A DNA stretch of 64,000 nt, from assembly GCF_039831995.1 (NCBI RefSeq), contig NZ_JBDOIO010000003.1:1364001-1428000 (forward strand), in the 5' to 3' direction. The notes beneath the pieces were generated by a model. That model searched no databases. It was not told the origin of the DNA and worked only from the letters and a program-made list of their open reading frames with translations. Made by a program: the position numbers and the translations under genes. Shown piece by piece: positions 1-64,000 of the stretch (positions are counted from its first letter, which is position 1; every line of letters begins with the position of its first letter). Origin of the DNA: Paenibacillus pabuli (GTDB lineage: Bacteria; Bacillota; Bacilli; Paenibacillales; Paenibacillaceae).

Positions 1-749
1 GGTACGTGAACCGCATTCAGTTGGACACCAAGCACGCCTGCGATCATTTCATAGATTTGATTCCACGTCACAGACTCGTCCGAGGTGATATGTACAGACT
101 CACCAATGGCATGAATATTTCCCATGAGACCGATAAACCCTTTGGCAAAATCACTGTTATGCGTAATGGTCCAAAGGGATGTGCCATCACCGTGAATGAT
201 GACGGGTTTGCCTTCGCGAATGCGCTTGAGAACCTGCCAGCTGCCTTTGGCTCCATGCACGCCCAGAGGTACAGACAGATCTCCATACGTATGGCTTGGA
301 CGTACAATTGTCACCGGAAATCCATGTTCCCGGTACTGCTTCATCAGATAATCTTCACAGGCGATCTTATTGCGTGAATACTCCCAGTAAGGATTGGACA
401 ATGGTGTTCCTTCCGTAATACGATAGTCGGCAAGCGGTGTCTGATAAGCGGATGCCGAGCTTATGAATATGAACTGTTTGGTTTTGTCTTTGAATAAACG
501 ATAGTCCCTCTCAAGCTGTGACGGTACAAAAGCTATAAAGTCTGCAACGACATCGAATTCCAGCTCCGCAATCAGATCCGCCACCCGTTCTTCATCGTTG
601 ATGTCGGCCTGCAGCACGTTCACTTCCGCAGGCAGAGCATCATTACGATTGCCGCGATTGATCAAATAAAGCTCACAACCCTGACTGGCGAGCTGATGCG
701 TAATTGCTGTACTGATTGTACCCGTTCCTCCAATAAATAGCGCTTTCAT
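1..749 (-). CDS. NAD-dependent epimerase/dehydratase (C-terminus cut by window edge)
   Basis: This is an extended-SDR family nucleotide-sugar epimerase/dehydratase-like protein. The reading frame is open for 249 codons from an ATG at 749 to the left edge, so the C-terminus is missing. The N-terminus has the Rossmann motif GGTGTIS (about residues 7-13). A YSRNK motif near residue 155 matches the YxxxK catalytic pair of SDR enzymes, preceded by a Ser-rich strand FISSAS. The start is fixed by GGAGG seven bases upstream. Substrate is unknown; family members act on sugar nucleotides or related compounds. A terminator separates it from the cupredoxin gene upstream. Confidence 0.88.
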   Translation of the reverse strand, partial: MKALFIGGTGTISTAITHQLASQGCELYLINRGNRNDALPAEVNVLQADINDEERVADLIAELEFDVVADFIAFVPSQLERDYRLFKDKTKQFIFISSASAYQTPLADYRITEGTPLSNPYWEYSRNKIACEDYLMKQYREHGFPVTIVRPSHTYGDLSVPLGVHGAKGSWQVLKRIREGKPVIIHGDGTSLWTITHNSDFAKGFIGLMGNIHAIGESVHITSDESVTWNQIYEMIAGVLGVQLNAVHV

Positions 750-801
750 ATTAGGCCACCTCCAGATGGAATGTCTCACAAGTCCATGATAGCACGCATG
801 C

Positions 802-843
802 AAAAGAGGAGCAAAGCCAGCTTGTCACTGACCCTGCTCCTCT
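802..843 (-). terminator. Intrinsic terminator of the cupredoxin gene
   Basis: A perfect 9-bp stem (805-813 with 835-843) is followed on the minus strand by a short T run at 805-802. It starts five bases after the cupredoxin stop codon. Confidence 0.75.
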
Positions 844-847
844 CGTT

Positions 848-1273
848 TTAAACGACCTTAATCGTTCCGTATATCATGTACATGCCGCAGTGAATTTCAT
901 ATTCTCCAGGCTGCAAATTTTCATCAACCGTGTAGTAGTTGTCTCCTTTTTGCATGTACAAATCCATTCCCAGATCTTGTGAACCAACCGATTTCACATG
1001 GGTGACCGACCGGGTAAGAATAAAATTAATCTTGGTGGGAACTCCGGACTTAACCTCAATCACCCCAGGCTCAAATCCGTCATTACTCACATTGACATCA
1101 ATGACTTCATAACCTTCCAAATCCTCAGGCGTCTCCGCTTGTGCCGTGACTGAGCTTCCTGCACCTGGAGACATGTCCTTGCCCATGAAATAAACGAGAA
1201 ATGATCCGAGTAATACAATTACAGCAAGGCCCAGCGTAAGCCACGGCCACATTTTCTTGATCGAGCTATTCAT
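848..1273 (-). CDS. Membrane-anchored cupredoxin-domain protein
   Basis: A 141-residue protein with one N-terminal membrane helix (about residues 10-30) and an extracytoplasmic cupredoxin fold. Plausible copper ligands are His92 (in THVKSV), Cys129 and Met133 in the C-terminal HCGMYMIYG motif, the order expected for blue-copper-type domains. Such proteins act as copper carriers or electron-transfer proteins outside the membrane; the partner here is not evident because neighbouring genes are unrelated. It appears to be a single gene with its own terminator. Whether it binds copper or only has the fold cannot be settled from sequence alone. Confidence 0.85.
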   Translation of the reverse strand: MNSSIKKMWPWLTLGLAVIVLLGSFLVYFMGKDMSPGAGSSVTAQAETPEDLEGYEVIDVNVSNDGFEPGVIEVKSGVPTKINFILTRSVTHVKSVGSQDLGMDLYMQKGDNYYTVDENLQPGEYEIHCGMYMIYGTIKVV

Positions 1274-1417
1274 ATCAGCATGCCTCTTTTCCTGAAATAA
1301 AAGTACAGCCTATATCATACCTTAAGCCGCTGCAGATGAAAATGGCTCCTATGGGCCATGTCAGATCATACTTAGCAAGAGAGGAGGGTATCTCCACATT
1401 AAACTTCATTTAATAGG

Positions 1418-1440
1418 AAAAAGCCTGATTGCTCAGGCTT
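1418..1440 (-). terminator. Intrinsic terminator of the EamA transporter gene
   Basis: An 8-bp stem (1421-1428 with 1433-1440) with a 4-base loop is followed on the minus strand by TTTTT, 60 bases after the transporter stop codon. Confidence 0.85.
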
Positions 1441-1499
1441 CTCTATGTTTATATTCATTTCCATAAAAACTCTTGCGCATCCCCAGCTTACTAGGTTAG

Positions 1500-2456
1500 T
1501 TAAGAGGAATACTGGGGTGTGCTTCGACTGCGTTTCAGCCGCATTTTATATAACTCCGGCAGTCCTACGCCGATTAGAACTACAATAACGCCAAACCATT
1601 GCAGTCCGCTGACATGCTCATGAAGTACAATGGATGATAACAGCACCGCAACCGGAAGTTCTACCGCACCCAGAATACCTGCCATATCGCCCCCAATATG
1701 AGGAACCCCTATGGCGAACAGGACTGGCGGAATGAAAGCTCCGAAGAAACCGAGCAGTAAACCGAACACCAGCAGCTGGCTCCAGATCAGTCCGTTAAAC
1801 AGGAATGTCGGCGGGAACAGAATACAGAGCAGAATCAACCCGCCAGTAACCATCCACGCGCTGCGAAAAGCAGGATGTGCCGATGGAACCGCTTTGCCGC
1901 TGAACAGTACAAACAGTGAATAACTCACAGCCGCCATTAATCCAAGTGCAATGCCGAGACCGTTAAATTCGCTCAGCCCCTGTTCCAGGAATCCTGCAGC
2001 AAGGAGCGTGCCTCCGAACAGGATAATCAGTGTGAGGAAGGTTACTTTGTCTGGACGTTGGCGTTTGCTTACTGCCTGAATCAATACGCTGATCCATGTA
2101 AACTGAAACAGCAGAATAATCGCAAGCGATGCCGGAATGTAACGTAGTGACTGATAGTATACCAGGCCTGTTATAACCGTTGGTGTTCCGGCAGCCATTA
2201 ACAGTAGACGCTGCTTCCATGTCAGTCGCGTAAACACACGGGTCGCAGCCGCTGATGTTTTGCTATCGGTCTGTGATCTGCGTTTTGTTTTAAATTTCGT
2301 GTATAATGCCAGCAACCAGGACAGGATGAATCCCGTGACCAGCTGTGAACCGACAACCTCTCCGAGTTGATATCCTTCACCGTATGCCAGCACAACTATG
2401 GTTGACAAGATGCCATAGCTCATTGCACCAGCGAGAACGGACAAATAGTATTTCAT
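1500..2456 (-). CDS. EamA/DMT-family transporter under riboswitch-like control
   Basis: An integral membrane protein of 318 residues with two EamA repeats and about ten hydrophobic helices, typical of drug/metabolite exporters. I place the start at the ATG at 2456 because GGAGG lies nine bases upstream; an upstream in-frame ATG at 2495 lacks such a site. The 5' leader contains a consensus-like promoter, a purine-riboswitch-like aptamer and an overlapping terminator. This layout is known for the purine efflux gene pbuE of Bacillus, so export of a purine or related compound is a reasonable inference, not a demonstrated role. It is transcribed alone. Confidence 0.9.
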   Translation of the reverse strand: MKYYLSVLAGAMSYGILSTIVVLAYGEGYQLGEVVGSQLVTGFILSWLLALYTKFKTKRRSQTDSKTSAAATRVFTRLTWKQRLLLMAAGTPTVITGLVYYQSLRYIPASLAIILLFQFTWISVLIQAVSKRQRPDKVTFLTLIILFGGTLLAAGFLEQGLSEFNGLGIALGLMAAVSYSLFVLFSGKAVPSAHPAFRSAWMVTGGLILLCILFPPTFLFNGLIWSQLLVFGLLLGFFGAFIPPVLFAIGVPHIGGDMAGILGAVELPVAVLLSSIVLHEHVSGLQWFGVIVVLIGVGLPELYKMRLKRSRSTPQYSS

Positions 2457-2534
2457 TATGAATAAACCTCCTGATGATCGATAATACGTCCGCATGTTTA
2501 CTCCATGCCAAGGTCACAACTACCATCCAAACGC

Positions 2535-2590
2535 AAAAAATCCTAACTTCGAGCAAGGAATGAACGAAATTCCTTGCATCGTAGTTAGGA
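2535..2590 (-). terminator. Leader terminator acting as riboswitch expression platform
   Basis: A long hairpin: 8 bp (2583-2590 with 2541-2548), an A.A mismatch, 3 bp, a bulge and then 9 bp (GCAAGGAAT with ATTCCTTGC), followed on the minus strand by TTTTTT at 2540-2535. It sits about 80 bases before the transporter start. Its 5' arm contains the 3' strand of aptamer helix P1 and part of P3, so aptamer and terminator cannot form together. Confidence 0.85.
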
Positions 2591-2652
2591 AGTATAGGCT
2601 TCCCGTAGAGACCCTCGCCCTGTGTACACTTTTGGCCTGCGAGGTTATACGA
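2579..2652 (-). ncRNA. Purine-riboswitch-like aptamer (variant, guanine-type core)
   Basis: On the minus strand the purine-riboswitch core can be read in order: P1 strand TCGTA, junction TAA, P2 strand CCTCGC closing with GCGAGG, junction GTCTCTAC, a P3 hairpin GGGAAG/CTTCCT, then AACTACGA, which closes P1. The residues matching the ligand contacts U22, U47 and U51 are kept, and the position that sets specificity is C (guanine-type, not adenine-type). It departs from the norm in the loops: the P2 loop is about 20 bases and the P3 loop 6, with an extra A before the 3' junction. The overlap with the terminator predicts an ON switch. Class assignment is by eye. Confidence 0.72.
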
Positions 2653-2697
2653 AATGAAGTATGCTTTTGTGATGTTACGTATGTGACGACTTTTCAT

Positions 2698-2726
2698 ATA
2701 TTACATGGCAGGTGAGATGGTGTCAA
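2698..2726 (-). promoter_or_regulatory. Sigma-A promoter of the riboswitch/transporter transcript
   Basis: TTGACA (2721-2726) and TAATAT (2698-2703) are separated by exactly 17 bases on the minus strand. Transcription would begin near 2690, about 40 bases before the aptamer. Confidence 0.85.
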
Positions 2727-2794
2727 CCCTGAGCAATCAAATAAATGAATTAGCCAGCTTAGAGCCTCGCACAATACCCATCTTCGGCGTTATC

Positions 2795-5002
2795 TCATTC
2801 AGGAGATTCCCATGCCAGCGTTTGTTCCAAGCCCTTCTGCAAACCTTGCAGATCCAAGCCATCCACGGCAAAGGCTTCCCGGATCAATGGCGGAGCCACA
2901 AATTCATCATATTTGCCAAGATACGGCGCCTCGTCCTCCGCCAGCAGTCCTGAAGCATCATCAACGGTTCTGCATTCACTCATAATCTCTGTCAGCAGTG
3001 TACGTGCATCCACTTTACCGGAGACGACAAAATAATACGGCTCCATGGGCACAACTGAACGCAGCGCAAGCTTGTCAGACAGATTATGTTTCATCAAACG
3101 TTCCAGAGTTCGGAATGATTTGCTTCCCACCCAAGGGAGAACGTATAGGGAATCACCGCCAGCTGGAATAACGACCTGCTTCAGCAATCCACTTTCCCTT
3201 GCCAAACGGCGCGCCCGCTCCAATCGATTCACCGCTTGTGGAGACAGATAAGGATAGATGACTGAATCCGACAGAACCTCACGCATTTTCTGAATGACCA
3301 GCGTATGAATGTCACCCCCCGCTCCAAGCCATAGGGTATCCACTTTGCCTTTGGCTGCCTTCACATACACGGCTTTATGTTTATGATCCACTTCTTCCAC
3401 TTTCCAGAGCTTTCCTGCAAGCGAAAAACAATAACCGGGTGGTGGAACCGTCGTGATTGAACCGATTTCCTCTGAACCATTCAGTACCTTGTGTTCCTCA
3501 TCATCCTTGAAAACTGCGTAAAATCGATAATTATTCACCGTTTTCTCGCCAGTCAGCCCAATGATTAATGTTCGTTCTTCGGTCCATTGCAGATGATCCG
3601 TCTCGATCAGATAATTCAGGAAAGTCTGGTACTGATCGGCCCGGATCTGGCTGAACGGCGCAAGGGACAGCACGGCATATGCCAGTTCGCGAGGCTCTGC
3701 CTCCCCCATGCTTTTCAGCATGCTCATCGTCTGATGGTAGAGAACACCCATTGGCATTTTACGAGCCTCAAGCGGTTCGACCCACTTGGTCTTCACATAC
3801 AGTTCTATGACTGCAATGGCACGCAGCAGCGTCCATGGCATGCGAGCCGGAAGCTGTGCTTCTTCGTCCTCTTCTTCCGGACATACGAATAACATTTCCG
3901 AAGCCATGTCATCACGTCTTCCAGATCTCCCCAGACGCTGGACAAAACTTGATGCGCTGTAAGGGGCTCCGAGCTGCACAACCCGCTCCAATTCACCAAG
4001 ATCAATCCCCAGCTCCAGCGTTACAGTTGCGGCGGCTACTGCAGGCCCGACGCCAGTTCTCAGGGCAGCTTCGGTTTCCTCTCTGAGCATGGCCGAAATG
4101 CTGCCATGATGCACATGAAACACATCCCTTTCCTCTCGTCGTGCTGCGACTCTCCTCATTTCAAGGATGGTCACCTCGGCATCCGTCCGGCTGTTAGTGA
4201 AGATCAGCGCCTTTTTGCGATATGTACTCTCATAGATGAAATCGTAATAGGCTTTGCGCGCATTGTGTAGATGTTCGGCCTGCTCCTCATCCCGGGCATC
4301 AGGAAAAGAGAAATGCTCTACCCGCAAGCGCAATTTGCGGCCGCCTGGAGAAGATACAACATCCACCCCTTCCTGCGTTCCGGCTGCCAGCCATGAAGTT
4401 GCTGCCTCATAATCACTCAGTGTCGCAGATAATCCAACTCTGCGGGGTCTGCAGCCAGCCATCCGTTCAATCCGGGCCAGTTCACTCAATACCTGAATAC
4501 CCCGATCTGCTCCCATGAAAGCATGGACCTCATCAATAATGACGTACCGCAAGTCATGAAACAGCGCCGGTATGGCATTCGGACGGTTCATGAGTAAACC
4601 CTCGAGCGATTCCGGTGTAATCTGGAGCACTCCAGACGGATTACGCACCAAACGTGTTTTTTCCGCTTGAGGCACATCCCCGTGCCAATGCCACACCGGT
4701 ATGTTGCCCTCAGATAATAAATCCTTCAGGCGCTCAAATTGATCATTGATCAGTGCCTTTAGCGGTCCGATGTACAGAATGCCCACCGATTTGGAAGGAC
4801 GTTCATACAGCTCGGTCAGTGCAGGAAAAAAAGCTGCCTCCGTCTTGCCTGAAGCCGTTCCTGCCGCAATCAGCATATGATGCGGGGTGTCGAAGCATAT
4901 ATGACAGGCCTCAATCTGCGCAGGGCGGAGCGAATCCCATCTTTTTTTATAAATAAATTCCTGGACAAATGGGGCCAGTCTGTAAAAAGGGTTATCACTC
5001 AT
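2795..5002 (-). CDS. Lhr-like DEVH-box superfamily 2 helicase
   Basis: A 735-residue helicase with all core motifs: motif I GTASGKT (48-54), Ia PLKALINDQ (80-88), II DEVH (157-160), III SATL (192-195), V near TLELGIDLG (328-336) and VI QRLGRSGRR (355-363). DEVH rather than DEAD/DEAH, and the region after motif VI, resemble Lhr-type helicases such as BrxHI of BREX systems. It is the last gene of a three-gene operon; its ATG overlaps the ATPase stop codon (ATGA), so translation is coupled. The role is probably ATP-driven DNA or RNA remodelling together with the two upstream products. The exact substrate is unknown. Confidence 0.9.
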   Translation of the reverse strand: MSDNPFYRLAPFVQEFIYKKRWDSLRPAQIEACHICFDTPHHMLIAAGTASGKTEAAFFPALTELYERPSKSVGILYIGPLKALINDQFERLKDLLSEGNIPVWHWHGDVPQAEKTRLVRNPSGVLQITPESLEGLLMNRPNAIPALFHDLRYVIIDEVHAFMGADRGIQVLSELARIERMAGCRPRRVGLSATLSDYEAATSWLAAGTQEGVDVVSSPGGRKLRLRVEHFSFPDARDEEQAEHLHNARKAYYDFIYESTYRKKALIFTNSRTDAEVTILEMRRVAARREERDVFHVHHGSISAMLREETEAALRTGVGPAVAAATVTLELGIDLGELERVVQLGAPYSASSFVQRLGRSGRRDDMASEMLFVCPEEEDEEAQLPARMPWTLLRAIAVIELYVKTKWVEPLEARKMPMGVLYHQTMSMLKSMGEAEPRELAYAVLSLAPFSQIRADQYQTFLNYLIETDHLQWTEERTLIIGLTGEKTVNNYRFYAVFKDDEEHKVLNGSEEIGSITTVPPPGYCFSLAGKLWKVEEVDHKHKAVYVKAAKGKVDTLWLGAGGDIHTLVIQKMREVLSDSVIYPYLSPQAVNRLERARRLARESGLLKQVVIPAGGDSLYVLPWVGSKSFRTLERLMKHNLSDKLALRSVVPMEPYYFVVSGKVDARTLLTEIMSECRTVDDASGLLAEDEAPYLGKYDEFVAPPLIREAFAVDGLDLQGLQKGLEQTLAWESPE

Positions 5003-6354
5003 AATTCAAATTCCGCCAAAAAATCGTCCATCTCATCTGGAGCAGATGATGCAGCTGTCCCTTTTCCGCCATTCTGCGACTCGGATGCCCGTTCACCAAG
5101 CAATTGGGCATAGGTCACTTCCGGATTCTGGTGGAGCGTATGCAGCACATCCATAAAATCTCTCACCACTTCACGGGTCGTTAACAGCTCATCCGCCCCG
5201 AGACGTTTCACCGCCGTTTGCATGAAATCAACCAGATCTTCATCGGTCAAGCTGGCACTATAGCCAAAATGAAGGGCATGAATCTGACGCAGCTTCTGCA
5301 GTAGGATGAGAATCTCTTCATGGGATAACATCGCAAGCTTCAGAATAGGTCCTGTATAATTCGCATATTCTCTCGCTGCATACCGCCCATCGATCAGTCT
5401 GGAACGAAGCGCCTCATAACTGAACAATCCACGTCTCTCATCCTCCACAAATTGCGGCGTACCGCCGACAAATATGCCCAGGTGCTCCGCCTTGCCCTGC
5501 ATTGTGTCATTAAACATGGTCAGCAGCTTCTCATAATTGCTTTGCCGGGAGATACTGTTGGTAATTTTGTACAAATTCACCGCTTCATCAATAAAGAGCA
5601 GCAAGCCTTTATAACCAATCCGTGCCGTAAACTCCGACCATAATTTGAAATAATCATACCAGTTGTCATCATCGATGATCACACCGACAGCAAGCTCCTT
5701 TTTGGCTTCCGTCTTGGTAGCATACTCCCCTCTGAGCCAGCGAAGCGCAGCCTGTTTACGATCATCATCTCCCAGCTTGTATCCGTTCCAGTACGAAGCA
5801 AGAACTTTGGCAAAATCAAAGCCGTGCACCAGGTTCTGCATTGCGTTCGTGACCGCGTAAATCTGCTTCTCCACCTCTGACGGCAGGGCAGGATCATCAG
5901 GACGCAGACCCTGGTTCTGCATCGTTTGCTGCTGCAAGGCAGCAATCCACTTCTGCAGGATCGGTTCAAGGGCTCCGCCATCCGGGCGTGTGCGTGTGGA
6001 CAGACGGGTCATCAGCTCACGGTACGTTGCGAGTCCTTGACCTTTGGTACCTACCAATCTGCGCTCTGGTGACAGGTCTGCGTCTGCTACAACGAATTCC
6101 CGGTCCATCGCATAGTTGCGAATCATTTGTAAAAGAAAGCTTTTCCCGCTGCCGTACCTTCCAGTAATAAGCTTAAACGCAGCTCCGCCTTCGGCAATGT
6201 TATCCAAATCACGCAATATCGCGTCCACTTCGGGCTTGCGGCCGACGGCAATCTGCTCCAATCCGATTCGCGGAACAACGCCAGCTGTCAATGAATTCAC
6301 CAGTGCGGTGGTCAGCCGTTTCGGTATTTTTAGATCTGTCACTTGTCCTCTCAC
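4999..6354 (-). CDS. BrxD-like (DUF2791-type) P-loop ATPase
   Basis: A 451-residue ATPase with Walker A GRYGSGKS (65-72) and Walker B LLLFIDE (251-257), followed by GGTPQF, which could act as the sensor strand. The overall pattern matches the BREX-associated ATP-binding family (BrxD/DUF2791). It lies between a TerB-domain gene and an Lhr-like helicase gene, with 4-bp ATGA overlaps at both ends. The proposed combination of a TerB protein, this ATPase and an SF2 helicase was described in comparative work on Ter-linked DNA-processing systems. It probably acts as a loader or switch for the helicase; this is inference. Confidence 0.85.
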   Translation of the reverse strand: MRGQVTDLKIPKRLTTALVNSLTAGVVPRIGLEQIAVGRKPEVDAILRDLDNIAEGGAAFKLITGRYGSGKSFLLQMIRNYAMDREFVVADADLSPERRLVGTKGQGLATYRELMTRLSTRTRPDGGALEPILQKWIAALQQQTMQNQGLRPDDPALPSEVEKQIYAVTNAMQNLVHGFDFAKVLASYWNGYKLGDDDRKQAALRWLRGEYATKTEAKKELAVGVIIDDDNWYDYFKLWSEFTARIGYKGLLLFIDEAVNLYKITNSISRQSNYEKLLTMFNDTMQGKAEHLGIFVGGTPQFVEDERRGLFSYEALRSRLIDGRYAAREYANYTGPILKLAMLSHEEILILLQKLRQIHALHFGYSASLTDEDLVDFMQTAVKRLGADELLTTREVVRDFMDVLHTLHQNPEVTYAQLLGERASESQNGGKGTAASSAPDEMDDFLAEFEL

Positions 6355-7940
6355 CTCTTCACATGTTCAAATACATTCATATATTCAGAAACAATCCGGT
6401 CACTGTCGATCAGCAGGTCACCGATGGTTTCCATAGCCAGATCGTTAACTTCATCAAGCAGAAGTGCAGGCATCGTTCCGTATTGTTCGGCCACACGATT
6501 CAGTTCGGTATCAGGCTCGTCACCGAGCAGAGCATGAATGGTCAGCACATGCTGAGGAGCGAGCTTCTCCGCCAAGTGGAGCCATTCCTCATCCAATTCC
6601 CCAACTGCCGCTTCCTCCCACTGCAAACGGGATAAAGTATCACTCGTCCCGCTCGCTTGAGCATTTGCAGCTAACGACTTGTCCGCCTTTAGTTCGAGAG
6701 TAAGGGCCTCTCCCAGCCCAGTCATGTCGTTTAAAGTTTCGCTTGCTTCTCCCTCAACCGCAGCTTGATAGTCAGAAGGAACCGCTTCATGTCCCGAAAC
6801 GACGACATCCTCCTCAATTGTTAAAGCCTTGCGGACATATTCGCTCTCCTGCTGTAATGACGTCAATTTCTCCGCATCTATTCGAATCATTGGCCTCTCG
6901 GCAGCTTCTGCTTGTTCCGCAGCAAAAACCTTATCCAGATAACGCTCGATCAAGCCTGCCAGTTCAGGTTCCAAAGTCTTTCCGCGCAATCGGCCTCTGA
7001 AACCGAGCTGCTCACGACACTTGTTTTCGGTACATCGAAATATGCGTGTCACCAATTGTACAAAATCCGAATTTTCTCCAACGGGAACATAGGATAACGG
7101 TACTGTTTTCCCGTAGAGGGTATCGTCATATACCGCTTTGCGAAACAGCACCCGCTCCGTCGTTCTAACGTTATCCTGTATAAATTGGTCCGCGATCCCT
7201 GCCTGACGTGTACGCAGCAGATAAGCATCAGCGAGCACCATGACCTTGGGAATAACTTTTTCGAGAACTTCCTGGCCACCATCCCTGTAAAATTTGCTGA
7301 GCGTGATGTCATAGTCGTAATATCGCCGCAGCAGATTCAGCGAAACGTCGGAGATGCGATTTTGCAAAATCCGATGCATCTCCATATCCTGTATCTCGGC
7401 GGGAAGATACCCGCTTGTGATGTCCAAGATCTCGGACAAAGGCAGATCCAGATGATGAACCAGCATGTAATCCAAGAGCCATTCCTGCATATACACGTCC
7501 AGCTGCGGATTCCGGGCACGGTAATGTATCCATAACTGCTTCAGTTGATTGTAGCCTGCTTGAGGATCTTTCCATCCTACTCCGTTAATCAGCTCATACG
7601 TATGAACAAACAGGTACGACAGATCCGTATCCGGGAATCGCCCTTGCCTGACTTCCGACCTCCAGTACAAGTACCACTGACGCTGGGACTCGTTCATGAC
7701 ACCGTAAGTCGGCCAGTAGCTCATAAAGGGAACAAACGGAGCAGGATCTCCCTCCGTTTCTTCAAGCTGCCGTGCCTCTTCCACAAATCGCTTTTCCGAA
7801 GACAATATCCCACCGCCAGCCTGGCCTGAATGAAATTGCCTATGAGGAATTGTTGAACGTTCAGGCACCGGAACAGCCGAAGTTGGCTCTTCGGTCAGAT
7901 CAATCTCCATAAATTCCAACTGTCTTGAATGGTCTTTCAT
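6351..7940 (-). CDS. TerB-N/TerB-C domain protein
   Basis: A roughly 530-residue cytoplasmic protein, first gene of the three-gene module. The segment containing YWPTYGVMNESQRQWYLYWR and PDTDLSYLF (about residues 75-110) is a clear TerB_N signature, and the acidic C-terminal half fits TerB_C. The N-terminal 60 residues are low in complexity. I prefer the ATG at 7940, which has AAGGATGGTGA about ten bases upstream; an in-frame ATG at 7958 directly abuts that site. TerB proteins are linked to membrane or metal stress and phage response. The 3' end overlaps the ATPase start by ATGA. Confidence 0.85.
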   Translation of the reverse strand: MKDHSRQLEFMEIDLTEEPTSAVPVPERSTIPHRQFHSGQAGGGILSSEKRFVEEARQLEETEGDPAPFVPFMSYWPTYGVMNESQRQWYLYWRSEVRQGRFPDTDLSYLFVHTYELINGVGWKDPQAGYNQLKQLWIHYRARNPQLDVYMQEWLLDYMLVHHLDLPLSEILDITSGYLPAEIQDMEMHRILQNRISDVSLNLLRRYYDYDITLSKFYRDGGQEVLEKVIPKVMVLADAYLLRTRQAGIADQFIQDNVRTTERVLFRKAVYDDTLYGKTVPLSYVPVGENSDFVQLVTRIFRCTENKCREQLGFRGRLRGKTLEPELAGLIERYLDKVFAAEQAEAAERPMIRIDAEKLTSLQQESEYVRKALTIEEDVVVSGHEAVPSDYQAAVEGEASETLNDMTGLGEALTLELKADKSLAANAQASGTSDTLSRLQWEEAAVGELDEEWLHLAEKLAPQHVLTIHALLGDEPDTELNRVAEQYGTMPALLLDEVNDLAMETIGDLLIDSDRIVSEYMNVFEHVKR

Positions 7941-7978
7941 TGAACTCTGTTTCACCATCCTTCATATACATCATACGA

Positions 7979-8013
7979 ACAAGTGTATCCATATGCATCA
8001 TTATAGCACTTGT
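7979..8013 (-). promoter_or_regulatory. Extended -10 promoter inside an inverted repeat, upstream of the TerB module
   Basis: On the minus strand TGCTATAAT (8008-8000) is an extended -10 element with no good -35. Arms ACAAGTG (7979-7985) and CACTTGT (8007-8013) form an inverted repeat with a 21-base spacer bracketing the -10 region, a possible operator. Confidence 0.5.
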
Positions 8014-8109
8014 CCTGTGACAATGGCGACGGGAATACATTTTTCAAAAAAAAGAAAGAATGACGCTCAAACTGATCTCCAGTTCAAACGCCACCCTAAT
8101 TTATATATC

Positions 8110-8703
8110 TCATTTGGTATTAATCCATTGGTCAAGCAGCCGGAATGTTTCCGATGCAGTATGAACCATTACGTCTTGTTCTTCCTCGCTGTGTGCGAAT
8201 TGAGCCAGCTGTTCCATGAATTCGGCCCATCTGGTTCGGGTTTCCGAACCATAAGCGTTGAAATATTCAAGCCCCCGGCCTGCTTCAATCGGCAAAAACT
8301 GTGAAAGACGTTTGGTTATGATCTGGCCTCCATTGGCAGACCCTTCAATGACGTACAGATAGCCAAACAATCGTGCAGGCGAAGATATATCCGGCAATTC
8401 CTCACATCTTGGCAGCTGCTTGAGATCGTCATCACTGGAACCTAAGTTACGCAAATCGTTTTCAAGTAAGGTAGCTTTGCCCCGAATCCCGTAGTCCAGT
8501 CCGGTGTTCTCCCAAAACGGCTGCTCTAGTGCTTGTTCTTCCAATGGTTTTAGGAAGCCGTAAAATTTCTCTAAATATTCCTTATACTCATCTAAGCTCA
8601 CGGTTTGACTCATAATAGCCTTCGCATAGTCGTTCTGTTCCACTTGTCTGTGATAATGAGCTGTCTCACTCTTCAGACGTTCCATAATGGTACTGGCTGT
8701 CAT
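8110..8703 (-). CDS. Biliverdin-producing heme oxygenase
   Basis: A 197-residue all-helical heme oxygenase that opens heme to biliverdin, CO and iron. His18 in the N-terminal TAHYHRQVE segment fits the proximal heme ligand, and YVIEGSANGGQII (middle of the chain) is the glycine-rich distal helix of the family. The start at 8703 is chosen because AAAGGTGA lies six bases upstream; the frame is open to an upstream ATG at 8736. No bacteriophytochrome gene is adjacent, so iron recovery from heme is as likely as chromophore synthesis. A palindrome overlaps its probable promoter. Confidence 0.9.
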   Translation of the reverse strand: MTASTIMERLKSETAHYHRQVEQNDYAKAIMSQTVSLDEYKEYLEKFYGFLKPLEEQALEQPFWENTGLDYGIRGKATLLENDLRNLGSSDDDLKQLPRCEELPDISSPARLFGYLYVIEGSANGGQIITKRLSQFLPIEAGRGLEYFNAYGSETRTRWAEFMEQLAQFAHSEEEQDVMVHTASETFRLLDQWINTK

Positions 8704-8821
8704 GCAATCATCACCTTTCTCTTCTTCGTTCATCAAATTAAAACTAAATAAAAATCAATATGATCTGTTTAGTGTAGGTTAAATTGGATGCGCCAACAAA
8801 TCCAGATAAAGACTCTATGTA

Positions 8822-8847
8822 AGTATACTTTTTCTCGTGAGAGAAAA
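8822..8847 (-). promoter_or_regulatory. Palindrome at the heme oxygenase promoter
   Basis: A TATACT -10 element (minus strand, 8827-8822) is preceded by TTTTCTC-GTGA-GAGAAAA (8830-8847), a perfect 7-4-7 inverted repeat that would lie in the promoter spacer. It is well placed for a repressor. It does not match the Fur box I would expect for iron control. Confidence 0.4.
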
Positions 8848-8929
8848 CTACTTGCCTCCGTCCCTTTACCAATTAAAAGGTGTATACCGTTGTTAGTGTA
8901 CGTTCGTGTTCCTCATTAACTGCCTATAC

Positions 8930-8946
8930 TACTTATTTAATAAGTA
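8930..8946. repeat. 17-base palindrome, candidate operator
   Basis: TACTTATT-T-AATAAGTA is a perfect 8-1-8 inverted repeat in the divergent gap, about 140 bases before the Nif3-like start. Confidence 0.4.
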
Positions 8947-9084
8947 AAATGGGCCCCTTACATTATGCTTGCCGGGAGCCACCTTTAATTTAAAAACTAT
9001 TCATTTCATTGGTCAAACTTAATGATGGCACATCTTCAAAATGATACACTGGGAATATATTCTGTCATTGGAGGTATCATATTC

Positions 9085-9882
9085 ATGGAGATAACCGTTC
9101 AAGATATTATACATCATTTGACTGCTCATGTTGAATTGCGGGATAACACCGTGGATCAGTTAATTAGCGGATCGATGGATCAACTCGTCACTGGTGTTGT
9201 TGTTGCATTCATGCCTACTCAGCAGGTCATTGAACAAGCGGTACAACAGGGGGCCAATCTGATCATCGCTCATGAATCTCCCTTCTATAACCACCATAGT
9301 CATACGAAATGGTTAACCGAAGACCCTGTTTATCAGGCCAAGCGTAACCTCATTGATGAAGCCGGAATTGCCATCTATCGCTGTCATGATTCCATTCATC
9401 AAGTTCAACCCGACGGCATCAATGAAGGTCTGGTTCAGGCATTGGGATGGACATCCTTCCTTGAGCAAAGGAAGCTGGAAGCAGACATTCTTTACTTCGA
9501 TCATAACTTCACGGTTCAGCAGATTGCAGAACATATCAAACGGACACTAAATATTAAATATGTGCGCGTTGCTGGCAATTTGGAGATGACATGCCAACGT
9601 GCAGCCGTATTGGTTGGTTTTCGCGGTAATGGGAATCTAACTATCCCTCTACTGCATAACGAGCGATTGGATCTTATTATCGCGGGCGAGGGCTTCGAAT
9701 GGGAAACACCGGAATACATACGTGATGCTGTGCAGCAAGGCAGGCAGCAGGCCCTGATCATGATGGGACATGCCGAAAGTGAGGCTTCCGGGATGAAGCT
9801 CCTCGCAACGAGGCTTGACGAAGACTTACCTGGATTGCCTGTAACCTTTGTTGGAGAACAGCCTGTATATAACGTGCTTTAA
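9085..9882 (+). CDS. Nif3-like dinuclear metal centre family protein
   Basis: A 265-residue member of the Nif3/YqfO family (often named GTP cyclohydrolase I type 2), a widely conserved hexameric di-metal fold of uncertain function. The N-terminal LIIAHESPFYNHH and C-terminal GHAESEASG segments correspond to the metal-binding loops. The first loop usually reads HH; here it is HE, so the metal site may differ from the norm. The ATG at 9085 is preceded by GGAGG ten bases upstream; an in-frame ATG at 9022 lacks a site. A terminator follows at 9903. Confidence 0.85.
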   Translation: MEITVQDIIHHLTAHVELRDNTVDQLISGSMDQLVTGVVVAFMPTQQVIEQAVQQGANLIIAHESPFYNHHSHTKWLTEDPVYQAKRNLIDEAGIAIYRCHDSIHQVQPDGINEGLVQALGWTSFLEQRKLEADILYFDHNFTVQQIAEHIKRTLNIKYVRVAGNLEMTCQRAAVLVGFRGNGNLTIPLLHNERLDLIIAGEGFEWETPEYIRDAVQQGRQQALIMMGHAESEASGMKLLATRLDEDLPGLPVTFVGEQPVYNVL

Positions 9883-9902
9883 TTAATTTTTGCTTGATCT
9901 CC

Positions 9903-9927
9903 GCTCTCTGCGAAGAGGGCTTCTTTT
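9903..9927 (+). terminator. Intrinsic terminator of the Nif3-like gene
   Basis: A 7-bp stem (9903-9909 with 9914-9920, one G.U pair) with a GCGA tetraloop is followed by TTCTTTT. Confidence 0.7.
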
Positions 9928-10133
9928 AATTTTTCTCCGAAAAGAATCCTTAGTTGCTGTCTGTTTATATTTAGATTGTACGACCTCCACTTCGCTCACA
10001 TGTGGATTTTTATGCTCCAATGTTGTACGCTGTTTGCTATGGTTTTGGAGTTCAGGACATTTGTCCTTGGCGATCGGGGCACTTCTATCATTTAATAGAA
10101 GTCGAAGTAACACAGTGATAAGGAGCGTACAGC
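9928..10133 (+). other. Structured leader region before the DMT/Crp operon
   Basis: This 206-base stretch contains several inverted repeats: CTCCAA/TTGGAG (around 10015-10055), GGACATTTGTCC (about 10054-10065) and a perfect 8-6-8 hairpin at 10081-10102 just before the ribosome binding site. A minus-strand frame of 76 codons crosses it but has no ribosome binding site. It may be a regulatory leader or a dispersed repeat. Confidence 0.35.
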
Positions 10134-10559
10134 ATGAAAGGAATTATTTTTGCATTACTCGGCGGTGCCTGCATTACGCTGCAAGGTGTGGCCAATACCC
10201 GAATCAGTGCGGATATGGGTACGTGGCAAGCCGCCACCATTACACAACTTACCGGCTTTATCTTAGCTGCCGTCATCCTGATGTTTGTCCGTGATGTCAA
10301 TCTGCAGGGATTAAAGCAAGTCAAACCACTATACCTGGCCGGAGGCGCCTTCGGTGCAGTCATTATTTTCAGCGAAGTGTCCGCCATTCAGCAAATCGGG
10401 GTAACCTTCACGATCTCCGCCCTGCTGATTGCACAGCTGTTCCTGACGTTTCTGGTCGACAGCAACGGGTGGTTTGGTGTAGTGAAGCAGAAGATGAAGC
10501 TGCCGCAATTTCTAGGCATAGCACTCATGATTACGGGTGTTGTTATTATGAAACTGTAG
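10134..10559 (+). CDS. Half-size DMT transporter (DUF606/YdcZ type), first of a pair
   Basis: A 141-residue membrane protein with about five helices, typical of the DUF606 branch of the drug/metabolite transporter superfamily. Members work as paired half-transporters, and a second one (11319) lies downstream in the same direction with a Crp/Fnr-type regulator gene between them. The ATG has AAGGAG eight bases upstream. Substrate is unknown. The N-terminal segment GGACITLQGVANTRI resembles the matching segment GSLVSLQTVFNSKV of the partner, showing that the two are paralogues. Confidence 0.85.
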   Translation: MKGIIFALLGGACITLQGVANTRISADMGTWQAATITQLTGFILAAVILMFVRDVNLQGLKQVKPLYLAGGAFGAVIIFSEVSAIQQIGVTFTISALLIAQLFLTFLVDSNGWFGVVKQKMKLPQFLGIALMITGVVIMKL

Positions 10560-10605
10560 GTTCCTTTTTAGTTTGCACAAGAACAGGTCGGGGGCGAAGT
10601 TCTTT

Positions 10606-11304
10606 ATGGAAGAAGTCCATGATGAAAATCAATTGTTGCACTACTTGAAGCAGTACCAGCTCGAAACCGTATTTTCCGAGCCCCTGCGTCCATTGATGAC
10701 CGTATGTCATTTTGAAAAATGTGAATTGATTTGCCGCCAGGGTGGAGCATCGGAATACTTATATGTGCTGGTGGAAGGCAAAATCAAGATTTTTACCACG
10801 TCCGCCCAGGACAAAACTCTCGTGCTCTGCTTCAAAACACCACTTGAAGTTGTTGGGGACGTGGAGTATGTCCGGGAAAGCCATATCATTAATACCGTGC
10901 AGGCTGTCACGCCTGTTGTCATGCTGCGTATCCACTACCGGCACCTGGCCGAACATGCAGGCGACTATGCCCCATTGCTTAAATTTTTGCTAAAGATCAT
11001 TTCTCATAAGTTCTATATCGATTCGAACTTTTCGAGCTTTAACCTGATGTATCCGGTCGAGGTCCGTTTAGCCAGCTACCTGCTGTCCATCTCCACCGAG
11101 GAAGCAGGTACAGTCGTACATGAAGGACTGGATTCGTTCAATCTGACCGACATCGCCAACCTGATCGGTACAAGCTACCGGCATCTAAACCGGGTCATTC
11201 AGAAGCTATGTACAGACGGGTTTATTGAACGCAATCAAGGATTTATTCAGGTCAAGGATCGAGCCGGTTTGCGTCACATCGCGGGTCACAACATTTATGA
11301 ATAA
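10606..11304 (+). CDS. Crp/Fnr-family regulator (YeiL-like)
   Basis: A 232-residue regulator with an N-terminal cyclic-nucleotide-binding-like beta-barrel (about 20-130; YLYVLVEGKIKIF) and a C-terminal winged helix-turn-helix (LTDIANLIGTSYRHLNRVIQ, about 180-200). It resembles the YeiL branch. No cysteine cluster of the FNR type is obvious, so the effector cannot be named. I chose the ATG at 10606, preceded by a purine-rich GGGGGC; an upstream TTG at 10573 is possible. It sits between two paired half-transporter genes and probably controls them. Confidence 0.85.
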   Translation: MEEVHDENQLLHYLKQYQLETVFSEPLRPLMTVCHFEKCELICRQGGASEYLYVLVEGKIKIFTTSAQDKTLVLCFKTPLEVVGDVEYVRESHIINTVQAVTPVVMLRIHYRHLAEHAGDYAPLLKFLLKIISHKFYIDSNFSSFNLMYPVEVRLASYLLSISTEEAGTVVHEGLDSFNLTDIANLIGTSYRHLNRVIQKLCTDGFIERNQGFIQVKDRAGLRHIAGHNIYE

Positions 11305-11318
11305 GGAGTTTACAACCG

Positions 11319-11807
11319 ATGATCGTTACGGGTATATTGCTCGCATTACTTGCAGGCTCACTTGTCAGTCTGCAAACCGTTTTTAATAGTAAAGTCAATG
11401 AAAAGACCGGGTCATGGTCTACGACAACGATGGTTCTTTTCACCGGATTTATTGCCTCTTTCCTGATTTCGTTGCTGGTGGAAGGCAAAAACACGTTCAG
11501 CTTCCAACACATGCAGCCATGGTACTGGGTAAGTGGTGCTATCGGTGTAGGCGTCGTATTCTGTCTCGTTCAGGGAATGAAGCTGCTCGGGCCTACCTTT
11601 GCCATATCCATTGTTCTGACCTCTCAGCTGAGTTTTGCCCTGTTGTTTGATTCGATGGGTTGGCTCGGACTGGAGAAGATCCCCTTCTCCTGGAATCAGC
11701 TGTTCGGCGTGCTTGTAATCGTCGGTGGGATCGTATTATTTAAATTTGGCGGCAGTCAGAACAAAAAATCGGAGAAAACTCGCGGGGCTCTTCGGTCCGA
11801 TTCTTAA
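11319..11807 (+). CDS. Half-size DMT transporter (DUF606/YdcZ type), second of a pair
   Basis: A 162-residue membrane protein with about five helices, paralogous to the gene at 10134. AAGGAG lies nine bases before the ATG and the gap to the regulator stop is only 14 bases, so regulator and transporter are co-transcribed. The most likely arrangement is a heterodimer of the two half-transporters. The charged C-terminal tail (QNKKSEKTRG) should face the cytoplasm. A strong bidirectional terminator closes the operon. Confidence 0.85.
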   Translation: MIVTGILLALLAGSLVSLQTVFNSKVNEKTGSWSTTTMVLFTGFIASFLISLLVEGKNTFSFQHMQPWYWVSGAIGVGVVFCLVQGMKLLGPTFAISIVLTSQLSFALLFDSMGWLGLEKIPFSWNQLFGVLVIVGGIVLFKFGGSQNKKSEKTRGALRSDS

Positions 11808-11820
11808 TAACGCATGCAAA

Positions 11821-11866
11821 AAAGAGAGTGTCCAGCATCAGCAAGATGGGTTGGACACTCTCTTTT
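11821..11866. terminator. Bidirectional terminator between convergent genes
   Basis: A 14-bp perfect stem (11821-11834 with 11852-11865) is flanked by A and T runs, so it can stop transcription from the transporter operon and from the YebC-family gene. Confidence 0.9.
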
Positions 11867-11894
11867 CAATAGACCCGAGCATTTGAACGTAATC

Positions 11895-12611
11895 TTATAC
11901 GAACTCTACGTTGTGGTACACCTGCTGAACATCTTCAAGGTCTTCTAGGGCATCAATCAATTTTTCGAATTGAGCCTGTGCATCCTCGGGAAGTTCAATA
12001 TGGTTTTGCGCCAGCATCGTCAGCTCGGCAACGGTGAACTCGGTCACGCCAGCAGCTTTGAAAGCTTCCTGTACCGCATGGAATTGGTCTGGCTCCGCGT
12101 ATACGATCACAGCTTCATCCTCATCCACGATATCCCGTACATCCACGTCTGCTTCAAGCAGGATTTCTAGCACTTCTTCAGAGTTTTTGCCTTCTACGCC
12201 GATGACCGCCGTTGGATCGAACATGTAAGCAACAGAACCGCTGACACCCATGTTTCCGCCGTTTTTGTTAAAAGCGGAGCGAACTTCAGGAGCTGTCCGG
12301 TTCACATTGTTGGTGAGTGCATCCACGATAACCATCGCACCATTCGGTCCGAAGCCTTCATAACGCAGCTCTTCATAGTTCTCATCCCCGCTGCCTTTAG
12401 CCTTTTCCATCGCGCGATCGATAATCGCTTTTGGCACATTATACGTTTTCGCACGTTCCAGCACGACTTTCAACGCACGGTTTGCCTCCGGGTCTGGTTC
12501 ACCCTTCTTGGCAGCTACATAAATCTCAACGCCGAACTTGGCATAAACCCGGCTTGTATTTGCATCTTTTGAAGCTTTTTTTTCCTTAATATTATTCCAC
12601 TTACGACCCAT
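11895..12611 (-). CDS. YebC/PmpR-family protein (YeeI-like)
   Basis: A 238-residue YebC-family protein starting with the family hallmark MGRKWNNIK and keeping [14 protein letters not shown] and NVNRT. It most resembles the YeeI (YebC2) branch of Bacillales. The family was long annotated as transcription regulators; recent work on YebC-type proteins points to a role in relieving ribosome stalling on proline-rich stretches. The start at 12611 follows the family N-terminus; an in-frame ATG at 12635 exists. A single gene with its own promoter at 12658-12686. Confidence 0.92.
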
Positions 12612-12657
12612 ATCGTTTCCGCTCACTTTCAACATGTAATCTGCATTCTACCTAGTT

Positions 12658-12687
12658 ATTATATCTTGTTGAGACTGCTTCAACAAG
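12658..12687 (-). promoter_or_regulatory. Promoter of the YebC-family gene with overlapping palindrome
   Basis: TTGTTG and TATAAT (12658-12663) are 17 bases apart on the minus strand. An 8-7-8 inverted repeat (CTTGTTGA 12665-12672, TCAACAAG 12680-12687) covers the -35 and spacer. The rest of the gap to 12853 shows nothing distinct. Confidence 0.6.
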
Positions 12688-12853
12688 TTCAGTATGACGA
12701 AATAATGGTAATCTTGCATGGCAAACGGCCTTCAGATGCAGGCTGTAACGTCCTCTGGCCCCTTCATTAACGTCTCAGCACACTCTACATATCTTCAGTT
12801 CCTGTAGTATGAAGGGCTTTGCCGGATGCCAGAAGATCAATGAATCTAGCACA

Positions 12854-12880
12854 AAGAGCACTCCCACAGGGAATGCTCTT
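12854..12880 (-). terminator. Terminator of the cysJI operon
   Basis: Stem 12854-12860 with 12874-12880, one mismatch, then TCCC/GGGA with a 3-base loop. It lies 16 bases after the cysI stop and is followed by TTTG on the minus strand. Confidence 0.7.
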
Positions 12881-12895
12881 CGAACAAACGATTAA

Positions 12896-14617
12896 TCAGG
12901 CATGAAACTGCTGGCCGTCCAGCACTTCAGGCACATAACCGGCACGAATAACAAAATCACCGAAATGTTCACCTTCATGACGTTCTCTCGCATACTGATG
13001 CACCATTGGAGTCAACGTATCCAGGATCTCTGCTTCACCAATGTTTTCTTTATAGAGCTTGTTAAGACGATGACCCGTAAAGCTGCCACCAAGATACATA
13101 TTGTATTTTCCCGGAGCCTTACCGATAAACGAAACCTCGGCCAGCATTGGACGCGCGCATCCATTGGGGCATCCAGTCATACGAATGACGATCTCTTCGT
13201 CTCTCAGCCCTGCTTCATCCAGAACTGGCTCCAGCTTGTCGATCAGGGATGGCAGATAACGTTCGGACTCCGCCATGGCAAGACCACAGGTAGGGAGTGC
13301 TACACACGCCATGGAGTTTCGGCGCAGTGCCGAATAATGAGCGCCATCCGTAAGATTATACTGCTGAATCAGCGCTTCGATTTTTTTCTTCTTTTGGCTG
13401 CTGATGTCCCCAATAATGAGGTTTTGGTTAGCAGTCAGACGAAAGTCTCCATTATGGATCTTGGCAATTTCACGCAATCCCGTCATAAGTGGATAGCCGT
13501 CGATATCTTTTACTCGTCCATTTTGGATAAACAACGTATAATGCCATCTGCCATTGCTGCCTTTGACCCAGCCGTAACGATCTCCATTATGATCAAAATG
13601 GTAAGCACGTGCGGCTTCCAAACTCCAGCCCAATCGGTTCGTCAATTCCTCCACGAACCAGGCCAGCCCGCGATCATCAAGGGTATATTTGAAACGGGCG
13701 TGCTTACGTACTGCTCGATCTCCATAGTCCCGCTGAATCGTGACCGTTTTCTCCGCCACATCAATCATTTGCTCCGGTGTACAGAAGCCGATGACTTTGG
13801 ACACTTGCGGATATGTCTTCGGATCACCATGCGACATCCCCATTCCGCCGCCTACCGACACGTTGAAACCCTGCAGCTTGCCGTTCTCAACGATGGCGAT
13901 AAACCCTAGATCCTGCGAAAATACATCGACATCATTCGATGGTGGAACCGCAATCCCGATCTTGAACTTCCGCGGCAAATATACTTTGCCGTAGATCGGT
14001 TCCACTTCTTCGTCACTGGCTCCAGTATCAATCACTTTCTCCCCGTCCAGCCACAACTCATGATATGCCCGAGTACGTGGATCCAGATGGTTGCTTACCT
14101 GACAAGCCCACTCATATACTTCTGCGTGCACATCGGACTGATTGGGGTTCGGGTTGCACATCACGTTCCGATTCACGTCTCCGCATGCCGCAAGTGTGCT
14201 CAGCAGGGAATCGTTCACTTCACGGATCGTATTTTTGAGATCCCATTTCAATACACCATGGAGCTGAAAAGACTGACGTGTAGTCAGGCGAATCGTTCCG
14301 TTCGCATATTTATGAGCCACACGGTCCATCATGAGCCATTGCTCAGGAGTTACAATTCCGCCAGAGGCTCGTACACGCAGCATAAACTGGTAAGCAGGCT
14401 CAAGCTTCGACTTGTTTCGTTCGTTGCGCAGGTCACGGTCATCCTGCATATAGCTTCCGTGATGTTTCATCAGCCGGTTGTCATCCTCCGGAATCGAACC
14501 GCTAATGCGGTCGGCCAGCGTTTCGGTGAGACTGCCGCGCAAGTAATCGCTTTTGATCTTTATATCTTCCACATCGCTGTTTGTGCGCTGCGGATTCAGT
14601 AAGTTATTATAAGCCAT
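12896..14617 (-). CDS. cysI: Sulfite reductase [NADPH] hemoprotein beta-component
   Basis: A 573-residue siroheme/[4Fe-4S] subunit that reduces sulfite to sulfide with six electrons in assimilatory sulfur metabolism. The four cluster/siroheme cysteines are Cys438 and Cys444 (ACVALPTCG) and Cys483 and Cys487 (TGCPNGC), with the spacing of E. coli CysI. The siroheme-contacting [10 protein letters not shown] (112-121) is also present. Length is normal. AGGAGAAAG precedes the ATG. It follows cysJ by 51 bases, so the two subunits are made from one transcript. Confidence 0.97.
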
Positions 14618-14668
14618 GCTGCTTTCTCCTCTCGTCTCTGCGGGATGCCTTAATCAGATATTTCCGAA

Positions 14669-16507
14669 TTAATACACGTCCCGCTGATAACGTTTTTCCT
14701 GTTGCAACCTAGTCAGATACTCCAAGGCCTGCTCAGAAGTCAAACCGCCCTCTTGTTCAAGAATGGTAGCAAGTGCACCATGAACATCATGCGCCATCTT
14801 TTTCTCATCACCGCATACATAGATGACTGCGCCTTCCTGAAGCCATTGATACAGCTCTTTGCTGTTCTCCAGCATCCGGTGCTGAACATATACTTTGTGC
14901 TCGGTATCACGAGAGAACGCTACGTCCATCTTGGTGAGCACGCCATCTTTGAGCCAGCGCTGCCACTCGGTTTGGTAGAGGAAATCCGTAAGGAAATGCT
15001 GATCCCCATAGAACAACCACGTTTTGCCCTCGGCTCCCGTTTCCTCGCGCTCACCCAGGAACGATCTGAATGGGGCCACACCCGTTCCAGGCCCAATCAT
15101 AATGATTGGTGCATCGGGGTTCTCCGGCAATTTGAAGTTCGGATTATGCTGAATGTATACGGGCAGTCTGTCTCCTGCTTCAATACGCTCTGCCAGATGC
15201 ACCGAGCATACGCCGTAACGCTCTCTTCCGCGCGCTTCGTAGCGTACCGTGCGCACCGTAAGGTGTACTTCATCCGGGAATGACTTCGAACTGCTGGCGA
15301 TGGAGTATAAGCGTGCAGGAATTTTGCGAAGAACGGCTACAAATTCCCCAGCGGGTATGCCCTTCAGATTATAATCCTGTACCAGATCCAGCAGATCGCA
15401 GCTGTTCATGACATTGCGGAACTCGGCGTCATTCGCCAGCAAATTCGCAAGTCCGCTGTCAGGACTTAGTTTTGCAAGCTCCTGAGCTACCGGTTTGGTT
15501 ACAGCCGTAATTTCGAAATAGCGAAGCAATGCTTCATATACCGATACCTGCTCACCTGATTTGTTCACCGTTACACGTTCATCTGCATTCCATCCCATGG
15601 CTGCAATGAGCTCATTCACAAGACGAGGATGATTTTCCGGGAATACGCCCAGGCTGTCTCCTGGCTCATAGTCCAGATTGGAACCTTCCAAAGACAATTC
15701 GATATGTCGTGTCTCCCGGTCCGATCCCCTGCCGTTCAGATTGAGATTCTCCAGCACTTCTGCCTTGAATGGATTGGTCCGGTTGTACTCGGATTCCCCG
15801 CCACTTACCGCAGCGACAACAGCTTCGCTGGATATGTTACCCGCAGTTGCTGGCGTGCTGCTAAGGGAGGCAAGAACGTCATTCATCCATTCCGCTGCCG
15901 CTTCGTCAAAATCAACGTCACAGTCTACACGAGGAACAATTGGCGTACCACCAAGCTCCTGCAGACGCTGGTCGAAATCTTTGCCAGTCTGGCAGAAGAA
16001 CTCATACGAAGTATCTCCCAGCGCCAGCACGGAATATTTCAATCCGTCAAGCTTCGGGGCGCGTTTGCTGTTCAGGAACTCATGAAGCGGAATCGCATTA
16101 TCCGGCGGCTCGCCTTCACCGTGAGTACTGACAACAATGAGCAGATTCTCGATTTTTTTCAGTCCGTTCGGTTTGAAATCTCCCATGGCCGATAACGTCA
16201 CCTGAAGGCCTTGCTCCTCCAGTTTCTTAGCCAGCTTCTTGGATAATCCGCTGGAATTTCCCGTTTGGGATCCGTAGAGTACCGTTACTTCCCGGGAAGC
16301 CGGAGGTACACTGACAGCCGATACCGCTTCCGCTTGTACGTTTGGTGCTGCGCCTGTTCCGGCCGCTACTGCTGCGTTCCCCTGAATAGCTGTTAAATAT
16401 CCGCTAAGCCAAGTCTTTTGTGCATCGTTCAATGTAGGAATAAGACGGTTGAGCAGCTCAACCTGTTCCTGATTAAAAGGGCTGTTTGTCACTTGAAGTT
16501 CCACCAT
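14669..16507 (-). CDS. cysJ: Sulfite reductase [NADPH] flavoprotein alpha-component
   Basis: A 612-residue diflavin reductase passing electrons from NADPH through FAD and FMN to CysI. Order of domains: an N-terminal helical region, FMN-binding flavodoxin (from VLYGSQTGNSSG near residue 78 to about 215), FAD domain with RLYSIASS (about 400), and the NADP domain with GPGTGVAPFRSFL (about 475). The C-terminus YQRDVY is the family ending. GAGGTGG lies just before the ATG. It is the first gene of cysJI. Confidence 0.96.
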   Translation of the reverse strand: MVELQVTNSPFNQEQVELLNRLIPTLNDAQKTWLSGYLTAIQGNAAVAAGTGAAPNVQAEAVSAVSVPPASREVTVLYGSQTGNSSGLSKKLAKKLEEQGLQVTLSAMGDFKPNGLKKIENLLIVVSTHGEGEPPDNAIPLHEFLNSKRAPKLDGLKYSVLALGDTSYEFFCQTGKDFDQRLQELGGTPIVPRVDCDVDFDEAAAEWMNDVLASLSSTPATAGNISSEAVVAAVSGGESEYNRTNPFKAEVLENLNLNGRGSDRETRHIELSLEGSNLDYEPGDSLGVFPENHPRLVNELIAAMGWNADERVTVNKSGEQVSVYEALLRYFEITAVTKPVAQELAKLSPDSGLANLLANDAEFRNVMNSCDLLDLVQDYNLKGIPAGEFVAVLRKIPARLYSIASSSKSFPDEVHLTVRTVRYEARGRERYGVCSVHLAERIEAGDRLPVYIQHNPNFKLPENPDAPIIMIGPGTGVAPFRSFLGEREETGAEGKTWLFYGDQHFLTDFLYQTEWQRWLKDGVLTKMDVAFSRDTEHKVYVQHRMLENSKELYQWLQEGAVIYVCGDEKKMAHDVHGALATILEQEGGLTSEQALEYLTRLQQEKRYQRDVY

Positions 16508-16575
16508 TTGCCACCTCGCGCATTGCTTCGATTTTAATTCCTACTAAAATGATCAAATTTATTTCTACTCTCTAG

Positions 16576-16644
16576 AACCTAACACACCGGGTGTTGAGGG
16601 TCAATTTCAATGATTTTATAACATTTATCAGTTTCGCTGATAAA
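16576..16644 (-). promoter_or_regulatory. cysJI promoter with upstream hairpin
   Basis: TTGACC (16599-16604) and TAGGTT (16576-16581) are 17 bases apart on the minus strand, with the near-palindrome ACACC-C-GGTGT in the spacer. Upstream lies a perfect 8-5-8 inverted repeat (TTTATCAG/CTGATAAA, 16624-16644). Downstream, ATTTTA/TAAAAT arms (16531-16550) surround an ATTCC core. Any of these could bind a sulfur regulator; none is a match I can name firmly. Confidence 0.55.
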
Positions 16645-16683
16645 GGAACAATATGTACGAACTCACTAGATTTATGGTCATGC

Positions 16684-16728
16684 AAAAAAGGCTTACTATG
16701 TCCTTCAATCCAGGTCATAGTAAGCCTT
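16684..16728 (-). terminator. Terminator of the GH43/SLH gene
   Basis: A perfect 13-bp stem (16688-16700 with 16716-16728) followed on the minus strand by TTTTTT. Confidence 0.92.
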
Positions 16729-16759
16729 CTTTTCCTTACACTGAGCTATATTGTTTTCG

Positions 16760-19700
16760 TCAGTTAGGCCACACCAATTTGTCCATCATTGCGTACAAAA
16801 GCGCAGCCGATTCGGCACGGGTCGCCTCGGCAAGCGGCTTCACCTCGCTGTTGTACCCGCGGGCGATGCCTAAATCCACAAGTAAGGCCACACTGTCCCA
16901 GGCATATGAACGGATTACAGAAGCGTCGCGGAAGCGAGCAAGGCTATCCGTGGAAGCCGATTTGGGCTCGACCAGCCCAGCCACGCCCAAAGCTCTTACC
17001 GTTAGCGTCATCATTTCCTGGCGGTTGATGATGGCTTCAGGCTTAAACCGCCCATCCCCGGCACCGCTCGTGATGCCAAGCGAGCGAGCGATAGTAACCG
17101 CTTCGTAGTACGAAGCGTCCGGGCTGACATCCGAGAACGGAATATCAGGCGAAGCGTTCAAGCCAAGTGCCGTAATCAGCCACTGCACGTATTGGCCGCG
17201 CGTCATCTCCTGTTTCGGATGTAATTGACTTGCGTTGCCGCTTACCGTTGCATCAATGACGCCTCGGACAGCCAGTGCCTCCATTGCTTTTTTGGCCCAT
17301 GGTACATCGGCCAGATCTGCGAATTCCTGCTGATCGAAGGCTACGGCATAACTGCCTGCTCCAGACGTCACAGGGAAGGCGACTTCCCCCTTCTCTTGAT
17401 CATAACGGCTTGGTGGCAACGGGGTTGCCAAATGATTCGCATTCAGGGCAAACGCTACAATTCTATCTGACTCTGAACCTTGTATTGTTTTATAAGGCAG
17501 ATGAAGCTTCAGATTATGTGTCCCTGGCCAAGGATCTCCGTCCAGATTGAGTTCAAGCCGGACTCCGTGCTGCGTTCCGAGTTTCTCGGCGGCTGTTTTT
17601 GGCAGCTCCACACGGATCAAACGTACTTTAGCCATCTCGTGGCCCGCTAAATCTTCTGTTCGAAGCGTCACAGGAAGCTCCAATGTCCCAAATTCCGTAA
17701 CGATATGGAACACATGCGATTCCCCTTGATCAGCCAACGCCGAGGCTGGCAGGGACACTTCATAAGCGCTTGCCCCTGTGACTGGCTTCTGCCGAAGTTC
17801 GATCAGACGGATACCGGCACTACCTGTAGGAGGTGCAACTTTGAAGGCTTCTTGGATTACAGAAGCATTCACTTTCGTCTGCACTACCCCATCCTTGTCA
17901 ACCACACCTTGTAACTCAAGGATGGAACGGTCTTTTTGCGGTTTAAGTTGTGGCGAAGAATTCCCTGCCGCCGGAGTACCGGGCCCCGGTTGTCCTCCGG
18001 ATTGGCTTGAACCTCCGTTTGAATTCCCACCTGAACTGCCACCCGAACCATCGGAGCCTGAGCCACCTGGGGAAGGCGTATAAGCGGGTACGTTCACCGT
18101 TAACGGCTTGGTCATGGCTTTTCTGTCATCCGAGGTTCGAGTAACCTCCAGCTCCAGTGTTACCGTTGTTTCCTTGGATGGCGGAACGATTGTTCCATCC
18201 GTTTGAATGACAGATGGTAACGAGCTGGCAGTGATCTTTACTGTAAAACCTTGCGGTACGACCGGCAGGTTCAGCTTCTTGGCACCTGCAGATGGCTGCT
18301 CCAGTGTTGTAATGCGTGCAGCCACATCGGCAGCGGCCTCTTCGGCCGTACGCACTAGATAAGCAGAGGATAAACCACGAATGGTATGCCCTGACGCGTC
18401 AAAAGCCTCCACTTTGTAATAATAATCGGTGCCAAGATGTAGCCCGCTGTCGGTATATTCCCGCAGACTGCCGCTGTAAACGACATTATACTCGCCCTGC
18501 TCCTTGTTCGAACGGTAGAGCTTATAACTTGCCGCACCTAGCTGAGCATCCCAACGAATGGTAGCACTCGTTGCATCCGATATTTCGGCATTCAGCCCGG
18601 CGTTGTTGTCTATCGGTGGTGGTGCATCGGGTTTGGCGATTACGATCCAGCTGATCAGCGGGTCCTGTGATGCCGTATTGCGCACTGTCAGTTCAAGCTT
18701 ATTCTCCGTAACTACTATACCTGTATGAGCTCTAACATTAGCAGGGGTGTACGTCACCGGCCCTGTGTTATTGCCATTAATCAGGAAGTTCGCCCTGCGG
18801 GACGTATTGGTCCATGGATCGTTGAAGCCTGCGTACACATCATAAGTTCCATTCGGTACTTCAAAAGTGTAGGTAAGATCGCTGCCCTTTGGCGAATTGC
18901 TCACATTGCCACCGTTCAAATAGCGCACGGTCGAGTAGATATCCCCGCCAGCTGAACCGGATGGTAATGCATCGGCAGTAACATAACCCCAATTTCGCCC
19001 TTCCGCCGGCGCATACATCTGATCAGCCGTTCCCGGATTGGCAAGCGAACTTTTCATATAAGAACCCATAAGCTTATAATCAGCCGTTTCATAGCCACCG
19101 CTGTTCACAAAATAGAGTGCATTCTCCGGTATGACATATACACGAACTGCTTGTTTCTTATTCCCGTACTCCGGTGTCGTTACCTGCAGCGTGACCGGTC
19201 CCGGTTTGGCAAAATCCCCTGCCGTGATGGCCCGGTTATCCACCGTCCATACCGCTGGTGTCGGCACAAGCGCCTCCCCGTCCCGCACGTTAACCGTTGT
19301 TGGTAAAGAAGGCACTTTCCCGAGAGGCACGGCTTCAGGCAGCGGGTCGGCGATGTCCACCTTGCCCATTGAATTCAGCAGATCGGGTGTCCAGCTGTCG
19401 TACCATCGAATTGCAATGTCGGAGCCTATGCCAAACTCAATCGGCAAGAATACGTACTTTGCCCCATCATTTGAGAAATCCCCACCGTTCCACGTATCTC
19501 CCACGTAAATGAATTTTCCTTTTTCCGGGTCAACCGGAATAACCGATGTGGTCTGCGTGCCGAACGCCTTGCCTGGATCAGGATCGCTCGGCAGTGTACG
19601 TATAAACGGATTTGTCATCGTGGACCATGGACCAAAAATGTTGTCCGCCACGGTCACCTTGTTTTCGTTCGGGGACCACCCTGACGCACCGGAGGTCAAA

Positions 19701-21973
19701 ATGTAATATTTGCCCTGATACTTGAACATGGCGGGCGCCTCTCGTTGTCCACCCGGGAATACTCTCACGTAATCGACACCATATTCCGCCTGATAGGTGG
19801 AATCACGCACCGGATTGCCTTTCTCATCCGTGAGACCTTGCTTATGCCAACCTGTTACATCGCTGTAATCTTCGTTCAGTTTGGAAATATACAGTGTCAG
19901 GTTTTCCTCACTGGAGTAGATCAGGTATGCCGTACCGTCATCGTCCTTAAACAGCGTCATGTCCCGGGCCATGCCCGGATTGCCCGGCTGGTAATCCTTT
20001 TCCCCTTCCGGAGCTCTGTCCATCCGGTAGCTCTTCTGGTAAACGAACGGCCCCGTTGGGGAATCACTAATGGCATAACCAGCCTGTGCCTTTCCATAAT
20101 TGGCATTATCGTTGTAGGGATCCTTATCTCCGTCCATGTGGGCCCACATAACGTACTTTTTCGTTTTGTCGTTATAGATCACCTTCGGCCGTTCAATGAT
20201 CCGCCCTCTGCGGATATCGGCCCAAATGTCTACCCTATCTTCACGTCCTTCATACAACTTGGAAATCAGCGGGTCATTCTCGAAATCATCCATGGATTGA
20301 ATCATCGTGAGTGCCATGCCTTCATCCGTCCAGTTCAGCAGATCTGTCGAGGAATACACGCGGACCCCAACGGCTGGCCAACCTCCCGTATGGTATTCAC
20401 CATACCAGTAATACTTTTCTGTCTGCTCATCGTAGAAAAAGCCTGCTCCATGCGCGTCGATGGGCTTGCCACCCAGATCCGGCCATAACTGCCCCGGTGT
20501 AAAGCTCGTGCGGATTGTGGCAGCGCTCAGCGGTGCAGATGCAGGAGAAGGGACGCCATCCACTGTTGCCTGAAGGATATAATAATATCCTGTGCCCATC
20601 GTCAGGCCACTATCGTTAAACGTGTTATCATCACCGCTATAGACCTGCTGATACGTACCACCTGCACTGGTGGCCCTGGATACGGAATACGTTACTTCGG
20701 AACCAGGCAGCGCATTCCATCCGAGGGCAATCGACGTATCGGTCACGGCCGAAACGGTAAATTCGGCGGGAGAGTCCATCTGGTACGTTGTCACCTCTGC
20801 CGCTGTAAATTCGGACTCTCCGGCACCGTTATAGGCCGTTACGCGATAGCTGTAGCCTTGGCCTGATGCAAGACCTTGATCCATGTAAGTGAGCGCCTGG
20901 CCTTCGTACACCTGCTCATATTGCTCACTCCCCACGTCGGAGCGAACGATGCGGTAGCCGGTTGCCTTATCCACAGCTGGCCAAGACAATTTCACGCTGG
21001 ATGCATTGAGAGCCGAGGCCTTCAGTTCACCTGGAGCCTGCGGTGCGGTAGCTGCCGTCCGAACCTCAAGCGGTGCCGACCATAATGATTCGGTCATTCC
21101 CCCGTATTCGTAGGCGAGCTTGTAATAATACACCGAGTCGGTACTCAGTCCCTCGTCTACATAACCTAATGATCCGGTGTCAGTCACCAGGGAATATCCC
21201 CCTTCAGGTGCGGAGGAGCGATACAGACGATAGCTTGTCGCGCCTGCTGTCTCGGTCCATTGCAGGGAGACCGAGGACGCCGTCTGACCATGGGTTGAGA
21301 GCACAACATCGTTTCCTGGCGGCGGCTCGGTGATGATCACGTCATCTGCATGAACCGACTGCCAGCGATTGCGAATACCGATGCTGCCCGCACCGTATGT
21401 AGTATCGATCAGATCGAATACTAACCGATTTGCTCCATTTTCGACGATGTACCCGCGAATGGACGTGCCTGACAGCACTATTTTTAGCGTATACCACGTA
21501 TGTTTAGAAAAAGTATAGTCCACTGACTTTAAGGTTGTATCCGCTCCATTCACCCGTTTGGAGAAGACGAGTTTATTGGCGGGAACCTGCATTTGAAAAT
21601 AATAAAAATTGCTTTTATCCTGAAACCTTGGCAAAATCCCTGGATATCCCTGACCATCTCCTGTGTAAAAACGCATGGATACCGTCATGTCGGACATGAT
21701 GTCACCCGTGGAAATGATGCCTTCCCCGGTATCACTCTGAAAAAGCGTATAGTTGGATGCATCCGTTGGGTCCGCGCTGACCTCCCATAGACCTGAGCTT
21801 ACGTTCCATGCGGGTGATGCCACGTAATCCCCGTCGGAAAAATCGTCCTGCAGCAGCGTAACGGGCATGCTGTAAGCATCAGCATATGTCTTGTCTGGCA
21901 GCATCAATGGTCCGGAAGACAACACGAGCGTAGCAGATAACATGAATATCAACGATTTTCTGAGTTTATCCAA
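16760..21973 (-). CDS. S-layer-anchored multidomain glycoside hydrolase family 43 protein
   Basis: A 1737-residue exported enzyme. Domains: signal peptide (1-32), LamG-like lectin fold (about 40-215), three FN3 repeats (222-487), GH43 catalytic domain (about 490-877), bacterial Ig-like (887-948), a carbohydrate-binding-like module (950-1117), a fourth FN3 (1125-1210), Ig-like (1213-1297), Gly/Ser linker (1300-1340), a stalk and three SLH repeats (1551-1737) for cell-wall anchoring. The catalytic domain features AHGAGFFYD, WYGEYHTGG and ARDMTLFKDDDG, resembling GH43 subfamily 24 exo-beta-1,3-galactanases; substrate is inferred as a galactan or arabinogalactan. The start is TTG at 21973, eight bases after GGAGAG. 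Confidence 0.9.
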   Translation of the reverse strand: MDKLRKSLIFMLSATLVLSSGPLMLPDKTYADAYSMPVTLLQDDFSDGDYVASPAWNVSSGLWEVSADPTDASNYTLFQSDTGEGIISTGDIMSDMTVSMRFYTGDGQGYPGILPRFQDKSNFYYFQMQVPANKLVFSKRVNGADTTLKSVDYTFSKHTWYTLKIVLSGTSIRGYIVENGANRLVFDLIDTTYGAGSIGIRNRWQSVHADDVIITEPPPGNDVVLSTHGQTASSVSLQWTETAGATSYRLYRSSAPEGGYSLVTDTGSLGYVDEGLSTDSVYYYKLAYEYGGMTESLWSAPLEVRTAATAPQAPGELKASALNASSVKLSWPAVDKATGYRIVRSDVGSEQYEQVYEGQALTYMDQGLASGQGYSYRVTAYNGAGESEFTAAEVTTYQMDSPAEFTVSAVTDTSIALGWNALPGSEVTYSVSRATSAGGTYQQVYSGDDNTFNDSGLTMGTGYYYILQATVDGVPSPASAPLSAATIRTSFTPGQLWPDLGGKPIDAHGAGFFYDEQTEKYYWYGEYHTGGWPAVGVRVYSSTDLLNWTDEGMALTMIQSMDDFENDPLISKLYEGREDRVDIWADIRRGRIIERPKVIYNDKTKKYVMWAHMDGDKDPYNDNANYGKAQAGYAISDSPTGPFVYQKSYRMDRAPEGEKDYQPGNPGMARDMTLFKDDDGTAYLIYSSEENLTLYISKLNEDYSDVTGWHKQGLTDEKGNPVRDSTYQAEYGVDYVRVFPGGQREAPAMFKYQGKYYILTSGASGWSPNENKVTVADNIFGPWSTMTNPFIRTLPSDPDPGKAFGTQTTSVIPVDPEKGKFIYVGDTWNGGDFSNDGAKYVFLPIEFGIGSDIAIRWYDSWTPDLLNSMGKVDIADPLPEAVPLGKVPSLPTTVNVRDGEALVPTPAVWTVDNRAITAGDFAKPGPVTLQVTTPEYGNKKQAVRVYVIPENALYFVNSGGYETADYKLMGSYMKSSLANPGTADQMYAPAEGRNWGYVTADALPSGSAGGDIYSTVRYLNGGNVSNSPKGSDLTYTFEVPNGTYDVYAGFNDPWTNTSRRANFLINGNNTGPVTYTPANVRAHTGIVVTENKLELTVRNTASQDPLISWIVIAKPDAPPPIDNNAGLNAEISDATSATIRWDAQLGAASYKLYRSNKEQGEYNVVYSGSLREYTDSGLHLGTDYYYKVEAFDASGHTIRGLSSAYLVRTAEEAAADVAARITTLEQPSAGAKKLNLPVVPQGFTVKITASSLPSVIQTDGTIVPPSKETTVTLELEVTRTSDDRKAMTKPLTVNVPAYTPSPGGSGSDGSGGSSGGNSNGGSSQSGGQPGPGTPAAGNSSPQLKPQKDRSILELQGVVDKDGVVQTKVNASVIQEAFKVAPPTGSAGIRLIELRQKPVTGASAYEVSLPASALADQGESHVFHIVTEFGTLELPVTLRTEDLAGHEMAKVRLIRVELPKTAAEKLGTQHGVRLELNLDGDPWPGTHNLKLHLPYKTIQGSESDRIVAFALNANHLATPLPPSRYDQEKGEVAFPVTSGAGSYAVAFDQQEFADLADVPWAKKAMEALAVRGVIDATVSGNASQLHPKQEMTRGQYVQWLITALGLNASPDIPFSDVSPDASYYEAVTIARSLGITSGAGDGRFKPEAIINRQEMMTLTVRALGVAGLVEPKSASTDSLARFRDASVIRSYAWDSVALLVDLGIARGYNSEVKPLAEATRAESAALLYAMMDKLVWPN

Positions 21974-22088
21974 TATCCATTCTCTCCTTTGCCTTGGAAA
22001 ATGAAAGCATGGTTTTTAATGGCACGGTGTTGATGTCCGGCCTATCCTGAGTAACCAGCGTGCGGTATGACGTTTCACCTCCTTCGTG

Positions 22089-22108
22089 TAATGAAATCGG
22101 TTTCATTA
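22089..22108. promoter_or_regulatory. LacI-type operator upstream of the GH43/SLH gene
   Basis: TAATGAAA-TCGG-TTTCATTA is a perfect 8-4-8 palindrome with the TGAAA-N4-TTTCA form and central CG used by LacI-family regulators and CcpA. It lies about 115 bases before the enzyme start, suggesting sugar-dependent control. Confidence 0.6.
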
Positions 22109-22114
22109 GAGCGC

Positions 22115-22176
22115 AAAAAAAGACCCGTCTCCCCTTCTAGTGCAATGATCCCAATACGGATTAACGTGTCTTCTTT
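22115..22176 (-). terminator. Second terminator-like hairpin in the GH43 leader
   Basis: On the minus strand AAAGAAGAC pairs with GTCTTTTTT (one G.U), then a mismatch and CGT/ACG, with a 35-base apical region and a run of seven T. It may be a second stop for the ABC-F transcript or an attenuator before the GH43 gene. Confidence 0.5.
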
Positions 22177-22297
22177 GCCCTAAGTAGTGAAACAGGTTGC
22201 TTATGTCATATCAATGTAAGTGCTTTCTCGAATTATATTATCGCCTTATTGACGCTGTCAACCATATCTCAGATCGGACATTTTTCGCAAAAGCTAC

Positions 22298-22344
22298 GCA
22301 AAAAAACACGCATTCTGCCTGCTTCTGCAAGCAAAATACGCGTT
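22298..22344 (-). terminator. Terminator of the ABC-F gene
   Basis: A 9-bp stem with two G.U pairs (22305-22313 with 22336-22344) and an inner GCTTGC/GCAGGC stem is followed on the minus strand by a run of T. Confidence 0.8.
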
Positions 22345-22461
22345 CTTGGTCACCGGTTCGAGCTTGTTTGCAATTCCGCTTATTCGACACCATTTAACCG
22401 GGGCCATAACGGATGGATCCTCTGGTTGCGACAAGTCTCACCTCTTCATTTCGACATCACT

Positions 22462-24018
22462 TTAGAATACTTTGGTTGTCCACGATTCGCAGTTCCAGGT
22501 TTCCGTCACGACGTCGCGATAGAATTCCGGTTCGTGCGAAATCAACAGAATGCTGCCTTTGTAGGCTTTGAGGGCGCGTTTCAGCTCATCCTTGGCATCC
22601 ACGTCCAGATGGTTCGTAGGCTCATCGAGTACAAGCAGGTTTGTTTCGTTGTTGATCAGTTTGCAGAGACGCACTTTGGCCTTCTCTCCACCGCTCAGCA
22701 CAGCTACCTTACTCTCAATGTGTTTCGTGGTCAGTCCACATTTCGCAAGTGCAGCACGAACCTCGAATTGCGTGTAGGATGGGAACTCCTGCCAGATCTC
22801 TTCGATACAGGTATTATAGTTCGCTTCCTTCATTTCTTGCTGGAAGTACCCGATCTCCAGATGCTCCCCGCGCTGAACCGTTCCTTCCAGGGCTGGAATT
22901 TCACCCAAAATGCTGCGCATCAGGGTTGTTTTACCGATTCCGTTTGCACCCACGAGTGCAATTTTCTGGCCACGCTCCATACGCAGATCCAGCGGTCTGG
23001 ACAATGGTTCGTTGTATCCGATCACAAGCCCTTTGGTTTCAAAAATAAGCTTGCCGGATGTTCTTGCATCACGGAAGTTGAACTGTGGCTTCGGCTTCTC
23101 CTTGGCAAGTTCAATGACATCCATTTTATCGAGCTTCTTCTGTCTGGACATCGCCATGTTGCGTGTTGCCACACTGGCCTTATTTCGTGCAACGAAATCT
23201 TTCAGATCCGCAATTTCCTGCTGCTGACGCTTGTAGGCCGACTCCAGCTGCTGCTTTTTCATTTCATAGACTTCCTGGAAGTGATCATAATCACCCACGT
23301 AACGGGTCAGGTCCTGATTTTCCATATGGTAGATCAAGTTAATGACACTGTTCAGGAATGGAATATCATGTGAGATCAGAATAAAAGCATTCTCATATTC
23401 TTGCAAATAACGCTTCAACCATTCGATATGCTGTTCATCCAGATAGTTCGTCGGCTCGTCGAGGAGCAGAATATCCGGTTTTTCAAGCAACAGCTTGGCG
23501 AGCAGCACTTTGGTCCGTTGACCACCGCTCAGATCATTAACGTCCTTGTCGAGACCGATGTCTGTAAGACCCAGACCGCGTGCAGTCTCGTCCACTTTGG
23601 CATCAATCATATAAAAGTCCTGGTTGGTCAACGTATCCTGGATGGTTCCGACATCCTCAAGCAGCTGTTCCAGTTCCTCGGGAGTAACATCTCCCATCTT
23701 GCCATACATCTCGTTCATTTCCTGCTCCATATCGAACAGGTATTGGAACGCGCTGCGCAGGATATCACGAATCGATTGTCCTTTGTTCAGCACAGCATGC
23801 TGATCGAGATATCCCACGCGCATGCGCTTGGACCACTCGACTTTGCCTTCATCGGGCTGAAGCTTGCCTGTAATAATGTTCATGAAGGTGGATTTACCTT
23901 CACCATTGGCCCCGATCAGTCCAATGTGTTCGCCTTTCAACAGTCGGAAAGATACGTCGTTAAAGATAGCACGGTCACCAAAACCGTGACTTAATTTTTC
24001 CACATTTAATATGCTCAT
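22462..24018 (-). CDS. ABC-F family ATPase (ribosome-associated type)
   Basis: A 518-residue protein with two ABC ATPase domains and no membrane segments. Each has Walker A (GANGEGKST near 37; GANGIGKTT near 349), signature (LSGGQRTKVLL; LSGGEKAKVRL) and Walker B (LLLDEPTNYLD; LVLDEPTNHLD), joined by a charged linker with KKLDK. ABC-F proteins act on the ribosome to relieve stalling or give antibiotic protection. It resembles the housekeeping YfmM-type members of Bacillales more than dedicated resistance proteins, from memory. It stands alone, with its own terminator. Confidence 0.9.
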   Translation of the reverse strand: MSILNVEKLSHGFGDRAIFNDVSFRLLKGEHIGLIGANGEGKSTFMNIITGKLQPDEGKVEWSKRMRVGYLDQHAVLNKGQSIRDILRSAFQYLFDMEQEMNEMYGKMGDVTPEELEQLLEDVGTIQDTLTNQDFYMIDAKVDETARGLGLTDIGLDKDVNDLSGGQRTKVLLAKLLLEKPDILLLDEPTNYLDEQHIEWLKRYLQEYENAFILISHDIPFLNSVINLIYHMENQDLTRYVGDYDHFQEVYEMKKQQLESAYKRQQQEIADLKDFVARNKASVATRNMAMSRQKKLDKMDVIELAKEKPKPQFNFRDARTSGKLIFETKGLVIGYNEPLSRPLDLRMERGQKIALVGANGIGKTTLMRSILGEIPALEGTVQRGEHLEIGYFQQEMKEANYNTCIEEIWQEFPSYTQFEVRAALAKCGLTTKHIESKVAVLSGGEKAKVRLCKLINNETNLLVLDEPTNHLDVDAKDELKRALKAYKGSILLISHEPEFYRDVVTETWNCESWTTKVF

Positions 24019-24178
24019 TCATGACACCTTTTCTATATAGACTTCATTCCTGTATATTATAATCGTTATAACCTGCACAACTCAACGCCAGATTTGCCTT
24101 ATATGCATGAATCGGTTAAAATTTGGCCTTAAACTACTATAGAACGGAGCTCTCTCAGGCGAGCATCAGGTGAACATT

Positions 24179-24631
24179 ATGATTGAAGTAAAACAATCCA
24201 AATTGGGTGATGGCGAGTTTAATCGAGGGGTTTTTGCCACTGTTGATATCCCTAAAGGCCAGTTGATCCACCAGGCCCCAGTTGTCCCTTATCCCAACGA
24301 AGATCACGAACATGTGGAAAAAACAATCCTGGAGGATTATGTATTTGAGTACGGTGCCAATCATACCGCCATTTTGCTGGGATACGGCAGCTTGATCAAT
24401 CATTCGTACGAGCCCAACGCAACCTACGATATCAACTTTGAAAACCATACGTTTGACTTCTATGCTTATACAGATATCAAAGCGGGCGAAGAGGTCCTGA
24501 TCAATTACAATGGCGAAGAAGACAACATGGACCCGTTATGGTTTCTGGACGATTATGAAGAACGAATGCGTGAGCTGAACGAAGCAGAAGAAAGTGACGA
24601 AGAGAACGACAACAACAACGAAACGAAATAA
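24179..24631 (+). CDS. Small SET-domain protein
   Basis: A 150-residue protein made almost entirely of a SET domain: NRGVFATVDIPKGQLI at the N-terminus, LINHSYEPNA in the middle (the NHS motif of the SAM/catalytic knot) and GEEVLINYNGE at the end. The acidic tail (EEDNMD onward) replaces the cysteine-rich post-SET region. Bacterial SET proteins are lysine methyltransferases or relatives with unknown targets. AGGTGA lies five bases before the ATG at 24179; an in-frame GTG at 24170 is less likely. Confidence 0.87.
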   Translation: MIEVKQSKLGDGEFNRGVFATVDIPKGQLIHQAPVVPYPNEDHEHVEKTILEDYVFEYGANHTAILLGYGSLINHSYEPNATYDINFENHTFDFYAYTDIKAGEEVLINYNGEEDNMDPLWFLDDYEERMRELNEAEESDEENDNNNETK

Positions 24632-24747
24632 TCCTGGTAAGATAAATTAGTAATCCGGGAAGAAGTTGAACAATTGCAGTGCACCTTGCTGAGGTTTGCT
24701 AAAACACTCTGGCTGTTCCCTTCACCACAACAAAAAACAACACAAAC

Positions 24748-24779
24748 AAGCAAGTCTTCCTTAAACGGAAAGCTTGCTT
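24748..24779. terminator. Shared terminator between SET and DUF1349 genes
   Basis: Stem AAGCAAG (24748-24754) with CTTGCTT (24773-24779), a 2-base mismatch and TTCC/GGAA inside. It is T-rich on the minus side (GTTTGTGTTGTTTTTTG) and AT-rich on the plus side. Confidence 0.65.
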
Positions 24780-24821
24780 ATTTGGCGTGGAATGAACTCA
24801 TTCAGGCGCTTGTCACCGTTC

Positions 24822-25433
24822 TTAATCAAGTACAGGCGGATCTGTGTGTAAATCCTCATCCGGTGTGGTCGTTCTCCACTTCGTAAATGCCACCTCAAAC
24901 CCTGCACGCTTGGGTGAACACAGAAATGGACCCGCCTGCTTGTCTGTCGGATAAGCAAAACGCGCAACCCGAATGGTCCGCCAAGGATGTTCATCCGTAC
25001 GTGCTCGAATGACTACCGCTTCGTTGTGGTAAGAAGCTCGAATGGTAACCTTCCGTCCACCCCATTCAGGAACGGGAGAAAGTGACCAGTCCGAGAAATG
25101 ATCCGTCACCACAGCACCAATATGGACTACCCCATCATTCACTTCTACTCCGGCCTTGATCCACTGCTCACGACTGTGCCAGAGCATCAAACCTGCCTGA
25201 TCATACAATTCAGTGAAAGAACTCAGATCAAACGTGATTTCAACAGCTTCATTGCCATCCCACGGTGTGAGAAGGGCATGTCCATTTCGATGACAGAACC
25301 CGTAGAACGTGTTCTCCCAAAAATCACTGCCTTCCTCTGCTTCCACGATGAAACGTCCTCCCTCTATACGGGTCGCAACCGGTTCAGTGGTCCATTTCAC
25401 ATCTGTTGTACCAAGAAATTGTGCTGCCGACAT
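24822..25433 (-). CDS. DUF1349 family protein (lectin-like fold)
   Basis: A 203-residue cytoplasmic protein of the DUF1349 family, which has a concanavalin-like beta-sandwich. FWENTFYGFCHRNGHALL, DQAGLMLW and WIKAGVEVNDG are the typical segments. Biochemical role is unknown. The ATG at 25433 lies 11 bases after GGGAGG; a GTG nine bases upstream sits too close to that site. It is only 30 bases after the oxidoreductase stop, so it is probably the last gene of the transporter operon. Confidence 0.85.
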   Translation of the reverse strand: MSAAQFLGTTDVKWTTEPVATRIEGGRFIVEAEEGSDFWENTFYGFCHRNGHALLTPWDGNEAVEITFDLSSFTELYDQAGLMLWHSREQWIKAGVEVNDGVVHIGAVVTDHFSDWSLSPVPEWGGRKVTIRASYHNEAVVIRARTDEHPWRTIRVARFAYPTDKQAGPFLCSPKRAGFEVAFTKWRTTTPDEDLHTDPPVLD

Positions 25434-25463
25434 GTTTCCCACACCCTCCCATAATCAAAGAAA

Positions 25464-26807
25464 TCAAATCAAAGATCCCAAATCCGATGCTGCCGTAGGA
25501 TACGCAAAATTCATGCTGCTTAACTGATCGGTTGTCAGTTCGAACTGAATTGCCATCGCAAACAGGTTAATCAACTCTTCGCTCTCGCTGCCGAGTACAT
25601 GGGCTCCCAGGATACGTCCTGAGTCGTTGTCGATCACAACTTTGGCCATAGCATACTTCTCATTTGTCCGCTTATAAGTATACCATTGTGACAAGTCATT
25701 TACCTTCACCTCGTAGCCTTCCTCCTCCGCTTGATCCACGCTAAGACCAACAGAGCCAAGAGATGGTACGGTAAACACGATGGATGGCATGACTTTATAG
25801 TTCGGCTTAGAATGGTTGCCCTTCAGTAAATTGAAGGCAACAGCCCGTGATTCCTGACCTGCCAGAGGGGTTAAGGGGAGGCCTTTCGTAGCGGCAACGT
25901 CACCGGCTGCGTATACTTTGGGGTTGCTGGTGCTTTGTAAATACCCATTCACGGTGATGCCTTTCTCACTATAATGGACATTCCCCTTTTCCAGTTCCAG
26001 TCCATCTATACTCGGGATACGGCCAGCTCCATGCACGACCAGGCCACCATGCCACTGATGATCAGCTCCATTCCGGGTACCACTGACCATATATGTCTCC
26101 CCCTGTTTCCGAATGGACTTCACTTCCGCGTTCAGGTGAACGTGTATGCCGATCTCTTCCGATTTTTGAACCAGCAAGTCAACAAGCTCCTGATCAAACT
26201 GCTCCAGCGGTCGTTCCCCCCGGTGAATAATGTGCACTTCGCTCCCTGCTCTCGCAGCGATGTGGGCAAATTCAAACGCAATGTACCCCCCGCCCACCAA
26301 CACCAGTTGATCCGGAAGCTGTTCCAGTTCCAGGAAATCATCACTGAAAAGAAGATGCTCTGCACCTTCAATGGAAAGTGGAGCGGGCTGCGCACCTGTT
26401 GCAATCAAAATATGCTTTCCATGCAACACTTCATCCCCCACACGTACGTGGTCCTCGTCGACAAAAGAGGCCTTGCCATGGAAGGTATCCATTCCTGCCT
26501 GTTTGAATTTATCCTCGGTGGCTCTCGGAATGCGCATGGTAAATGTTCGTTTGAAGTCCATAAGTTCCGGCCAATTCATGATTGTTTTTCCCTGAACACC
26601 TTTCCCCAGCATCCGTTCATTCCAGTCAATAAGTTCAGCGGCTCCAGCCAACACTTTCTTCGGATCGCACCCTCGCAGGGCACAAGTTCCGCCAAATTCA
26701 CGCTCGTCAATCACGGCTATTTTCCATCCGGCTTCAGCGCATCGAGTTACAACCGAATTGGCTGCACTTCCGGTTCCTATTGCGATCAGATCATATAATT
26801 GTGTCAT
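25464..26807 (-). CDS. Atypical class I pyridine nucleotide-disulfide oxidoreductase
   Basis: A 447-residue FAD/NAD(P) flavoprotein of the glutathione reductase/dihydrolipoamide dehydrogenase type. FAD motif GTGSAANSVV, redox-active CALRGC (GGTCALRGCDPKK), NAD(P) motif VGGGYIAFEFA and the late FAD segment VYAAGDVA are all present. The C-terminal HPTxSE catalytic dyad is altered: the matching segment is AYPTAASD, so the base His is Tyr and its Glu partner is missing. It may therefore not turn over disulfides like its relatives. AGGAGG lies nine bases before the ATG. It follows an osmolyte-type ABC transporter by 34 bases. Confidence 0.88.
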   Translation of the reverse strand: MTQLYDLIAIGTGSAANSVVTRCAEAGWKIAVIDEREFGGTCALRGCDPKKVLAGAAELIDWNERMLGKGVQGKTIMNWPELMDFKRTFTMRIPRATEDKFKQAGMDTFHGKASFVDEDHVRVGDEVLHGKHILIATGAQPAPLSIEGAEHLLFSDDFLELEQLPDQLVLVGGGYIAFEFAHIAARAGSEVHIIHRGERPLEQFDQELVDLLVQKSEEIGIHVHLNAEVKSIRKQGETYMVSGTRNGADHQWHGGLVVHGAGRIPSIDGLELEKGNVHYSEKGITVNGYLQSTSNPKVYAAGDVAATKGLPLTPLAGQESRAVAFNLLKGNHSKPNYKVMPSIVFTVPSLGSVGLSVDQAEEEGYEVKVNDLSQWYTYKRTNEKYAMAKVVIDNDSGRILGAHVLGSESEELINLFAMAIQFELTTDQLSSMNFAYPTAASDLGSLI

Positions 26808-26841
26808 GACTTGTTCCTCCTTTTCTTTTTCCAATTGAAAT

Positions 26842-28356
26842 CTATAACAAACCCACTTTCTGTAAATAGTCGGACGCCACCCGCTCCGGACGGGCTCCGT
26901 TCACATTAACCTCATAATTCATCTGCCGCATCTCATCATCTGTAATGCGTCCCGCCAGCTGATTCAGTATCTCGATCAGCTGTGGATAGGCATCTGCCGT
27001 CTCCTTACGAAGCAGCGGTGCTCCCTGATAGGGCGGGAATAGCTCCTGATCATCTTCAAGCACCACGAGATTATACTGCCGGAGCTCACTGTCCGTGGAG
27101 TACGCATCAACGAGGTTAATATCCCCTCGCTGAACTGCGGCATATCGAAGTTTGGGTTCCATTGTGGCGACATTAGGAAACTGAATGCCATATTTCTTCT
27201 GTATCCCCAGATAACCGTCCTCACGGTCCGAGAATTCCAGCGTGAATCCAGCTTTTATCTGCTGCTGAGCAGACTTAAGGTCTGATATGGTTTTCAGGTT
27301 ATATTGGTCGGCAGCCTCCTGCGGGACCGCCAGCGTGTAGGTGTTGTTGTAATCCATGGGATTCAATAGCACCATATTAAACTGGCTAAGCATTCCGTCT
27401 CTTGCCTGTTCATAGACTTCTGTGCGATCCGTACTAACAGCCGTTTCCTTCAAGAATTCTGATATGGCTGTCCCAGTAAATTCAGGATAGATATCAATGT
27501 CGCCGGATCGTAGAGCATTGAACAAAAACGGGGTCTTCCCCAAACCAGGTTTTAATTCAACGGTGAGATCTGTATGCTTCTCAATCAGCAGCTTGTACAT
27601 GTTAATCAGGATCTCAGGTTCTGCGCCCAGCTTGCCCGCAATGATCAGATCCTTCTGTCCGCCGCGGGATAGTAGTGGAATGGTGATCACGAGGACAGCG
27701 ACCATGGCCAGTGCCCCAAGTGTACCAACCGTTTTACGGAAAGACAGGCGCTGGAATTGCCGAAGCAGGACATCGAATAAAATCGCCAGCAGTGCTGCCG
27801 GTATCGCTCCCAGCATAATAAGTGCTGTATCATTACGATCGATCCCAAGCAAAATCAGATCACCGAGACCGCCTGCGCCAATTAATGCCGCAAGGGTTGC
27901 AGTCCCGACGATGAGAACCATGGCCGTACGAATCCCTGCCATAATGACAGGCATCGCAAGCGGCAGCTCCACTTGGCTCAACCGCTGACGACTGTTCATG
28001 CCCATCGCATTGGCGGCCTCAATCATGGAAGGATCCACCTCGGATATCCCTGTGTACGTATTGCGGAGTACCGGAAGAAGGGCGTACACCACCAGGGCAA
28101 TAATGGCTGGAACTGTACCGATACCGAGCAGCGGAATGAGCAATCCGAGAAGAGCGAGCGATGGAATGGTCTGCAAGACAGCCGTGACACCGATGATGGG
28201 TTCAGCGACCTTCGGTTTTCGCGTTAGGTAAATGCCGAGTGGAATGGCAATAACCACGGCCAGGAACAGGGCTATAAATGAAATCTGGACATGCTCCAGA
28301 AGAGCCGTTAACAGCTGTCCTTTGCGCTCACTGAATACCTCAGAGAACCTACTCAT
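26842..28356 (-). CDS. ABC transporter permease fused to substrate-binding protein (OpuF/EgtU type)
   Basis: A 504-residue fusion: an N-terminal permease (about residues 1-215, six helices, GTATLAALIGAGGLGDLI with the EAA-like segment AANAMGMNSRQRL) and a C-terminal extracytoplasmic type-II binding domain (about 230-504; GKLGAEPEILINMYK to the end). Such fusions import glycine betaine and relatives (OpuF, BilE) or ergothioneine (EgtU). The ligand cannot be chosen from sequence alone. The ATG at 28356 overlaps the ATPase gene by 8 bases. Downstream come a flavin oxidoreductase and a DUF1349 gene. Confidence 0.9.
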   Translation of the reverse strand: MSRFSEVFSERKGQLLTALLEHVQISFIALFLAVVIAIPLGIYLTRKPKVAEPIIGVTAVLQTIPSLALLGLLIPLLGIGTVPAIIALVVYALLPVLRNTYTGISEVDPSMIEAANAMGMNSRQRLSQVELPLAMPVIMAGIRTAMVLIVGTATLAALIGAGGLGDLILLGIDRNDTALIMLGAIPAALLAILFDVLLRQFQRLSFRKTVGTLGALAMVAVLVITIPLLSRGGQKDLIIAGKLGAEPEILINMYKLLIEKHTDLTVELKPGLGKTPFLFNALRSGDIDIYPEFTGTAISEFLKETAVSTDRTEVYEQARDGMLSQFNMVLLNPMDYNNTYTLAVPQEAADQYNLKTISDLKSAQQQIKAGFTLEFSDREDGYLGIQKKYGIQFPNVATMEPKLRYAAVQRGDINLVDAYSTDSELRQYNLVVLEDDQELFPPYQGAPLLRKETADAYPQLIEILNQLAGRITDDEMRQMNYEVNVNGARPERVASDYLQKVGLL

Positions 28357-29353
28357 GAGCCTCACCCCGTTCTTGCAGCTGACCAGACCAATACCTCAAC
28401 AGATCCGCCCTGCTCACTTGACCAACAATCTGATGATTCTTCTCGACCAGCAGAGTGTCGTATGCATCCATGACATCCAATAAATCCGTCAATGTAATCG
28501 AAACCGGAACAGCCGTCTTGGCAGACTTTGGAACATGCCCCGGTGCAATAGGCATCATGACCGATTCAAGATCGAAATTCGTCTGAGGATGTGAAGACAA
28601 GTGCAAACTATTATCTGGATTTACATCTCTGCCAGGACTCCCGACAAAATCACGTACAAATTCATCTACGGGATGCTGTAACAGCTCCTCAGGTGTTCCC
28701 ACCTGCAGTACTTGTCCGTCCTTCATGATACATATGCGATCTCCCAGCTTCATCGCTTCCTGTATGTCATGTGTAACAAATACAATCGTTTTTTTCAGCT
28801 GACGCTGGATCTCCAGAATATCGTCCTGCAATTTCTCCCGGCTCATCGGGTCAAGTGCACTGAACGGTTCATCCATAAGTACAATCTCCGGATCTGCCGC
28901 TAGCGCCCGCAGCACGCCAATTCGTTGCTGCTGTCCGCCAGACAGTTCCCCTGGTTTGCGATCACTGTAGGTCTCTCCGTTCAATCCCACCATATCGAGC
29001 AAGTTATGTACACGATCATGAATCTGGGCGGGCTTCCATTTTCTCAATTCAGGAACAACCGCGATATTTTCGGCGATCGTCATGTGTGGAAACAACGCGA
29101 TCTGCTGCAGCACATACCCGATATTCCAGCGTAATTCGTGAATGTTATATTCATCGATTGGCCGCTCATGGATACGTACCGTTCCATCCGTCCGTTCAAT
29201 CAGGCGATTTATCATTTTGAGCATCGTCGTTTTGCCGCAGCCGCTAGGCCCAATCATGACGAAAAGTTCGCCTTTATTTATTTTGAGGTTAACCTGACGA
29301 AGAGCCTGTGTCCCGTCAAGATATTGCTTGGATACATTTTCGAATTGAATCAT
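28349..29353 (-). CDS. ABC transporter ATPase with C-terminal CBS-like segment (OpuA/OpuF type)
   Basis: A 334-residue ATPase energising the fused permease/binding protein. Walker A GPSGCGKTT (about 34-42), signature LSGGQQQRIG, Walker B IVLMDEPFSALD and H-loop VTHD are intact. The C-terminal region (about 270-330, DTLLVEKNHQIVGQVSRADLL) looks like a single CBS half, as in osmoprotectant importers. GGAGAG precedes the ATG at 29353; a longer in-frame start at 29416 lacks a site. First gene of an operon of four running to 24822. Confidence 0.9.
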   Translation of the reverse strand: MIQFENVSKQYLDGTQALRQVNLKINKGELFVMIGPSGCGKTTMLKMINRLIERTDGTVRIHERPIDEYNIHELRWNIGYVLQQIALFPHMTIAENIAVVPELRKWKPAQIHDRVHNLLDMVGLNGETYSDRKPGELSGGQQQRIGVLRALAADPEIVLMDEPFSALDPMSREKLQDDILEIQRQLKKTIVFVTHDIQEAMKLGDRICIMKDGQVLQVGTPEELLQHPVDEFVRDFVGSPGRDVNPDNSLHLSSHPQTNFDLESVMMPIAPGHVPKSAKTAVPVSITLTDLLDVMDAYDTLLVEKNHQIVGQVSRADLLRYWSGQLQERGEAHE

Positions 29354-29498
29354 CCGTACGCTTCTCTCCTTTACTAACCTTTCATTCTCATCTATTTCCC
29401 CAAAAGAACTCCCCAATAATCATCACCATGAATGAAGAGCTTCTTCCGATTCAACCAGACATGTATAATTTATATGCGTTGATTTGGAAGCAAGGTGG

Positions 29499-29504
29499 TA
29501 TAAT
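29499..29504 (+). promoter_or_regulatory. Extended -10 promoter of the HesB-like gene
   Basis: TATAAT preceded by TGG gives an extended -10 (TGN-TATAAT); no clear -35. It lies about 65 bases before the start codon. Confidence 0.6.
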
Positions 29505-29571
29505 GATAGGAGAAGTTGGCTTCTAACATATACATTTCAGGATCATTTTCAACATATAAGGAGTGAGCACG

Positions 29572-29934
29572 ATGCATATTCAAATTACGGATCTGGCCGC
29601 AGCAAGATTAACCGAGAGCCTTAATGACCAACCTGGCTACTTCAAAGTGTTCTATGACACTGAGGGTTGTGGCTGTAACGGAATTCTGGTCGTATTGATT
29701 GTGGATGAACCTGCAGCACTGGATGAACAGATCGAAACCAACCTGGTTCCATTCTATGTTGATCCGAAACAGCAATTAAATCTTGAACAGCATATGAAAC
29801 TGGATACGGAAGAAAACTACCCCTCTTTCACGTTAAGCAGTGATTCCGGTGTACTTAGCAGCAATGTACGTGTTCGGGACACGCGTGCTGTGAATGCGGG
29901 AAAATCCAGTGCAACTGATGCATGCATGCTGTAA
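29572..29934 (+). CDS. HesB-like iron-sulfur biosynthesis-domain protein (YqkB type)
   Basis: A 120-residue HesB-like fold protein. The motif GCGCNG (about 31-36) and a late Cys (DACML) recall the cysteines of A-type Fe-S carriers, but the C-terminal CxC pair of IscA is not present. It is thus probably a relative with a changed or lost cluster site. AAGGAG lies eight bases before the ATG. Single gene between a promoter and a strong terminator. Confidence 0.82.
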   Translation: MHIQITDLAAARLTESLNDQPGYFKVFYDTEGCGCNGILVVLIVDEPAALDEQIETNLVPFYVDPKQQLNLEQHMKLDTEENYPSFTLSSDSGVLSSNVRVRDTRAVNAGKSSATDACML

Positions 29935-29948
29935 ACTCTAAGCTTTCA

Positions 29949-30021
29949 ATTTTTCAAACCAATGGTTGAAAAATGTTGCCCTAATAAGCAAAGACTCTGC
30001 ACTAAATGCAGAGTCTTTTTT
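29949..30021 (+). terminator. Hairpin and intrinsic terminator after the HesB-like gene
   Basis: A first hairpin (ATTTTTCAA 29949-29957 with TTGAAAAAT 29966-29974) is followed by a classic terminator: AAGACTCTGCA (29991-30001), 5-base loop, complementary arm (30007-30017) and TTTTTT. Confidence 0.9.
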
Positions 30022-30204
30022 ATGTTCTTTTTGGTCAGATGCATATGCCCGAAACTATGAATCTCGCATATTTGTTTACAACTCGGAAACAATTGGAGAA
30101 CCTCTTGATATAATCCTCTAGTATACTCGGTATATAGAAAAAGCATGTCTGGTATGGAACAGTTGCAGCATGCGCGAGATTCATTATACCCGAGGAGGAA
30201 CATC

Positions 30205-30981
30205 ATGAAATCATTCACACGTAAATCTATCGTATCCACGCTACTTATAGGCTCTGTCGTAGCAGGTGCTGCCTTCACTGCCTTTCCCTTTGTACCATCC
30301 ATGACGCCAGTCGTATCGGCTGCCAGCTCCAGCTTCACTCAATTTTTGCATGATAATGCGCCAAGTCGCACCATAAAAACAAGCAGCAGCGGTCTCGCAA
30401 CGGTAACGAATCTATCGAGCACCGTGGTGTTGGTAAACAAAAAAAGAAATCTGCCTTCGTCTTACGCGCCAAAGGATTTGGTTGTACCCAACATTCCATT
30501 CAGCTTCTCCGGCTCCAGTCCGAAGAAACAAATGCGTAAGGTCGCGGCTACCGCGATCGAAAAGCTGTTTGCAGCAGCCAAAAAAGACGGCATTGACATC
30601 AAAGCCGTATCGGGTTACCGTTCCTACTCCACACAGAAATCCATTTTTGAACGCAATGCAAGTATCAAAGGTGAAGCTGTGGCCAACAAGACCAGTGCTC
30701 GCCCAGGGCAAAGTGAACATCAAACCGGGCTTGCAATGGATATCTCCAGTGCATCGGTCCGCTATGATCTGCAGCAGAGCTTCGGTAACACCAAAGAAGG
30801 CAAATGGCTGAAGGCCAATGCCCACAAGTACGGATTCATCATCCGCTATGGCAAGGATCAGGAGAAGTTGACCGGTTACTCTTATGAACCGTGGCATGTT
30901 CGTTACGTCGGGGTGTACATCGCAGGAGAAATTACAAGTCAGAAACTTACTCTGGAACAATATCTGGAACGCGCGAAATAA
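30205..30981 (+). CDS. Secreted M15-family D-alanyl-D-alanine carboxypeptidase (VanY type)
   Basis: A 258-residue exported zinc peptidase trimming peptidoglycan stem peptides. Signal peptide 1-40 (ending SAASS). Zinc ligands are His172 and Asp179 (SEHQTGLAMD) and His231 (EPWHV); Glu228 is the catalytic base. The substrate-binding GYRSY (137-141) is kept. GAGGAGG lies before the ATG at 30205. A TATAAT box lies near 30110 but without a clear -35. Single gene. Confidence 0.92.
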   Translation: MKSFTRKSIVSTLLIGSVVAGAAFTAFPFVPSMTPVVSAASSSFTQFLHDNAPSRTIKTSSSGLATVTNLSSTVVLVNKKRNLPSSYAPKDLVVPNIPFSFSGSSPKKQMRKVAATAIEKLFAAAKKDGIDIKAVSGYRSYSTQKSIFERNASIKGEAVANKTSARPGQSEHQTGLAMDISSASVRYDLQQSFGNTKEGKWLKANAHKYGFIIRYGKDQEKLTGYSYEPWHVRYVGVYIAGEITSQKLTLEQYLERAK

Positions 30982-31019
30982 CGAAGCGTTTGCCATCGAC
31001 TAATAAAATGGAATGAACC

Positions 31020-31058
31020 AGGAGCCGGAGCTTGGGAACGGTCTCCGGCTCCTGCATT
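31020..31058 (+). terminator. Terminator of the carboxypeptidase gene
   Basis: A perfect 11-bp GC-rich stem (31020-31030 with 31043-31053) followed by GCATTTT. Confidence 0.75.
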
Positions 31059-31132
31059 TTCCACAACAACGATATAGGCTTAGGCTTACGACACCAATCG
31101 TGCTGCAACAACAATTTGTTGAATCAGAAACA

Positions 31133-31372
31133 TCAGAAACTTACCATCCTTTTGACCACGAGAGGCAGTCGCTTCAACCCTTCAGTTCCGGCCCAGGAAC
31201 CTGCTCCTGCCAGGAGGGCATTATGACACAAATAAAATGCAGCATGGTAGGCAAGCGTGCCAACGATGATTTCCATCACCAAAAATCGTTTCAGTGTGGA
31301 GGATTGGATAACATATACCTTGAATTCGTGATAGGAGCTCTCCCTCTTGAATCTGGTGATGAACGTCCTCAT
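31133..31372 (-). CDS. Small putative membrane protein, function unknown
   Basis: A 79-residue frame on the minus strand with GAGGTGA six bases before its ATG, the main reason to accept it. The middle (about residues 27-60) is hydrophobic with Ala/Gly/Leu and could form one or two membrane helices; both ends are basic. I do not recognise a family. It is divergent from the nitroreductase gene and shares the promoter region with it. A longer plus-strand frame across the same bases has no ribosome binding site and looks like an artefact. Confidence 0.5.
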   Translation of the reverse strand: MRTFITRFKRESSYHEFKVYVIQSSTLKRFLVMEIIVGTLAYHAAFYLCHNALLAGAGSWAGTEGLKRLPLVVKRMVSF

Positions 31373-31436
31373 GAATCACCTCTACTGTCTTTTTATATAA
31401 AGTTATGGTCGTTCAGTCTTGTCTTATTCAAAAATA

Positions 31437-31453
31437 TTACTTACCAAAAGTAA
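31437..31453. promoter_or_regulatory. Inverted repeat upstream of the nitroreductase gene
   Basis: TTACTT-ACCAA-AAGTAA, a 6-5-6 palindrome just upstream of a TATACT box near 31475, where it would cover the -35. It is of the kind bound by HxlR/MarR-type redox regulators, which often control nitroreductases. Confidence 0.5.
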
Positions 31454-31505
31454 CTAAGCGTGTTATAGTCAGTTTATACTTTATACATAAGCGAGGTAAA
31501 CCACC

Positions 31506-32138
31506 ATGAGTGCACTGGAAAACTTGGTCAAAAACCGTAGATCAGCTGTTATTTTTGAGGAAGGTATTGAAATCCCGGAAGCGGATTTGCAGCAAATGTT
31601 CGCATTAAACAAATTTGCTCCATCAGCCTTTAACCTGCAGCACACCCACTACCTGGTCTTGACCGACCCGGCCCAAAAAGAAAAAGCATATGAAGCTTCA
31701 CAGCAATACAAAGTAAAAACAGCCTCAGCAGTCATCGTCGTCCTCGGAGATATCAAAGCTCATCATCACATCCGCACGATTAACGAAGGGTTATTGCACC
31801 TGGGTGTGCTCAATCCATTTGAATATGAGCAGGAGTCCCAGAGTGTTTTTGATTTCTACGAATCCCGTGGCAGTGTTTTTCAGCGTGAAGACGCCATCCG
31901 TAATGCCAGCCTATCGGCAATGCAGCTGATGCTGATTGCACAGGATATGGGATGGGATACGTGTCCAATGATTGGTTTCGATGCCGATGAACTGCAGAGC
32001 AGTCTGGATGTTCCAGAACATTACGTTCCTGTCATGATGATTACAATCGGTAAAAAATCAGAAGCCAAACAGCGTCCACGCGGCTATCGCAAACCCATTA
32101 ATGAATATGTCAGCTTCAATAAAATGCATGCAGAGTAA
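31506..32138 (+). CDS. Nitroreductase-family FMN oxidoreductase
   Basis: A 210-residue nitroreductase-fold protein that probably reduces nitro compounds or quinones with FMN and NAD(P)H. The N-terminal RRSAVIFEEG and APSAFNLQ segments form the FMN phosphate site of the family, and GWDTCPMIGFD is the typical late motif. GAGGTAAACCACC precedes the ATG. An upstream palindrome suggests stress-inducible control. A perfect terminator follows. Confidence 0.9.
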   Translation: MSALENLVKNRRSAVIFEEGIEIPEADLQQMFALNKFAPSAFNLQHTHYLVLTDPAQKEKAYEASQQYKVKTASAVIVVLGDIKAHHHIRTINEGLLHLGVLNPFEYEQESQSVFDFYESRGSVFQREDAIRNASLSAMQLMLIAQDMGWDTCPMIGFDADELQSSLDVPEHYVPVMMITIGKKSEAKQRPRGYRKPINEYVSFNKMHAE

Positions 32139-32157
32139 CTCATAAAATAGATACACC

Positions 32158-32185
32158 AAAAAAGCCACGGTTCCGTGGCTTTTTT
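32158..32185 (+). terminator. Terminator of the nitroreductase gene
   Basis: Stem AAAAAAGCCACGG (32158-32170) with CCGTGGCTTTTTT (32173-32185). Confidence 0.92.
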
Positions 32186-32344
32186 ACATTTCATAGATCA
32201 GTTGATCGGATGATTGAAGGTTCTCGTCGAACTCCGCATATATGTACAATTGGCCTGCCTTTTAAAAAATAGTTATGTAATTTTTTTTATACCATGTTAA
32301 CATCCATCAAGTAAGAGAATTCTGTTGGGAAGGGAAGATGAAAA

Positions 32345-32803
32345 ATGGAAATGTTTATGGAACAACTGGCGGCATGCCGAATCGCTTATGTAAGGCAAGT
32401 GGGTCCTTATGGTCCTGCCAATGTCCAAGCAATGAACCAGTTAAAACAATGGGCAGACGCGAAAGATCTGCTCAATGAAGCTGCGATTTTATTTGGCATA
32501 CCACAGGATAACCCAACAACGACACCCCCTCATCACTGCAGATATGATGCAGCCATTGAACTCCATGAACTTGAATTCCCTGAAGATGACTCTATTGAGA
32601 TTGGAGAGCTCCATGGCGGAAACTATCTTATCTGCAAGGTTAAGCACACGGCAGAAGGTATCCAGCAGGCATGGAACGACATTATTCCTTATTTACAAAA
32701 CAACAATTATGTCATCAATCACAAACCGGTTCTGGAACGATATCGATGGGAACTCCTCGAACAGCATTATTGCGAGATATGCGTGCCTGTGAAGAAGGTC
32801 TAA
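32345..32803 (+). CDS. GyrI-like small-molecule-binding protein
   Basis: A 152-residue protein of the GyrI-like/SbmC superfamily, a SHS2-type fold that binds drug-like molecules and in E. coli GyrI protects gyrase. IAYVRQVGPYG at the N-terminus and RYDAAIEL in the middle are typical, as is GGNYLICKVKHT. No DNA-binding domain is attached. It is a single gene; target is unknown. The ATG is preceded by GGGAAGG at a workable distance. Confidence 0.85.
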   Translation: MEMFMEQLAACRIAYVRQVGPYGPANVQAMNQLKQWADAKDLLNEAAILFGIPQDNPTTTPPHHCRYDAAIELHELEFPEDDSIEIGELHGGNYLICKVKHTAEGIQQAWNDIIPYLQNNNYVINHKPVLERYRWELLEQHYCEICVPVKKV

Positions 32804-32822
32804 GCTGTTAAGCTGCACAAAA

Positions 32823-32850
32823 AAAGTGACTTCATCATTGAAGTCACTTT
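32823..32850. terminator. Bidirectional terminator between GyrI-like and aminopeptidase genes
   Basis: A perfect 12-bp stem (32823-32834 with 32839-32850), A-rich before and T-rich after, serving both convergent genes. Confidence 0.9.
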
Positions 32851-32874
32851 CTCTCCTTTATGCTCGGTGTAAAA

Positions 32875-34119
32875 TTAAAATGCCCAGTTGCCTTTGCGGA
32901 ATACCGGTTCAATTGTACCGTCCTGCAATTCACCGTCGATATCCAGTTCAGCTGATCCAATCATGAAGTCGACGTGAGTCAGACTGACATTACATTCGTG
33001 TTTAAGCAATTCTTCGTTCGACATCGTTGTGCCGTCCTTCATGTTAAACGGATAGGCGCTGCCTACAGCCAGGTGACAGGATGCATTCTCATCAATTCCG
33101 GTATTATAGAAAATACGATTCAGGTTTGAGATGGGTGAATCATGCGGCACCAATGCTACCTCTCCAAGATAACGTGCTCCTTCATCCGTAGCAAACAGGT
33201 TTTTCAGGTGCTCTTCACCGGAAGCCGCTGTGAAAGCCACAACTTGACCGTCCTTGAACGTTATTCTCATCTGATCTACCAGCTGTCCGTTCAAGTTCAG
33301 GGGCATCGTACTGCTGACATACCCATTAACACCGCTGCGCTTCGGCATGGTGAATACTTCTTCGGTTGGCATATTGGCAACGGTGTACACGCCGGCTTTG
33401 TTCTCACTTCCGCCGCCACCCCAGATGTGATTGTCTACCAGCTCAATTTTCAAGTCCGTTCCTGGTGCACGGTAGTGCAGGCTTTTATAGTTTTTCTGAT
33501 TCAGCTGATCACTCTTCGTATTGAGGGTGTCCAGATGCTGTCTCCAGTTCTGGATGGCATCTCCGCCATCCACCCGATTCATTTTGAAGATGGTGTCCCA
33601 CATCACATTGATGCGGTCTTCCTCAGGTATATCGGCAAACACCTTATTCGCCCATGCCTTGGTCGGCGCCTTGATCAGGCACCAGCTGATCTCATGGTTG
33701 CGCGTATATTTCGAATAACCGCGGCGAGCTTGAGCAGCCGCCTTGGTGGCACGCGAAACCTTGTCGGAATCAATCCCGTTATACAGTTCCGGGTCCGGTA
33801 CTTTGATCGTCAAGGTAGCGCCGCCTGCTTCTGCAAATCTCTCCATCATGTCGCCTTTCCATGCCGGATAGTAATCGAAGCTGTCGTCAGAACCTTGCTG
33901 GAAACGACTGCGGGTAATCTGATCGTCCTCAAAATCAACCTGTACATACTTTGCCCCTGCAGCGTATGCCTTGGCAACGATCAGGCGGGTAAACTCAAGC
34001 GTTTCAATAGGCGCAGTGACAAGCAGATCCTGCCCTTTTTGAATGTTCACACCCACTTTGACCACCAGTTCTGCATATTGTTCCAACGATTTCTCAAACG
34101 TTTGCTCGAAATTGCTCAT
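32875..34119 (-). CDS. M29-family aminopeptidase (AmpS type)
   Basis: A 414-residue metallo-aminopeptidase of the thermophilic M29 family, removing N-terminal residues from peptides in the cytoplasm. Family segments include IPEEDRINVMWDTIF, HVDFMIGS near the C-terminus (metal ligands His and Asp) and HLAVGSAYP. Length matches the family. The ATG at 34119 follows AGGAGTGA; an in-frame GTG at 34131 overlaps that site. It lies 44 bases after the acyl-CoA synthetase stop and may be co-transcribed with it. Confidence 0.93.
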   Translation of the reverse strand: MSNFEQTFEKSLEQYAELVVKVGVNIQKGQDLLVTAPIETLEFTRLIVAKAYAAGAKYVQVDFEDDQITRSRFQQGSDDSFDYYPAWKGDMMERFAEAGGATLTIKVPDPELYNGIDSDKVSRATKAAAQARRGYSKYTRNHEISWCLIKAPTKAWANKVFADIPEEDRINVMWDTIFKMNRVDGGDAIQNWRQHLDTLNTKSDQLNQKNYKSLHYRAPGTDLKIELVDNHIWGGGGSENKAGVYTVANMPTEEVFTMPKRSGVNGYVSSTMPLNLNGQLVDQMRITFKDGQVVAFTAASGEEHLKNLFATDEGARYLGEVALVPHDSPISNLNRIFYNTGIDENASCHLAVGSAYPFNMKDGTTMSNEELLKHECNVSLTHVDFMIGSAELDIDGELQDGTIEPVFRKGNWAF

Positions 34120-34163
34120 AGGTCCATTCACTCCTGGTTCATATTGGTTTGTTGCTTAATGAT

Positions 34164-35756
34164 TTATGCGTTTTTCTTTTCTTGCTCGCGCAGTTCAATC
34201 CGGCGGATTTTGCCGGAATTCGTCTTCGGCAGATCCGAGACAAATTCAATTTTGCGTGGATACTTGTATGGTGCAGTCCATTCCTTGACGTGATGTTGCA
34301 GCTCACGCACCAGTTCTGGCGAAGCCAGGGATTCGTCTCTAAGCACAACAAAGGCTTTGACCACATTCCCCCGAATTTCATCCGGACTGGCAACGACAGC
34401 ACATTCCTTCACACTGGCGTGTTTCATGAGCGCCTCTTCCACTTCGAACGGTCCTATCGTATAGCCCGAACTGATGATAATGTCATCACTGCGGCCTTCA
34501 AACCAGAAGTAACCCTCTTCATCCCTGCGTGCGCGGTCTCCTGTTACGAAATACTCCCCACGCTGATTCGCTTCTTTTCGTCCTGCATCCTTATAATACG
34601 TACGGAACAAGGCTGGCATATCTTCGTGAACAGCGATATCACCCACTACACCTGCGGGCTGAGGATGCCCGTCCTCGTTAACAATCTCGATCAGACCCGG
34701 TGTAATGGATTGTCCCATGGATCCAATCCGTACTGGAGCACCTTTCAGACTGCCGATCAGCAATGTACTTTCGGTCTGACCGTATCCATCACGAATGGTC
34801 AGGTCGAAGTGACGCTGGAAAATCTCAATCACTTCCTGGTTCAAGGGCTCACCCGCAGACACCGCACTGCGCAGTTTAGACAGATCATAATGCCCGAGGT
34901 CATCCGCTTTTGCCATCAGGCGGTACTCCGTAGGCGTGCAGCACAGCACGTTGATCCCATGCTCCTGCATCAGTTCCAAATAACGCTTCGGCTTGAATGA
35001 TCCGTTATAAACCAGACCTGTCGCCCCTCTTCCGAGTACGGAAAGGAACGGACTCCAGATCCATTTTTGCCATCCGGGTGCGGCCGTGGCCCATACAATA
35101 TCCGAAGGCTGAATATCCAGCCATAACGTGGAAGCAATACGCAGGTGGGCATATCCCCAGCCGTGGCTATGTACAACTCCTTTTGGATTTCCGGTCGTCC
35201 CGGAAGTATAAGCGAGAATAGCAATATCATCGCGGTGCGTTGCTACCGCATCCATTTCGTCCGATTGGCCCTCCATAATCTGCTGCACGTTGACCCATCC
35301 TTCAGCCGGAATGCTGGTGTCACCAGATGGTGATGCCACAATACGATGAGCCAGCGCTGGCAGATCAGCATCCATTTTTTCTACTTCTGCCGTCGTTTCG
35401 GACCACACAATGACCGCGCGCGCCTCGGCATGCCGCAGGCGATACTCCAGATCCTTGGCACGCAGCATCTCGGAAGAAGGAATAACCGCAATACCAAGTT
35501 TCAGACAAGCGATATAAATCACATAGGCAATGATACGGCGTGGTACCATGACCAGCACCCGATCTCCTTTTTCCAAACCCAAATCACGCAAACCTCCGGC
35601 AAGACGGTTGGCCTGTTTGAATAACTCGCCATACGTAATCTCTTCCAATTCGTTATGATCGCTGAGCCATCTAAGTGCAATCCGATCTGACGGGTGGTTC
35701 TCCATCTCGGATGTCAGGTTATAGGTTTCAGGCGAAATCCACTGTTCAAAATTCAA
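34164..35756 (-). CDS. Acyl-CoA synthetase (AMP-forming, medium-chain/acetyl type)
   Basis: A 530-residue adenylate-forming ligase that activates a carboxylic acid to its CoA thioester. Motifs: P-loop YTSGTTGNPKG (about 185-195), GYGQTE (about 325), GDRARRDEEGYFWFEGRSDD hinge region, and the catalytic Lys in KTNSGKIRR near the C-terminus. It resembles YtcI-type enzymes; chain length is not predictable. I chose TTG at 35756, six to eight bases after AAGGAGAGG; an in-frame ATG at 35774 overlaps that site. Confidence 0.92.
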   Translation of the reverse strand: MNFEQWISPETYNLTSEMENHPSDRIALRWLSDHNELEEITYGELFKQANRLAGGLRDLGLEKGDRVLVMVPRRIIAYVIYIACLKLGIAVIPSSEMLRAKDLEYRLRHAEARAVIVWSETTAEVEKMDADLPALAHRIVASPSGDTSIPAEGWVNVQQIMEGQSDEMDAVATHRDDIAILAYTSGTTGNPKGVVHSHGWGYAHLRIASTLWLDIQPSDIVWATAAPGWQKWIWSPFLSVLGRGATGLVYNGSFKPKRYLELMQEHGINVLCCTPTEYRLMAKADDLGHYDLSKLRSAVSAGEPLNQEVIEIFQRHFDLTIRDGYGQTESTLLIGSLKGAPVRIGSMGQSITPGLIEIVNEDGHPQPAGVVGDIAVHEDMPALFRTYYKDAGRKEANQRGEYFVTGDRARRDEEGYFWFEGRSDDIIISSGYTIGPFEVEEALMKHASVKECAVVASPDEIRGNVVKAFVVLRDESLASPELVRELQHHVKEWTAPYKYPRKIEFVSDLPKTNSGKIRRIELREQEKKNA

Positions 35757-35798
35757 ATGGAGCCTCTCCTTCATATTTCAAATGTATAGCATCTATAT

Positions 35799-35804
35799 AT
35801 TATA
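35799..35804 (-). promoter_or_regulatory. -10 element upstream of the acyl-CoA synthetase gene
   Basis: TATAAT on the minus strand, about 43 bases before the start codon; no convincing -35. Confidence 0.45.
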
Positions 35805-35951
35805 CCCTAAATCCTAGGACCAGGTGCTATGATATGAACAGCTTTTTGAAAAAAATAAACACAGGTCAATTATAATGAACACTCATTACAACTGACTTGT
35901 GCTTATTCTCGCGATTATTCGTGATTCCTGAACATTTTCGTTCAATTTATT

Positions 35952-36956
35952 TTACCAAGCGTAATTTCCAATCCCGTTCAGAATGCCTTCAATCTCATTC
36001 AGTTCTTCGGTTGTCAGGCCAGGTGCCTTCAATGCGGCAACATTCTCTTCGATCTGCGAAACACGACTTGCTCCGATCAATGCGGAGGTTACGCGGTTGT
36101 CACGGAGAATCCAGTTCAGCGCCAATTGGGAAATGGTTTGTTCTCTGCGCTCGGCAACGGCCTGAAGGGCTTCAAACTTGGCAATCCGTTCGTCTGTGAA
36201 GGCTTCAGTCTTCATCTTGCCTGTCGGGTTGGCACGTTCTTCCTTGATCTTGTCCACGTATTTGTTCGTCAATTGACCACGACCCAGAGGACAGAATGCA
36301 ATCGATCCCACGCCCTGCTCATCCAGGACATCCTGCAATCCGTCTTCGATCCAGCGGTTTAGCATGGAGTAGTTCGGCTGGTGGACGAGGCAAGGTGTTC
36401 CCAGATTACGCAGAATGGCGACGGCCTCTCTTGTCTGCTCCGCATCATAGTTGGATAATCCGACATACAGCGCTTTGCCTTGTCTCACGATATGATCCAG
36501 CGCAGCCATCGTTTCCTCCAGCGGTGTATTCGGATCCGGACGGTGATGATAGAAAATGTCCACATAATCAAGCCCCATCCGTCCAAGGCTCTTATCAAGG
36601 CTGGCAATCAGGTTTTTGCGTGAGCCCCACTCGCCATAGGGACCTTTCCACATGTAATATCCTGCCTTTGTTGAGATGAGAAGCTCATCCCGGTAAGGAC
36701 GCAGATGTTTTTTGAACAAGACGCCAAAGTTTTCCTCGGCAGATCCCGGAGGTGGACCGTAGTTGTTCGCCAGATCAAAATGGTTGATTCCCAGATCAAA
36801 TGAACGCAGAATCATCTCTTCCTGAATATCCAACGTGCGGTTGCCGCCGAAGTTTTGCCACAATCCAAGCGCAATTTGCGGCAGTCTGATTCCGGATTTG
36901 CCGGAACGTGCATATTTCATTTCATCATAACGCTGTTCATTAGCTGTATATGGCAT
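35952..36956 (-). CDS. mgrA: Aldo/keto reductase, L-glyceraldehyde 3-phosphate reductase type
   Basis: A 334-residue NADPH-dependent aldo/keto reductase close to YghZ/MgrA, which reduces L-glyceraldehyde 3-phosphate and other toxic aldehydes. The catalytic tetrad is visible: Asp61, Tyr66 (NNYGPPPGSAEENFG), Lys97 (STKAGYYMW) and His137 or His138 (FYHHRPD). The insertion MWKGPYGEWGSRK is typical of this subfamily. GAGAGAG precedes the ATG. It is divergent from an AraC regulator gene with a palindrome between them. Confidence 0.9.
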   Translation of the reverse strand: MPYTANEQRYDEMKYARSGKSGIRLPQIALGLWQNFGGNRTLDIQEEMILRSFDLGINHFDLANNYGPPPGSAEENFGVLFKKHLRPYRDELLISTKAGYYMWKGPYGEWGSRKNLIASLDKSLGRMGLDYVDIFYHHRPDPNTPLEETMAALDHIVRQGKALYVGLSNYDAEQTREAVAILRNLGTPCLVHQPNYSMLNRWIEDGLQDVLDEQGVGSIAFCPLGRGQLTNKYVDKIKEERANPTGKMKTEAFTDERIAKFEALQAVAERREQTISQLALNWILRDNRVTSALIGASRVSQIEENVAALKAPGLTTEELNEIEGILNGIGNYAW

Positions 36957-37024
36957 ATTATTCTCTCTCTTTTCTTGGTAAAGTTGGTGAATACCCTTTC
37001 ATCTTAGACAGTTTCGGTCCATAA

Positions 37025-37039
37025 CGATATGGCATATCG
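37025..37039. promoter_or_regulatory. Palindrome in the divergent mgrA/araC-type promoter region
   Basis: CGATATG-G-CATATCG, a perfect 7-1-7 inverted repeat, lies about 70 bases before the reductase start and 120 before the regulator start. Confidence 0.5.
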
Positions 37040-37160
37040 CTATAACCCTATGGAATAATACTTGTTATCTTGTCGTAGATTTATATCTGTTAATTCATAT
37101 CCTCTATCTGAAAATATGTTAAAATGCAAGATGAAACGAACTCATACAGGAGTGAATGCC

Positions 37161-38003
37161 TTGATTACATATATGTTTAAAAACAATCCGTTCCAGGATC
37201 TGCAGCTCCTTCATTACGGAACAGAACCCTGTACGCCAGGTCACCACTTTGGTCCAGCTATGCGGGATCACTACAAAATCCATTATATTTTGGATGGCAA
37301 AGGTACTTTCGAGGTCGGTGGCAAAACCTATGAACTGCATAAAGGGCAAGGCTTCCTCATCGTCCCCCATTCCGTCGTTCACTACAAGGCTGATTTGGAA
37401 GATCCGTGGGAATATAGTTGGGTTGCTTTTCAAGGAAGTGCCTCCCACTCGTTATTACAGCAGGCCTGCCTGTCCGAGCAGCATCCCATCTTTAAAATGG
37501 ACAATGATGATGAAATGCGTTCCTGTCTGCATCGCATGATCAGTTCCCGGAATACACACAAAGGATGGGAGATTAGCATGACCGGATGGTTATATCAATT
37601 TTTCTCCATTCTGATCGATCATGCAAACGAAGACATCCTTCCACCGGAGCAAGAGTTCTCCAAAGAAACGTATGTAACCCAGGTCATGGACTTTGTCGAG
37701 ATGAACTATGCCAACCCGATCACGGTGCAATCCATAGCCTCTCATATCGGCTTGCAGCGCAGCTATCTGTGCTCCCTGTTCAAGGACCGGATGGGCACCA
37801 GCATTCAATCCTATTTGGTCAATTACCGGATGCGCAAGGCTGCCGAATTGACTCTGGATACCGGGCTGACCATCGGGGATATTTCCCGCTCTGTCGGGTA
37901 TTCTGATCAGCTTCTCTTCTCCAAAATGTTCAAAAAGGTGATGGGCGAAGCCCCCACCCATTATCGTAAACACAAAACAGCACCTTCCCGGTTAAGCAGT
38001 TAA
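37161..38003 (+). CDS. AraC-family transcriptional regulator with cupin domain
   Basis: A 280-residue regulator: an N-terminal AraC-type cupin sugar/arabinose-binding-like domain (about 10-140, HYILDGKGTFEV, GFLIVPHSVVHY) and two C-terminal helix-turn-helix motifs (IASHIGLQRSYLCSLFKD; GDISRSVGYSDQLLFSKMFK). I place the start at TTG 37161, because AGGAGTGA lies seven bases upstream; the frame is open further upstream without a site. It probably controls the divergent aldo/keto reductase gene or a distant sugar operon; the effector is unknown. Confidence 0.88.
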   Translation: MITYMFKNNPFQDLQLLHYGTEPCTPGHHFGPAMRDHYKIHYILDGKGTFEVGGKTYELHKGQGFLIVPHSVVHYKADLEDPWEYSWVAFQGSASHSLLQQACLSEQHPIFKMDNDDEMRSCLHRMISSRNTHKGWEISMTGWLYQFFSILIDHANEDILPPEQEFSKETYVTQVMDFVEMNYANPITVQSIASHIGLQRSYLCSLFKDRMGTSIQSYLVNYRMRKAAELTLDTGLTIGDISRSVGYSDQLLFSKMFKKVMGEAPTHYRKHKTAPSRLSS

Positions 38004-38024
38004 CGGGATGGTGCTGTTCTTTTA
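37976..38024 (+). terminator. Terminator overlapping the end of the AraC-type gene
   Basis: AACAGCACC (37976-37984) pairs with GGTGCTGTT (38010-38018) around a second stem TCCCG/CGGGA, followed by CTTTT. The stop codon lies within the hairpin. Confidence 0.85.
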
Positions 38025-38098
38025 CTTACTCATAAGATCAGACAGCATAATCTGTCCATTGATAATACTCATTCAGTTTCCGGAAGCTACCACCTCAG

Positions 38099-38497
38099 CT
38101 ACACTTGCTCCTGCATGGATACACCAACGACATGCACTTTAATTTCATTGACCAGAATGCCTGTCATCTGTTCCACGGCCTGCTGTACATTGTGCTGGAG
38201 CTCCTTGCACACCTGATGCATCTTGAACCCGTACTGCACATTAATACGCAGCTGAATGGAGGCCTGGTCATCTTTTACATCGACGTCAATGCCTTTCTGC
38301 AGACTTTTGCCGCTGATGCTCTTCGCAATGCCTTCGGTCAATCCTACCGACATGGAGGAGATGCCGGAGGTTGTCTGTGCTGCGATCCCCACGATCTTGG
38401 ATACGACATCGTTAGAGATGTGAATGGCACCCATCCGGACGGATTGAGGTTCGATGTATTCAGGTTCGATATATTCTTTAGGGATGATTTCAGACAT
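38099..38497 (-). CDS. Asp23/Gls24 family protein
   Basis: A 132-residue cytoplasmic Asp23/Gls24 (AmaP/YqhY-type) protein. GAIHISNDVVSKIVGIAAQTTSGI and IQLRINVQYGFKMHQVCKELQ are clear family segments. Members are abundant envelope-associated or lipid-metabolism-linked proteins in Gram-positive bacteria. AAGGAG precedes the ATG at 38497. The N-terminal repeat EYIEPEYIEPQS is unusual but short. The gene is single, with a structured repeat upstream. Confidence 0.9.
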   Translation of the reverse strand: MSEIIPKEYIEPEYIEPQSVRMGAIHISNDVVSKIVGIAAQTTSGISSMSVGLTEGIAKSISGKSLQKGIDVDVKDDQASIQLRINVQYGFKMHQVCKELQHNVQQAVEQMTGILVNEIKVHVVGVSMQEQV

Positions 38498-38575
38498 GGT
38501 TCCCACTCCTTCTATGGTTAATTGATTGATTAAGCTATAAAATGCAAATGAAATTTTTATACGTTTAACGGAGAG

Positions 38576-38686
38576 TGCAGTACCGATCTGGAGAAGCGAA
38601 GCGCTCGCCTTTATCACCAGAGTTTCTCCCTTATAAGGGGAATCAAAGAAACTCGGGGATAACAGCGATCGGAAGATGGTACTGCA
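38576..38686 (+). repeat. Structured dispersed repeat, copy A
   Basis: A 111-base element with nested stems: TGCAGTA (38576-38582) with TACTGCA (38680-38686), CCGATC (38583-38588) with GATCGG (38667-38672), and inside GAGTTTCT/AGAAACTC around the palindrome CCCTTATAAGGG. An 18-base core (38658-38675) and TCGCCTTTATC (38605-38615) recur in inverted orientation in copy B. It lies between the Asp23 and AI-2E genes and encodes nothing. Confidence 0.7.
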
Positions 38687-38732
38687 ATCGGAGTGACTGA
38701 GTGTAACAGCCCATTCATTTTATATCCTAAAA

Positions 38733-39812
38733 TCAGGCATTCTGCCATTTCTCCTTGAAGAACAGCTGGTAGACCCTGACCAGAATAATTTTGACGATCA
38801 TGTAGACAGGGATGATAATCAAAATCGCAATGATGCCGCCGAGATCTCCTGCACCCAGCACCAATATAATGGTGGTCAGCGGATGAATGTCGAGCTTTTT
38901 GCCGAATACGTACGGAGCAACCAGATTGTCCTGAATTTGCTGGGCCACCAGAATGATAATCAGCGACCAGATCGCCACCGATGGCGACTGAATCAGACCG
39001 ATAATGACAATAGGTACGGACGACACGATAGCTCCGATAAACGGAACAAAGTTCATGATGACCGCAACGACGGTAAGCAGCAGTGCATAAGGCAGCCCAA
39101 TGATCAGGAATCCGATATACATCAGCACACCAAGTGCCAGGTTAACCAGTACCCTGCCGACAATAAAGCCACTCAGCGCCTGATCAATCTCAAGAACAAC
39201 CTCACGGCTGTCTTTTTGGAATCGTTTTGGTGCAATATGCACCAATTTACGGCCGAATTTCTCTCCCTGTTTCAGCATGTAGAACAAGATGATCGGGAAC
39301 GTAAACAGAATGATCGCAAAGCTGGAAATGAGCGAGAATAATCCACTCACATAGTTGGTCACAAAGGTGAATCCTTTATTGATATAGTCCGTGAGCTGAG
39401 AAAACGGTGTGGATCCCTCTGGGAACAGTGCCTTGATTGCTCCGTTCTGCTCCAGTTCTCTCAACTGTACACTGAGTGAATTAATCAGATTCGGTGCATT
39501 ATCCACCAGATTAATCAGCTGCTCCCGCAGGGACGGCCATAACCCCACGATGAACAGGACGAGCAGCACACCGACTACCAGATAGATCAGCAATATGCTG
39601 AGTGTGCGGTTCAGCTTCTTGCGTTCCATATAGTTCACAAGCGGCCTTAACAGATAATAAAAGAATACGGACAGCATCATCGGCACCGTGATGACCGTAA
39701 GCATGGTCACAAGCGGCTGAAATATAAAGCTGACGCGTGATAACAGATAGATATTAACTAGCACCAGAGCCAGCGCAATGCTGAACCGGACAAACGAACT
39801 TCCTTTAAACAA
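38733..39812 (-). CDS. AI-2E family (YdbI/PerM type) membrane permease
   Basis: A 359-residue membrane protein with about seven to eight helices of the AI-2E/PerM family. Segments MNFVPFIGAIVSSVPIV and DIHPLTTIILVLGAGDLGGI are typical. Members export small molecules or act in sodium/proton-linked transport; autoinducer export is shown only for a few. I chose TTG at 39812, six bases after GGAGGGG; an in-frame GTG at 39827 sits on that site. The gene is flanked by two copies of the structured repeat. Confidence 0.88.
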   Translation of the reverse strand: MFKGSSFVRFSIALALVLVNIYLLSRVSFIFQPLVTMLTVITVPMMLSVFFYYLLRPLVNYMERKKLNRTLSILLIYLVVGVLLVLFIVGLWPSLREQLINLVDNAPNLINSLSVQLRELEQNGAIKALFPEGSTPFSQLTDYINKGFTFVTNYVSGLFSLISSFAIILFTFPIILFYMLKQGEKFGRKLVHIAPKRFQKDSREVVLEIDQALSGFIVGRVLVNLALGVLMYIGFLIIGLPYALLLTVVAVIMNFVPFIGAIVSSVPIVIIGLIQSPSVAIWSLIIILVAQQIQDNLVAPYVFGKKLDIHPLTTIILVLGAGDLGGIIAILIIIPVYMIVKIILVRVYQLFFKEKWQNA

Positions 39813-39905
39813 AACGTTCCCCTCCACATGACCTTTTCTTTTTTGGGATTAGATATTAGTTGAACCCATACATGTATACTGGGGCACTGCGCGGTCGAGC
39901 ACAAC

Positions 39906-39973
39906 CTTCCGATCGCTGTTATCTCCAGATTTATTCAGTATTCTCTAGAGGGTAAATCCAGGGACAAAGGCGA
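39906..39973 (-). repeat. Structured dispersed repeat, copy B (inverted)
   Basis: In inverted orientation this carries the same 18-base core (39906-39923) and GACAAAGGCGA (39963-39973, one base different from copy A), with a different central stem region. The distance between shared blocks is similar (68 versus 71 bases), so the two are copies of one element whose middle has diverged. Confidence 0.65.
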
Positions 39974-39981
39974 ACACTTAC

Positions 39982-41436
39982 TTATTCATTTGGGATGTGA
40001 ATCGTAAACACGGTAGTCTCCCTACCCCGCCGGGACAGAATCAATCGTCCGCCCATCTTCTCTGTATTTCGCCGGGCAATCGCAAGTCCAAGTCCGGTTC
40101 CGCCCGTCCCGGTTCGTGCTTCATCTCCGCGCACAAATGGATCAAAAATGGTGCTCCACAGTTCCTGGGGAATACCTACCCCCGTATCTGCAACCTCGAT
40201 AACCACATGCGTATCCAGCGGAATCAACTCCACCCGCAGCTCCGTTCCCTGCGGATTGTAGGACAACGCATTGGTAATCAGGTTCTGAATGACCCTGGCT
40301 AACAATTCAGGATCGTATCTGGCGTAAATCTCCTGATCAGGCACAAGCACGTGAAGCACAAATTGCTTCTGTTCAATCTCACCGTACGTATCGGCCATGA
40401 CTTCTCGCACAAATTCCCCGATCTCTCTCTTCTGGATCTGCATGTGATAATCGGGAGAGTCCACCTTGAGCAGTTCGAGCATATTTTGTATCATTCGTGC
40501 CACCTGAACGGATTTGTTATAAATGTATCCCAGATAACGCTGCTGTCTTTCCTTGTTTTCTCCCCGTCCCTCCACGAGGGCCTGAGCATATCCCTGAATG
40601 GAGGTAATTGGCGTTTTCAGATCATGCGACAGATCCACGATCAGCCGCTGTTTGCTCTCTTCGGCATAGCACTTTTCTGCCGAGGTGTTCTCGATGACAT
40701 CTGCCATATAATTAAACGTCTCGCCAATCTGGACAAATTCCTTCTCTGCCGAGATGGACAAACGTGTGCTGTAATTCCCCTGGATCATCTGTGTAAGACC
40801 CTGTGACAAAATACTCAGCGGTTTTTTGATTCGGCGTGCGACCCAATAGCTGTATACGAAAATCAGCAGCAGAACGAAGCCAACTCCGATCATGATATAA
40901 AATGACAGGGGATGCTTCAGGTTGGTAATCAGCTGGTTCTCATTCATGCGGATACTGACCAGATCACGGGGTATTTTCAGCAGTACATACTTCGCATCTC
41001 CCTCTGCTGTATATGGAGAAATGGAATAATAATACGTACTATCGCTCCGATTCTCCAGTCCTGTATACAACTCCGGCTCACTGTAATATGTAACCTCATC
41101 CTGCTTAACACCGATCTGGCGAATGACCGAACGATCTGCATCCAGAATCTCGATCCACCCTCCGCTGTCCATCAGGCGCTGTATTTCCGTGCTGGTGGAG
41201 TCATCTTCAAGACCTTTGTACAATTCGGCTGCATAGACATGTGCCTCGACGTTCAGATCCGGATCAACCACCTGATCCGAAATGCGGAAATCCACGACAT
41301 CCAGCGAAACCATGAGATAAACAATCAGGACGAGCAGCAGCAAAAAGAAGTTAAACAGCAGGAAATCCAGTGTCAGGGATGTTTGCAAGAGTCGCTTTTC
41401 TCTAGCTTTCCGTTGGCGCTTCAATTTTGTATCCAA
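39982..41436 (-). CDS. Membrane sensor histidine kinase (VanS/PhoR-like)
   Basis: A 484-residue kinase with two membrane helices (about 23-45 and 177-199), an extracytoplasmic sensor of about 130 residues between them, HAMP (200-250), phosphoacceptor His271 (LSHDLKTPITS) and the ATPase domain (QNLITNALSYNPQ; ADTGVGIP; GTGLGLAI). It overlaps the end of its response regulator gene by 35 bases. The start may be TTG at 41436 after AAGGGGA or a nearby TTG; the site is weak. The ligand is unknown. Confidence 0.92.
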   Translation of the reverse strand: MDTKLKRQRKAREKRLLQTSLTLDFLLFNFFLLLLVLIVYLMVSLDVVDFRISDQVVDPDLNVEAHVYAAELYKGLEDDSTSTEIQRLMDSGGWIEILDADRSVIRQIGVKQDEVTYYSEPELYTGLENRSDSTYYYSISPYTAEGDAKYVLLKIPRDLVSIRMNENQLITNLKHPLSFYIMIGVGFVLLLIFVYSYWVARRIKKPLSILSQGLTQMIQGNYSTRLSISAEKEFVQIGETFNYMADVIENTSAEKCYAEESKQRLIVDLSHDLKTPITSIQGYAQALVEGRGENKERQQRYLGYIYNKSVQVARMIQNMLELLKVDSPDYHMQIQKREIGEFVREVMADTYGEIEQKQFVLHVLVPDQEIYARYDPELLARVIQNLITNALSYNPQGTELRVELIPLDTHVVIEVADTGVGIPQELWSTIFDPFVRGDEARTGTGGTGLGLAIARRNTEKMGGRLILSRRGRETTVFTIHIPNE

Positions 41437-42109
41437 GTCCCCTTATCGTTTTTAAGTATTCCGGTTGTCTGGAGTCGCGTTCGATCTTCTCCCGAATGTT
41501 GCTGATGTGCACCATAATGGTACTGTCCTCATGCGCGTAATAGTCTCCCCAGACCGCCTCGTATATTTTCTTGCGTGTAAATACCCGGCCAGGCTGTTCC
41601 AGCAGCAGATCCACAATTTTGTATTCCGTGGAAGTTAGGGTCACTGGTTTGCCCGATCGGAAAAGCATACATTTGGAACGATCCAGCATAAGTTCGCCGA
41701 GAACAAGATTGGTCTCTTTCGGCGCAGCTAGTTCAGGAGCATCAAATTGATTCACGCGCCTTAACAAGGCCTCTACACGAGCAACAATCTCCAGCGGATT
41801 AAACGGCTTCGAAATATAATCATCCGCACCGAGTCCAAGTCCGAGAATCTTGTCATGATCCTGGCTTTTCGCGGATAGAAACAGAACAGGCATATGATGA
41901 GTTGCCCGAATTTGCTTGATCAATTGAAGACCATCCATTACGGGCATCATAATATCCAGAATGACGAGGTCGACCGTGGCAGATTGAATGCACAGCAGCG
42001 CCTCCGCGCCGTTCGAGGCGGTCAAGATGTCATAGTCCTTTTCCAAGTACAATTGAAGCAGCTCTACAATCTCCGGTTCATCATCTGCGATCAATACGGT
42101 GTATCTCAT
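41402..42109 (-). CDS. OmpR/PhoB-family response regulator
   Basis: A 235-residue regulator with a receiver domain (acidic pocket DDE at 9-11, phospho-acceptor Asp52 in LDIMMP, Lys in SKPF) and a C-terminal winged helix (LTSTEYKIVDLLLEQPGRVFT; RGLGYKIE). It is transcribed ahead of the partner kinase. Its DNA-binding domain is VanR/YycF-like. GAGAGGA precedes the ATG. Targets are not evident nearby. Confidence 0.93.
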   Translation of the reverse strand: MRYTVLIADDEPEIVELLQLYLEKDYDILTASNGAEALLCIQSATVDLVILDIMMPVMDGLQLIKQIRATHHMPVLFLSAKSQDHDKILGLGLGADDYISKPFNPLEIVARVEALLRRVNQFDAPELAAPKETNLVLGELMLDRSKCMLFRSGKPVTLTSTEYKIVDLLLEQPGRVFTRKKIYEAVWGDYYAHEDSTIMVHISNIREKIERDSRQPEYLKTIRGLGYKIEAPTES

Positions 42110-42217
42110 GTTAGTCCTCTCATTTCTTCATTATCGGCTGTGTATTCTTTTACATGTACCTCTACTATATACCACGTCTCTTAATTCAACCTAAATCAAA
42201 TCTAAAGATAACCTAAA

Positions 42218-42246
42218 TAAAAGCCCCAGTCACATGCCGGGGCTCT
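42218..42246 (-). terminator. Terminator of the hydroxylase pseudogene
   Basis: AGCCCC (42222-42227) pairs with GGGGCT (42239-42244), followed on the minus strand by TTTTATTT. Confidence 0.7.
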
Positions 42247-42287
42247 TGTTTCCATCCTATGTCTGCATGGTTCTGATGCTTCAATGA

Positions 42288-43726
42288 TTACTTCATATGG
42301 AGCCAAGGTTCAACCTTTTTGCTCAGACTTTGTTTGTCGTATTGCAAATACTGGCCTGCACGGTTGCGAACCGGATCACCGGCGTAGTAACGCTCATAGA
42401 GGTCATGCCTGGCCCCGAGTGCACTTCCGGTTAGATCCCAAGCAAGCTGAAACAGACGAATTTTCTCCGGAGCTTGCAACGTGACTCCCCCAAGGTATTT
42501 GGCCATCAATGGTCCTACGGTTTCATCCAAATCAAATGTACCCGAAGGGATCTGGATCAGGCCACCGGCAGCAATGGTTTTCAATATTTCAACCGCACGC
42601 GGGTAATATCGGCTGCCCAAATTCCGGGCTGTCTCAATGTATTTGAACGACGGGAGCCAGTTGCCATGGGAATCCGGCTGCGCCTGCGCCTCAGAAGCAA
42701 CGATCAGGCCTTCAATCGTCTGCATCTGGCTGATCATCTCTCCCAGTTGTTCCTGAACATTCAGGAATGAATCCACACCGATCTCCTGCGCTATGGCTGC
42801 CGTGACGGCGGTGATAAACTCCAGCTTGGAGTGCAGCCGAATAATGCTCTGATGGTAGGCCAGACTGGATGAGGCTGCGTTACAGCGGACCTGCCACACG
42901 GCTTCCGGATTGTTGTGCAGCAGCACACGCTCCCATGGCACCAATACATCATCAAAAAATAATACAGCATCCATCTCATCATAACGGGCACTGAGAGGGT
43001 GAGCATAATCCAATTGCGGAGCAGCAAAAGATTCCCGGCATATCAGATGTAACCCCGGACTTCCCACAGCAACAATCACCATATGAGCCAGTTCCGGCAG
43101 ATGCCCCGGAATCCGCTGAATCGGATACGCAATGATATCATCTGCATAAGGAGCCCAGTCGCTACCATCTTGGCCCCCCGAATAATAATTCCTTCCGAGT
43201 TGGTTCTCACAATCCGCAGCATGGCATCCTCATCCTCCCCAACAGGCAGGGATCGGTTGATCTGCGGGTCACGCTGGACAATCGTCAGAAATGCATCTTT
43301 TCGTTTGGCCTCCTGATAGTAGGCTGTTATTTTATCTGCATACATGGGATCATGTAATGCCATATCTTGACGCGTGGCATACCATCCGGCTAGACGGGAC
43401 CGAGCATAATCCGACAGTCTGCTCATGACTCCATAGGTACGGTCAGACCAGAGTCGAAAGGCTGCTGCTCTGCTGCTGATATCCTGAGATGAATGAGGCA
43501 CCCGAAAGGCCTGATGCACATAACTTCCCGTCTGTTCATCCCAATAGGCCACCGTTTCTCTTGTATCCGGTTCATCAACCAAATCGAACAAATTCTCAAT
43601 GGTCTTCAATGTTCCCTGAAAGGCGGGATGTTCGGTTACCCGGACACGCTTGCCATCCAGCCATACGTTTCGCTCATCATTCAATCGGTGTATGTAAGCT
43701 TGTCCGCGAGACATCGTGATGCTCAT
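42288..43726 (-). pseudogene. 4-hydroxyphenylacetate 3-hydroxylase (HpaB-type), frameshifted
   Basis: Two adjacent frames together make a full-length FADH2-dependent aromatic hydroxylase. The N-terminal part (43726 to about 43155) carries TYGVMSRLSDYARSRLAGWY and IIIRGAKMVAT; the remainder (to 42288) continues with MVIVAVGSPGLHLICRE through VEPWLHMK. Reading the +1 frame after VAT gives APYADDIIAYPIQRIPGHLP, the expected continuation, so one base is missing near 43155 in a GGG/CCC stretch. Either the gene is disrupted or the assembly has an error. The start and GGGAGGACG ribosome site are intact, and an operator lies upstream. Confidence 0.85.
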
Positions 43727-43807
43727 TATACGTCCTCCCTCTCAGGCAAAAAGCCTACTATGGCTATCAATCTCAAAATACATTTGTCATATACTGAAGT
43801 TATGTAA

Positions 43808-43834
43808 GATACACACTGTGATACACTTTGTATC
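43808..43834. promoter_or_regulatory. GATACA-N3-TGTATC operator upstream of the hydroxylase gene
   Basis: GATACACTTTGTATC (43820-43834) is a perfect 6-3-6 palindrome; a further half-site GATACAC lies 12 bases away (43808). The same palindrome form recurs at 53111-53125. Confidence 0.55.
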
Positions 43835-43871
43835 TAACGAAATAGTACTGTTTCCCGGATAGAAAAGTCAA

Positions 43872-43900
43872 CAAACACCGAACGGAGCGTCCGGTGTTTG
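43872..43900 (-). terminator. Terminator of the Bce-type ABC transporter genes
   Basis: A 9-bp stem CAAACACCG (43872-43880) with CGGTGTTTG (43892-43900), 16 bases after the permease stop. The following T run is weak. Confidence 0.65.
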
Positions 43901-43916
43901 CCTACGTTATGCCAGT

Positions 43917-45878
43917 TTAGATTAATTTGGAATACATATGACGCAAATACCGCCAGCGCACAAGTGCAAAGTATAGGATCTGCATGGAGGCAAATACGAT
44001 GAAGATACGCAGACTATATCCCATAACCGAAAAATCGACCAACTGCTGCAGCGCCACAAACGCTACCGAACTATGAATCAAAGCTATGAGTAATGGTAGG
44101 AAAAACATAAGCAGCAGCTGCTGAGTTACAATTTTACGAAGTTCAGGACGACTGAGTCCCATCTTGCCAATCATGCGATACTGTGCTTCATCCCTTTCCA
44201 GATCCGCGTAGAGTCTAAAATAGGTAAAGCTTGCCGCAAAGGTAAAGAAGACAATACCGATCAGACCGCTCAGGATCAAAATGATCCCATTGGTTTGTTT
44301 CGAATTCAGCCAGTCCACAACGAGAGCACTGAACATGAAGTAGCCTTTCGTACGCGGCTGATCCTGAATCGAATTAACCAGTTCAGGGGCGAAGGCCCGC
44401 GTGCCCATCCAGTCTTCCACCACAAATTGAGTCATTTTATTGGAATAGTAATCTTCACTCAAGTCTAGGAATTCATTGTACGCTCGCTTCATCTTTTCAA
44501 ACAATTCATCGGAAATGACGTAGATGTCCACTTTGAAATCAACAGGGATAACGATTTCGGTAGCTGGAGGAGACAGCTGAACCTGTTGATGATAATTTTC
44601 AACTTCAAGATCGACCTGTGTTGGTGAGAACCCCTGCTCCACTTGTTTACGCAGCTCTTTGCGTGCTGTCAGATTCGATGGAGTCATAAAGGCCCCATTT
44701 TCCGTATCCAACGTGCGTTCTTCGTAACCAAGGGCCTTGGCCAGATGGTTGTATTCACTCAATTTGATGATATTGCTGCCAGTGTTATTCTCATACAGCT
44801 GGGTGTAACTGCCTTTTACATAGGGGACCTCATGGTCAACAAGCGTTTCCTCAATCTGTCTGATATCCCCCTCTGCCTCAGGTGTATCCCATGAATTCGT
44901 GTAAGTGAATGCATACGGGTTCGTCATCGACGACAACCCTGGATCAGCGATCGCCAGCATGGTGCCAATGCCGGTAAATGCCGAGGCTGAGATGACACTT
45001 ACCATGAAAAACATGACAGCATTGTCTTTCATGCGATACGTAAGCTCGGATAGAAACAGTACATTGGTTTTACGGAAAAACAAACGTTGATTTCGTTTTA
45101 GTGCCCGAATGACATACACACTGAGCTGCGTGAACAGCAGGTACGTGCCCGCGATAACCATAACGACGCTCCCCAGGAGCAGCGGGAATGAGTACGTCAC
45201 CCACACAAAAGTGAACACCCCTGCATAGCCACCGCCAATCAACAACACGGATAGAAACGCGAGCAAGCGTGATGCCTTCGGTTCCGGTTTCGGCTTTTCC
45301 TCCGATTTCACCAGATCAATCAGCGTTCCCTTGCGGATAAGCAGAGAAGAAGACAGTGCAATGACAGCAAACAGAATAAGGAATGCGACAGCTGTCAGAG
45401 CAATTGCTTTTAATGGAAAATAAAATCGTAGACTGTTCTCAACAGCCAGCAGGGAACCACAGATCAGCAGGATCAATTTCCCGAAGATCATTCCCAGTCC
45501 AATACCCGCTGCAATGGCGGCGATCCCGATACACATGTTCTCCATAAACAGAAGCCGGTTCATCTGTTTACGTGTCATCCCAATGATCAGGAATATACCG
45601 AATTCCTTCTTGCGTGTTTTCAGAAAAGAACCGACCGAATAGAGCAAAAACAGAAATGAAAAGATGAAAATAATGACTTCTGCGATCATAAAGCCCTGAT
45701 TGGCAAGCACAGTAACCGTCTCACTTGATCCCCTCAAGCCATCCTTCAAATCCGGGTGAAACAGTAGCAATGCATATGTGAAAAATATCATGACGGAAAA
45801 TGTGCTGCTCAGAAAATGAGCTAAGTAAATCCGTTTGTTGCGAACCACATTGTTAATGGCGAACTGGCGAAAATTCAT
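43917..45878 (-). CDS. BceB-type ABC transporter permease (antimicrobial peptide sensing/detoxification)
   Basis: A 653-residue permease with ten helices and a large extracellular domain of about 200 residues between helices 7 and 8 (roughly 320-530), the hallmark of BceB-type transporters. The N-terminal MNFRQFAINNVVRNKR is typical. These permeases detect and remove peptide antibiotics (for example bacitracin) at the membrane and relay the signal to a BceS-type kinase. The start overlaps the ATPase gene by 26 bases. Specific peptide unknown. Confidence 0.93.
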   Translation of the reverse strand: MNFRQFAINNVVRNKRIYLAHFLSSTFSVMIFFTYALLLFHPDLKDGLRGSSETVTVLANQGFMIAEVIIFIFSFLFLLYSVGSFLKTRKKEFGIFLIIGMTRKQMNRLLFMENMCIGIAAIAAGIGLGMIFGKLILLICGSLLAVENSLRFYFPLKAIALTAVAFLILFAVIALSSSLLIRKGTLIDLVKSEEKPKPEPKASRLLAFLSVLLIGGGYAGVFTFVWVTYSFPLLLGSVVMVIAGTYLLFTQLSVYVIRALKRNQRLFFRKTNVLFLSELTYRMKDNAVMFFMVSVISASAFTGIGTMLAIADPGLSSMTNPYAFTYTNSWDTPEAEGDIRQIEETLVDHEVPYVKGSYTQLYENNTGSNIIKLSEYNHLAKALGYEERTLDTENGAFMTPSNLTARKELRKQVEQGFSPTQVDLEVENYHQQVQLSPPATEIVIPVDFKVDIYVISDELFEKMKRAYNEFLDLSEDYYSNKMTQFVVEDWMGTRAFAPELVNSIQDQPRTKGYFMFSALVVDWLNSKQTNGIILILSGLIGIVFFTFAASFTYFRLYADLERDEAQYRMIGKMGLSRPELRKIVTQQLLLMFFLPLLIALIHSSVAFVALQQLVDFSVMGYSLRIFIVFASMQILYFALVRWRYLRHMYSKLI

Positions 45879-46623
45879 GTCCTGACCCTCCCATTAGGGA
45901 TAACACATTAATAATCTTTTGATAAAAAGCCGCCCGGTTATCGCCGTAGTGAATCTCGTTATAGAGTTTGCCGTCCTTGATGAAGACGACCCGGCTGCAG
46001 TAGCTCGCTGCAACTGCATCGTGTGTAACCAGCAGCATCGTCGCCTGATCCTCCTGATTGCGAAGCTCCAGCATTTCCATGACATCACGTGCCGCCTTCG
46101 AGTCCAGGTTGCCTGTTGGCTCATCCGCCAATATCAGCTTGGGCGAGTGTATCAGTGCTCTGGCAATGGCCGTTCTCTGTGCCTGTCCACCTGAAATCTC
46201 ATAGGTCCGCTTGTCCAGAATCCCCTCAATCCCCAGCTTGTTTGCGAGACGTTCCACACGAGCGTTCATCTCCCCAAGCGGTGTTCCATCGAGCGTAAGC
46301 GGCAGCACGATGTTCTCCTTGACCGTAAGGGTATTCAACAGATTGAAGGACTGAAAAACAAAACCCAGCTCTTTGCGCCGGAACAGCGCAAGCTCATCCT
46401 GGTTCAGTTCAAACGGATTTTTTTCCGCAATACGCAGTTCTCCCGATGTCGGATGGTCGATCGTGGAGATCATGTTGAGCAGTGTTGTTTTGCCGCTGCC
46501 CGAAGGGCCCATAATCCCTACAAATTCGCCTTCCTGAATGCTGAGGTCAATCCCCGATAATGCTTCATATGAGACGATCCCTTTATAGATCTTGCTGATC
46601 TGTTTTACCGAGCATATTTCCAT
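45853..46623 (-). CDS. BceA-type ABC transporter ATPase
   Basis: A 256-residue ATPase partner of the BceB-type permease. Walker A GPSGSGKTT, signature ISGGQAQRTAIARAL, Walker B LILADEPTGNLD and VTHD are intact. AAGGAG lies nine bases before the ATG at 46623; an in-frame start at 46671 has no site. It follows a TNACA-N4-TGTAA box at 46780, matching the regulator site known for this class, so the ABC genes are probably induced by the adjacent kinase/regulator pair. Confidence 0.93.
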   Translation of the reverse strand: MEICSVKQISKIYKGIVSYEALSGIDLSIQEGEFVGIMGPSGSGKTTLLNMISTIDHPTSGELRIAEKNPFELNQDELALFRRKELGFVFQSFNLLNTLTVKENIVLPLTLDGTPLGEMNARVERLANKLGIEGILDKRTYEISGGQAQRTAIARALIHSPKLILADEPTGNLDSKAARDVMEMLELRNQEDQATMLLVTHDAVAASYCSRVVFIKDGKLYNEIHYGDNRAAFYQKIINVLSLMGGSGHEFSPVRH

Positions 46624-46779
46624 ATGTACCACTCCTTTTTTTTGAAATCGAACTAGAGCCAAGCATGACATACACGCATCTATTCATTGGCAATTCATTA
46701 GCACCTTGATGCCCTGACTTCTGACTTCAGTTTACCCGAAGTTTCGGCTATTCTCCTATGGCCTAACCTTTCACATGCA

Positions 46780-46793
46780 TGACAAAATTGTAA
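46780..46793. promoter_or_regulatory. BceR-type regulator box upstream of the ABC genes
   Basis: TGACA-AAAT-TGTAA fits the published BceR-like consensus TNACA-N4-TGTAA and lies 157 bases upstream of the ATPase start, between the kinase terminator and the ABC genes. Confidence 0.7.
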
Positions 46794-46811
46794 GGTTGCT
46801 TTGGATAAAAC

Positions 46812-46846
46812 AAAAAAGACGCCATTACCCGAGGGTAACAGACGTC
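46812..46846 (-). terminator. Terminator after the Bce-type kinase gene
   Basis: On the minus strand GACGTC...GGCGTC with an inner TTACC/GGTAA stem is followed by TTTTTT. Confidence 0.8.
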
Positions 46847-46900
46847 ATTAATCTTGAACACTTCTCGATGAAAACATCACAGAAGACTACCGTTCAGTCA

Positions 46901-47884
46901 TTAGATACTGAATGTGATCCGGACTGTTGTCCCTTCACCATATACCGATTCCAGATCGATCCGATGATTCATTCGGGTCAGGACCTCTTTCACAATGTAC
47001 AGCCCCATACCTGTGGACTCCTTGAAATGACGACCATTCTCTCCAGTGAAGAAAGGCTGGAATACCCTGTTCAGATCAGACTTCGGAATGCCGGCGCCGT
47101 GATCTTGAACCTCAAGAATAATGGACCGTTCTGCTTCATATGCACGCAGATAGATCTTTTGTCCGTTACCAGAGGAGTATTTGATGGCATTGGAGAGCAG
47201 TTGGACCATGACAAAGCGAATCCATTTGGCGTCAGATTGTACGACCAGCGAAGCATCCATCTGTATCTCCGGATAAACATGATTGCGAATGAAGAAACGC
47301 TTCAGCTCATGGATGGCCTCTTCGCCTGCTGTCTTGAGTGTAACCGGTTCAACACTGAAGTCCTGTTCAAATGTGTCCAATCGGGCCACATACAGCACCG
47401 TTTCCAATCCGCGCCTCATCTGATCTGCTTCCTCACGAATACTCTTGAGACGTGGGTCATCGTCCTCCTGGTCCTGAACGGTCAGTTCAATCACCGATAA
47501 AGGTGTTTTCATTTGGTGAACCCACTGATTCATAAATGTGAGATATTCCTGCTGACGCTGCTCCAGACGATGGAGATGGGCATGATAATGACCATATTGC
47601 GAATCCAGCAGTTTTTCCAGCGCCACCGATAAGGGAACGGTCTCTTCCAATGGAACAAATTCATTAAGCGAATTCATGGATTGTGTCATTCGGGTATAGA
47701 AAGACCGGTGTGACATATAACGGTACGTCAGGTAACATGCATATAAAAATAACCCCAGTGATACGGCATAGACAGCCGTCAACACATGGTCGTATCCGTC
47801 ATACCAAAACACACCGACGACGGTAAGCAAGATGACAACCACCCAACAAGTCAAAGCAAGGTGTTCTCTCATAAACAGTTTCAT
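46901..47884 (-). CDS. BceS-type intramembrane-sensing histidine kinase
   Basis: A 327-residue kinase with two close membrane helices (about 8-28 and 34-55) and almost no extracellular part, the layout of kinases that take their signal from a Bce-type transporter. Phosphoacceptor His123 (WVHQMKTPLSV), N box QLLSNAIKYSSG, and DHGAGIP and GMGLYIV in the ATPase domain are present. It overlaps the regulator gene by 4 bases. Confidence 0.93.
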   Translation of the reverse strand: MKLFMREHLALTCWVVVILLTVVGVFWYDGYDHVLTAVYAVSLGLFLYACYLTYRYMSHRSFYTRMTQSMNSLNEFVPLEETVPLSVALEKLLDSQYGHYHAHLHRLEQRQQEYLTFMNQWVHQMKTPLSVIELTVQDQEDDDPRLKSIREEADQMRRGLETVLYVARLDTFEQDFSVEPVTLKTAGEEAIHELKRFFIRNHVYPEIQMDASLVVQSDAKWIRFVMVQLLSNAIKYSSGNGQKIYLRAYEAERSIILEVQDHGAGIPKSDLNRVFQPFFTGENGRHFKESTGMGLYIVKEVLTRMNHRIDLESVYGEGTTVRITFSI

Positions 47885-48585
47885 GATGGCGAAGCTGCAT
47901 TCCAGTTTGCATTCAACCGATAACCGGAACCCCTCACTGTTTCCAGTGCGTCTGTTATGCCTATTTCGGCCAATCGTTTGCGTACACGCGTTACATTGAC
48001 GCTGAGTGTATTGTCGTCTACAAATGAGTCATCCCACAGTTTCTCCAGAATGGTCTCCCGGCTCACGAGCTTCGGACTGCGACGAAGCAATGTTTCAAGC
48101 AGAATTGTTTCCTTCTTGGTCAGCTGCACTTTGCGATCACCGAGCTGAATTTCCAGTCTTTCCAGGTATACCGTCAACCCTTCCAGCTCTACCTTGCGCT
48201 CTTCGTCACGCGCAGCGTAATCTCCATATACACGTCGCAGCTGGCTTTTAATTTTGGCCATCACGATTTCATGTTCGAACGGCTTCGTAATATAATCATC
48301 TGCTCCGTTCTCCAGCGCCATCACCTGATCCATCTTTCCGCTCCGGGCCGAAATAAACAAAATCGGACACGTGGACATCGTACGAATCTGACGACACCAG
48401 TAGAACCCGTCATAGCTGGGCAAATTGATATCCAGAAGAACAACATGAGGCTGGATCTGCTCAAATTGCTGTACGACCAGCTCAAAATCTTCAACCAATA
48501 CGGCTCTGTCCCCGTAGCGTTCAATATGGGATTTCAGCAGTCCTGCAATTTTGGGATCATCTTCGACGATCATTATTGTATACAT
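47881..48585 (-). CDS. BceR-type response regulator
   Basis: A 234-residue OmpR-type regulator. Receiver with EDD (8-10) and phospho-acceptor Asp52 (LDINLP); C-terminal winged helix with LTKKETILLETLLRRSPKLVS and VRGSGYRLN. It is transcribed first, then the kinase. The box at 46780 suggests it activates the ABC genes downstream. Confidence 0.93.
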   Translation of the reverse strand: MYTIMIVEDDPKIAGLLKSHIERYGDRAVLVEDFELVVQQFEQIQPHVVLLDINLPSYDGFYWCRQIRTMSTCPILFISARSGKMDQVMALENGADDYITKPFEHEIVMAKIKSQLRRVYGDYAARDEERKVELEGLTVYLERLEIQLGDRKVQLTKKETILLETLLRRSPKLVSRETILEKLWDDSFVDDNTLSVNVTRVRKRLAEIGITDALETVRGSGYRLNANWNAASPS

Positions 48586-48663
48586 AAAATGGGCGCACCC
48601 CTAACCTGTAGTAATGAAATGTAGTATCTTCTCTCTCATTCCAAAATCATAACACAGGATGGA

Positions 48664-50010
48664 TTACTCGGCATGAACCTGTTTGCGCCAATGCACAATG
48701 TCTGCGTTCAATTGCTTGAGGTCACCGGATGGTTGCTGCTCATCAGACAGCTTGTACGACTGCTTCAGTGACAAAATACGATACACGCTTTCATCAATTC
48801 GAGATTCGGTAATTTTGCCATTCTTCACCGCATTTTTCAATGTATCAAATATGGTTTTGGCACTTTCATAGCTGTGAGCCACGAGCAGAATATCACTGCC
48901 TGCCTGAACCGTTGCGATCGCAGCTTCGTTCAGCTTATAATTTTTGGCGATCGCACCCATGCTTAAATCATCCGTAATGACGACACCGTCATAATTGAAT
49001 TGGCCTCTCAAATGTTCACCGATAATAACATCCGATAACGAAGCAGGATGGTCCGGATCCAGCTTGGGGAATAAAATGTGAGCCACCATTACGGCCTCCA
49101 CATGATTTTTCACCGCTGCCTGAAATGGAATCCACTCCATTTCGGCCAGCTGCTTCTCCGTTTTGTTCACCACGGGCAGATCCAGATGGGAGTCCACCGA
49201 TGTATCCCCATGACCGGGAAAATGCTTCACGACCGGAATCATTCCCTCGCTGCGCAGACCTTTCATCTCTGCGATGCCGAGACGAGACACAAGTTCCGCC
49301 GAACTGCCAAAGGAGCGGTCACCAATCACAGGATTGTTTGGATTGCTGTTGATGTCCAATACCGGAGCAAAATCCACATTAAAGCCTGCAAGTTGGATCT
49401 GTCTCGCCAGCAGCTTACCCATGGTTTCTGCCAGTTCGGCGTCTTTCGTCGCACCGACTTTACCGTTTGAAGGGATACTCTCCACTTCTTCCGGCATTCG
49501 GCTGACTTTGCCGCCCTCCTGATCCACGCTCATGAAGATCGGCACCGGATTGGAACGGTTGGCTTCCTTAATGGACTGTATAAAATTCGCCGTCCCCTGC
49601 AAAGTCGTCACATTATTACCATAGAAAATGATGCCGCCTACCTTTTGGTCCGCAATCATTTGTTTGGCCTGATCATCCAGCGTAGTCCCCTGGACCCCGG
49701 CCAAAATCATCTGTCCAATCTTCTCATCCAGTGAGAGCTGGTCCAGCTGCTCCTGAACCGGATCTGCCTCTTCCGGGGGGAGAGCATGATCCTGCTGATT
49801 GTTCTCTGCATCTTCTTCCGCATCGGATTCACTATTGCCTTCCGGTACAGCTGGTTGTTCCGAATTAGAGCCCGCAGAAGAATTCGTCGTGGAACCGGGC
49901 TTCTGAGATTCTCCACATGCCGTCAATAGCATAAGGACTGCAGCAAGCAGAAACAACATTTGCACCGAGTGTCTTCGTTTATTTTTCATAGGATCGTTAT
50001 GTACATACAA
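48664..50010 (-). CDS. GH3-family lipoprotein, beta-N-acetylhexosaminidase (NagZ type)
   Basis: A 448-residue exported lipoprotein: hydrophobic N-terminus with lipobox LTAC (about 29-32), a low-complexity acidic linker to about residue 80, then the GH3 N-terminal barrel. KHFPGHGDTSVDSHLDLP carries the His/Asp acid-base loop specific to NagZ-type enzymes, and VITDDLSMGAI the nucleophile Asp. It probably removes GlcNAc from peptidoglycan fragments during recycling. The TTG start at 50010 lies ten bases after GGAGG; an internal ATG (codon 8) is too far from it. Confidence 0.9.
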   Translation of the reverse strand: MYVHNDPMKNKRRHSVQMLFLLAAVLMLLTACGESQKPGSTTNSSAGSNSEQPAVPEGNSESDAEEDAENNQQDHALPPEEADPVQEQLDQLSLDEKIGQMILAGVQGTTLDDQAKQMIADQKVGGIIFYGNNVTTLQGTANFIQSIKEANRSNPVPIFMSVDQEGGKVSRMPEEVESIPSNGKVGATKDAELAETMGKLLARQIQLAGFNVDFAPVLDINSNPNNPVIGDRSFGSSAELVSRLGIAEMKGLRSEGMIPVVKHFPGHGDTSVDSHLDLPVVNKTEKQLAEMEWIPFQAAVKNHVEAVMVAHILFPKLDPDHPASLSDVIIGEHLRGQFNYDGVVITDDLSMGAIAKNYKLNEAAIATVQAGSDILLVAHSYESAKTIFDTLKNAVKNGKITESRIDESVYRILSLKQSYKLSDEQQPSGDLKQLNADIVHWRKQVHAE

Positions 50011-50389
50011 GGAAAGTCATCCTCCTATTTCATATTGGAATGTGTACGGTAATGTTCAGGCATAACATTAACATAAGTAACTATTTTTTCAAAATCACCT
50101 GCTTTGATTAAAAGAGTGAAATAATGCGTCTAATTTGCTCAAAAAATGTTTGCATTTAAGAGGTGTAATATGGTTCCTAATGTTTTTTTCAACAAAGCGG
50201 CGTGTGCGTTGTATGGATGAATGAGGATGGTAACTGCGGCCAAGAAATGGTTTACTATTATGAATTTTTCATATGTTGAAATTATTATTATAATGAATTG
50301 AAAAAGCCGCCTTTCGGCGGCACAAGGTTGTTGATAAATGACCTCGTTTTTTTGTCTTCATACGAGGTGAATATGCAGATGAATGGGTG
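50011..50389. other. AT-rich gap with two tiny coupled frames
   Basis: On the plus strand AAGAGGTG precedes an ATG at 50170 opening a 16-codon frame (ends 50220). Its stop overlaps the ATG of a 20-codon frame (50217-50279) as ATGA. No family is recognisable and no clear promoter is seen. The rest is AT-rich and holds the ene-reductase terminator at 50301-50321. Confidence 0.3.
50301..50321 (-). terminator. Terminator of the ene-reductase gene
   Basis: GCCGCC (50306-50311) and GGCGGC (50316-50321) with a 4-base loop, followed on the minus strand by TTTTT. Confidence 0.85.
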
Positions 50390-51493
50390 CTAATTCAGTG
50401 TTTTCAACACATCAGTCGTAAATGGAATGATCTCGGACTGGCGTCCTTCACGAACTTTTGCAGGCCATTCCGGATCACTAAGCAGTACACGTCCCAGAGC
50501 AATCAGCTCAAACTCATTGTTCTGTAACCTGGCATTCAATTGGTCCAGGTGAGCCTCGCCCGTTCCCTGATTCTCGGTAGAACGATCCACGAATTCGGCT
50601 TCCAGACCAACGGATCCAACCGATATCGCAGGTTTCCCGCTTAATTTTTGTGTCCAGCCTGCAAGGTTCAATTCAGATCCTTCGAATTCCGGCAGCCAGA
50701 AGCGACGCGTCGAGCAGTGAAAAATATCCACGCCTGCCGCAGTCAGGGGCGCAAGAAACTGTTCCAGTTGTTCCGGCGTCTCCACCAGCCGAGCATCGTA
50801 ATTGCCCATTTTCCATTGAGAGAAGCGAAGTACAATCGGGAAATCCGGTCCCACCGCTTGGCGGCACGCTTCAATAACTTCGACTGCGAATCGTGTGCGT
50901 TTGACCAAGTCACCGCCATACTTGTCTGTACGTCGATTGGTGTGCTCCCAGAAAAACTGATCAATCAGATATCCGTGAGCGCCATGCAATTCTATGCCAT
51001 CGAACCCGATCCGCTTCGCATCTGCAGCTGCTTGTGCGAATGCTTGTATCAGGCCTTGGATCTCTTCTTCAGTTAAAGGTTCCCTGTTCTCTTCCCCTGC
51101 CATGCTGATGCCTGAAGGGCTAACAGGCTCTGCTTCTGCATGAGGCAAATCACCCGTACGACGAGCCGTGCCGACATGCCACAATTGAGGCATGATTTTA
51201 CCGCCTTCGTCATGCACGGCTTGGACCACATTCGACCAGCCTTGCAGGGATTCATCACCATGAAATAACGGGATGCTCGCACCGCTTACAGAGGAAGGAT
51301 GGTTAATCCCTGTCCCTTCCGTAATAATGAGCCCTACACCGCCAGCTGCTCTGCGTCGGTAATATTCAGCAACTTCCCGCCCGGGTACACCCTCTGGAGA
51401 GAAACCTCGAGTCATTGGTGCCATGACGATCCGATTGGACAATGTAAGCTTGTCTGAAGTGAAGGGTGTAAACAACGCTGAAGGTATATTCAT
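50390..51493 (-). CDS. Old-yellow-enzyme family ene-reductase (alkene reductase)
   Basis: A 367-residue FMN-dependent oxidoreductase of the OYE/12-oxophytodienoate reductase type that reduces activated C=C bonds with NAD(P)H. APMTRGF near the N-terminus, GGVGLIITEGTGI, ELHGAHGYLIDQFF and ALGRVLLSDPEW are characteristic. HGAHGYL carries the His pair for phenolic ligands. AAAGGAG precedes the ATG. Single gene. Confidence 0.92.
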   Translation of the reverse strand: MNIPSALFTPFTSDKLTLSNRIVMAPMTRGFSPEGVPGREVAEYYRRRAAGGVGLIITEGTGINHPSSVSGASIPLFHGDESLQGWSNVVQAVHDEGGKIMPQLWHVGTARRTGDLPHAEAEPVSPSGISMAGEENREPLTEEEIQGLIQAFAQAAADAKRIGFDGIELHGAHGYLIDQFFWEHTNRRTDKYGGDLVKRTRFAVEVIEACRQAVGPDFPIVLRFSQWKMGNYDARLVETPEQLEQFLAPLTAAGVDIFHCSTRRFWLPEFEGSELNLAGWTQKLSGKPAISVGSVGLEAEFVDRSTENQGTGEAHLDQLNARLQNNEFELIALGRVLLSDPEWPAKVREGRQSEIIPFTTDVLKTLN

Positions 51494-51606
51494 TTGTTTA
51501 TCGCTCCTTTATCTTGTGGAATGTCAAAACCCAATTACCTTTCCATTTTATAGTTTGTGAGTTTTATTTTCAAATCGCTAATGAAGTGATTCCTTATGTA
51601 ATAACA

Positions 51607-51668
51607 AAAAAATAGAGCACCTCCGCAGCAAGTGGCATTACAATTACTCTGCTGCACGCGTATGCTCT
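51607..51668 (-). terminator. Terminator of the propeller-like protein gene
   Basis: AGAGCA (51614-51619) with TGCTCT (51663-51668) and inner GCAGCA/TGCTGC, followed on the minus strand by a run of T. Confidence 0.75.
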
Positions 51669-51748
51669 GTGTTTACGTTTTAACCATTTTACATGTTAAC
51701 CAAAAATAAAAATGAAGCATAGTATATACTCCCTGCTTTTTCATCCTT

Positions 51749-53062
51749 TTAATCCGAATTCACAGGAATATCGTTGCGATGAACTCTGAGTATTTTGCCT
51801 GATGAAGGTGAGACTACGTCCGGGTCAGTACCCAAACCGAAATAGAAGTCCCCTTCATGCTCTTCAAATGACTTCGCATACGTATCCTGGTTGAACCGGA
51901 GAATTTCATGCCAATTGATTAGGTCCGTGGTTTGGTATACTCGGTTAATATACAGGTTTTTGTTTTGGAACGTGTACGTGAGTACATATACTTTACCGTC
52001 ACGCAAAAGCAAGTCTGTTGGCAACGCTTTGGCATCTGGTAAAATCACCCGTCTAGCCTGATTAATGGCTGTCATGACATTCAAGGATTTGGGAAGCAGT
52101 TGACCGTCATTGAATACGCCGCCAGCGATATAGACTAACTTGTTATCAAAGTTAACATTTTTCCCGATTTTATTATACGGAATCGTGCCCTGCTGATAGG
52201 TCAGCCCCGGCAGTATTTTGTTGCCGTAGATTATGACATCCTTTTTCTCCAGATTAGCGTTAATCTCCAGGAAATTGGTCTTGTCATTCCAGATTTTATT
52301 GGCCGGATACATCATGCCGGACGCATACAGCTTGCCCCCCAGCTCAAACAGGGTATACGCCCTCAGCCCAAACGTATTAATGTTGGCATACTTCTGCCAG
52401 CTTACGCCCATATCATGTGAAATCAGAATCGTTGGCTTATCCTCTGTTCCAAGAGCGGCAAACATTTTGCCTTGAAACAGGGCAAGGTCATAAACGTGCA
52501 CACCGAGCGGAAGGTTGCGGTATTTCGTCCATACATCCCCATCCAGCCGATAAAAGTTTCCAAGACTCCACTGCTCCCCGTCGGAATCATTCCCCGGAAT
52601 ATAGAGCTTGTCGTCCAGTACCTTGTAGATATCAATCTGCTCCTCGTCCACAACCATTTTGGTCGATGGAACAATTCCCGGATTGCTGTTGCTGACGGGT
52701 TGCCTATTAAACGATGAGCTTGCTGTATCATAATAAATGACCGGGATCGGACCCGAGTTCGGGGCTACCCCCATATTGCTGCTGTTTCCATGACCCAAAT
52801 ATATTTTGTCCCTGTACAACTGCATATCCCACACATTATTGGCGTAAGGCGTTTTGGCAAATGGTCGTCCTAGCAGCTCTATTTTGCTTGTCACATCCGC
52901 AGAAGTGATCGGTACATTGGATACTTTCGCCATAGCCCGTTCAACCGTCGGCTTGCGCTCGGCCTTGTCACTGTTTTTGGGCTTGGCACTCCCTGTAAGC
53001 ATCCAGCCCACGCTTGCGACGATGGTCAAAATAAGAGCTGCCCATTTCGTGTTGTTATGCAT
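51749..53062 (-). CDS. Exported beta-propeller-like protein, function unknown
   Basis: A 437-residue protein with an N-terminal membrane/signal helix (about 7-24, ILTIVASVGWMLTG) and repeated blocks of the type YRDKIYLGHGN, DDKLYIPGNDSDG, FQGKMFAALGTED, LGGKLYASG, FDNKLVYIAGG and RDGKVYVLTY, spaced about 45-60 residues apart, which suggests a six- or seven-bladed propeller. No catalytic motif is recognised. AAGGAGG precedes the ATG at 53062. A GATACA-N3-TGTATC palindrome lies just upstream. Confidence 0.75.
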   Translation of the reverse strand: MHNNTKWAALILTIVASVGWMLTGSAKPKNSDKAERKPTVERAMAKVSNVPITSADVTSKIELLGRPFAKTPYANNVWDMQLYRDKIYLGHGNSSNMGVAPNSGPIPVIYYDTASSSFNRQPVSNSNPGIVPSTKMVVDEEQIDIYKVLDDKLYIPGNDSDGEQWSLGNFYRLDGDVWTKYRNLPLGVHVYDLALFQGKMFAALGTEDKPTILISHDMGVSWQKYANINTFGLRAYTLFELGGKLYASGMMYPANKIWNDKTNFLEINANLEKKDVIIYGNKILPGLTYQQGTIPYNKIGKNVNFDNKLVYIAGGVFNDGQLLPKSLNVMTAINQARRVILPDAKALPTDLLLRDGKVYVLTYTFQNKNLYINRVYQTTDLINWHEILRFNQDTYAKSFEEHEGDFYFGLGTDPDVVSPSSGKILRVHRNDIPVNSD

Positions 53063-53110
53063 ACCCGCTTCCTCCTTCACTTTTTATAATGAATGCCTTT
53101 TCATATAAAC

Positions 53111-53125
53111 GATACAATTTGTATC
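53111..53125. promoter_or_regulatory. GATACA-N3-TGTATC operator upstream of the propeller-like gene
   Basis: GATACAATTTGTATC is a perfect 6-3-6 palindrome of the same form as the one at 43820, about 50 bases before the start codon. Confidence 0.55.
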
Positions 53126-53181
53126 TTTTTATATTATGTAAAACAGAACAAGCATGCAATACATTCCGCCCGTTTCAACAA

Positions 53182-53211
53182 AAATAGACAGCTTCATCCG
53201 AAGATGAGCTG
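53182..53211 (-). terminator. Terminator of bdhA
   Basis: CAGC-T-TCATC pairs with GATGA-GCTG (one bulge), followed on the minus strand by CTATTTTTG. Confidence 0.65.
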
Positions 53212-53281
53212 CCTACGCAGGGTATTCTATTTAGTCAAAATACTACCGTTTAAGAAAATAGAAAGATTTCCGAGTGTTTTG

Positions 53282-54331
53282 CTACTCGGCTTTGACCAGG
53301 ATTTTCACCTGATTTTTCTCTTTCAGAAGAGCTTCAAACCCTTGATCCACCACTTCATCCAGTGAAATTTGTTTGGTCACCAGCTTGTCTGCCGGGAAGA
53401 AACCTTTATCCATCAGACTGATTACAGCCGGGAATACATCCCGATAACCAATAATACCGTTCACTGTACGTTCCTTCATGACAATGGAGTTAGGCAGGAT
53501 CGGAGCCGCTTGCTCAAAAATGCTGACGATCATCAGCTCTCCGCCAATGCGTGTCGAGTCGATCGCCTGCTGAAGTACAGGTGGAACACCTGTCACTTCA
53601 TAAGCAACGTTAACGCCGCCTTGCGTACGTCTATGAATCTCTTCCACGACATTGTACTGGGTTGGATCAATAACGATTGCGCCCAGCTCTTCGGCTTTTG
53701 CTTTGCGCTCCTCGGACAGCTCCACCACGTAAATGTCGGAAGCACCGGAAGCTTTCAATGCTTCAATGACCAATAGACCGATTGGACCCGCACCAAATAC
53801 AGCTGCAGTATCGCCTACTTTCAGCTTGCTTTGACGAACAGCATGCAGAGCAACAGCAGAAGGTTCAACCAATGCGCCCTGTTCGTAAGAAATGGAGTCA
53901 GGGATGGCATGTACCATATATTCTTCCGCTGTTACGTATTCGGAGAAACCTCCGCCTCCTCCAGCAAGTCCAAGGAAGCCCATCTGATCACACAGATTGT
54001 ATCTCCCCTGTTTGCAGGCTTCACAATGTCCGCATGCATAAATAGGTTCTACGACAACACGATCTCCAGCTTGGAAACGGGTAACACCTTCACCCACTTC
54101 AACAACTTGTCCTGAGAACTCGTGTCCCATCACTACAGGTGCTTGTTCGCCTGTTAGCGGATGCGGTGCTTGAGCTGGAATGAAAATCGGTCCTGCGGTG
54201 TATTCATGCAGGTCACTGCCGCAAATTCCGCACCATTCCACTTTTATTTTAACTTTCCCTTGTGCCGGGCTAGGTTCATCGATATTTTCGAGACGCAAAT
54301 CTTTAACACCATGCCAACGTAATGCTTTCAT
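53282..54331 (-). CDS. bdhA: 2,3-butanediol dehydrogenase (zinc-type)
   Basis: A 349-residue medium-chain zinc alcohol dehydrogenase of the R,R-butanediol dehydrogenase type, interconverting acetoin and 2,3-butanediol with NAD(H). Catalytic zinc: Cys37, His70 and Glu71 (GHEFSGQ); structural zinc: Cys100, Cys103, Cys106 and Cys114. Rossmann motif GAGPIGLLV. EWCGICGSDLHEY at the N-terminus is typical. A near-ideal promoter with a LacI-type operator immediately downstream links it to the divergent regulator. Confidence 0.93.
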   Translation of the reverse strand: MKALRWHGVKDLRLENIDEPSPAQGKVKIKVEWCGICGSDLHEYTAGPIFIPAQAPHPLTGEQAPVVMGHEFSGQVVEVGEGVTRFQAGDRVVVEPIYACGHCEACKQGRYNLCDQMGFLGLAGGGGGFSEYVTAEEYMVHAIPDSISYEQGALVEPSAVALHAVRQSKLKVGDTAAVFGAGPIGLLVIEALKASGASDIYVVELSEERKAKAEELGAIVIDPTQYNVVEEIHRRTQGGVNVAYEVTGVPPVLQQAIDSTRIGGELMIVSIFEQAAPILPNSIVMKERTVNGIIGYRDVFPAVISLMDKGFFPADKLVTKQISLDEVVDQGFEALLKEKNQVKILVKAE

Positions 54332-54367
54332 TCATTTCATCTCCCAGATCATAGGTTTGAATATAAT

Positions 54368-54416
54368 CGGAAACGTTTCCGTAGTTAAATATGTCACAGT
54401 TTAGATAGTCTGTCAA
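54368..54416 (-). promoter_or_regulatory. bdhA promoter with LacI-type operator
   Basis: TTGACA (54411-54416) and CATATT (54388-54393) are 17 bases apart. CGGAAACGTTTCCG (54368-54381) is a perfect palindrome at the start of the transcript, a position suited to repression. Confidence 0.75.
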
Positions 54417-54601
54417 ACACATTTTCCCATAAATAAGTCGAATTCATGAATTTTATGCGTCTGCCTGCAGTACGAATATCCCCGTCCCACTCGCCTGTAA
54501 TCAAAGATTTGCAGGATGAACGTCCATGAAAGCTTGGAATAACATAACACTCGGCACTTCCATTACACATTAGGCAGCGGCTATGGACTTACTGAAAGTG
54601 T

Positions 54602-54661
54602 TATAATCAGAGTATACACATGAATTCAACATCAAAACACCATAGAATCGGAATCGTTTCC
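54602..54661 (+). promoter_or_regulatory. Regulator promoter with matching operator
   Basis: An extended -10 (TGT-TATAAT, ending 54607) is followed by GGAATCGTTTCC (54650-54661), one base away from the bdhA operator, in the leader of the LacI gene. This suggests autorepression. Confidence 0.6.
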
Positions 54662-54683
54662 AACAAAGTGAGGTTACCCAAAC

Positions 54684-55715
54684 GTGAGTAAAGATCAAAA
54701 GGTCACCATCAAGGACGTGGCAGAGTTTGCGGGAGTAGGAATTGCAACTGTATCAAGGGCCATTAATAATTCGGAAGGGATCAGCAGCAAAACCAGGGAT
54801 AAGGTCATGCAAGCCATTGAGGAGCTTGGTTTTGTCCCCAACACATCCGCTCAGAGCCTTAAAATTCGTCAAACCCATCAGATTGCTCTGGTCGTACCGG
54901 ATATACGAAATGCCATCATCCCGGAAATATCCTGGTCTGTGGAACAAACGGCTAAACAGCATGGTTACCACGTGGTACAGATTAATACGGCAGGAAATGC
55001 CCGCACTGAACTGGAAACCATTCGAAATATTAAAAAGCTGCATGTGGACGGCCTGATATTCATGCCGCTTGCTTATCCCAAGACGCTGCCCGGGTTGATC
55101 GACAAGGCCCCTCTCCCCATTTCCATGATTAATTACGGCAAAAAACTCGAGCCTGGCATGAAGGCAGATATTGTCTCTCTATCACAGCCAGAGGGAAAAC
55201 TGGTTATGGAACATCTGATGAAAATCGGACGCACCCGGATTGCCTATGCAGGGGCCCCCAAGGACATCATTGAAGAGCGTTACCGTGCGTATGAACAGGC
55301 TCTGCCTCATGTCGATATTTCACTTGTCTATTTCGGAGAGGATTTCTCACTGAATACCGGCGCCAACGCAGCGGATTACTTTCATGGACTGACGCATATG
55401 CCGGACGCAGTCTACGCCATCAATGACATGGTTGCCATCGGATTGGTTAACCGGTTCAAAGAATTGGGTGTACGCGTACCCGAAGATGTCGCAGTGGTTG
55501 GGGTGGATAATAATCAATGGACTACCGTCTCGTCCCCGCAGATCAGCTCGGTTTCCATTATGGGCGAAGAGGTCGCCAGGCTGGCGACGGAATTGCTGCT
55601 CAAACGGATACGTGAGATGAGTACTACCGACTATGAGCACATCCAGTTTGAACCAAGACTTATCGTACGTGAATCGAGTGTAGCGATGATTCGCTCCTCG
55701 CCTCCACATTCTTAA
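54684..55715 (+). CDS. LacI-family transcriptional regulator
   Basis: A 343-residue regulator: N-terminal helix-turn-helix (VTIKDVAEFAGVGIATVSRAI, about 6-26; the LacI hinge LKIRQTHQIALVVPD follows) and a periplasmic-binding-protein-like effector domain. VVGVDNNQWTTVSSPQISSVS is the usual late motif. The start is GTG at 54684, nine bases after GAGGT. Matching operators before this gene and bdhA point to control of both. The effector is unknown. Confidence 0.93.
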   Translation: MSKDQKVTIKDVAEFAGVGIATVSRAINNSEGISSKTRDKVMQAIEELGFVPNTSAQSLKIRQTHQIALVVPDIRNAIIPEISWSVEQTAKQHGYHVVQINTAGNARTELETIRNIKKLHVDGLIFMPLAYPKTLPGLIDKAPLPISMINYGKKLEPGMKADIVSLSQPEGKLVMEHLMKIGRTRIAYAGAPKDIIEERYRAYEQALPHVDISLVYFGEDFSLNTGANAADYFHGLTHMPDAVYAINDMVAIGLVNRFKELGVRVPEDVAVVGVDNNQWTTVSSPQISSVSIMGEEVARLATELLLKRIREMSTTDYEHIQFEPRLIVRESSVAMIRSSPPHS

Positions 55716-55754
55716 ATACGTCACCTGAGGGTGCGCTAAATTCATGCAAAAAAC

Positions 55755-55807
55755 AAGGTGTCCTCGCAGCCTTTATTCTCGGGCTGAGGATCACCTTATT
55801 TGTTTTT
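55755..55807. terminator. Bidirectional terminator between the LacI and hydroxyacid dehydrogenase genes
   Basis: AAGGTG (55755-55760) with CACCTT (55792-55797) and inner CCTC..CAGCC / GGCTG..AGG pairing, with T runs on both strands. Confidence 0.85.
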
Positions 55808-55855
55808 CTGTATCAATTCAATGAAAACTCGCAAGAACTCTAACATCGTTTGCTA

Positions 55856-56827
55856 TTACTTCACGAGCAACTGTCTGATCGGGTTTCCTTTTAGAAACAT
55901 CTCGATGTTCTCTACCGCATGACTATAATAGATCTCATAATTCCCACGGGTCACATATCCCAAATGCGGTGTTGCCAGCACGTTGGGCAACGTTCGCATG
56001 ATATGATTTACCGGCAAAGGTTCCTGTTCAAAGACATCCAGTCCTGCTCCGGCGATCAGACCACTTTGCAAAGCTTCGACCATGGCCCCCTGATCCACAA
56101 TTCCCGCACGGGATGTATTGATCAGCAGTGCTGTCTTTTTCATTCGCTGGAATTCGGCTAGTCCAATCAGATGACGAGTACGTTCGCTAAGCACCAGATG
56201 AATGGAAACGATATCACTTTGCTCCAGCAGCTCTTCCTTTGTTTCACACCAGATTACGCCGTGTTCTCCGGCTTGTCCTGGTGTCAAATTCTGACTCCAG
56301 GCCATGACGTTCATGCCAAAGGCCTTGGCAATCCCGGCCATCCGGGTGCCTATCTTGCCCAATCCCAACAGACCGAGCGTCTTTCCGTACAGATCCATAC
56401 CGACGGTGCTCTGCCAGTTGCGGTTGGATTTCAGGGCATTATTTTCTGTAACCAGCTGTCTGGACAGTCCCAAAATAAGAGCCCAGGTCAGTTCAGTGGG
56501 TGGATTAGAGCTGCCCTCTGTCCCACAAACCGTGACTCCATGCCGTTCTGCAGCCTTCAGATCAATCGAGGCGTTTCGCATCCCTGTTGTAATCAGCAGC
56601 TTCAGATTCGGAAGCTTGGATATGACCGATTCGGGAAACGGAGTACGCTCACGCATCAGAATAATGATGTCCACATCTTGCAATTCTTGAATGACCTTTT
56701 CCTCGGAGCCCAAATAATGGTTAAAGGTTTGAACTTCAACCCGATCCAGGACTGAGCTCCAATCAGCCAATGACAGGGCGACGTTCTGATAATCGTCCAA
56801 TATGGCACAACGTAATTTCGCTTGCAA
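55856..56827 (-). CDS. D-2-hydroxyacid dehydrogenase family protein
   Basis: A 323-residue NAD-dependent 2-hydroxyacid dehydrogenase. GLLGLGKIGTRMA (about 155-167) is the NAD motif; INTSRAGIVDQGAM holds the substrate Arg, and ATPHLGYVT the catalytic His. Substrate is unpredictable (glycerate, lactate and phosphoglycerate types share these motifs). I chose TTG at 56827, preceded by AAGGAGGGG; the in-frame TTG at 56845 overlaps that site. Confidence 0.9.
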   Translation of the reverse strand: MQAKLRCAILDDYQNVALSLADWSSVLDRVEVQTFNHYLGSEEKVIQELQDVDIIILMRERTPFPESVISKLPNLKLLITTGMRNASIDLKAAERHGVTVCGTEGSSNPPTELTWALILGLSRQLVTENNALKSNRNWQSTVGMDLYGKTLGLLGLGKIGTRMAGIAKAFGMNVMAWSQNLTPGQAGEHGVIWCETKEELLEQSDIVSIHLVLSERTRHLIGLAEFQRMKKTALLINTSRAGIVDQGAMVEALQSGLIAGAGLDVFEQEPLPVNHIMRTLPNVLATPHLGYVTRGNYEIYYSHAVENIEMFLKGNPIRQLLVK

Positions 56828-56915
56828 TATGTACCCCTCCTTCAAAATGCGGTATATCCTACATCTACCCTTTATTGTACCCCTTCGACTCCGGTCTGCC
56901 TAATGTCCTTAGACA

Positions 56916-56945
56916 CAAAAAGAGCCGGAAGTAAGTTCCGCCTCT
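56916..56945 (-). terminator. Terminator of the small membrane protein gene
   Basis: AGAG/CTCT and CGGAA/TTCCG stems with a single mismatch, followed on the minus strand by TTTTTG. Confidence 0.75.
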
Positions 56946-56950
56946 GCATC

Positions 56951-57205
56951 TTAGATTAGCATTTTAAAGATGAGTGCCGTGATTACGATGGCAACCGTGA
57001 TCTTTGACAATCCCCGAACTTTGAATACAAACCGATCTAATTTTCCCTGGTCATTGGTAAAGAGGGAAGCTTCTATTGCTGCTAGGGCCAATAATCCGAA
57101 CATGATGAGACTAAATGTTATTACACCTACTCCACCAAGAGTCGTTATCAATACACCTAGGACATAAAAAATAGTAAGATACAATCTCCAATATGTAAGT
57201 GCCAT
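56951..57205 (-). CDS. Small membrane protein, function unknown
   Basis: An 84-residue protein with three predicted membrane segments (about 8-26, 29-44 and 66-84) separated by a charged stretch FTNDQGKLDRF. AAGGAGG lies before the ATG and a terminator follows, so it is very probably a real single gene. No family recognised. Confidence 0.7.
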   Translation of the reverse strand: MALTYWRLYLTIFYVLGVLITTLGGVGVITFSLIMFGLLALAAIEASLFTNDQGKLDRFVFKVRGLSKITVAIVITALIFKMLI

Positions 57206-57271
57206 GGAATTCCTCCTTGGGACTGGATTTTACTATATTTACGTTTCACTATACTTATCGTCTCATATGAT

Positions 57272-58366
57272 CTATATTTTCCTAACGACATCCATTTCTA
57301 TTTCGTGACTGACAGATAGCTCCATCCTGGATCTCAATTGATAATACCTTTCAACCAGCACATGATCCATTCCGAGTGCATGTATGATCACACCTATTAT
57401 GGAATCATCCACATGCTGTGTACTCCAGCTAAACAACTGTTGATACAGGTCCATCATTGATTCTTGGTTTTCCGGAGCATATCTAAGCGGGTGTGCAACG
57501 AATTCGAGCTTCAAATGCAGCAGGTCATGGAGAACTTGAAACCGATGCTCCGCCGTCAGGCTCGAAGTTACTTCTGTTCGAGACGTCTGAACACTACTCA
57601 CTTTATCTGTGAATTGGGTTACGCCCAGTTCATCCTTCAATTCGCTGATCAGTTCCGAAAATGTTAATCCAACCATAGACATAGCCACGTAAGCCCACCA
57701 ATGGCTGCCTGTACCGTTGCTGCACAGCTCCCAGTCGGGATTCCACAAAATCCTTCGAATATGCTCCTTCTGAGATGTTCCATACATCGCAATACCTAAT
57801 ACCAGCCCACCATTACAGTCCACCGAGGCCTGTTCCCCCCACACCAGAAGCTTGGGCACCATAACATCAGCTGGAATCGATTTAGTACATAATGCAGGCA
57901 GTAATTCCGGGAATATAGCATCTCCATATACTTGCTCGAATCTTTCAAGCAAACGTCCATGTTGATCATCACTAGGCATATGCAGCAGTGCCAAACTGGC
58001 ATCTTTGGACAAATACCAATCGTTCGAAATAACGCAATCAACCAGGTATTCGGTACTGAGCCCATACCCCATGTAACCCAGCACATGCAGGACGTCACTG
58101 GGCATACTGTCCTTCAGCTTTGCTTTTTCAAAACTGTACTGATGCAGCTGCACGGCAAGCTCCATATCACCGCAGCGCATGATAACTTCGAGCTGCAGCA
58201 CATATCGATAATCCTCCGGATGGTCCATATATAACTGAAGCAAGACCGCTGCGTCTTCCCGGTCACCATACCTTGCAATAACTCGACTGTAGAATTGAAT
58301 TACACTCGCGTCCAGAGGACGGCCCGAATGAAATAACTCCATTAATCTCTCCGTCGGCTTGATCAT
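57272..58366 (-). CDS. Unknown protein coupled to a TetR regulator
   Basis: A 364-residue cytoplasmic protein, mostly helical by composition, with Leu-rich stretches such as DAAVLLQLYMDHPEDYRYVLQ that could form HEAT-like helical repeats. No catalytic motif is seen. Its ATG overlaps the TetR stop codon by 4 bases (ATGA), so the two are co-translated and probably functionally linked. I do not recognise a family. Confidence 0.7.
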   Translation of the reverse strand: MIKPTERLMELFHSGRPLDASVIQFYSRVIARYGDREDAAVLLQLYMDHPEDYRYVLQLEVIMRCGDMELAVQLHQYSFEKAKLKDSMPSDVLHVLGYMGYGLSTEYLVDCVISNDWYLSKDASLALLHMPSDDQHGRLLERFEQVYGDAIFPELLPALCTKSIPADVMVPKLLVWGEQASVDCNGGLVLGIAMYGTSQKEHIRRILWNPDWELCSNGTGSHWWAYVAMSMVGLTFSELISELKDELGVTQFTDKVSSVQTSRTEVTSSLTAEHRFQVLHDLLHLKLEFVAHPLRYAPENQESMMDLYQQLFSWSTQHVDDSIIGVIIHALGMDHVLVERYYQLRSRMELSVSHEIEMDVVRKI

Positions 58367-58956
58367 AATGCTTCCCCGTCAATAATGAATAACGCTGCCT
58401 CAATACTTTGCTCGATAAACGAACGCTCTGGTCCGGATTTCATTAACACGGTCAATCCAATCATTGAAATAACCAAAGACTTCGCAGCAGCACTTGCATT
58501 CAGGTTACCGGACAATTCTCCGGATCGTTGTCCCCGTTCAATCGTCTCCTGAAAAATCACTGCCAGATACATCTGGTGCTCTCGGGTGAGAACAGCGAAT
58601 TTCGAATCGTGCGGAGCCAGTTCAACCATCGTATTAATGCAAAAACAACCGTGACTCGGCTCGGACACATCCCCTTCCGCCCCAATGTGCTCAAACAGCG
58701 CACGAAATGCTTGTTTGACAGAGCCTTCAGGCTGAAGCCTTGATCTAATTTGAGCAGCATGCAGAGCGGTATATCTGCGCAGTGCCGTCTCAAATAGCTC
58801 TTTTTTGTCCCCGAAGGCAGCATACAAGCTGGGACGTTGAATACCCATGCCGGATGTCAGGTCAGTCAATGACGTTGCTTCAAATCCTTTATCCCAAAAT
58901 ATGCGCATGGCTGCATCAAGCGCTTTATCGGTATCAAACTCCCGTTGTCTCACCAT
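58363..58956 (-). CDS. TetR/AcrR-family transcriptional regulator
   Basis: A 197-residue repressor: N-terminal helix-turn-helix (TSLTDLTSGMGIQRPSLYAAF, about 28-48) and a C-terminal ligand-binding domain with CFCIN (about 110), a pattern of the YcdC/AcuR-like branch. AAAGGAG precedes the ATG at 58956. It is divergent from an MFS exporter gene, and similar operator-like sites lie in both promoters. Confidence 0.92.
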   Translation of the reverse strand: MVRQREFDTDKALDAAMRIFWDKGFEATSLTDLTSGMGIQRPSLYAAFGDKKELFETALRRYTALHAAQIRSRLQPEGSVKQAFRALFEHIGAEGDVSEPSHGCFCINTMVELAPHDSKFAVLTREHQMYLAVIFQETIERGQRSGELSGNLNASAAAKSLVISMIGLTVLMKSGPERSFIEQSIEAALFIIDGEAL

Positions 58957-58973
58957 ATTCTTTCTCCTTTTAT

Positions 58974-59021
58974 GTACCAACCGATATATTATATTTTAGC
59001 TTCCATTCATTATGATGTCAA
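58974..59021 (-). promoter_or_regulatory. TetR gene promoter with operator-like site
   Basis: TTGACA (59016-59021) and TAAAAT (58993-58998) are 17 bases apart on the minus strand. GTACC-AA-CCGATAT (58974-58987) lies just downstream. Confidence 0.6.
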
Positions 59022-59082
59022 TTTTGAATCTTCAGAAAAATCAATGATTAAATAACAAAAAGTTATAAAAGGAATTCTGTCA

Positions 59083-59142
59083 TTGACATTCCGGATACAG
59101 TTAAAGTATGTTAATTCAGAATTATATTGTACCGTTCGATAC
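59083..59142 (+). promoter_or_regulatory. MFS gene promoter with operator-like site
   Basis: TTGACA (59083-59088) and TATGTT (59107-59112) are 18 bases apart. GTACCG-TT-CGATAC (59129-59142), a near-palindrome like the site before the TetR gene, lies just downstream. Confidence 0.6.
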
Positions 59143-59182
59143 ATTATAAACATCAAAAATTCTCAATTGAAAGGTGACACGC

Positions 59183-60433
59183 ATGAACACTCCTATTCAG
59201 CAATTACATCCATCTTCAAAAGCTCATCCTGGCATGTCCCGGCTCGTGGCACTCCTCTTCGCTCTGTGCAGCGGACTTTCCGTCGCCAACATTTATTTTG
59301 CTCAACCTCTTCTCGATGCCATGGCCGAGGAATTCCGTATCTCCCACTCACATATCGGCATAATTATCACGGTGACCCAAATCTGTTATGCCCTTGGACT
59401 GTTTTTTCTCGTTCCCCTGGGTGATCTTCTCAATCGGCGGAAACTCATCATTATGCAAATGCTCTTCTCTGTAGCGGCGCTGCTTGTCGTGGGTACCACA
59501 TCATCCAGTTCCATTCTGTTTACGGGAATGGCACTCGTCGGATTACTGGCTGTTAACACTCAAGCCCTCGTTGCCTTTGCCGCAGCACTCGCTGTCCCTT
59601 CGGAACGGGGACGGATTGTTGGCCTCGTGACTAGCGGAATCGTAATTGGCATATTGCTGGCTCGAACGGTTGCGGGCACCATGAATGATTGGATCGGCTG
59701 GAGATCTGTTTACCTGTTCTCCGCATCGTTAACCTTGCTCGGAGTGGTCGCCTTGCTCCTTCTTCTGCCGAAGCATGAGCCTGAGCGAACGAAATTAAAT
59801 TATGTACAATTGCTTATTTCGGTAGTACAACTCTACCGTGAGCTGCCTATACTTCGAATCCGGGGCGTACTGGGCATGCTGATTTTTACTGCATTCAGCA
59901 TATTATGGACTGCCATGGTCCTTCCACTCAGCACACCTCCACTCTCGTTGTCACATACAGCCATTGGCGCTTTTGGTTTGGCAGGTGCCGCAGGTGCACT
60001 GGCTGCTGCCCGTGCAGGCAAGCTGGCTGATCGGGGTCTCGGGCAGCAAACAACTGGATTCTCTCTTCTGCTTCTCCTCCTGTCCTGGCTGCCGATCGGA
60101 TTCGTTCATCAATCGTTATGGTTTCTGATCGTTGGTGTCATCGTTCTCGACCTTGCTGTACAGGCAGTCCACGTCACCAACCAGAGCCTAATCTATCAGG
60201 TTCGTCCTGAAGCCCAGAGCCGGCTTACTGCTGCATATATGATATTTTACTCGGTCGGCAGTGCAACCGGATCTATTACTTCAACCCTGATGTACGCCTG
60301 GTCAGGATGGACGGGGGTCTGCTGGCTGGGAGCAGGGGTGAGTGCCGCGGCCTTCCTGTTCTGGGCTATTGACCGTTACCGACAACGGAGTATAGTCCAA
60401 TCCTCTTCTTTACCGACGAATATAGGAGACTGA
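59183..60433 (+). CDS. MFS transporter (drug/sugar exporter type)
   Basis: A 416-residue membrane protein with 12 helices of the major facilitator superfamily. GDLLNRRKLI between helices 2 and 3 is the family loop motif A, and LLARTVAGTMNDWIGWRSVY covers helix 5 with the antiporter-like motif. It resembles multidrug or sugar efflux carriers. AAAGGTGA precedes the ATG at 59183. The divergent TetR gene suggests ligand-inducible export. Confidence 0.92.
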   Translation: MNTPIQQLHPSSKAHPGMSRLVALLFALCSGLSVANIYFAQPLLDAMAEEFRISHSHIGIIITVTQICYALGLFFLVPLGDLLNRRKLIIMQMLFSVAALLVVGTTSSSSILFTGMALVGLLAVNTQALVAFAAALAVPSERGRIVGLVTSGIVIGILLARTVAGTMNDWIGWRSVYLFSASLTLLGVVALLLLLPKHEPERTKLNYVQLLISVVQLYRELPILRIRGVLGMLIFTAFSILWTAMVLPLSTPPLSLSHTAIGAFGLAGAAGALAAARAGKLADRGLGQQTTGFSLLLLLLSWLPIGFVHQSLWFLIVGVIVLDLAVQAVHVTNQSLIYQVRPEAQSRLTAAYMIFYSVGSATGSITSTLMYAWSGWTGVCWLGAGVSAAAFLFWAIDRYRQRSIVQSSSLPTNIGD

Positions 60434-60434
60434 A

Positions 60435-60599
60435 TTATTTCTCTAACTTATTCCATACAACGATGAACAGCGTTGCAAGCGGACCACACAAGAGGGAGAT
60501 CAGAAACCAGTTCAGTCCACTTCTGTTTTTCCCTTGAGCAAGTCCGGCATTAATTAACGCAAGGGTGCCCCAGCCAACAAAATATTCATTTTCCATCAT
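60435..60599 (-). CDS. 54-residue membrane protein
   Basis: A small frame that begins MMENEYFVGWG and ends FIVVWNKLEK. It has two hydrophobic segments (about 8-20 and 30-48) around NRSGLNWFLI, a pattern I know from short bacterial membrane proteins of unknown role. AAGGA lies seven bases before the first ATG at 60599. It ends one base after the MFS stop on the other strand and lies 27 bases downstream of the SRPBCC gene, in the same direction. Confidence 0.65.
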   Translation of the reverse strand: MMENEYFVGWGTLALINAGLAQGKNRSGLNWFLISLLCGPLATLFIVVWNKLEK

Positions 60600-60626
60600 T
60601 TATCATTCCTTATCATGTAATTATCG

Positions 60627-61097
60627 TCAGACCTGTTCGTTCATCTGTTCCAGCAATGCTTTCAGCTTCGTGTTGCGGCTATGGACAAAAGCATACATAT
60701 ACTTCTTCAGGACGAGCCGCTCGGCCAGCCTTCCCAATATACCGAGGGGCGCTTCAAATTTTAGCGTGTCTCTCATGCAAGTAGTCTGGTCATCGATCCT
60801 GCTGAAATGATGTTCATGGCGCATGCTCTGGAATGCCCCTTTTACCATTTGATCCACAAAAATATGCGGACGTTCATACTGAACAATCCGGGAAGTCAGT
60901 TTCTGCCTTATGCCAAAATGAGTAGCCTGAAACGTCACCGTATCCCCGGCACCTATTTTGCCGGACGTTACGCCTGATACAGCGCGTTCACGAGTATGTT
61001 TCCATACCGTCTGTGTATGGACATCAATATCCCGGGCGTAGTCATAACATTTTTCGATCGGGGCTTGTATCGTTATTTCAGTTACCACTTCAATCAA
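60627..61097 (-). CDS. SRPBCC-family (START-like) protein
   Basis: A 156-residue protein with the helix-grip fold of the polyketide cyclase/START-like superfamily: TEITIQAPIEKCYDYARDI at the N-terminus, a beta-rich middle (GDTVTFQATHF) and a C-terminal helix. It binds hydrophobic ligands in known relatives; here the ligand is unknown. The start is TTG at 61097 with TAGGAG nine bases upstream. It is followed by a 54-residue membrane protein gene. Confidence 0.85.
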   Translation of the reverse strand: MIEVVTEITIQAPIEKCYDYARDIDVHTQTVWKHTRERAVSGVTSGKIGAGDTVTFQATHFGIRQKLTSRIVQYERPHIFVDQMVKGAFQSMRHEHHFSRIDDQTTCMRDTLKFEAPLGILGRLAERLVLKKYMYAFVHSRNTKLKALLEQMNEQV

Positions 61098-61183
61098 GGT
61101 TTATCGCTCCTAAAGGTAAAATGGATTCTGTGCCCAGTATACCCCTGCTCTCCCAAGAGAACAATGCACCACACCCGTTACAC

Positions 61184-61220
61184 AAAAACGGGTCCCCTGT
61201 CATGATGCAGGAGACCCGTT
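61184..61220 (-). terminator. Terminator of the HD-GYP gene
   Basis: AACGGGTC (61187-61194) with GACCCGTT (61213-61220), an inner CCTG/CAGG stem and TTTTT on the minus strand. Confidence 0.85.
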
Positions 61221-61242
61221 GTCACTTTTAACTTTTTCAAAC

Positions 61243-62328
61243 TTAAATAATCAGTTCTTTAATGGCGATGCTGCGTTCTTTGGACAAGTCGCGATACTGC
61301 TCGGACTCGACCTTGACCAGTGGATTGAAAATGTCTGACGTATTATTCATGATGATTACACCTTTTTCACCATTGCTCAGAAGCACTTGCTTGCCGATAA
61401 AGTTCGGAAGAAGATGCTGCATCAGGGCCTGTACCGGCTTTTCATTCAATTTGCCAAATCCCATCGCATAGATGTCACGCAGATTGTTGATCAGGTTCGG
61501 ATTGCTGCCGCCATGACTGCCAGATCTCATACCGATGTATACGTCGGCCACAGACACGATCTGCGTATACGGATGGATTTCTATTTTATCAATTTGCATC
61601 GGATAGCCTGAGCCATCCTCACGTTCATGGTGCTGAAGCGCTACAAGCGCAGTCGCTTCATCCGTCATGGAACTCTTGATAATATCATGACCGTAAATGG
61701 TATGACGCTGCAATTCAAGCTGTTCATCCGCCGTTAACGGTTCCACTTTGTTACGAATCCGGTGGGACACTCTACATTTGCCTATATCATGCAGATAGCC
61801 GCCACGGCTGATCTGGTAGCTCTCTTTTTGGGAATACCCCATCCAGTTGGCAAGATAGAAGGACAGCAATCCAACCTGAATGGAATGCGTGTAGTTGTTT
61901 ACATCATCACGTTCCAACATCATCAGGAGATGTACGACATCCTTTTGCTCATCCAGTCCATCCACCATTGGCTGCAGTGCATCGTCCACCATGGTAGCAT
62001 TGAATTTACCCACAGTTAGTGCTTCAAGAAATGCATTTTGGTAATTATGTACAGTCTGTGTAAATTGAGATTTCATTTCTTCTTCAGGCGGTTCTTCCTT
62101 GATGCTTGAACCGGCTGCAAATTTTGCCGCAGCGGCAAAAAATTCGGCTTCTGTAATTTCTTCTTCACGTGATTCAATATCTACATAGTCCACACGGTGC
62201 TGCATGAGCAAGGAAATATCCTCACTTTTAATGACAGTCCCTTTTCCGAGAATGTGCAATCCCGCATCGCTAAACGTATCCGCAGTCAGACGGTCTCCGT
62301 CTTGCAGGTTCATAATATGGATTCTCAA
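61243..62328 (-). CDS. HD-GYP domain protein (cyclic-di-GMP phosphodiesterase type)
   Basis: A 361-residue protein. An N-terminal region of about 130 residues of unknown fold precedes an HD-GYP domain: YTHSIQVG, YLHDIGK (metal-binding HD), HTIYGHDII, LQHHEREDGSGYP with the GYP motif, and SVADVY. The intact HD and GYP motifs predict c-di-GMP hydrolysis. No receiver or membrane segment is attached. The start is TTG at 62328, eight bases after AGGGGG. Single gene. Confidence 0.9.
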   Translation of the reverse strand: MRIHIMNLQDGDRLTADTFSDAGLHILGKGTVIKSEDISLLMQHRVDYVDIESREEEITEAEFFAAAAKFAAGSSIKEEPPEEEMKSQFTQTVHNYQNAFLEALTVGKFNATMVDDALQPMVDGLDEQKDVVHLLMMLERDDVNNYTHSIQVGLLSFYLANWMGYSQKESYQISRGGYLHDIGKCRVSHRIRNKVEPLTADEQLELQRHTIYGHDIIKSSMTDEATALVALQHHEREDGSGYPMQIDKIEIHPYTQIVSVADVYIGMRSGSHGGSNPNLINNLRDIYAMGFGKLNEKPVQALMQHLLPNFIGKQVLLSNGEKGVIIMNNTSDIFNPLVKVESEQYRDLSKERSIAIKELII

Positions 62329-62493
62329 TCGGTATTCCCCCTGAACAATTCATTATAGTAACAGTCCCCGATGGATTGGGTCCCCAAAATACCTATACTT
62401 CTTTATATCGATTATTTTCTTGATTTTATGCATAGTTCAAACGACCTTAATCGCAAAAGGAAATACGAACGAGTAAGACTTTCTTCTCATTCA

Positions 62494-62508
62494 ATTATTT
62501 AAAATAAT
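62494..62508. repeat. AT-rich palindrome upstream of the HD-GYP gene
   Basis: ATTATTT-A-AAATAAT, a perfect 7-1-7 inverted repeat in the gap between the HD-GYP and UbiD genes. Role uncertain because the sequence is AT-rich. Confidence 0.3.
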
Positions 62509-62570
62509 CCCGGTTTTGCCGAATAAGGTACATCGAGTGTTACGTTTCATTGAGGTGGGAAAAATAACAA

Positions 62571-62590
62571 GCCCAAACCTCGGTTTGGGC
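62571..62590 (-). terminator. Terminator of the UbiD gene
   Basis: GCCCAAAC (62571-62578) with GTTTGGGC (62583-62590), 4-base loop; downstream on the minus strand is T-rich (TTGTTATTTTT). Confidence 0.7.
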
Positions 62591-62604
62591 CCATCCCTTT
62601 TTAG

Positions 62605-64000
62605 CTAAATCTTGACCGATGCCAGACTGGCTCCACTGACAAATAAGCGTTCAATGCTTTTCTCCACCGCAGGATCTGGTATAAGCGGCGGCGCCTGATG
62701 CGGCTTCACCCGAGCATCAATGATCATCTGGTCGCAGCCCCAGTGCTTATGCGTATAACTGCTGTTTACCCCATACATGTCGTGGGACGGATTGCTGCGT
62801 GTAAATGTAGCCCATAGGAAGTTGTTCAGGTTCGCACTCAGGAAAGAGCTGTCATCGCACAGGATGATCAACGGACAGGTATCGAGTCCTCCTTGTTCCT
62901 TCAGCATCTCTGCAAAGTGCTGCATTTCCCGCGCCGTCTCTTCATAACTCGTAAAAGCTGACGTCTGAATCGAAACGATCCCTGGCATAATCAGCTGCGC
63001 ATTCGTATAACCACGAATATTCTTCAAGGTATCCGGCACTTCTGTACATAACTCCCGAATCTTCTCACCGTAGGCTGCAAAAACAACCTTACTGCCGGTA
63101 TTTAGCCCCGTCCCTGAGTAATCCAGCGTATCGATGGTTGTATTGGTATGGAAGTGGATATCCCGCTGCAAATTCATGCGCTCCAGAATATAGGTCAGGA
63201 ATTCAACTTCGCGGTGGGTATCCAGCGGCTGCTGATCCTCAGCTGTAATAAACAGATACTTGGCCAGACTAAGCTGCCCCGTACCCAGAATACGATTCGC
63301 AATGGTCAGCAATTCCGTCGGCTGCTTCACCGTCTGATACGGCGTATAACGCTCACTTCCAATCGCAAACAACAGAGGATGCACACCGGCAGCGTCTACG
63401 GCATGTACTTCTTTGACACCCGGAATCTCCTGTTTGATGGCATCGCCCGTAATTTCATGAATCAGATCACCAAATGCCGTATCCTCCTGCGGGGGACGAC
63501 CCACAACCGTAAATGGCCAGATTGCATTAGGCTTCGCATACACTTTGTGCACCTTCATCAGCGGGAATTCATGCGTCAAGCTGTAATAGCCCAGATGATC
63601 CCCAAAGGGTCCCTCCGGTTTCGTTTCCCCTGGATATATATCTCCGGTAATGACAAAATCGGCATCATTGCTAATACAGTATCCATCCTTGTAGCTATAG
63701 CGGAAACGGCGTCCGGCGAGCAGACCGGCAAAGGTCAATTCGCTGAGACCCTCCGGTAACGGCATAACCGCAGATAGTGTATGAGCTGGAGGACCGCCGA
63801 TAAAGATACTGACTTTGAGCGGCTCCCCCTTTTTGACAGCCTTCGCCTGATGTATACCAATACCACGATGAATCTGATAGTGCAGCCCAATTTCCTTGTT
63901 CAATGCATAATCGTTGCCGTTTAGCTGAACACGATACATGCCCAAATTGGAGTTCATGATGCCCGGCTTATCCGGGTCCTCCGAATAAACCTGTGGCAAC
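62605..64000 (-). CDS. UbiD-family decarboxylase (N-terminus cut by window edge)
   Basis: The C-terminal 464 residues of a prenylated-FMN-dependent UbiD-type decarboxylase; the frame runs off the right edge, so the N-terminal part is missing (family length is about 500-610). NSNLGMYRVQLNG and the EGPFGDHLGYYSL segment, which carries a conserved active-site Glu, are clear. UbiD enzymes remove carboxyl groups from aromatic or unsaturated acids; the substrate here cannot be assigned. Confidence 0.92.
   Translation of the reverse strand, partial: LPQVYSEDPDKPGIMNSNLGMYRVQLNGNDYALNKEIGLHYQIHRGIGIHQAKAVKKGEPLKVSIFIGGPPAHTLSAVMPLPEGLSELTFAGLLAGRRFRYSYKDGYCISNDADFVITGDIYPGETKPEGPFGDHLGYYSLTHEFPLMKVHKVYAKPNAIWPFTVVGRPPQEDTAFGDLIHEITGDAIKQEIPGVKEVHAVDAAGVHPLLFAIGSERYTPYQTVKQPTELLTIANRILGTGQLSLAKYLFITAEDQQPLDTHREVEFLTYILERMNLQRDIHFHTNTTIDTLDYSGTGLNTGSKVVFAAYGEKIRELCTEVPDTLKNIRGYTNAQLIMPGIVSIQTSAFTSYEETAREMQHFAEMLKEQGGLDTCPLIILCDDSSFLSANLNNFLWATFTRSNPSHDMYGVNSSYTHKHWGCDQMIIDARVKPHQAPPLIPDPAVEKSIERLFVSGASLASVKI

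Follow-up and report, generated by a model that had tools for sequence, protein, structure and literature searches.

Layout of the EamA leader

We found that, on the minus strand of the window (the whole 64,000-nucleotide stretch of Paenibacillus pabuli DNA analysed here), a promoter, a purine-type aptamer and a terminator follow one another from 2726 to 2535 and are succeeded by an AGGAGG site and an EamA (DMT) transporter gene. A first-pass annotation of this DNA had named the promoter, the aptamer core and the terminator, and our reading of the sequence places each of them where that annotation had. The features of the locus are as follows.

2698..2726, minus strand: sigma-A type promoter TTGACA-17-TAATAT (-35 TTGACA at 2726-2721, -10 TAATAT at 2703-2698, 17-nt spacer)
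2578..2665, minus strand: purine-type three-way-junction aptamer, J3-1-insert variant (Rfam Purine, 36.8 bits; 97 aligned loci)
2648..2651, minus strand: P1 5' strand CGUA, pairing with 2583-2580; nearly constant among relatives
2647-2645, minus strand: J1/2 UAA, from the sequence
2639..2644, minus strand: P2 5' strand CCUCGC, pairing with 2618-2613; 3/6 pairs change on both sides
2619..2638, minus strand: L2 loop, a variable insert plus a conserved AGG (2621-2619); 6-36 nt among relatives
2605..2612, minus strand: J2-3 GUCUCUAC, with pocket positions U47, C50, U51, A52 and C53 from the alignment
2587..2604, minus strand: P3 hairpin GGGAAG-CCUAUA-CUUCCU; L3 CCU (2598-2596) able to pair with the AGG of L2
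2584..2586, minus strand: J3-1 AAC, one extra nucleotide followed by the A73-C74 equivalents (C2584 = C74, by guanine-I alignment)
2541..2590, minus strand: intrinsic terminator stem, -26.0 kcal/mol; its 5' arm overlaps the P3 3' strand, J3-1 and the P1 3' strand
2535..2540, minus strand: terminator U-run of six U, from the sequence
2467..2472, minus strand: ribosome-binding site AGGAGG, from the sequence
1500..2456, minus strand: EamA / DMT-family transporter gene, 318 aa (PF00892, 3.2e-19)

The core described in the first-pass annotation (UAA in J1/2, GUCUCUAC in J2/3 and C at the specificity position, 2584) is present, as is the consensus promoter, whose form TTGACA...TA[AG]TAT recurs 5' of the aptamer in 25/25 leaders. 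The mechanically called EamA reading frame starts upstream, at 2495, and the product shares 98% identity with an EamA protein from Paenibacillus illinoisensis. Three genes 5' of the leader (window 2795-7958, minus strand) match PADLOC SngC, SngB and SngA with E values of 1.6e-245, 6.3e-207 and 7.5e-101, a set known as the Shango anti-phage defence. Downstream of EamA lies a cupredoxin-like gene (PF13473; window 848-1273, minus strand), separated from it by a terminator-like hairpin at 1421-1440 that was matched on the plus strand and read by eye on the minus strand.

A search with the Rfam Purine model, as the first-pass annotation had proposed, returned Purine (RF00167) as the match for the window element, with an E value of 1.3e-4 in the stretch and 7.2e-4 across the whole 6.9-Mb genome. 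Its 36.8 bits lie 0.2 under the gathering score of 37, so a default Rfam scan of the window at the gathering score misses the element and reports nothing. The isolated aptamer folds no better than shuffled sequences (z -0.93, 37/200 as good), and the whole leader, 2700-2534, beats them (MFE -43.1 kcal/mol, z -3.30, 0/200), its fold being the terminator. Since the free fold of the leader is the terminator, its default state is termination. The aptamer and the terminator had been proposed to exclude each other, and the shared strand bears this out: nucleotides 2590-2580, which comprise most of the P3 3' strand, J3/1 and the P1 3' strand, also serve in the terminator 5' arm, and over 2691-2535 the free fold (-42.2) compares with -33.6 when the aptamer is forced, in which case just the inner terminator hairpin is left. 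We regard the observation as confirmed, the element being real and beyond chance.

Spread, conservation and output

A blast search with the leader over 59 genomes found it in 25, our own included, with promoter, core and terminator present in all 25. Thirteen distinct sequences formed alignment A1, which, with a single double change, varies too little to demonstrate structure, and gave the model R1, which scores the window, itself a member, at 112.8 bits. Among 295 genomes of the family, R1 matches at E <= 1e-11 in 158, a selection of these places having been inspected, and an EamA orthologue occurs at E <= 1e-90 in 159. By a reading of the two tables, these sets share 157 genomes and differ by three: G330 has the RNA and a broken EamA (L143), G141 has EamA and an RNA match that narrowly misses the cut (1.4e-11), and G154 has EamA with only a weak RNA match, the best at 1.7e-4.

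Eighty loci, a selection among the ranked matches listed, were combined with 16 earlier loci and L216 into alignment A3 (97 loci, 93 distinct rows). EamA lies on the same strand in 97/97, 76-291 nt behind the aptamer (median 101), and its best pieces are 58-100% identical to the window's, four copies being split or partial. Split or partial EamA genes behind an intact-looking riboswitch were seen at L113/L144 (G148), L142, L143, L264 and L075, and G148 also carries a full-length EamA gene at another locus. In a named collection, 106 stretches matched a strict pattern, and a motif test for EamA among the 80 matches listed found the gene following in 75 of the 80 named contigs; four others are slice-edge cuts and the last, from Paenibacillus darwinianus, has a broken EamA. 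The contig titles name Paenibacillus, Cohnella, two Bacillus sp. FJAT strains and two Caproiciproducens galactitolivorans strains, and the latter (L236, L251) carry EamA together with its riboswitch, which suggests horizontal transfer, because this species belongs to the class Clostridia.

In the wider order, EamA-type RNAs occur with the gene in two further families, and the fetched R1 matches of 45-53 bits precede a FAD oxidoreductase. Across 299 genomes of the class, only two matches fell outside the family, both of them RNAs before other genes, and the leader had no match among plasmids. The EamA-linked variant is therefore widespread and goes unannotated by a default Rfam scan. We found no literature report of an EamA-linked purine riboswitch, in a search whose coverage of PMC9295807 ended short of its gene-association figure and supplement, where an earlier mention is possible.

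In the 93 rows of A3, 99.4% of the cells are paired, compared with 38.7-52.8% in slid controls, and 59 cells carry double changes, compared with 17.4 in shuffles, a number that 0/500 shuffles reach. P2 holds 55 of these 59 cells. The third L2-L3 kissing pair is A-U in 84 rows, C-G in 5, G-U in 3 and U-G in 1, thus standard in 93/93 when a script takes the final GG of L2 as its reference; a few rows are out of place in the automatic alignment, which has 2 mismatches and 5 gaps at this pair. P1 shows change in two cells and P3 is almost constant. Both say little, and the support from covariation comes from P2 and the L2-L3 contact. The covariance among orthologous leaders that the first-pass annotation had looked to is thus present in P2 and L2-L3 and scarce in P1 and most of P3, which are nearly constant.

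The core UAUAA, GUYUCUAC and CUACG and the L2-L3 contact of the purine three-way junction are present in A3, with GUYUCUAC as J2-3 in 86/93. U22, U47, C50, U51, A52, C53 and C74 (in xpt numbering) are invariant in all 93 distinct sequences, an invariance that is partly search selection because a model built on this RNA was used to collect the rows; the invariant U51 and C74 support the earlier reading of the core as guanine-type. U22, U51 and C74 are numbered as in PMC9295807. Counted with its preceding nucleotide, J3-1 is UAAC in 75 rows, UUGC in 10, UUAC in 4, UAGC in 2, and ACGC and CAAC in 1 each, and L3, which starts CCU or CCG, has 6 nt in 85 and 5 nt in 8. The extra A that had been noticed before J3/1 (2586/2585) is one A more than in guanine-I, and the extra nucleotide is conserved. 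The first P3 position is A, G or U and can pair in 88/93; if it were counted as J2-3, the variant would be extended by one nucleotide in J2-3 and by two in J3-1. As for the loops that had been called non-canonical, L3 is indeed short but retains the CC for L2, and conservation does not extend to the 20-nt P2 loop with GTGTACAC. A role for GTGTACAC as a functional palindrome was rejected, L2 being replaced in relatives or reduced to as few as six bases (AACAGG, L127); as an insert, the long P2 loop is dispensable.

The U-run of the terminator was found by script in 89/93 distinct leaders, and the other four have the same arm with a degenerate U-run. Scored against its own aptamer 3' strand, the arm reaches a mean of 8.4 (range 6-12, with 76/89 at 8 or more), compared with a mean of 5.1 and 3.6% at 8 or more for shuffled 5' segments. 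When arms were swapped between 5' segment types, 20 of the 24 cells scored 3-6.3; the four exceptions (8-9.1) equal or come near own pairs through G-U tolerance, namely TTCCTAGC segments with TTCCTAAC arms (8.57 vs. own 8), TTCCTTGC segments with TTCCTTAC arms (8.75 vs. own 7.7) and the single TTCCTAACTGCG segment (9.1 and 8 vs. own 10). The arm often changes together with J3-1, with GUAAGGAA, GCAAGG and GCUAGGA arms lying opposite UUAC, UUGC and UAGC, and five UUGC- or ACGC-type leaders (L124, L125, L137, L139 and L144) score only 3-5, in another pairing register. No such arm was found in the two guanine-type leaders tested. The terminator arm mostly co-varies with J3-1, with compensatory changes and some exceptions, and the architecture of the leader points to an ON switch acting on transcription.

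Computation shows the aptamer and how well it is conserved, the competition of two pairings for one strand, and the gene linkage. Together with the score, the covariation, the invariant pocket and the terminator-arm co-variation, they support what the first-pass annotation had proposed, a variant purine riboswitch with an ON-type terminator before EamA. We assign a probability of roughly 0.7 to the reading that the leader works as an ON riboswitch through transcription termination, that its aptamer is a J3-1-insert variant of the guanine-riboswitch three-way junction, and that it serves one EamA gene at the checked loci. That a conserved leader and terminator without ligand control merely resemble an aptamer by chance is very improbable, given an invariant pocket beside a hypervariable L2, a covarying P2 and kissing pair and a mostly co-varying arm, even with P1 and P3 hardly varying and an isolated aptamer that folds like its shuffles.

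Comparison with known purine riboswitches

The EamA-type RNA shares with guanine-I (Rfam RF00167, Purine) the three-way junction, the U22/U47/U51/C74 pocket and the contact of L2 GG with L3 CC, and unlike guanine-I it has one extra J3-1 nucleotide and no C54-G72 closing pair (each in 93/93), a 5-6-nt instead of a 7-nt L3, a third kissing pair, an ON output and an exporter-type gene. It is possible, if on balance doubtful, that these RNAs are ordinary guanine-I riboswitches with drifted loops, a neutral insertion and an ON output that amounts to one more expression platform. The pocket bases are those of guanine-I, and EamA-type RNAs straddle the Rfam Purine cut-off, with EamA-type places scoring 37.0-48.6 bits and two of the three EamA leaders scanned passing it (L127 48.5 and L010 38.7 bits). 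Drift sits poorly, however, with the extra J3-1 nucleotide, the short L3 and the missing C54-G72 pair all being kept across EamA identities of 58-100%, and with the three clear purine elements of the same genome (G000), which score 80, 71 and 66 bits with Purine but 29 bits, no match and 35 bits with R1. By eye, the genes behind these three are purE-, xpt- and permease-like. Among guanine-type elements, R1 gave 35 bits for L003, 29 for L154 and L001, 22 for L145 and no match for L002 and L157.

As yardsticks for the other variants we used sister-genome elements with features described for published variants, which were likened by description and not by published sequences. Guanine-II-like elements (U51, CUACA, CCAGGC) precede a phosphoribosyltransferase gene at L213 (36.3 bits, cut-off 26.3), a weaker phosphoribosyltransferase match at L224 (24.9, under the cut-off), similar-looking frames at L217, L220 and L223, and a Rieske oxygenase gene at L210. 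Xanthine-II-like elements (U51G) lie before a Rieske oxygenase gene at L205 and an allantoinase gene at L219, and also occur at L212, L214 and L221. The 8-oxoguanine variant has C74 and AACUACG at J3-1/P1 in common with the EamA type. In two 8-oxoguanine-like examples (L208 and L222) J2-3 is shortened to GCUCUAC, in contrast to the GUYUCUAC of the EamA type, and the gene behind L222 encodes an 8-oxoguanine deaminase (598.1 bits, cut-off 532); an 8-oxoguanine variant of the guanine riboswitch is also named in PMC9295807.

With R2, a model of 11 guanine-II- and xanthine-II-like sequences, four of the sequences that it was built from reach 93-101 bits, as they must by its construction, and the window scores 22.4, 14 other EamA loci 22-42 and three guanine-type elements 25-38 bits. 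R1 gives 25-28 bits for the six guanine-II-like elements, no match for the five xanthine-II-like elements and 45-53 bits for the FAD-linked group described below. These R1 and R2 scores set the EamA type apart as a separate variant. By the same scores it stands at about the distance from guanine-II that guanine-I does, the FAD-linked group being its nearest relative, and it fits none of the guanine-II-, xanthine-II- and 8-oxoguanine-like RNAs in sister genomes.

A somewhat unlikely alternative is that the extra J3-1 nucleotide reshapes the pocket so that a C74-pairing purine or purine derivative other than guanine is sensed, such as xanthine, 8-oxoguanine, a nucleoside or a toxic analogue; the RNAs would then be a ligand class of their own, and EamA the exporter dedicated to it. 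According to PMC9295807, J3-1 insertions mark the xanthine-II and guanine-II variants, and xanthine-II shares with the EamA type such an insertion, the ON architecture and the same bacterial family. The EamA type has its own J3-1, mostly UAAC or UUGC, and a gene that differs from those of guanine-I and of the guanine-II-, xanthine-II- and 8-oxoguanine-like elements in sister genomes. However, the guanine-I contact bases U22, U47, U51 and C74 are invariant, and guanine-II is described in PMC9295807 as binding guanine despite its insertions. Xanthine-II, moreover, has U51G and a two-nucleotide J2-3 insertion in that description (PMC9295807), in contrast to the U51 found in 93/93 EamA-type sequences.

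Membership in the published guanine-II class is improbable. PMC9295807 describes for guanine-II several features that the EamA type has or may have: U22, U51 and C74 kept, a possible one-nucleotide J2-3 extension, an ON direction and an occurrence in Paenibacillus. The single-nucleotide J2-3 insertion fits GUUUCUAC plus N, though N may be a P3 pair because it is able to pair with the opposite base in 88/93. Filing the RNA under guanine-II was nevertheless rejected: J3-1 has 4 nt, mostly UAAC, against the 6 nt of CCAGGC, with a 7-nt L3, in the six guanine-II-like RNAs of sister genomes, and R2, built on such sister-genome elements, gives the window 22.4 bits, far from the 93-101 bits of four of its own members. 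The genes differ as well, those of the guanine-II-like elements being phosphoribosyltransferase-like and phosphoribosyltransferase genes being the commonest for guanine-II in PMC9295807, as against EamA here. A 2'-deoxyguanosine type, at which the first-pass annotation had hinted, found no support and was rejected, U51 being invariant and Purine being the only model reported when 2495-2790 was scanned with Rfam at E up to 10, a weak test, since it hides members of the clan that score lower.

Another set of variant purine aptamers lies before a FAD-dependent oxidoreductase gene in order relatives (L331-L334, L339, L343 and L345-L347) and also at L340, L341 and L353; the oxidoreductase assignment comes from PF21688 in L333, the only one scanned, and from similar protein starts in the others. 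In the nine order relatives, UAUAU replaces UAUAA in 8/9 and C53G (CUAG) occurs in 7/9, J3-1 is (C/U)AGC, and a terminator-like arm is able to pair with the aptamer 3' strand (ON type). UAUAU in J1-2 was also seen at L206 before a Xan_ur_permease gene, at L352 before a 137-aa permease-like frame (J3-1 AAC) and, in our own genome, at L002 before an xpt-like gene; UAUAU on its own is therefore no class marker. A purine aptamer with UAUAU at L209 precedes an amidohydrolase-like gene (by eye), and adenine-type (U74) elements precede a deoD purine nucleoside phosphorylase gene at L211 and a secreted-protein-like frame (by eye) at L155. We tentatively speculate that the EamA RNAs form a separate class on the purine scaffold, in which the J3-1 insertion gives an undescribed specificity and EamA is its exporter, and that together with the FAD-linked group, most of which has C53G, they represent a second unrecognised radiation of the guanine riboswitch in Paenibacillus relatives.

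Ligand, transporter and meaning

Returning to the proposed ON riboswitch of guanine-type architecture, we predict that it binds a ligand and that this ligand is guanine or a close 6-oxopurine, because of C74 and U51. Without ligand, the downstream arm would capture the P3 3' strand, J3-1 and the P1 3' strand to form the terminator. A docking ligand would pair with C74 and be held by U22, U47 and U51, the junction closing and L2 and L3 kissing; the bound aptamer would then withhold its 3' strand, leaving the inner hairpin of the terminator alone and away from the U-run, and polymerase would read through into EamA.

The adenine pbuE riboswitch of B. subtilis, which has U74, is a terminator-type ON switch before a purine efflux gene, and the EamA leader follows the same logic with C74 instead of U74; the U74 of the adenine riboswitch is absent from A3, where C stands in 93/93. 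PbuE is an MFS protein and EamA a DMT protein. The architecture of ykkC subtype 2d RNAs is unrelated to the purine scaffold. These RNAs resemble the present case in being orphan riboswitches upstream of EamA/TauE genes, as described in PMC7266159.

The ON direction and the exporter family together predict removal of the ligand, and its export by EamA is what the family would suggest. EamA would probably export a purine or related compound and act as an overflow or detoxification valve, with a logic like that of PbuE. Direct support for purine transport by EamA appears thin. In one case, G031, a genus member without the RNA, a distant EamA homologue (47% identity) starts 37 nt behind a gene for purine nucleoside phosphorylase I of the inosine/guanosine type (349.8 bits, cut-off 293.35). 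At 20 loci of EamA homologues of other families (44-54% identity, from 93 matching genomes), no purine riboswitch was found at the Rfam gathering score or with R1 at E up to 10, and by eye the neighbours are mixed (permease-like beside L363, and peptidase-, amidase- and QueD-like); hence no substrate follows from these loci. No solved structure was similar to the EamA sequence at E up to 1. At L355 (G519), two tandem EamA homologues lie without a purine riboswitch by Rfam or R1.

Our findings place a guanine-type ON architecture on an efflux-type gene, in a genome whose other three purine elements precede purE-, xpt- and permease-like genes, and add one more case in which nature has redesigned the best-studied riboswitch pocket. 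Such RNAs can sit just below the Rfam threshold and so stay unannotated. With an RNA switch spread across the family and tied to one transporter, the ligand of the RNA would name the probable substrate of EamA.
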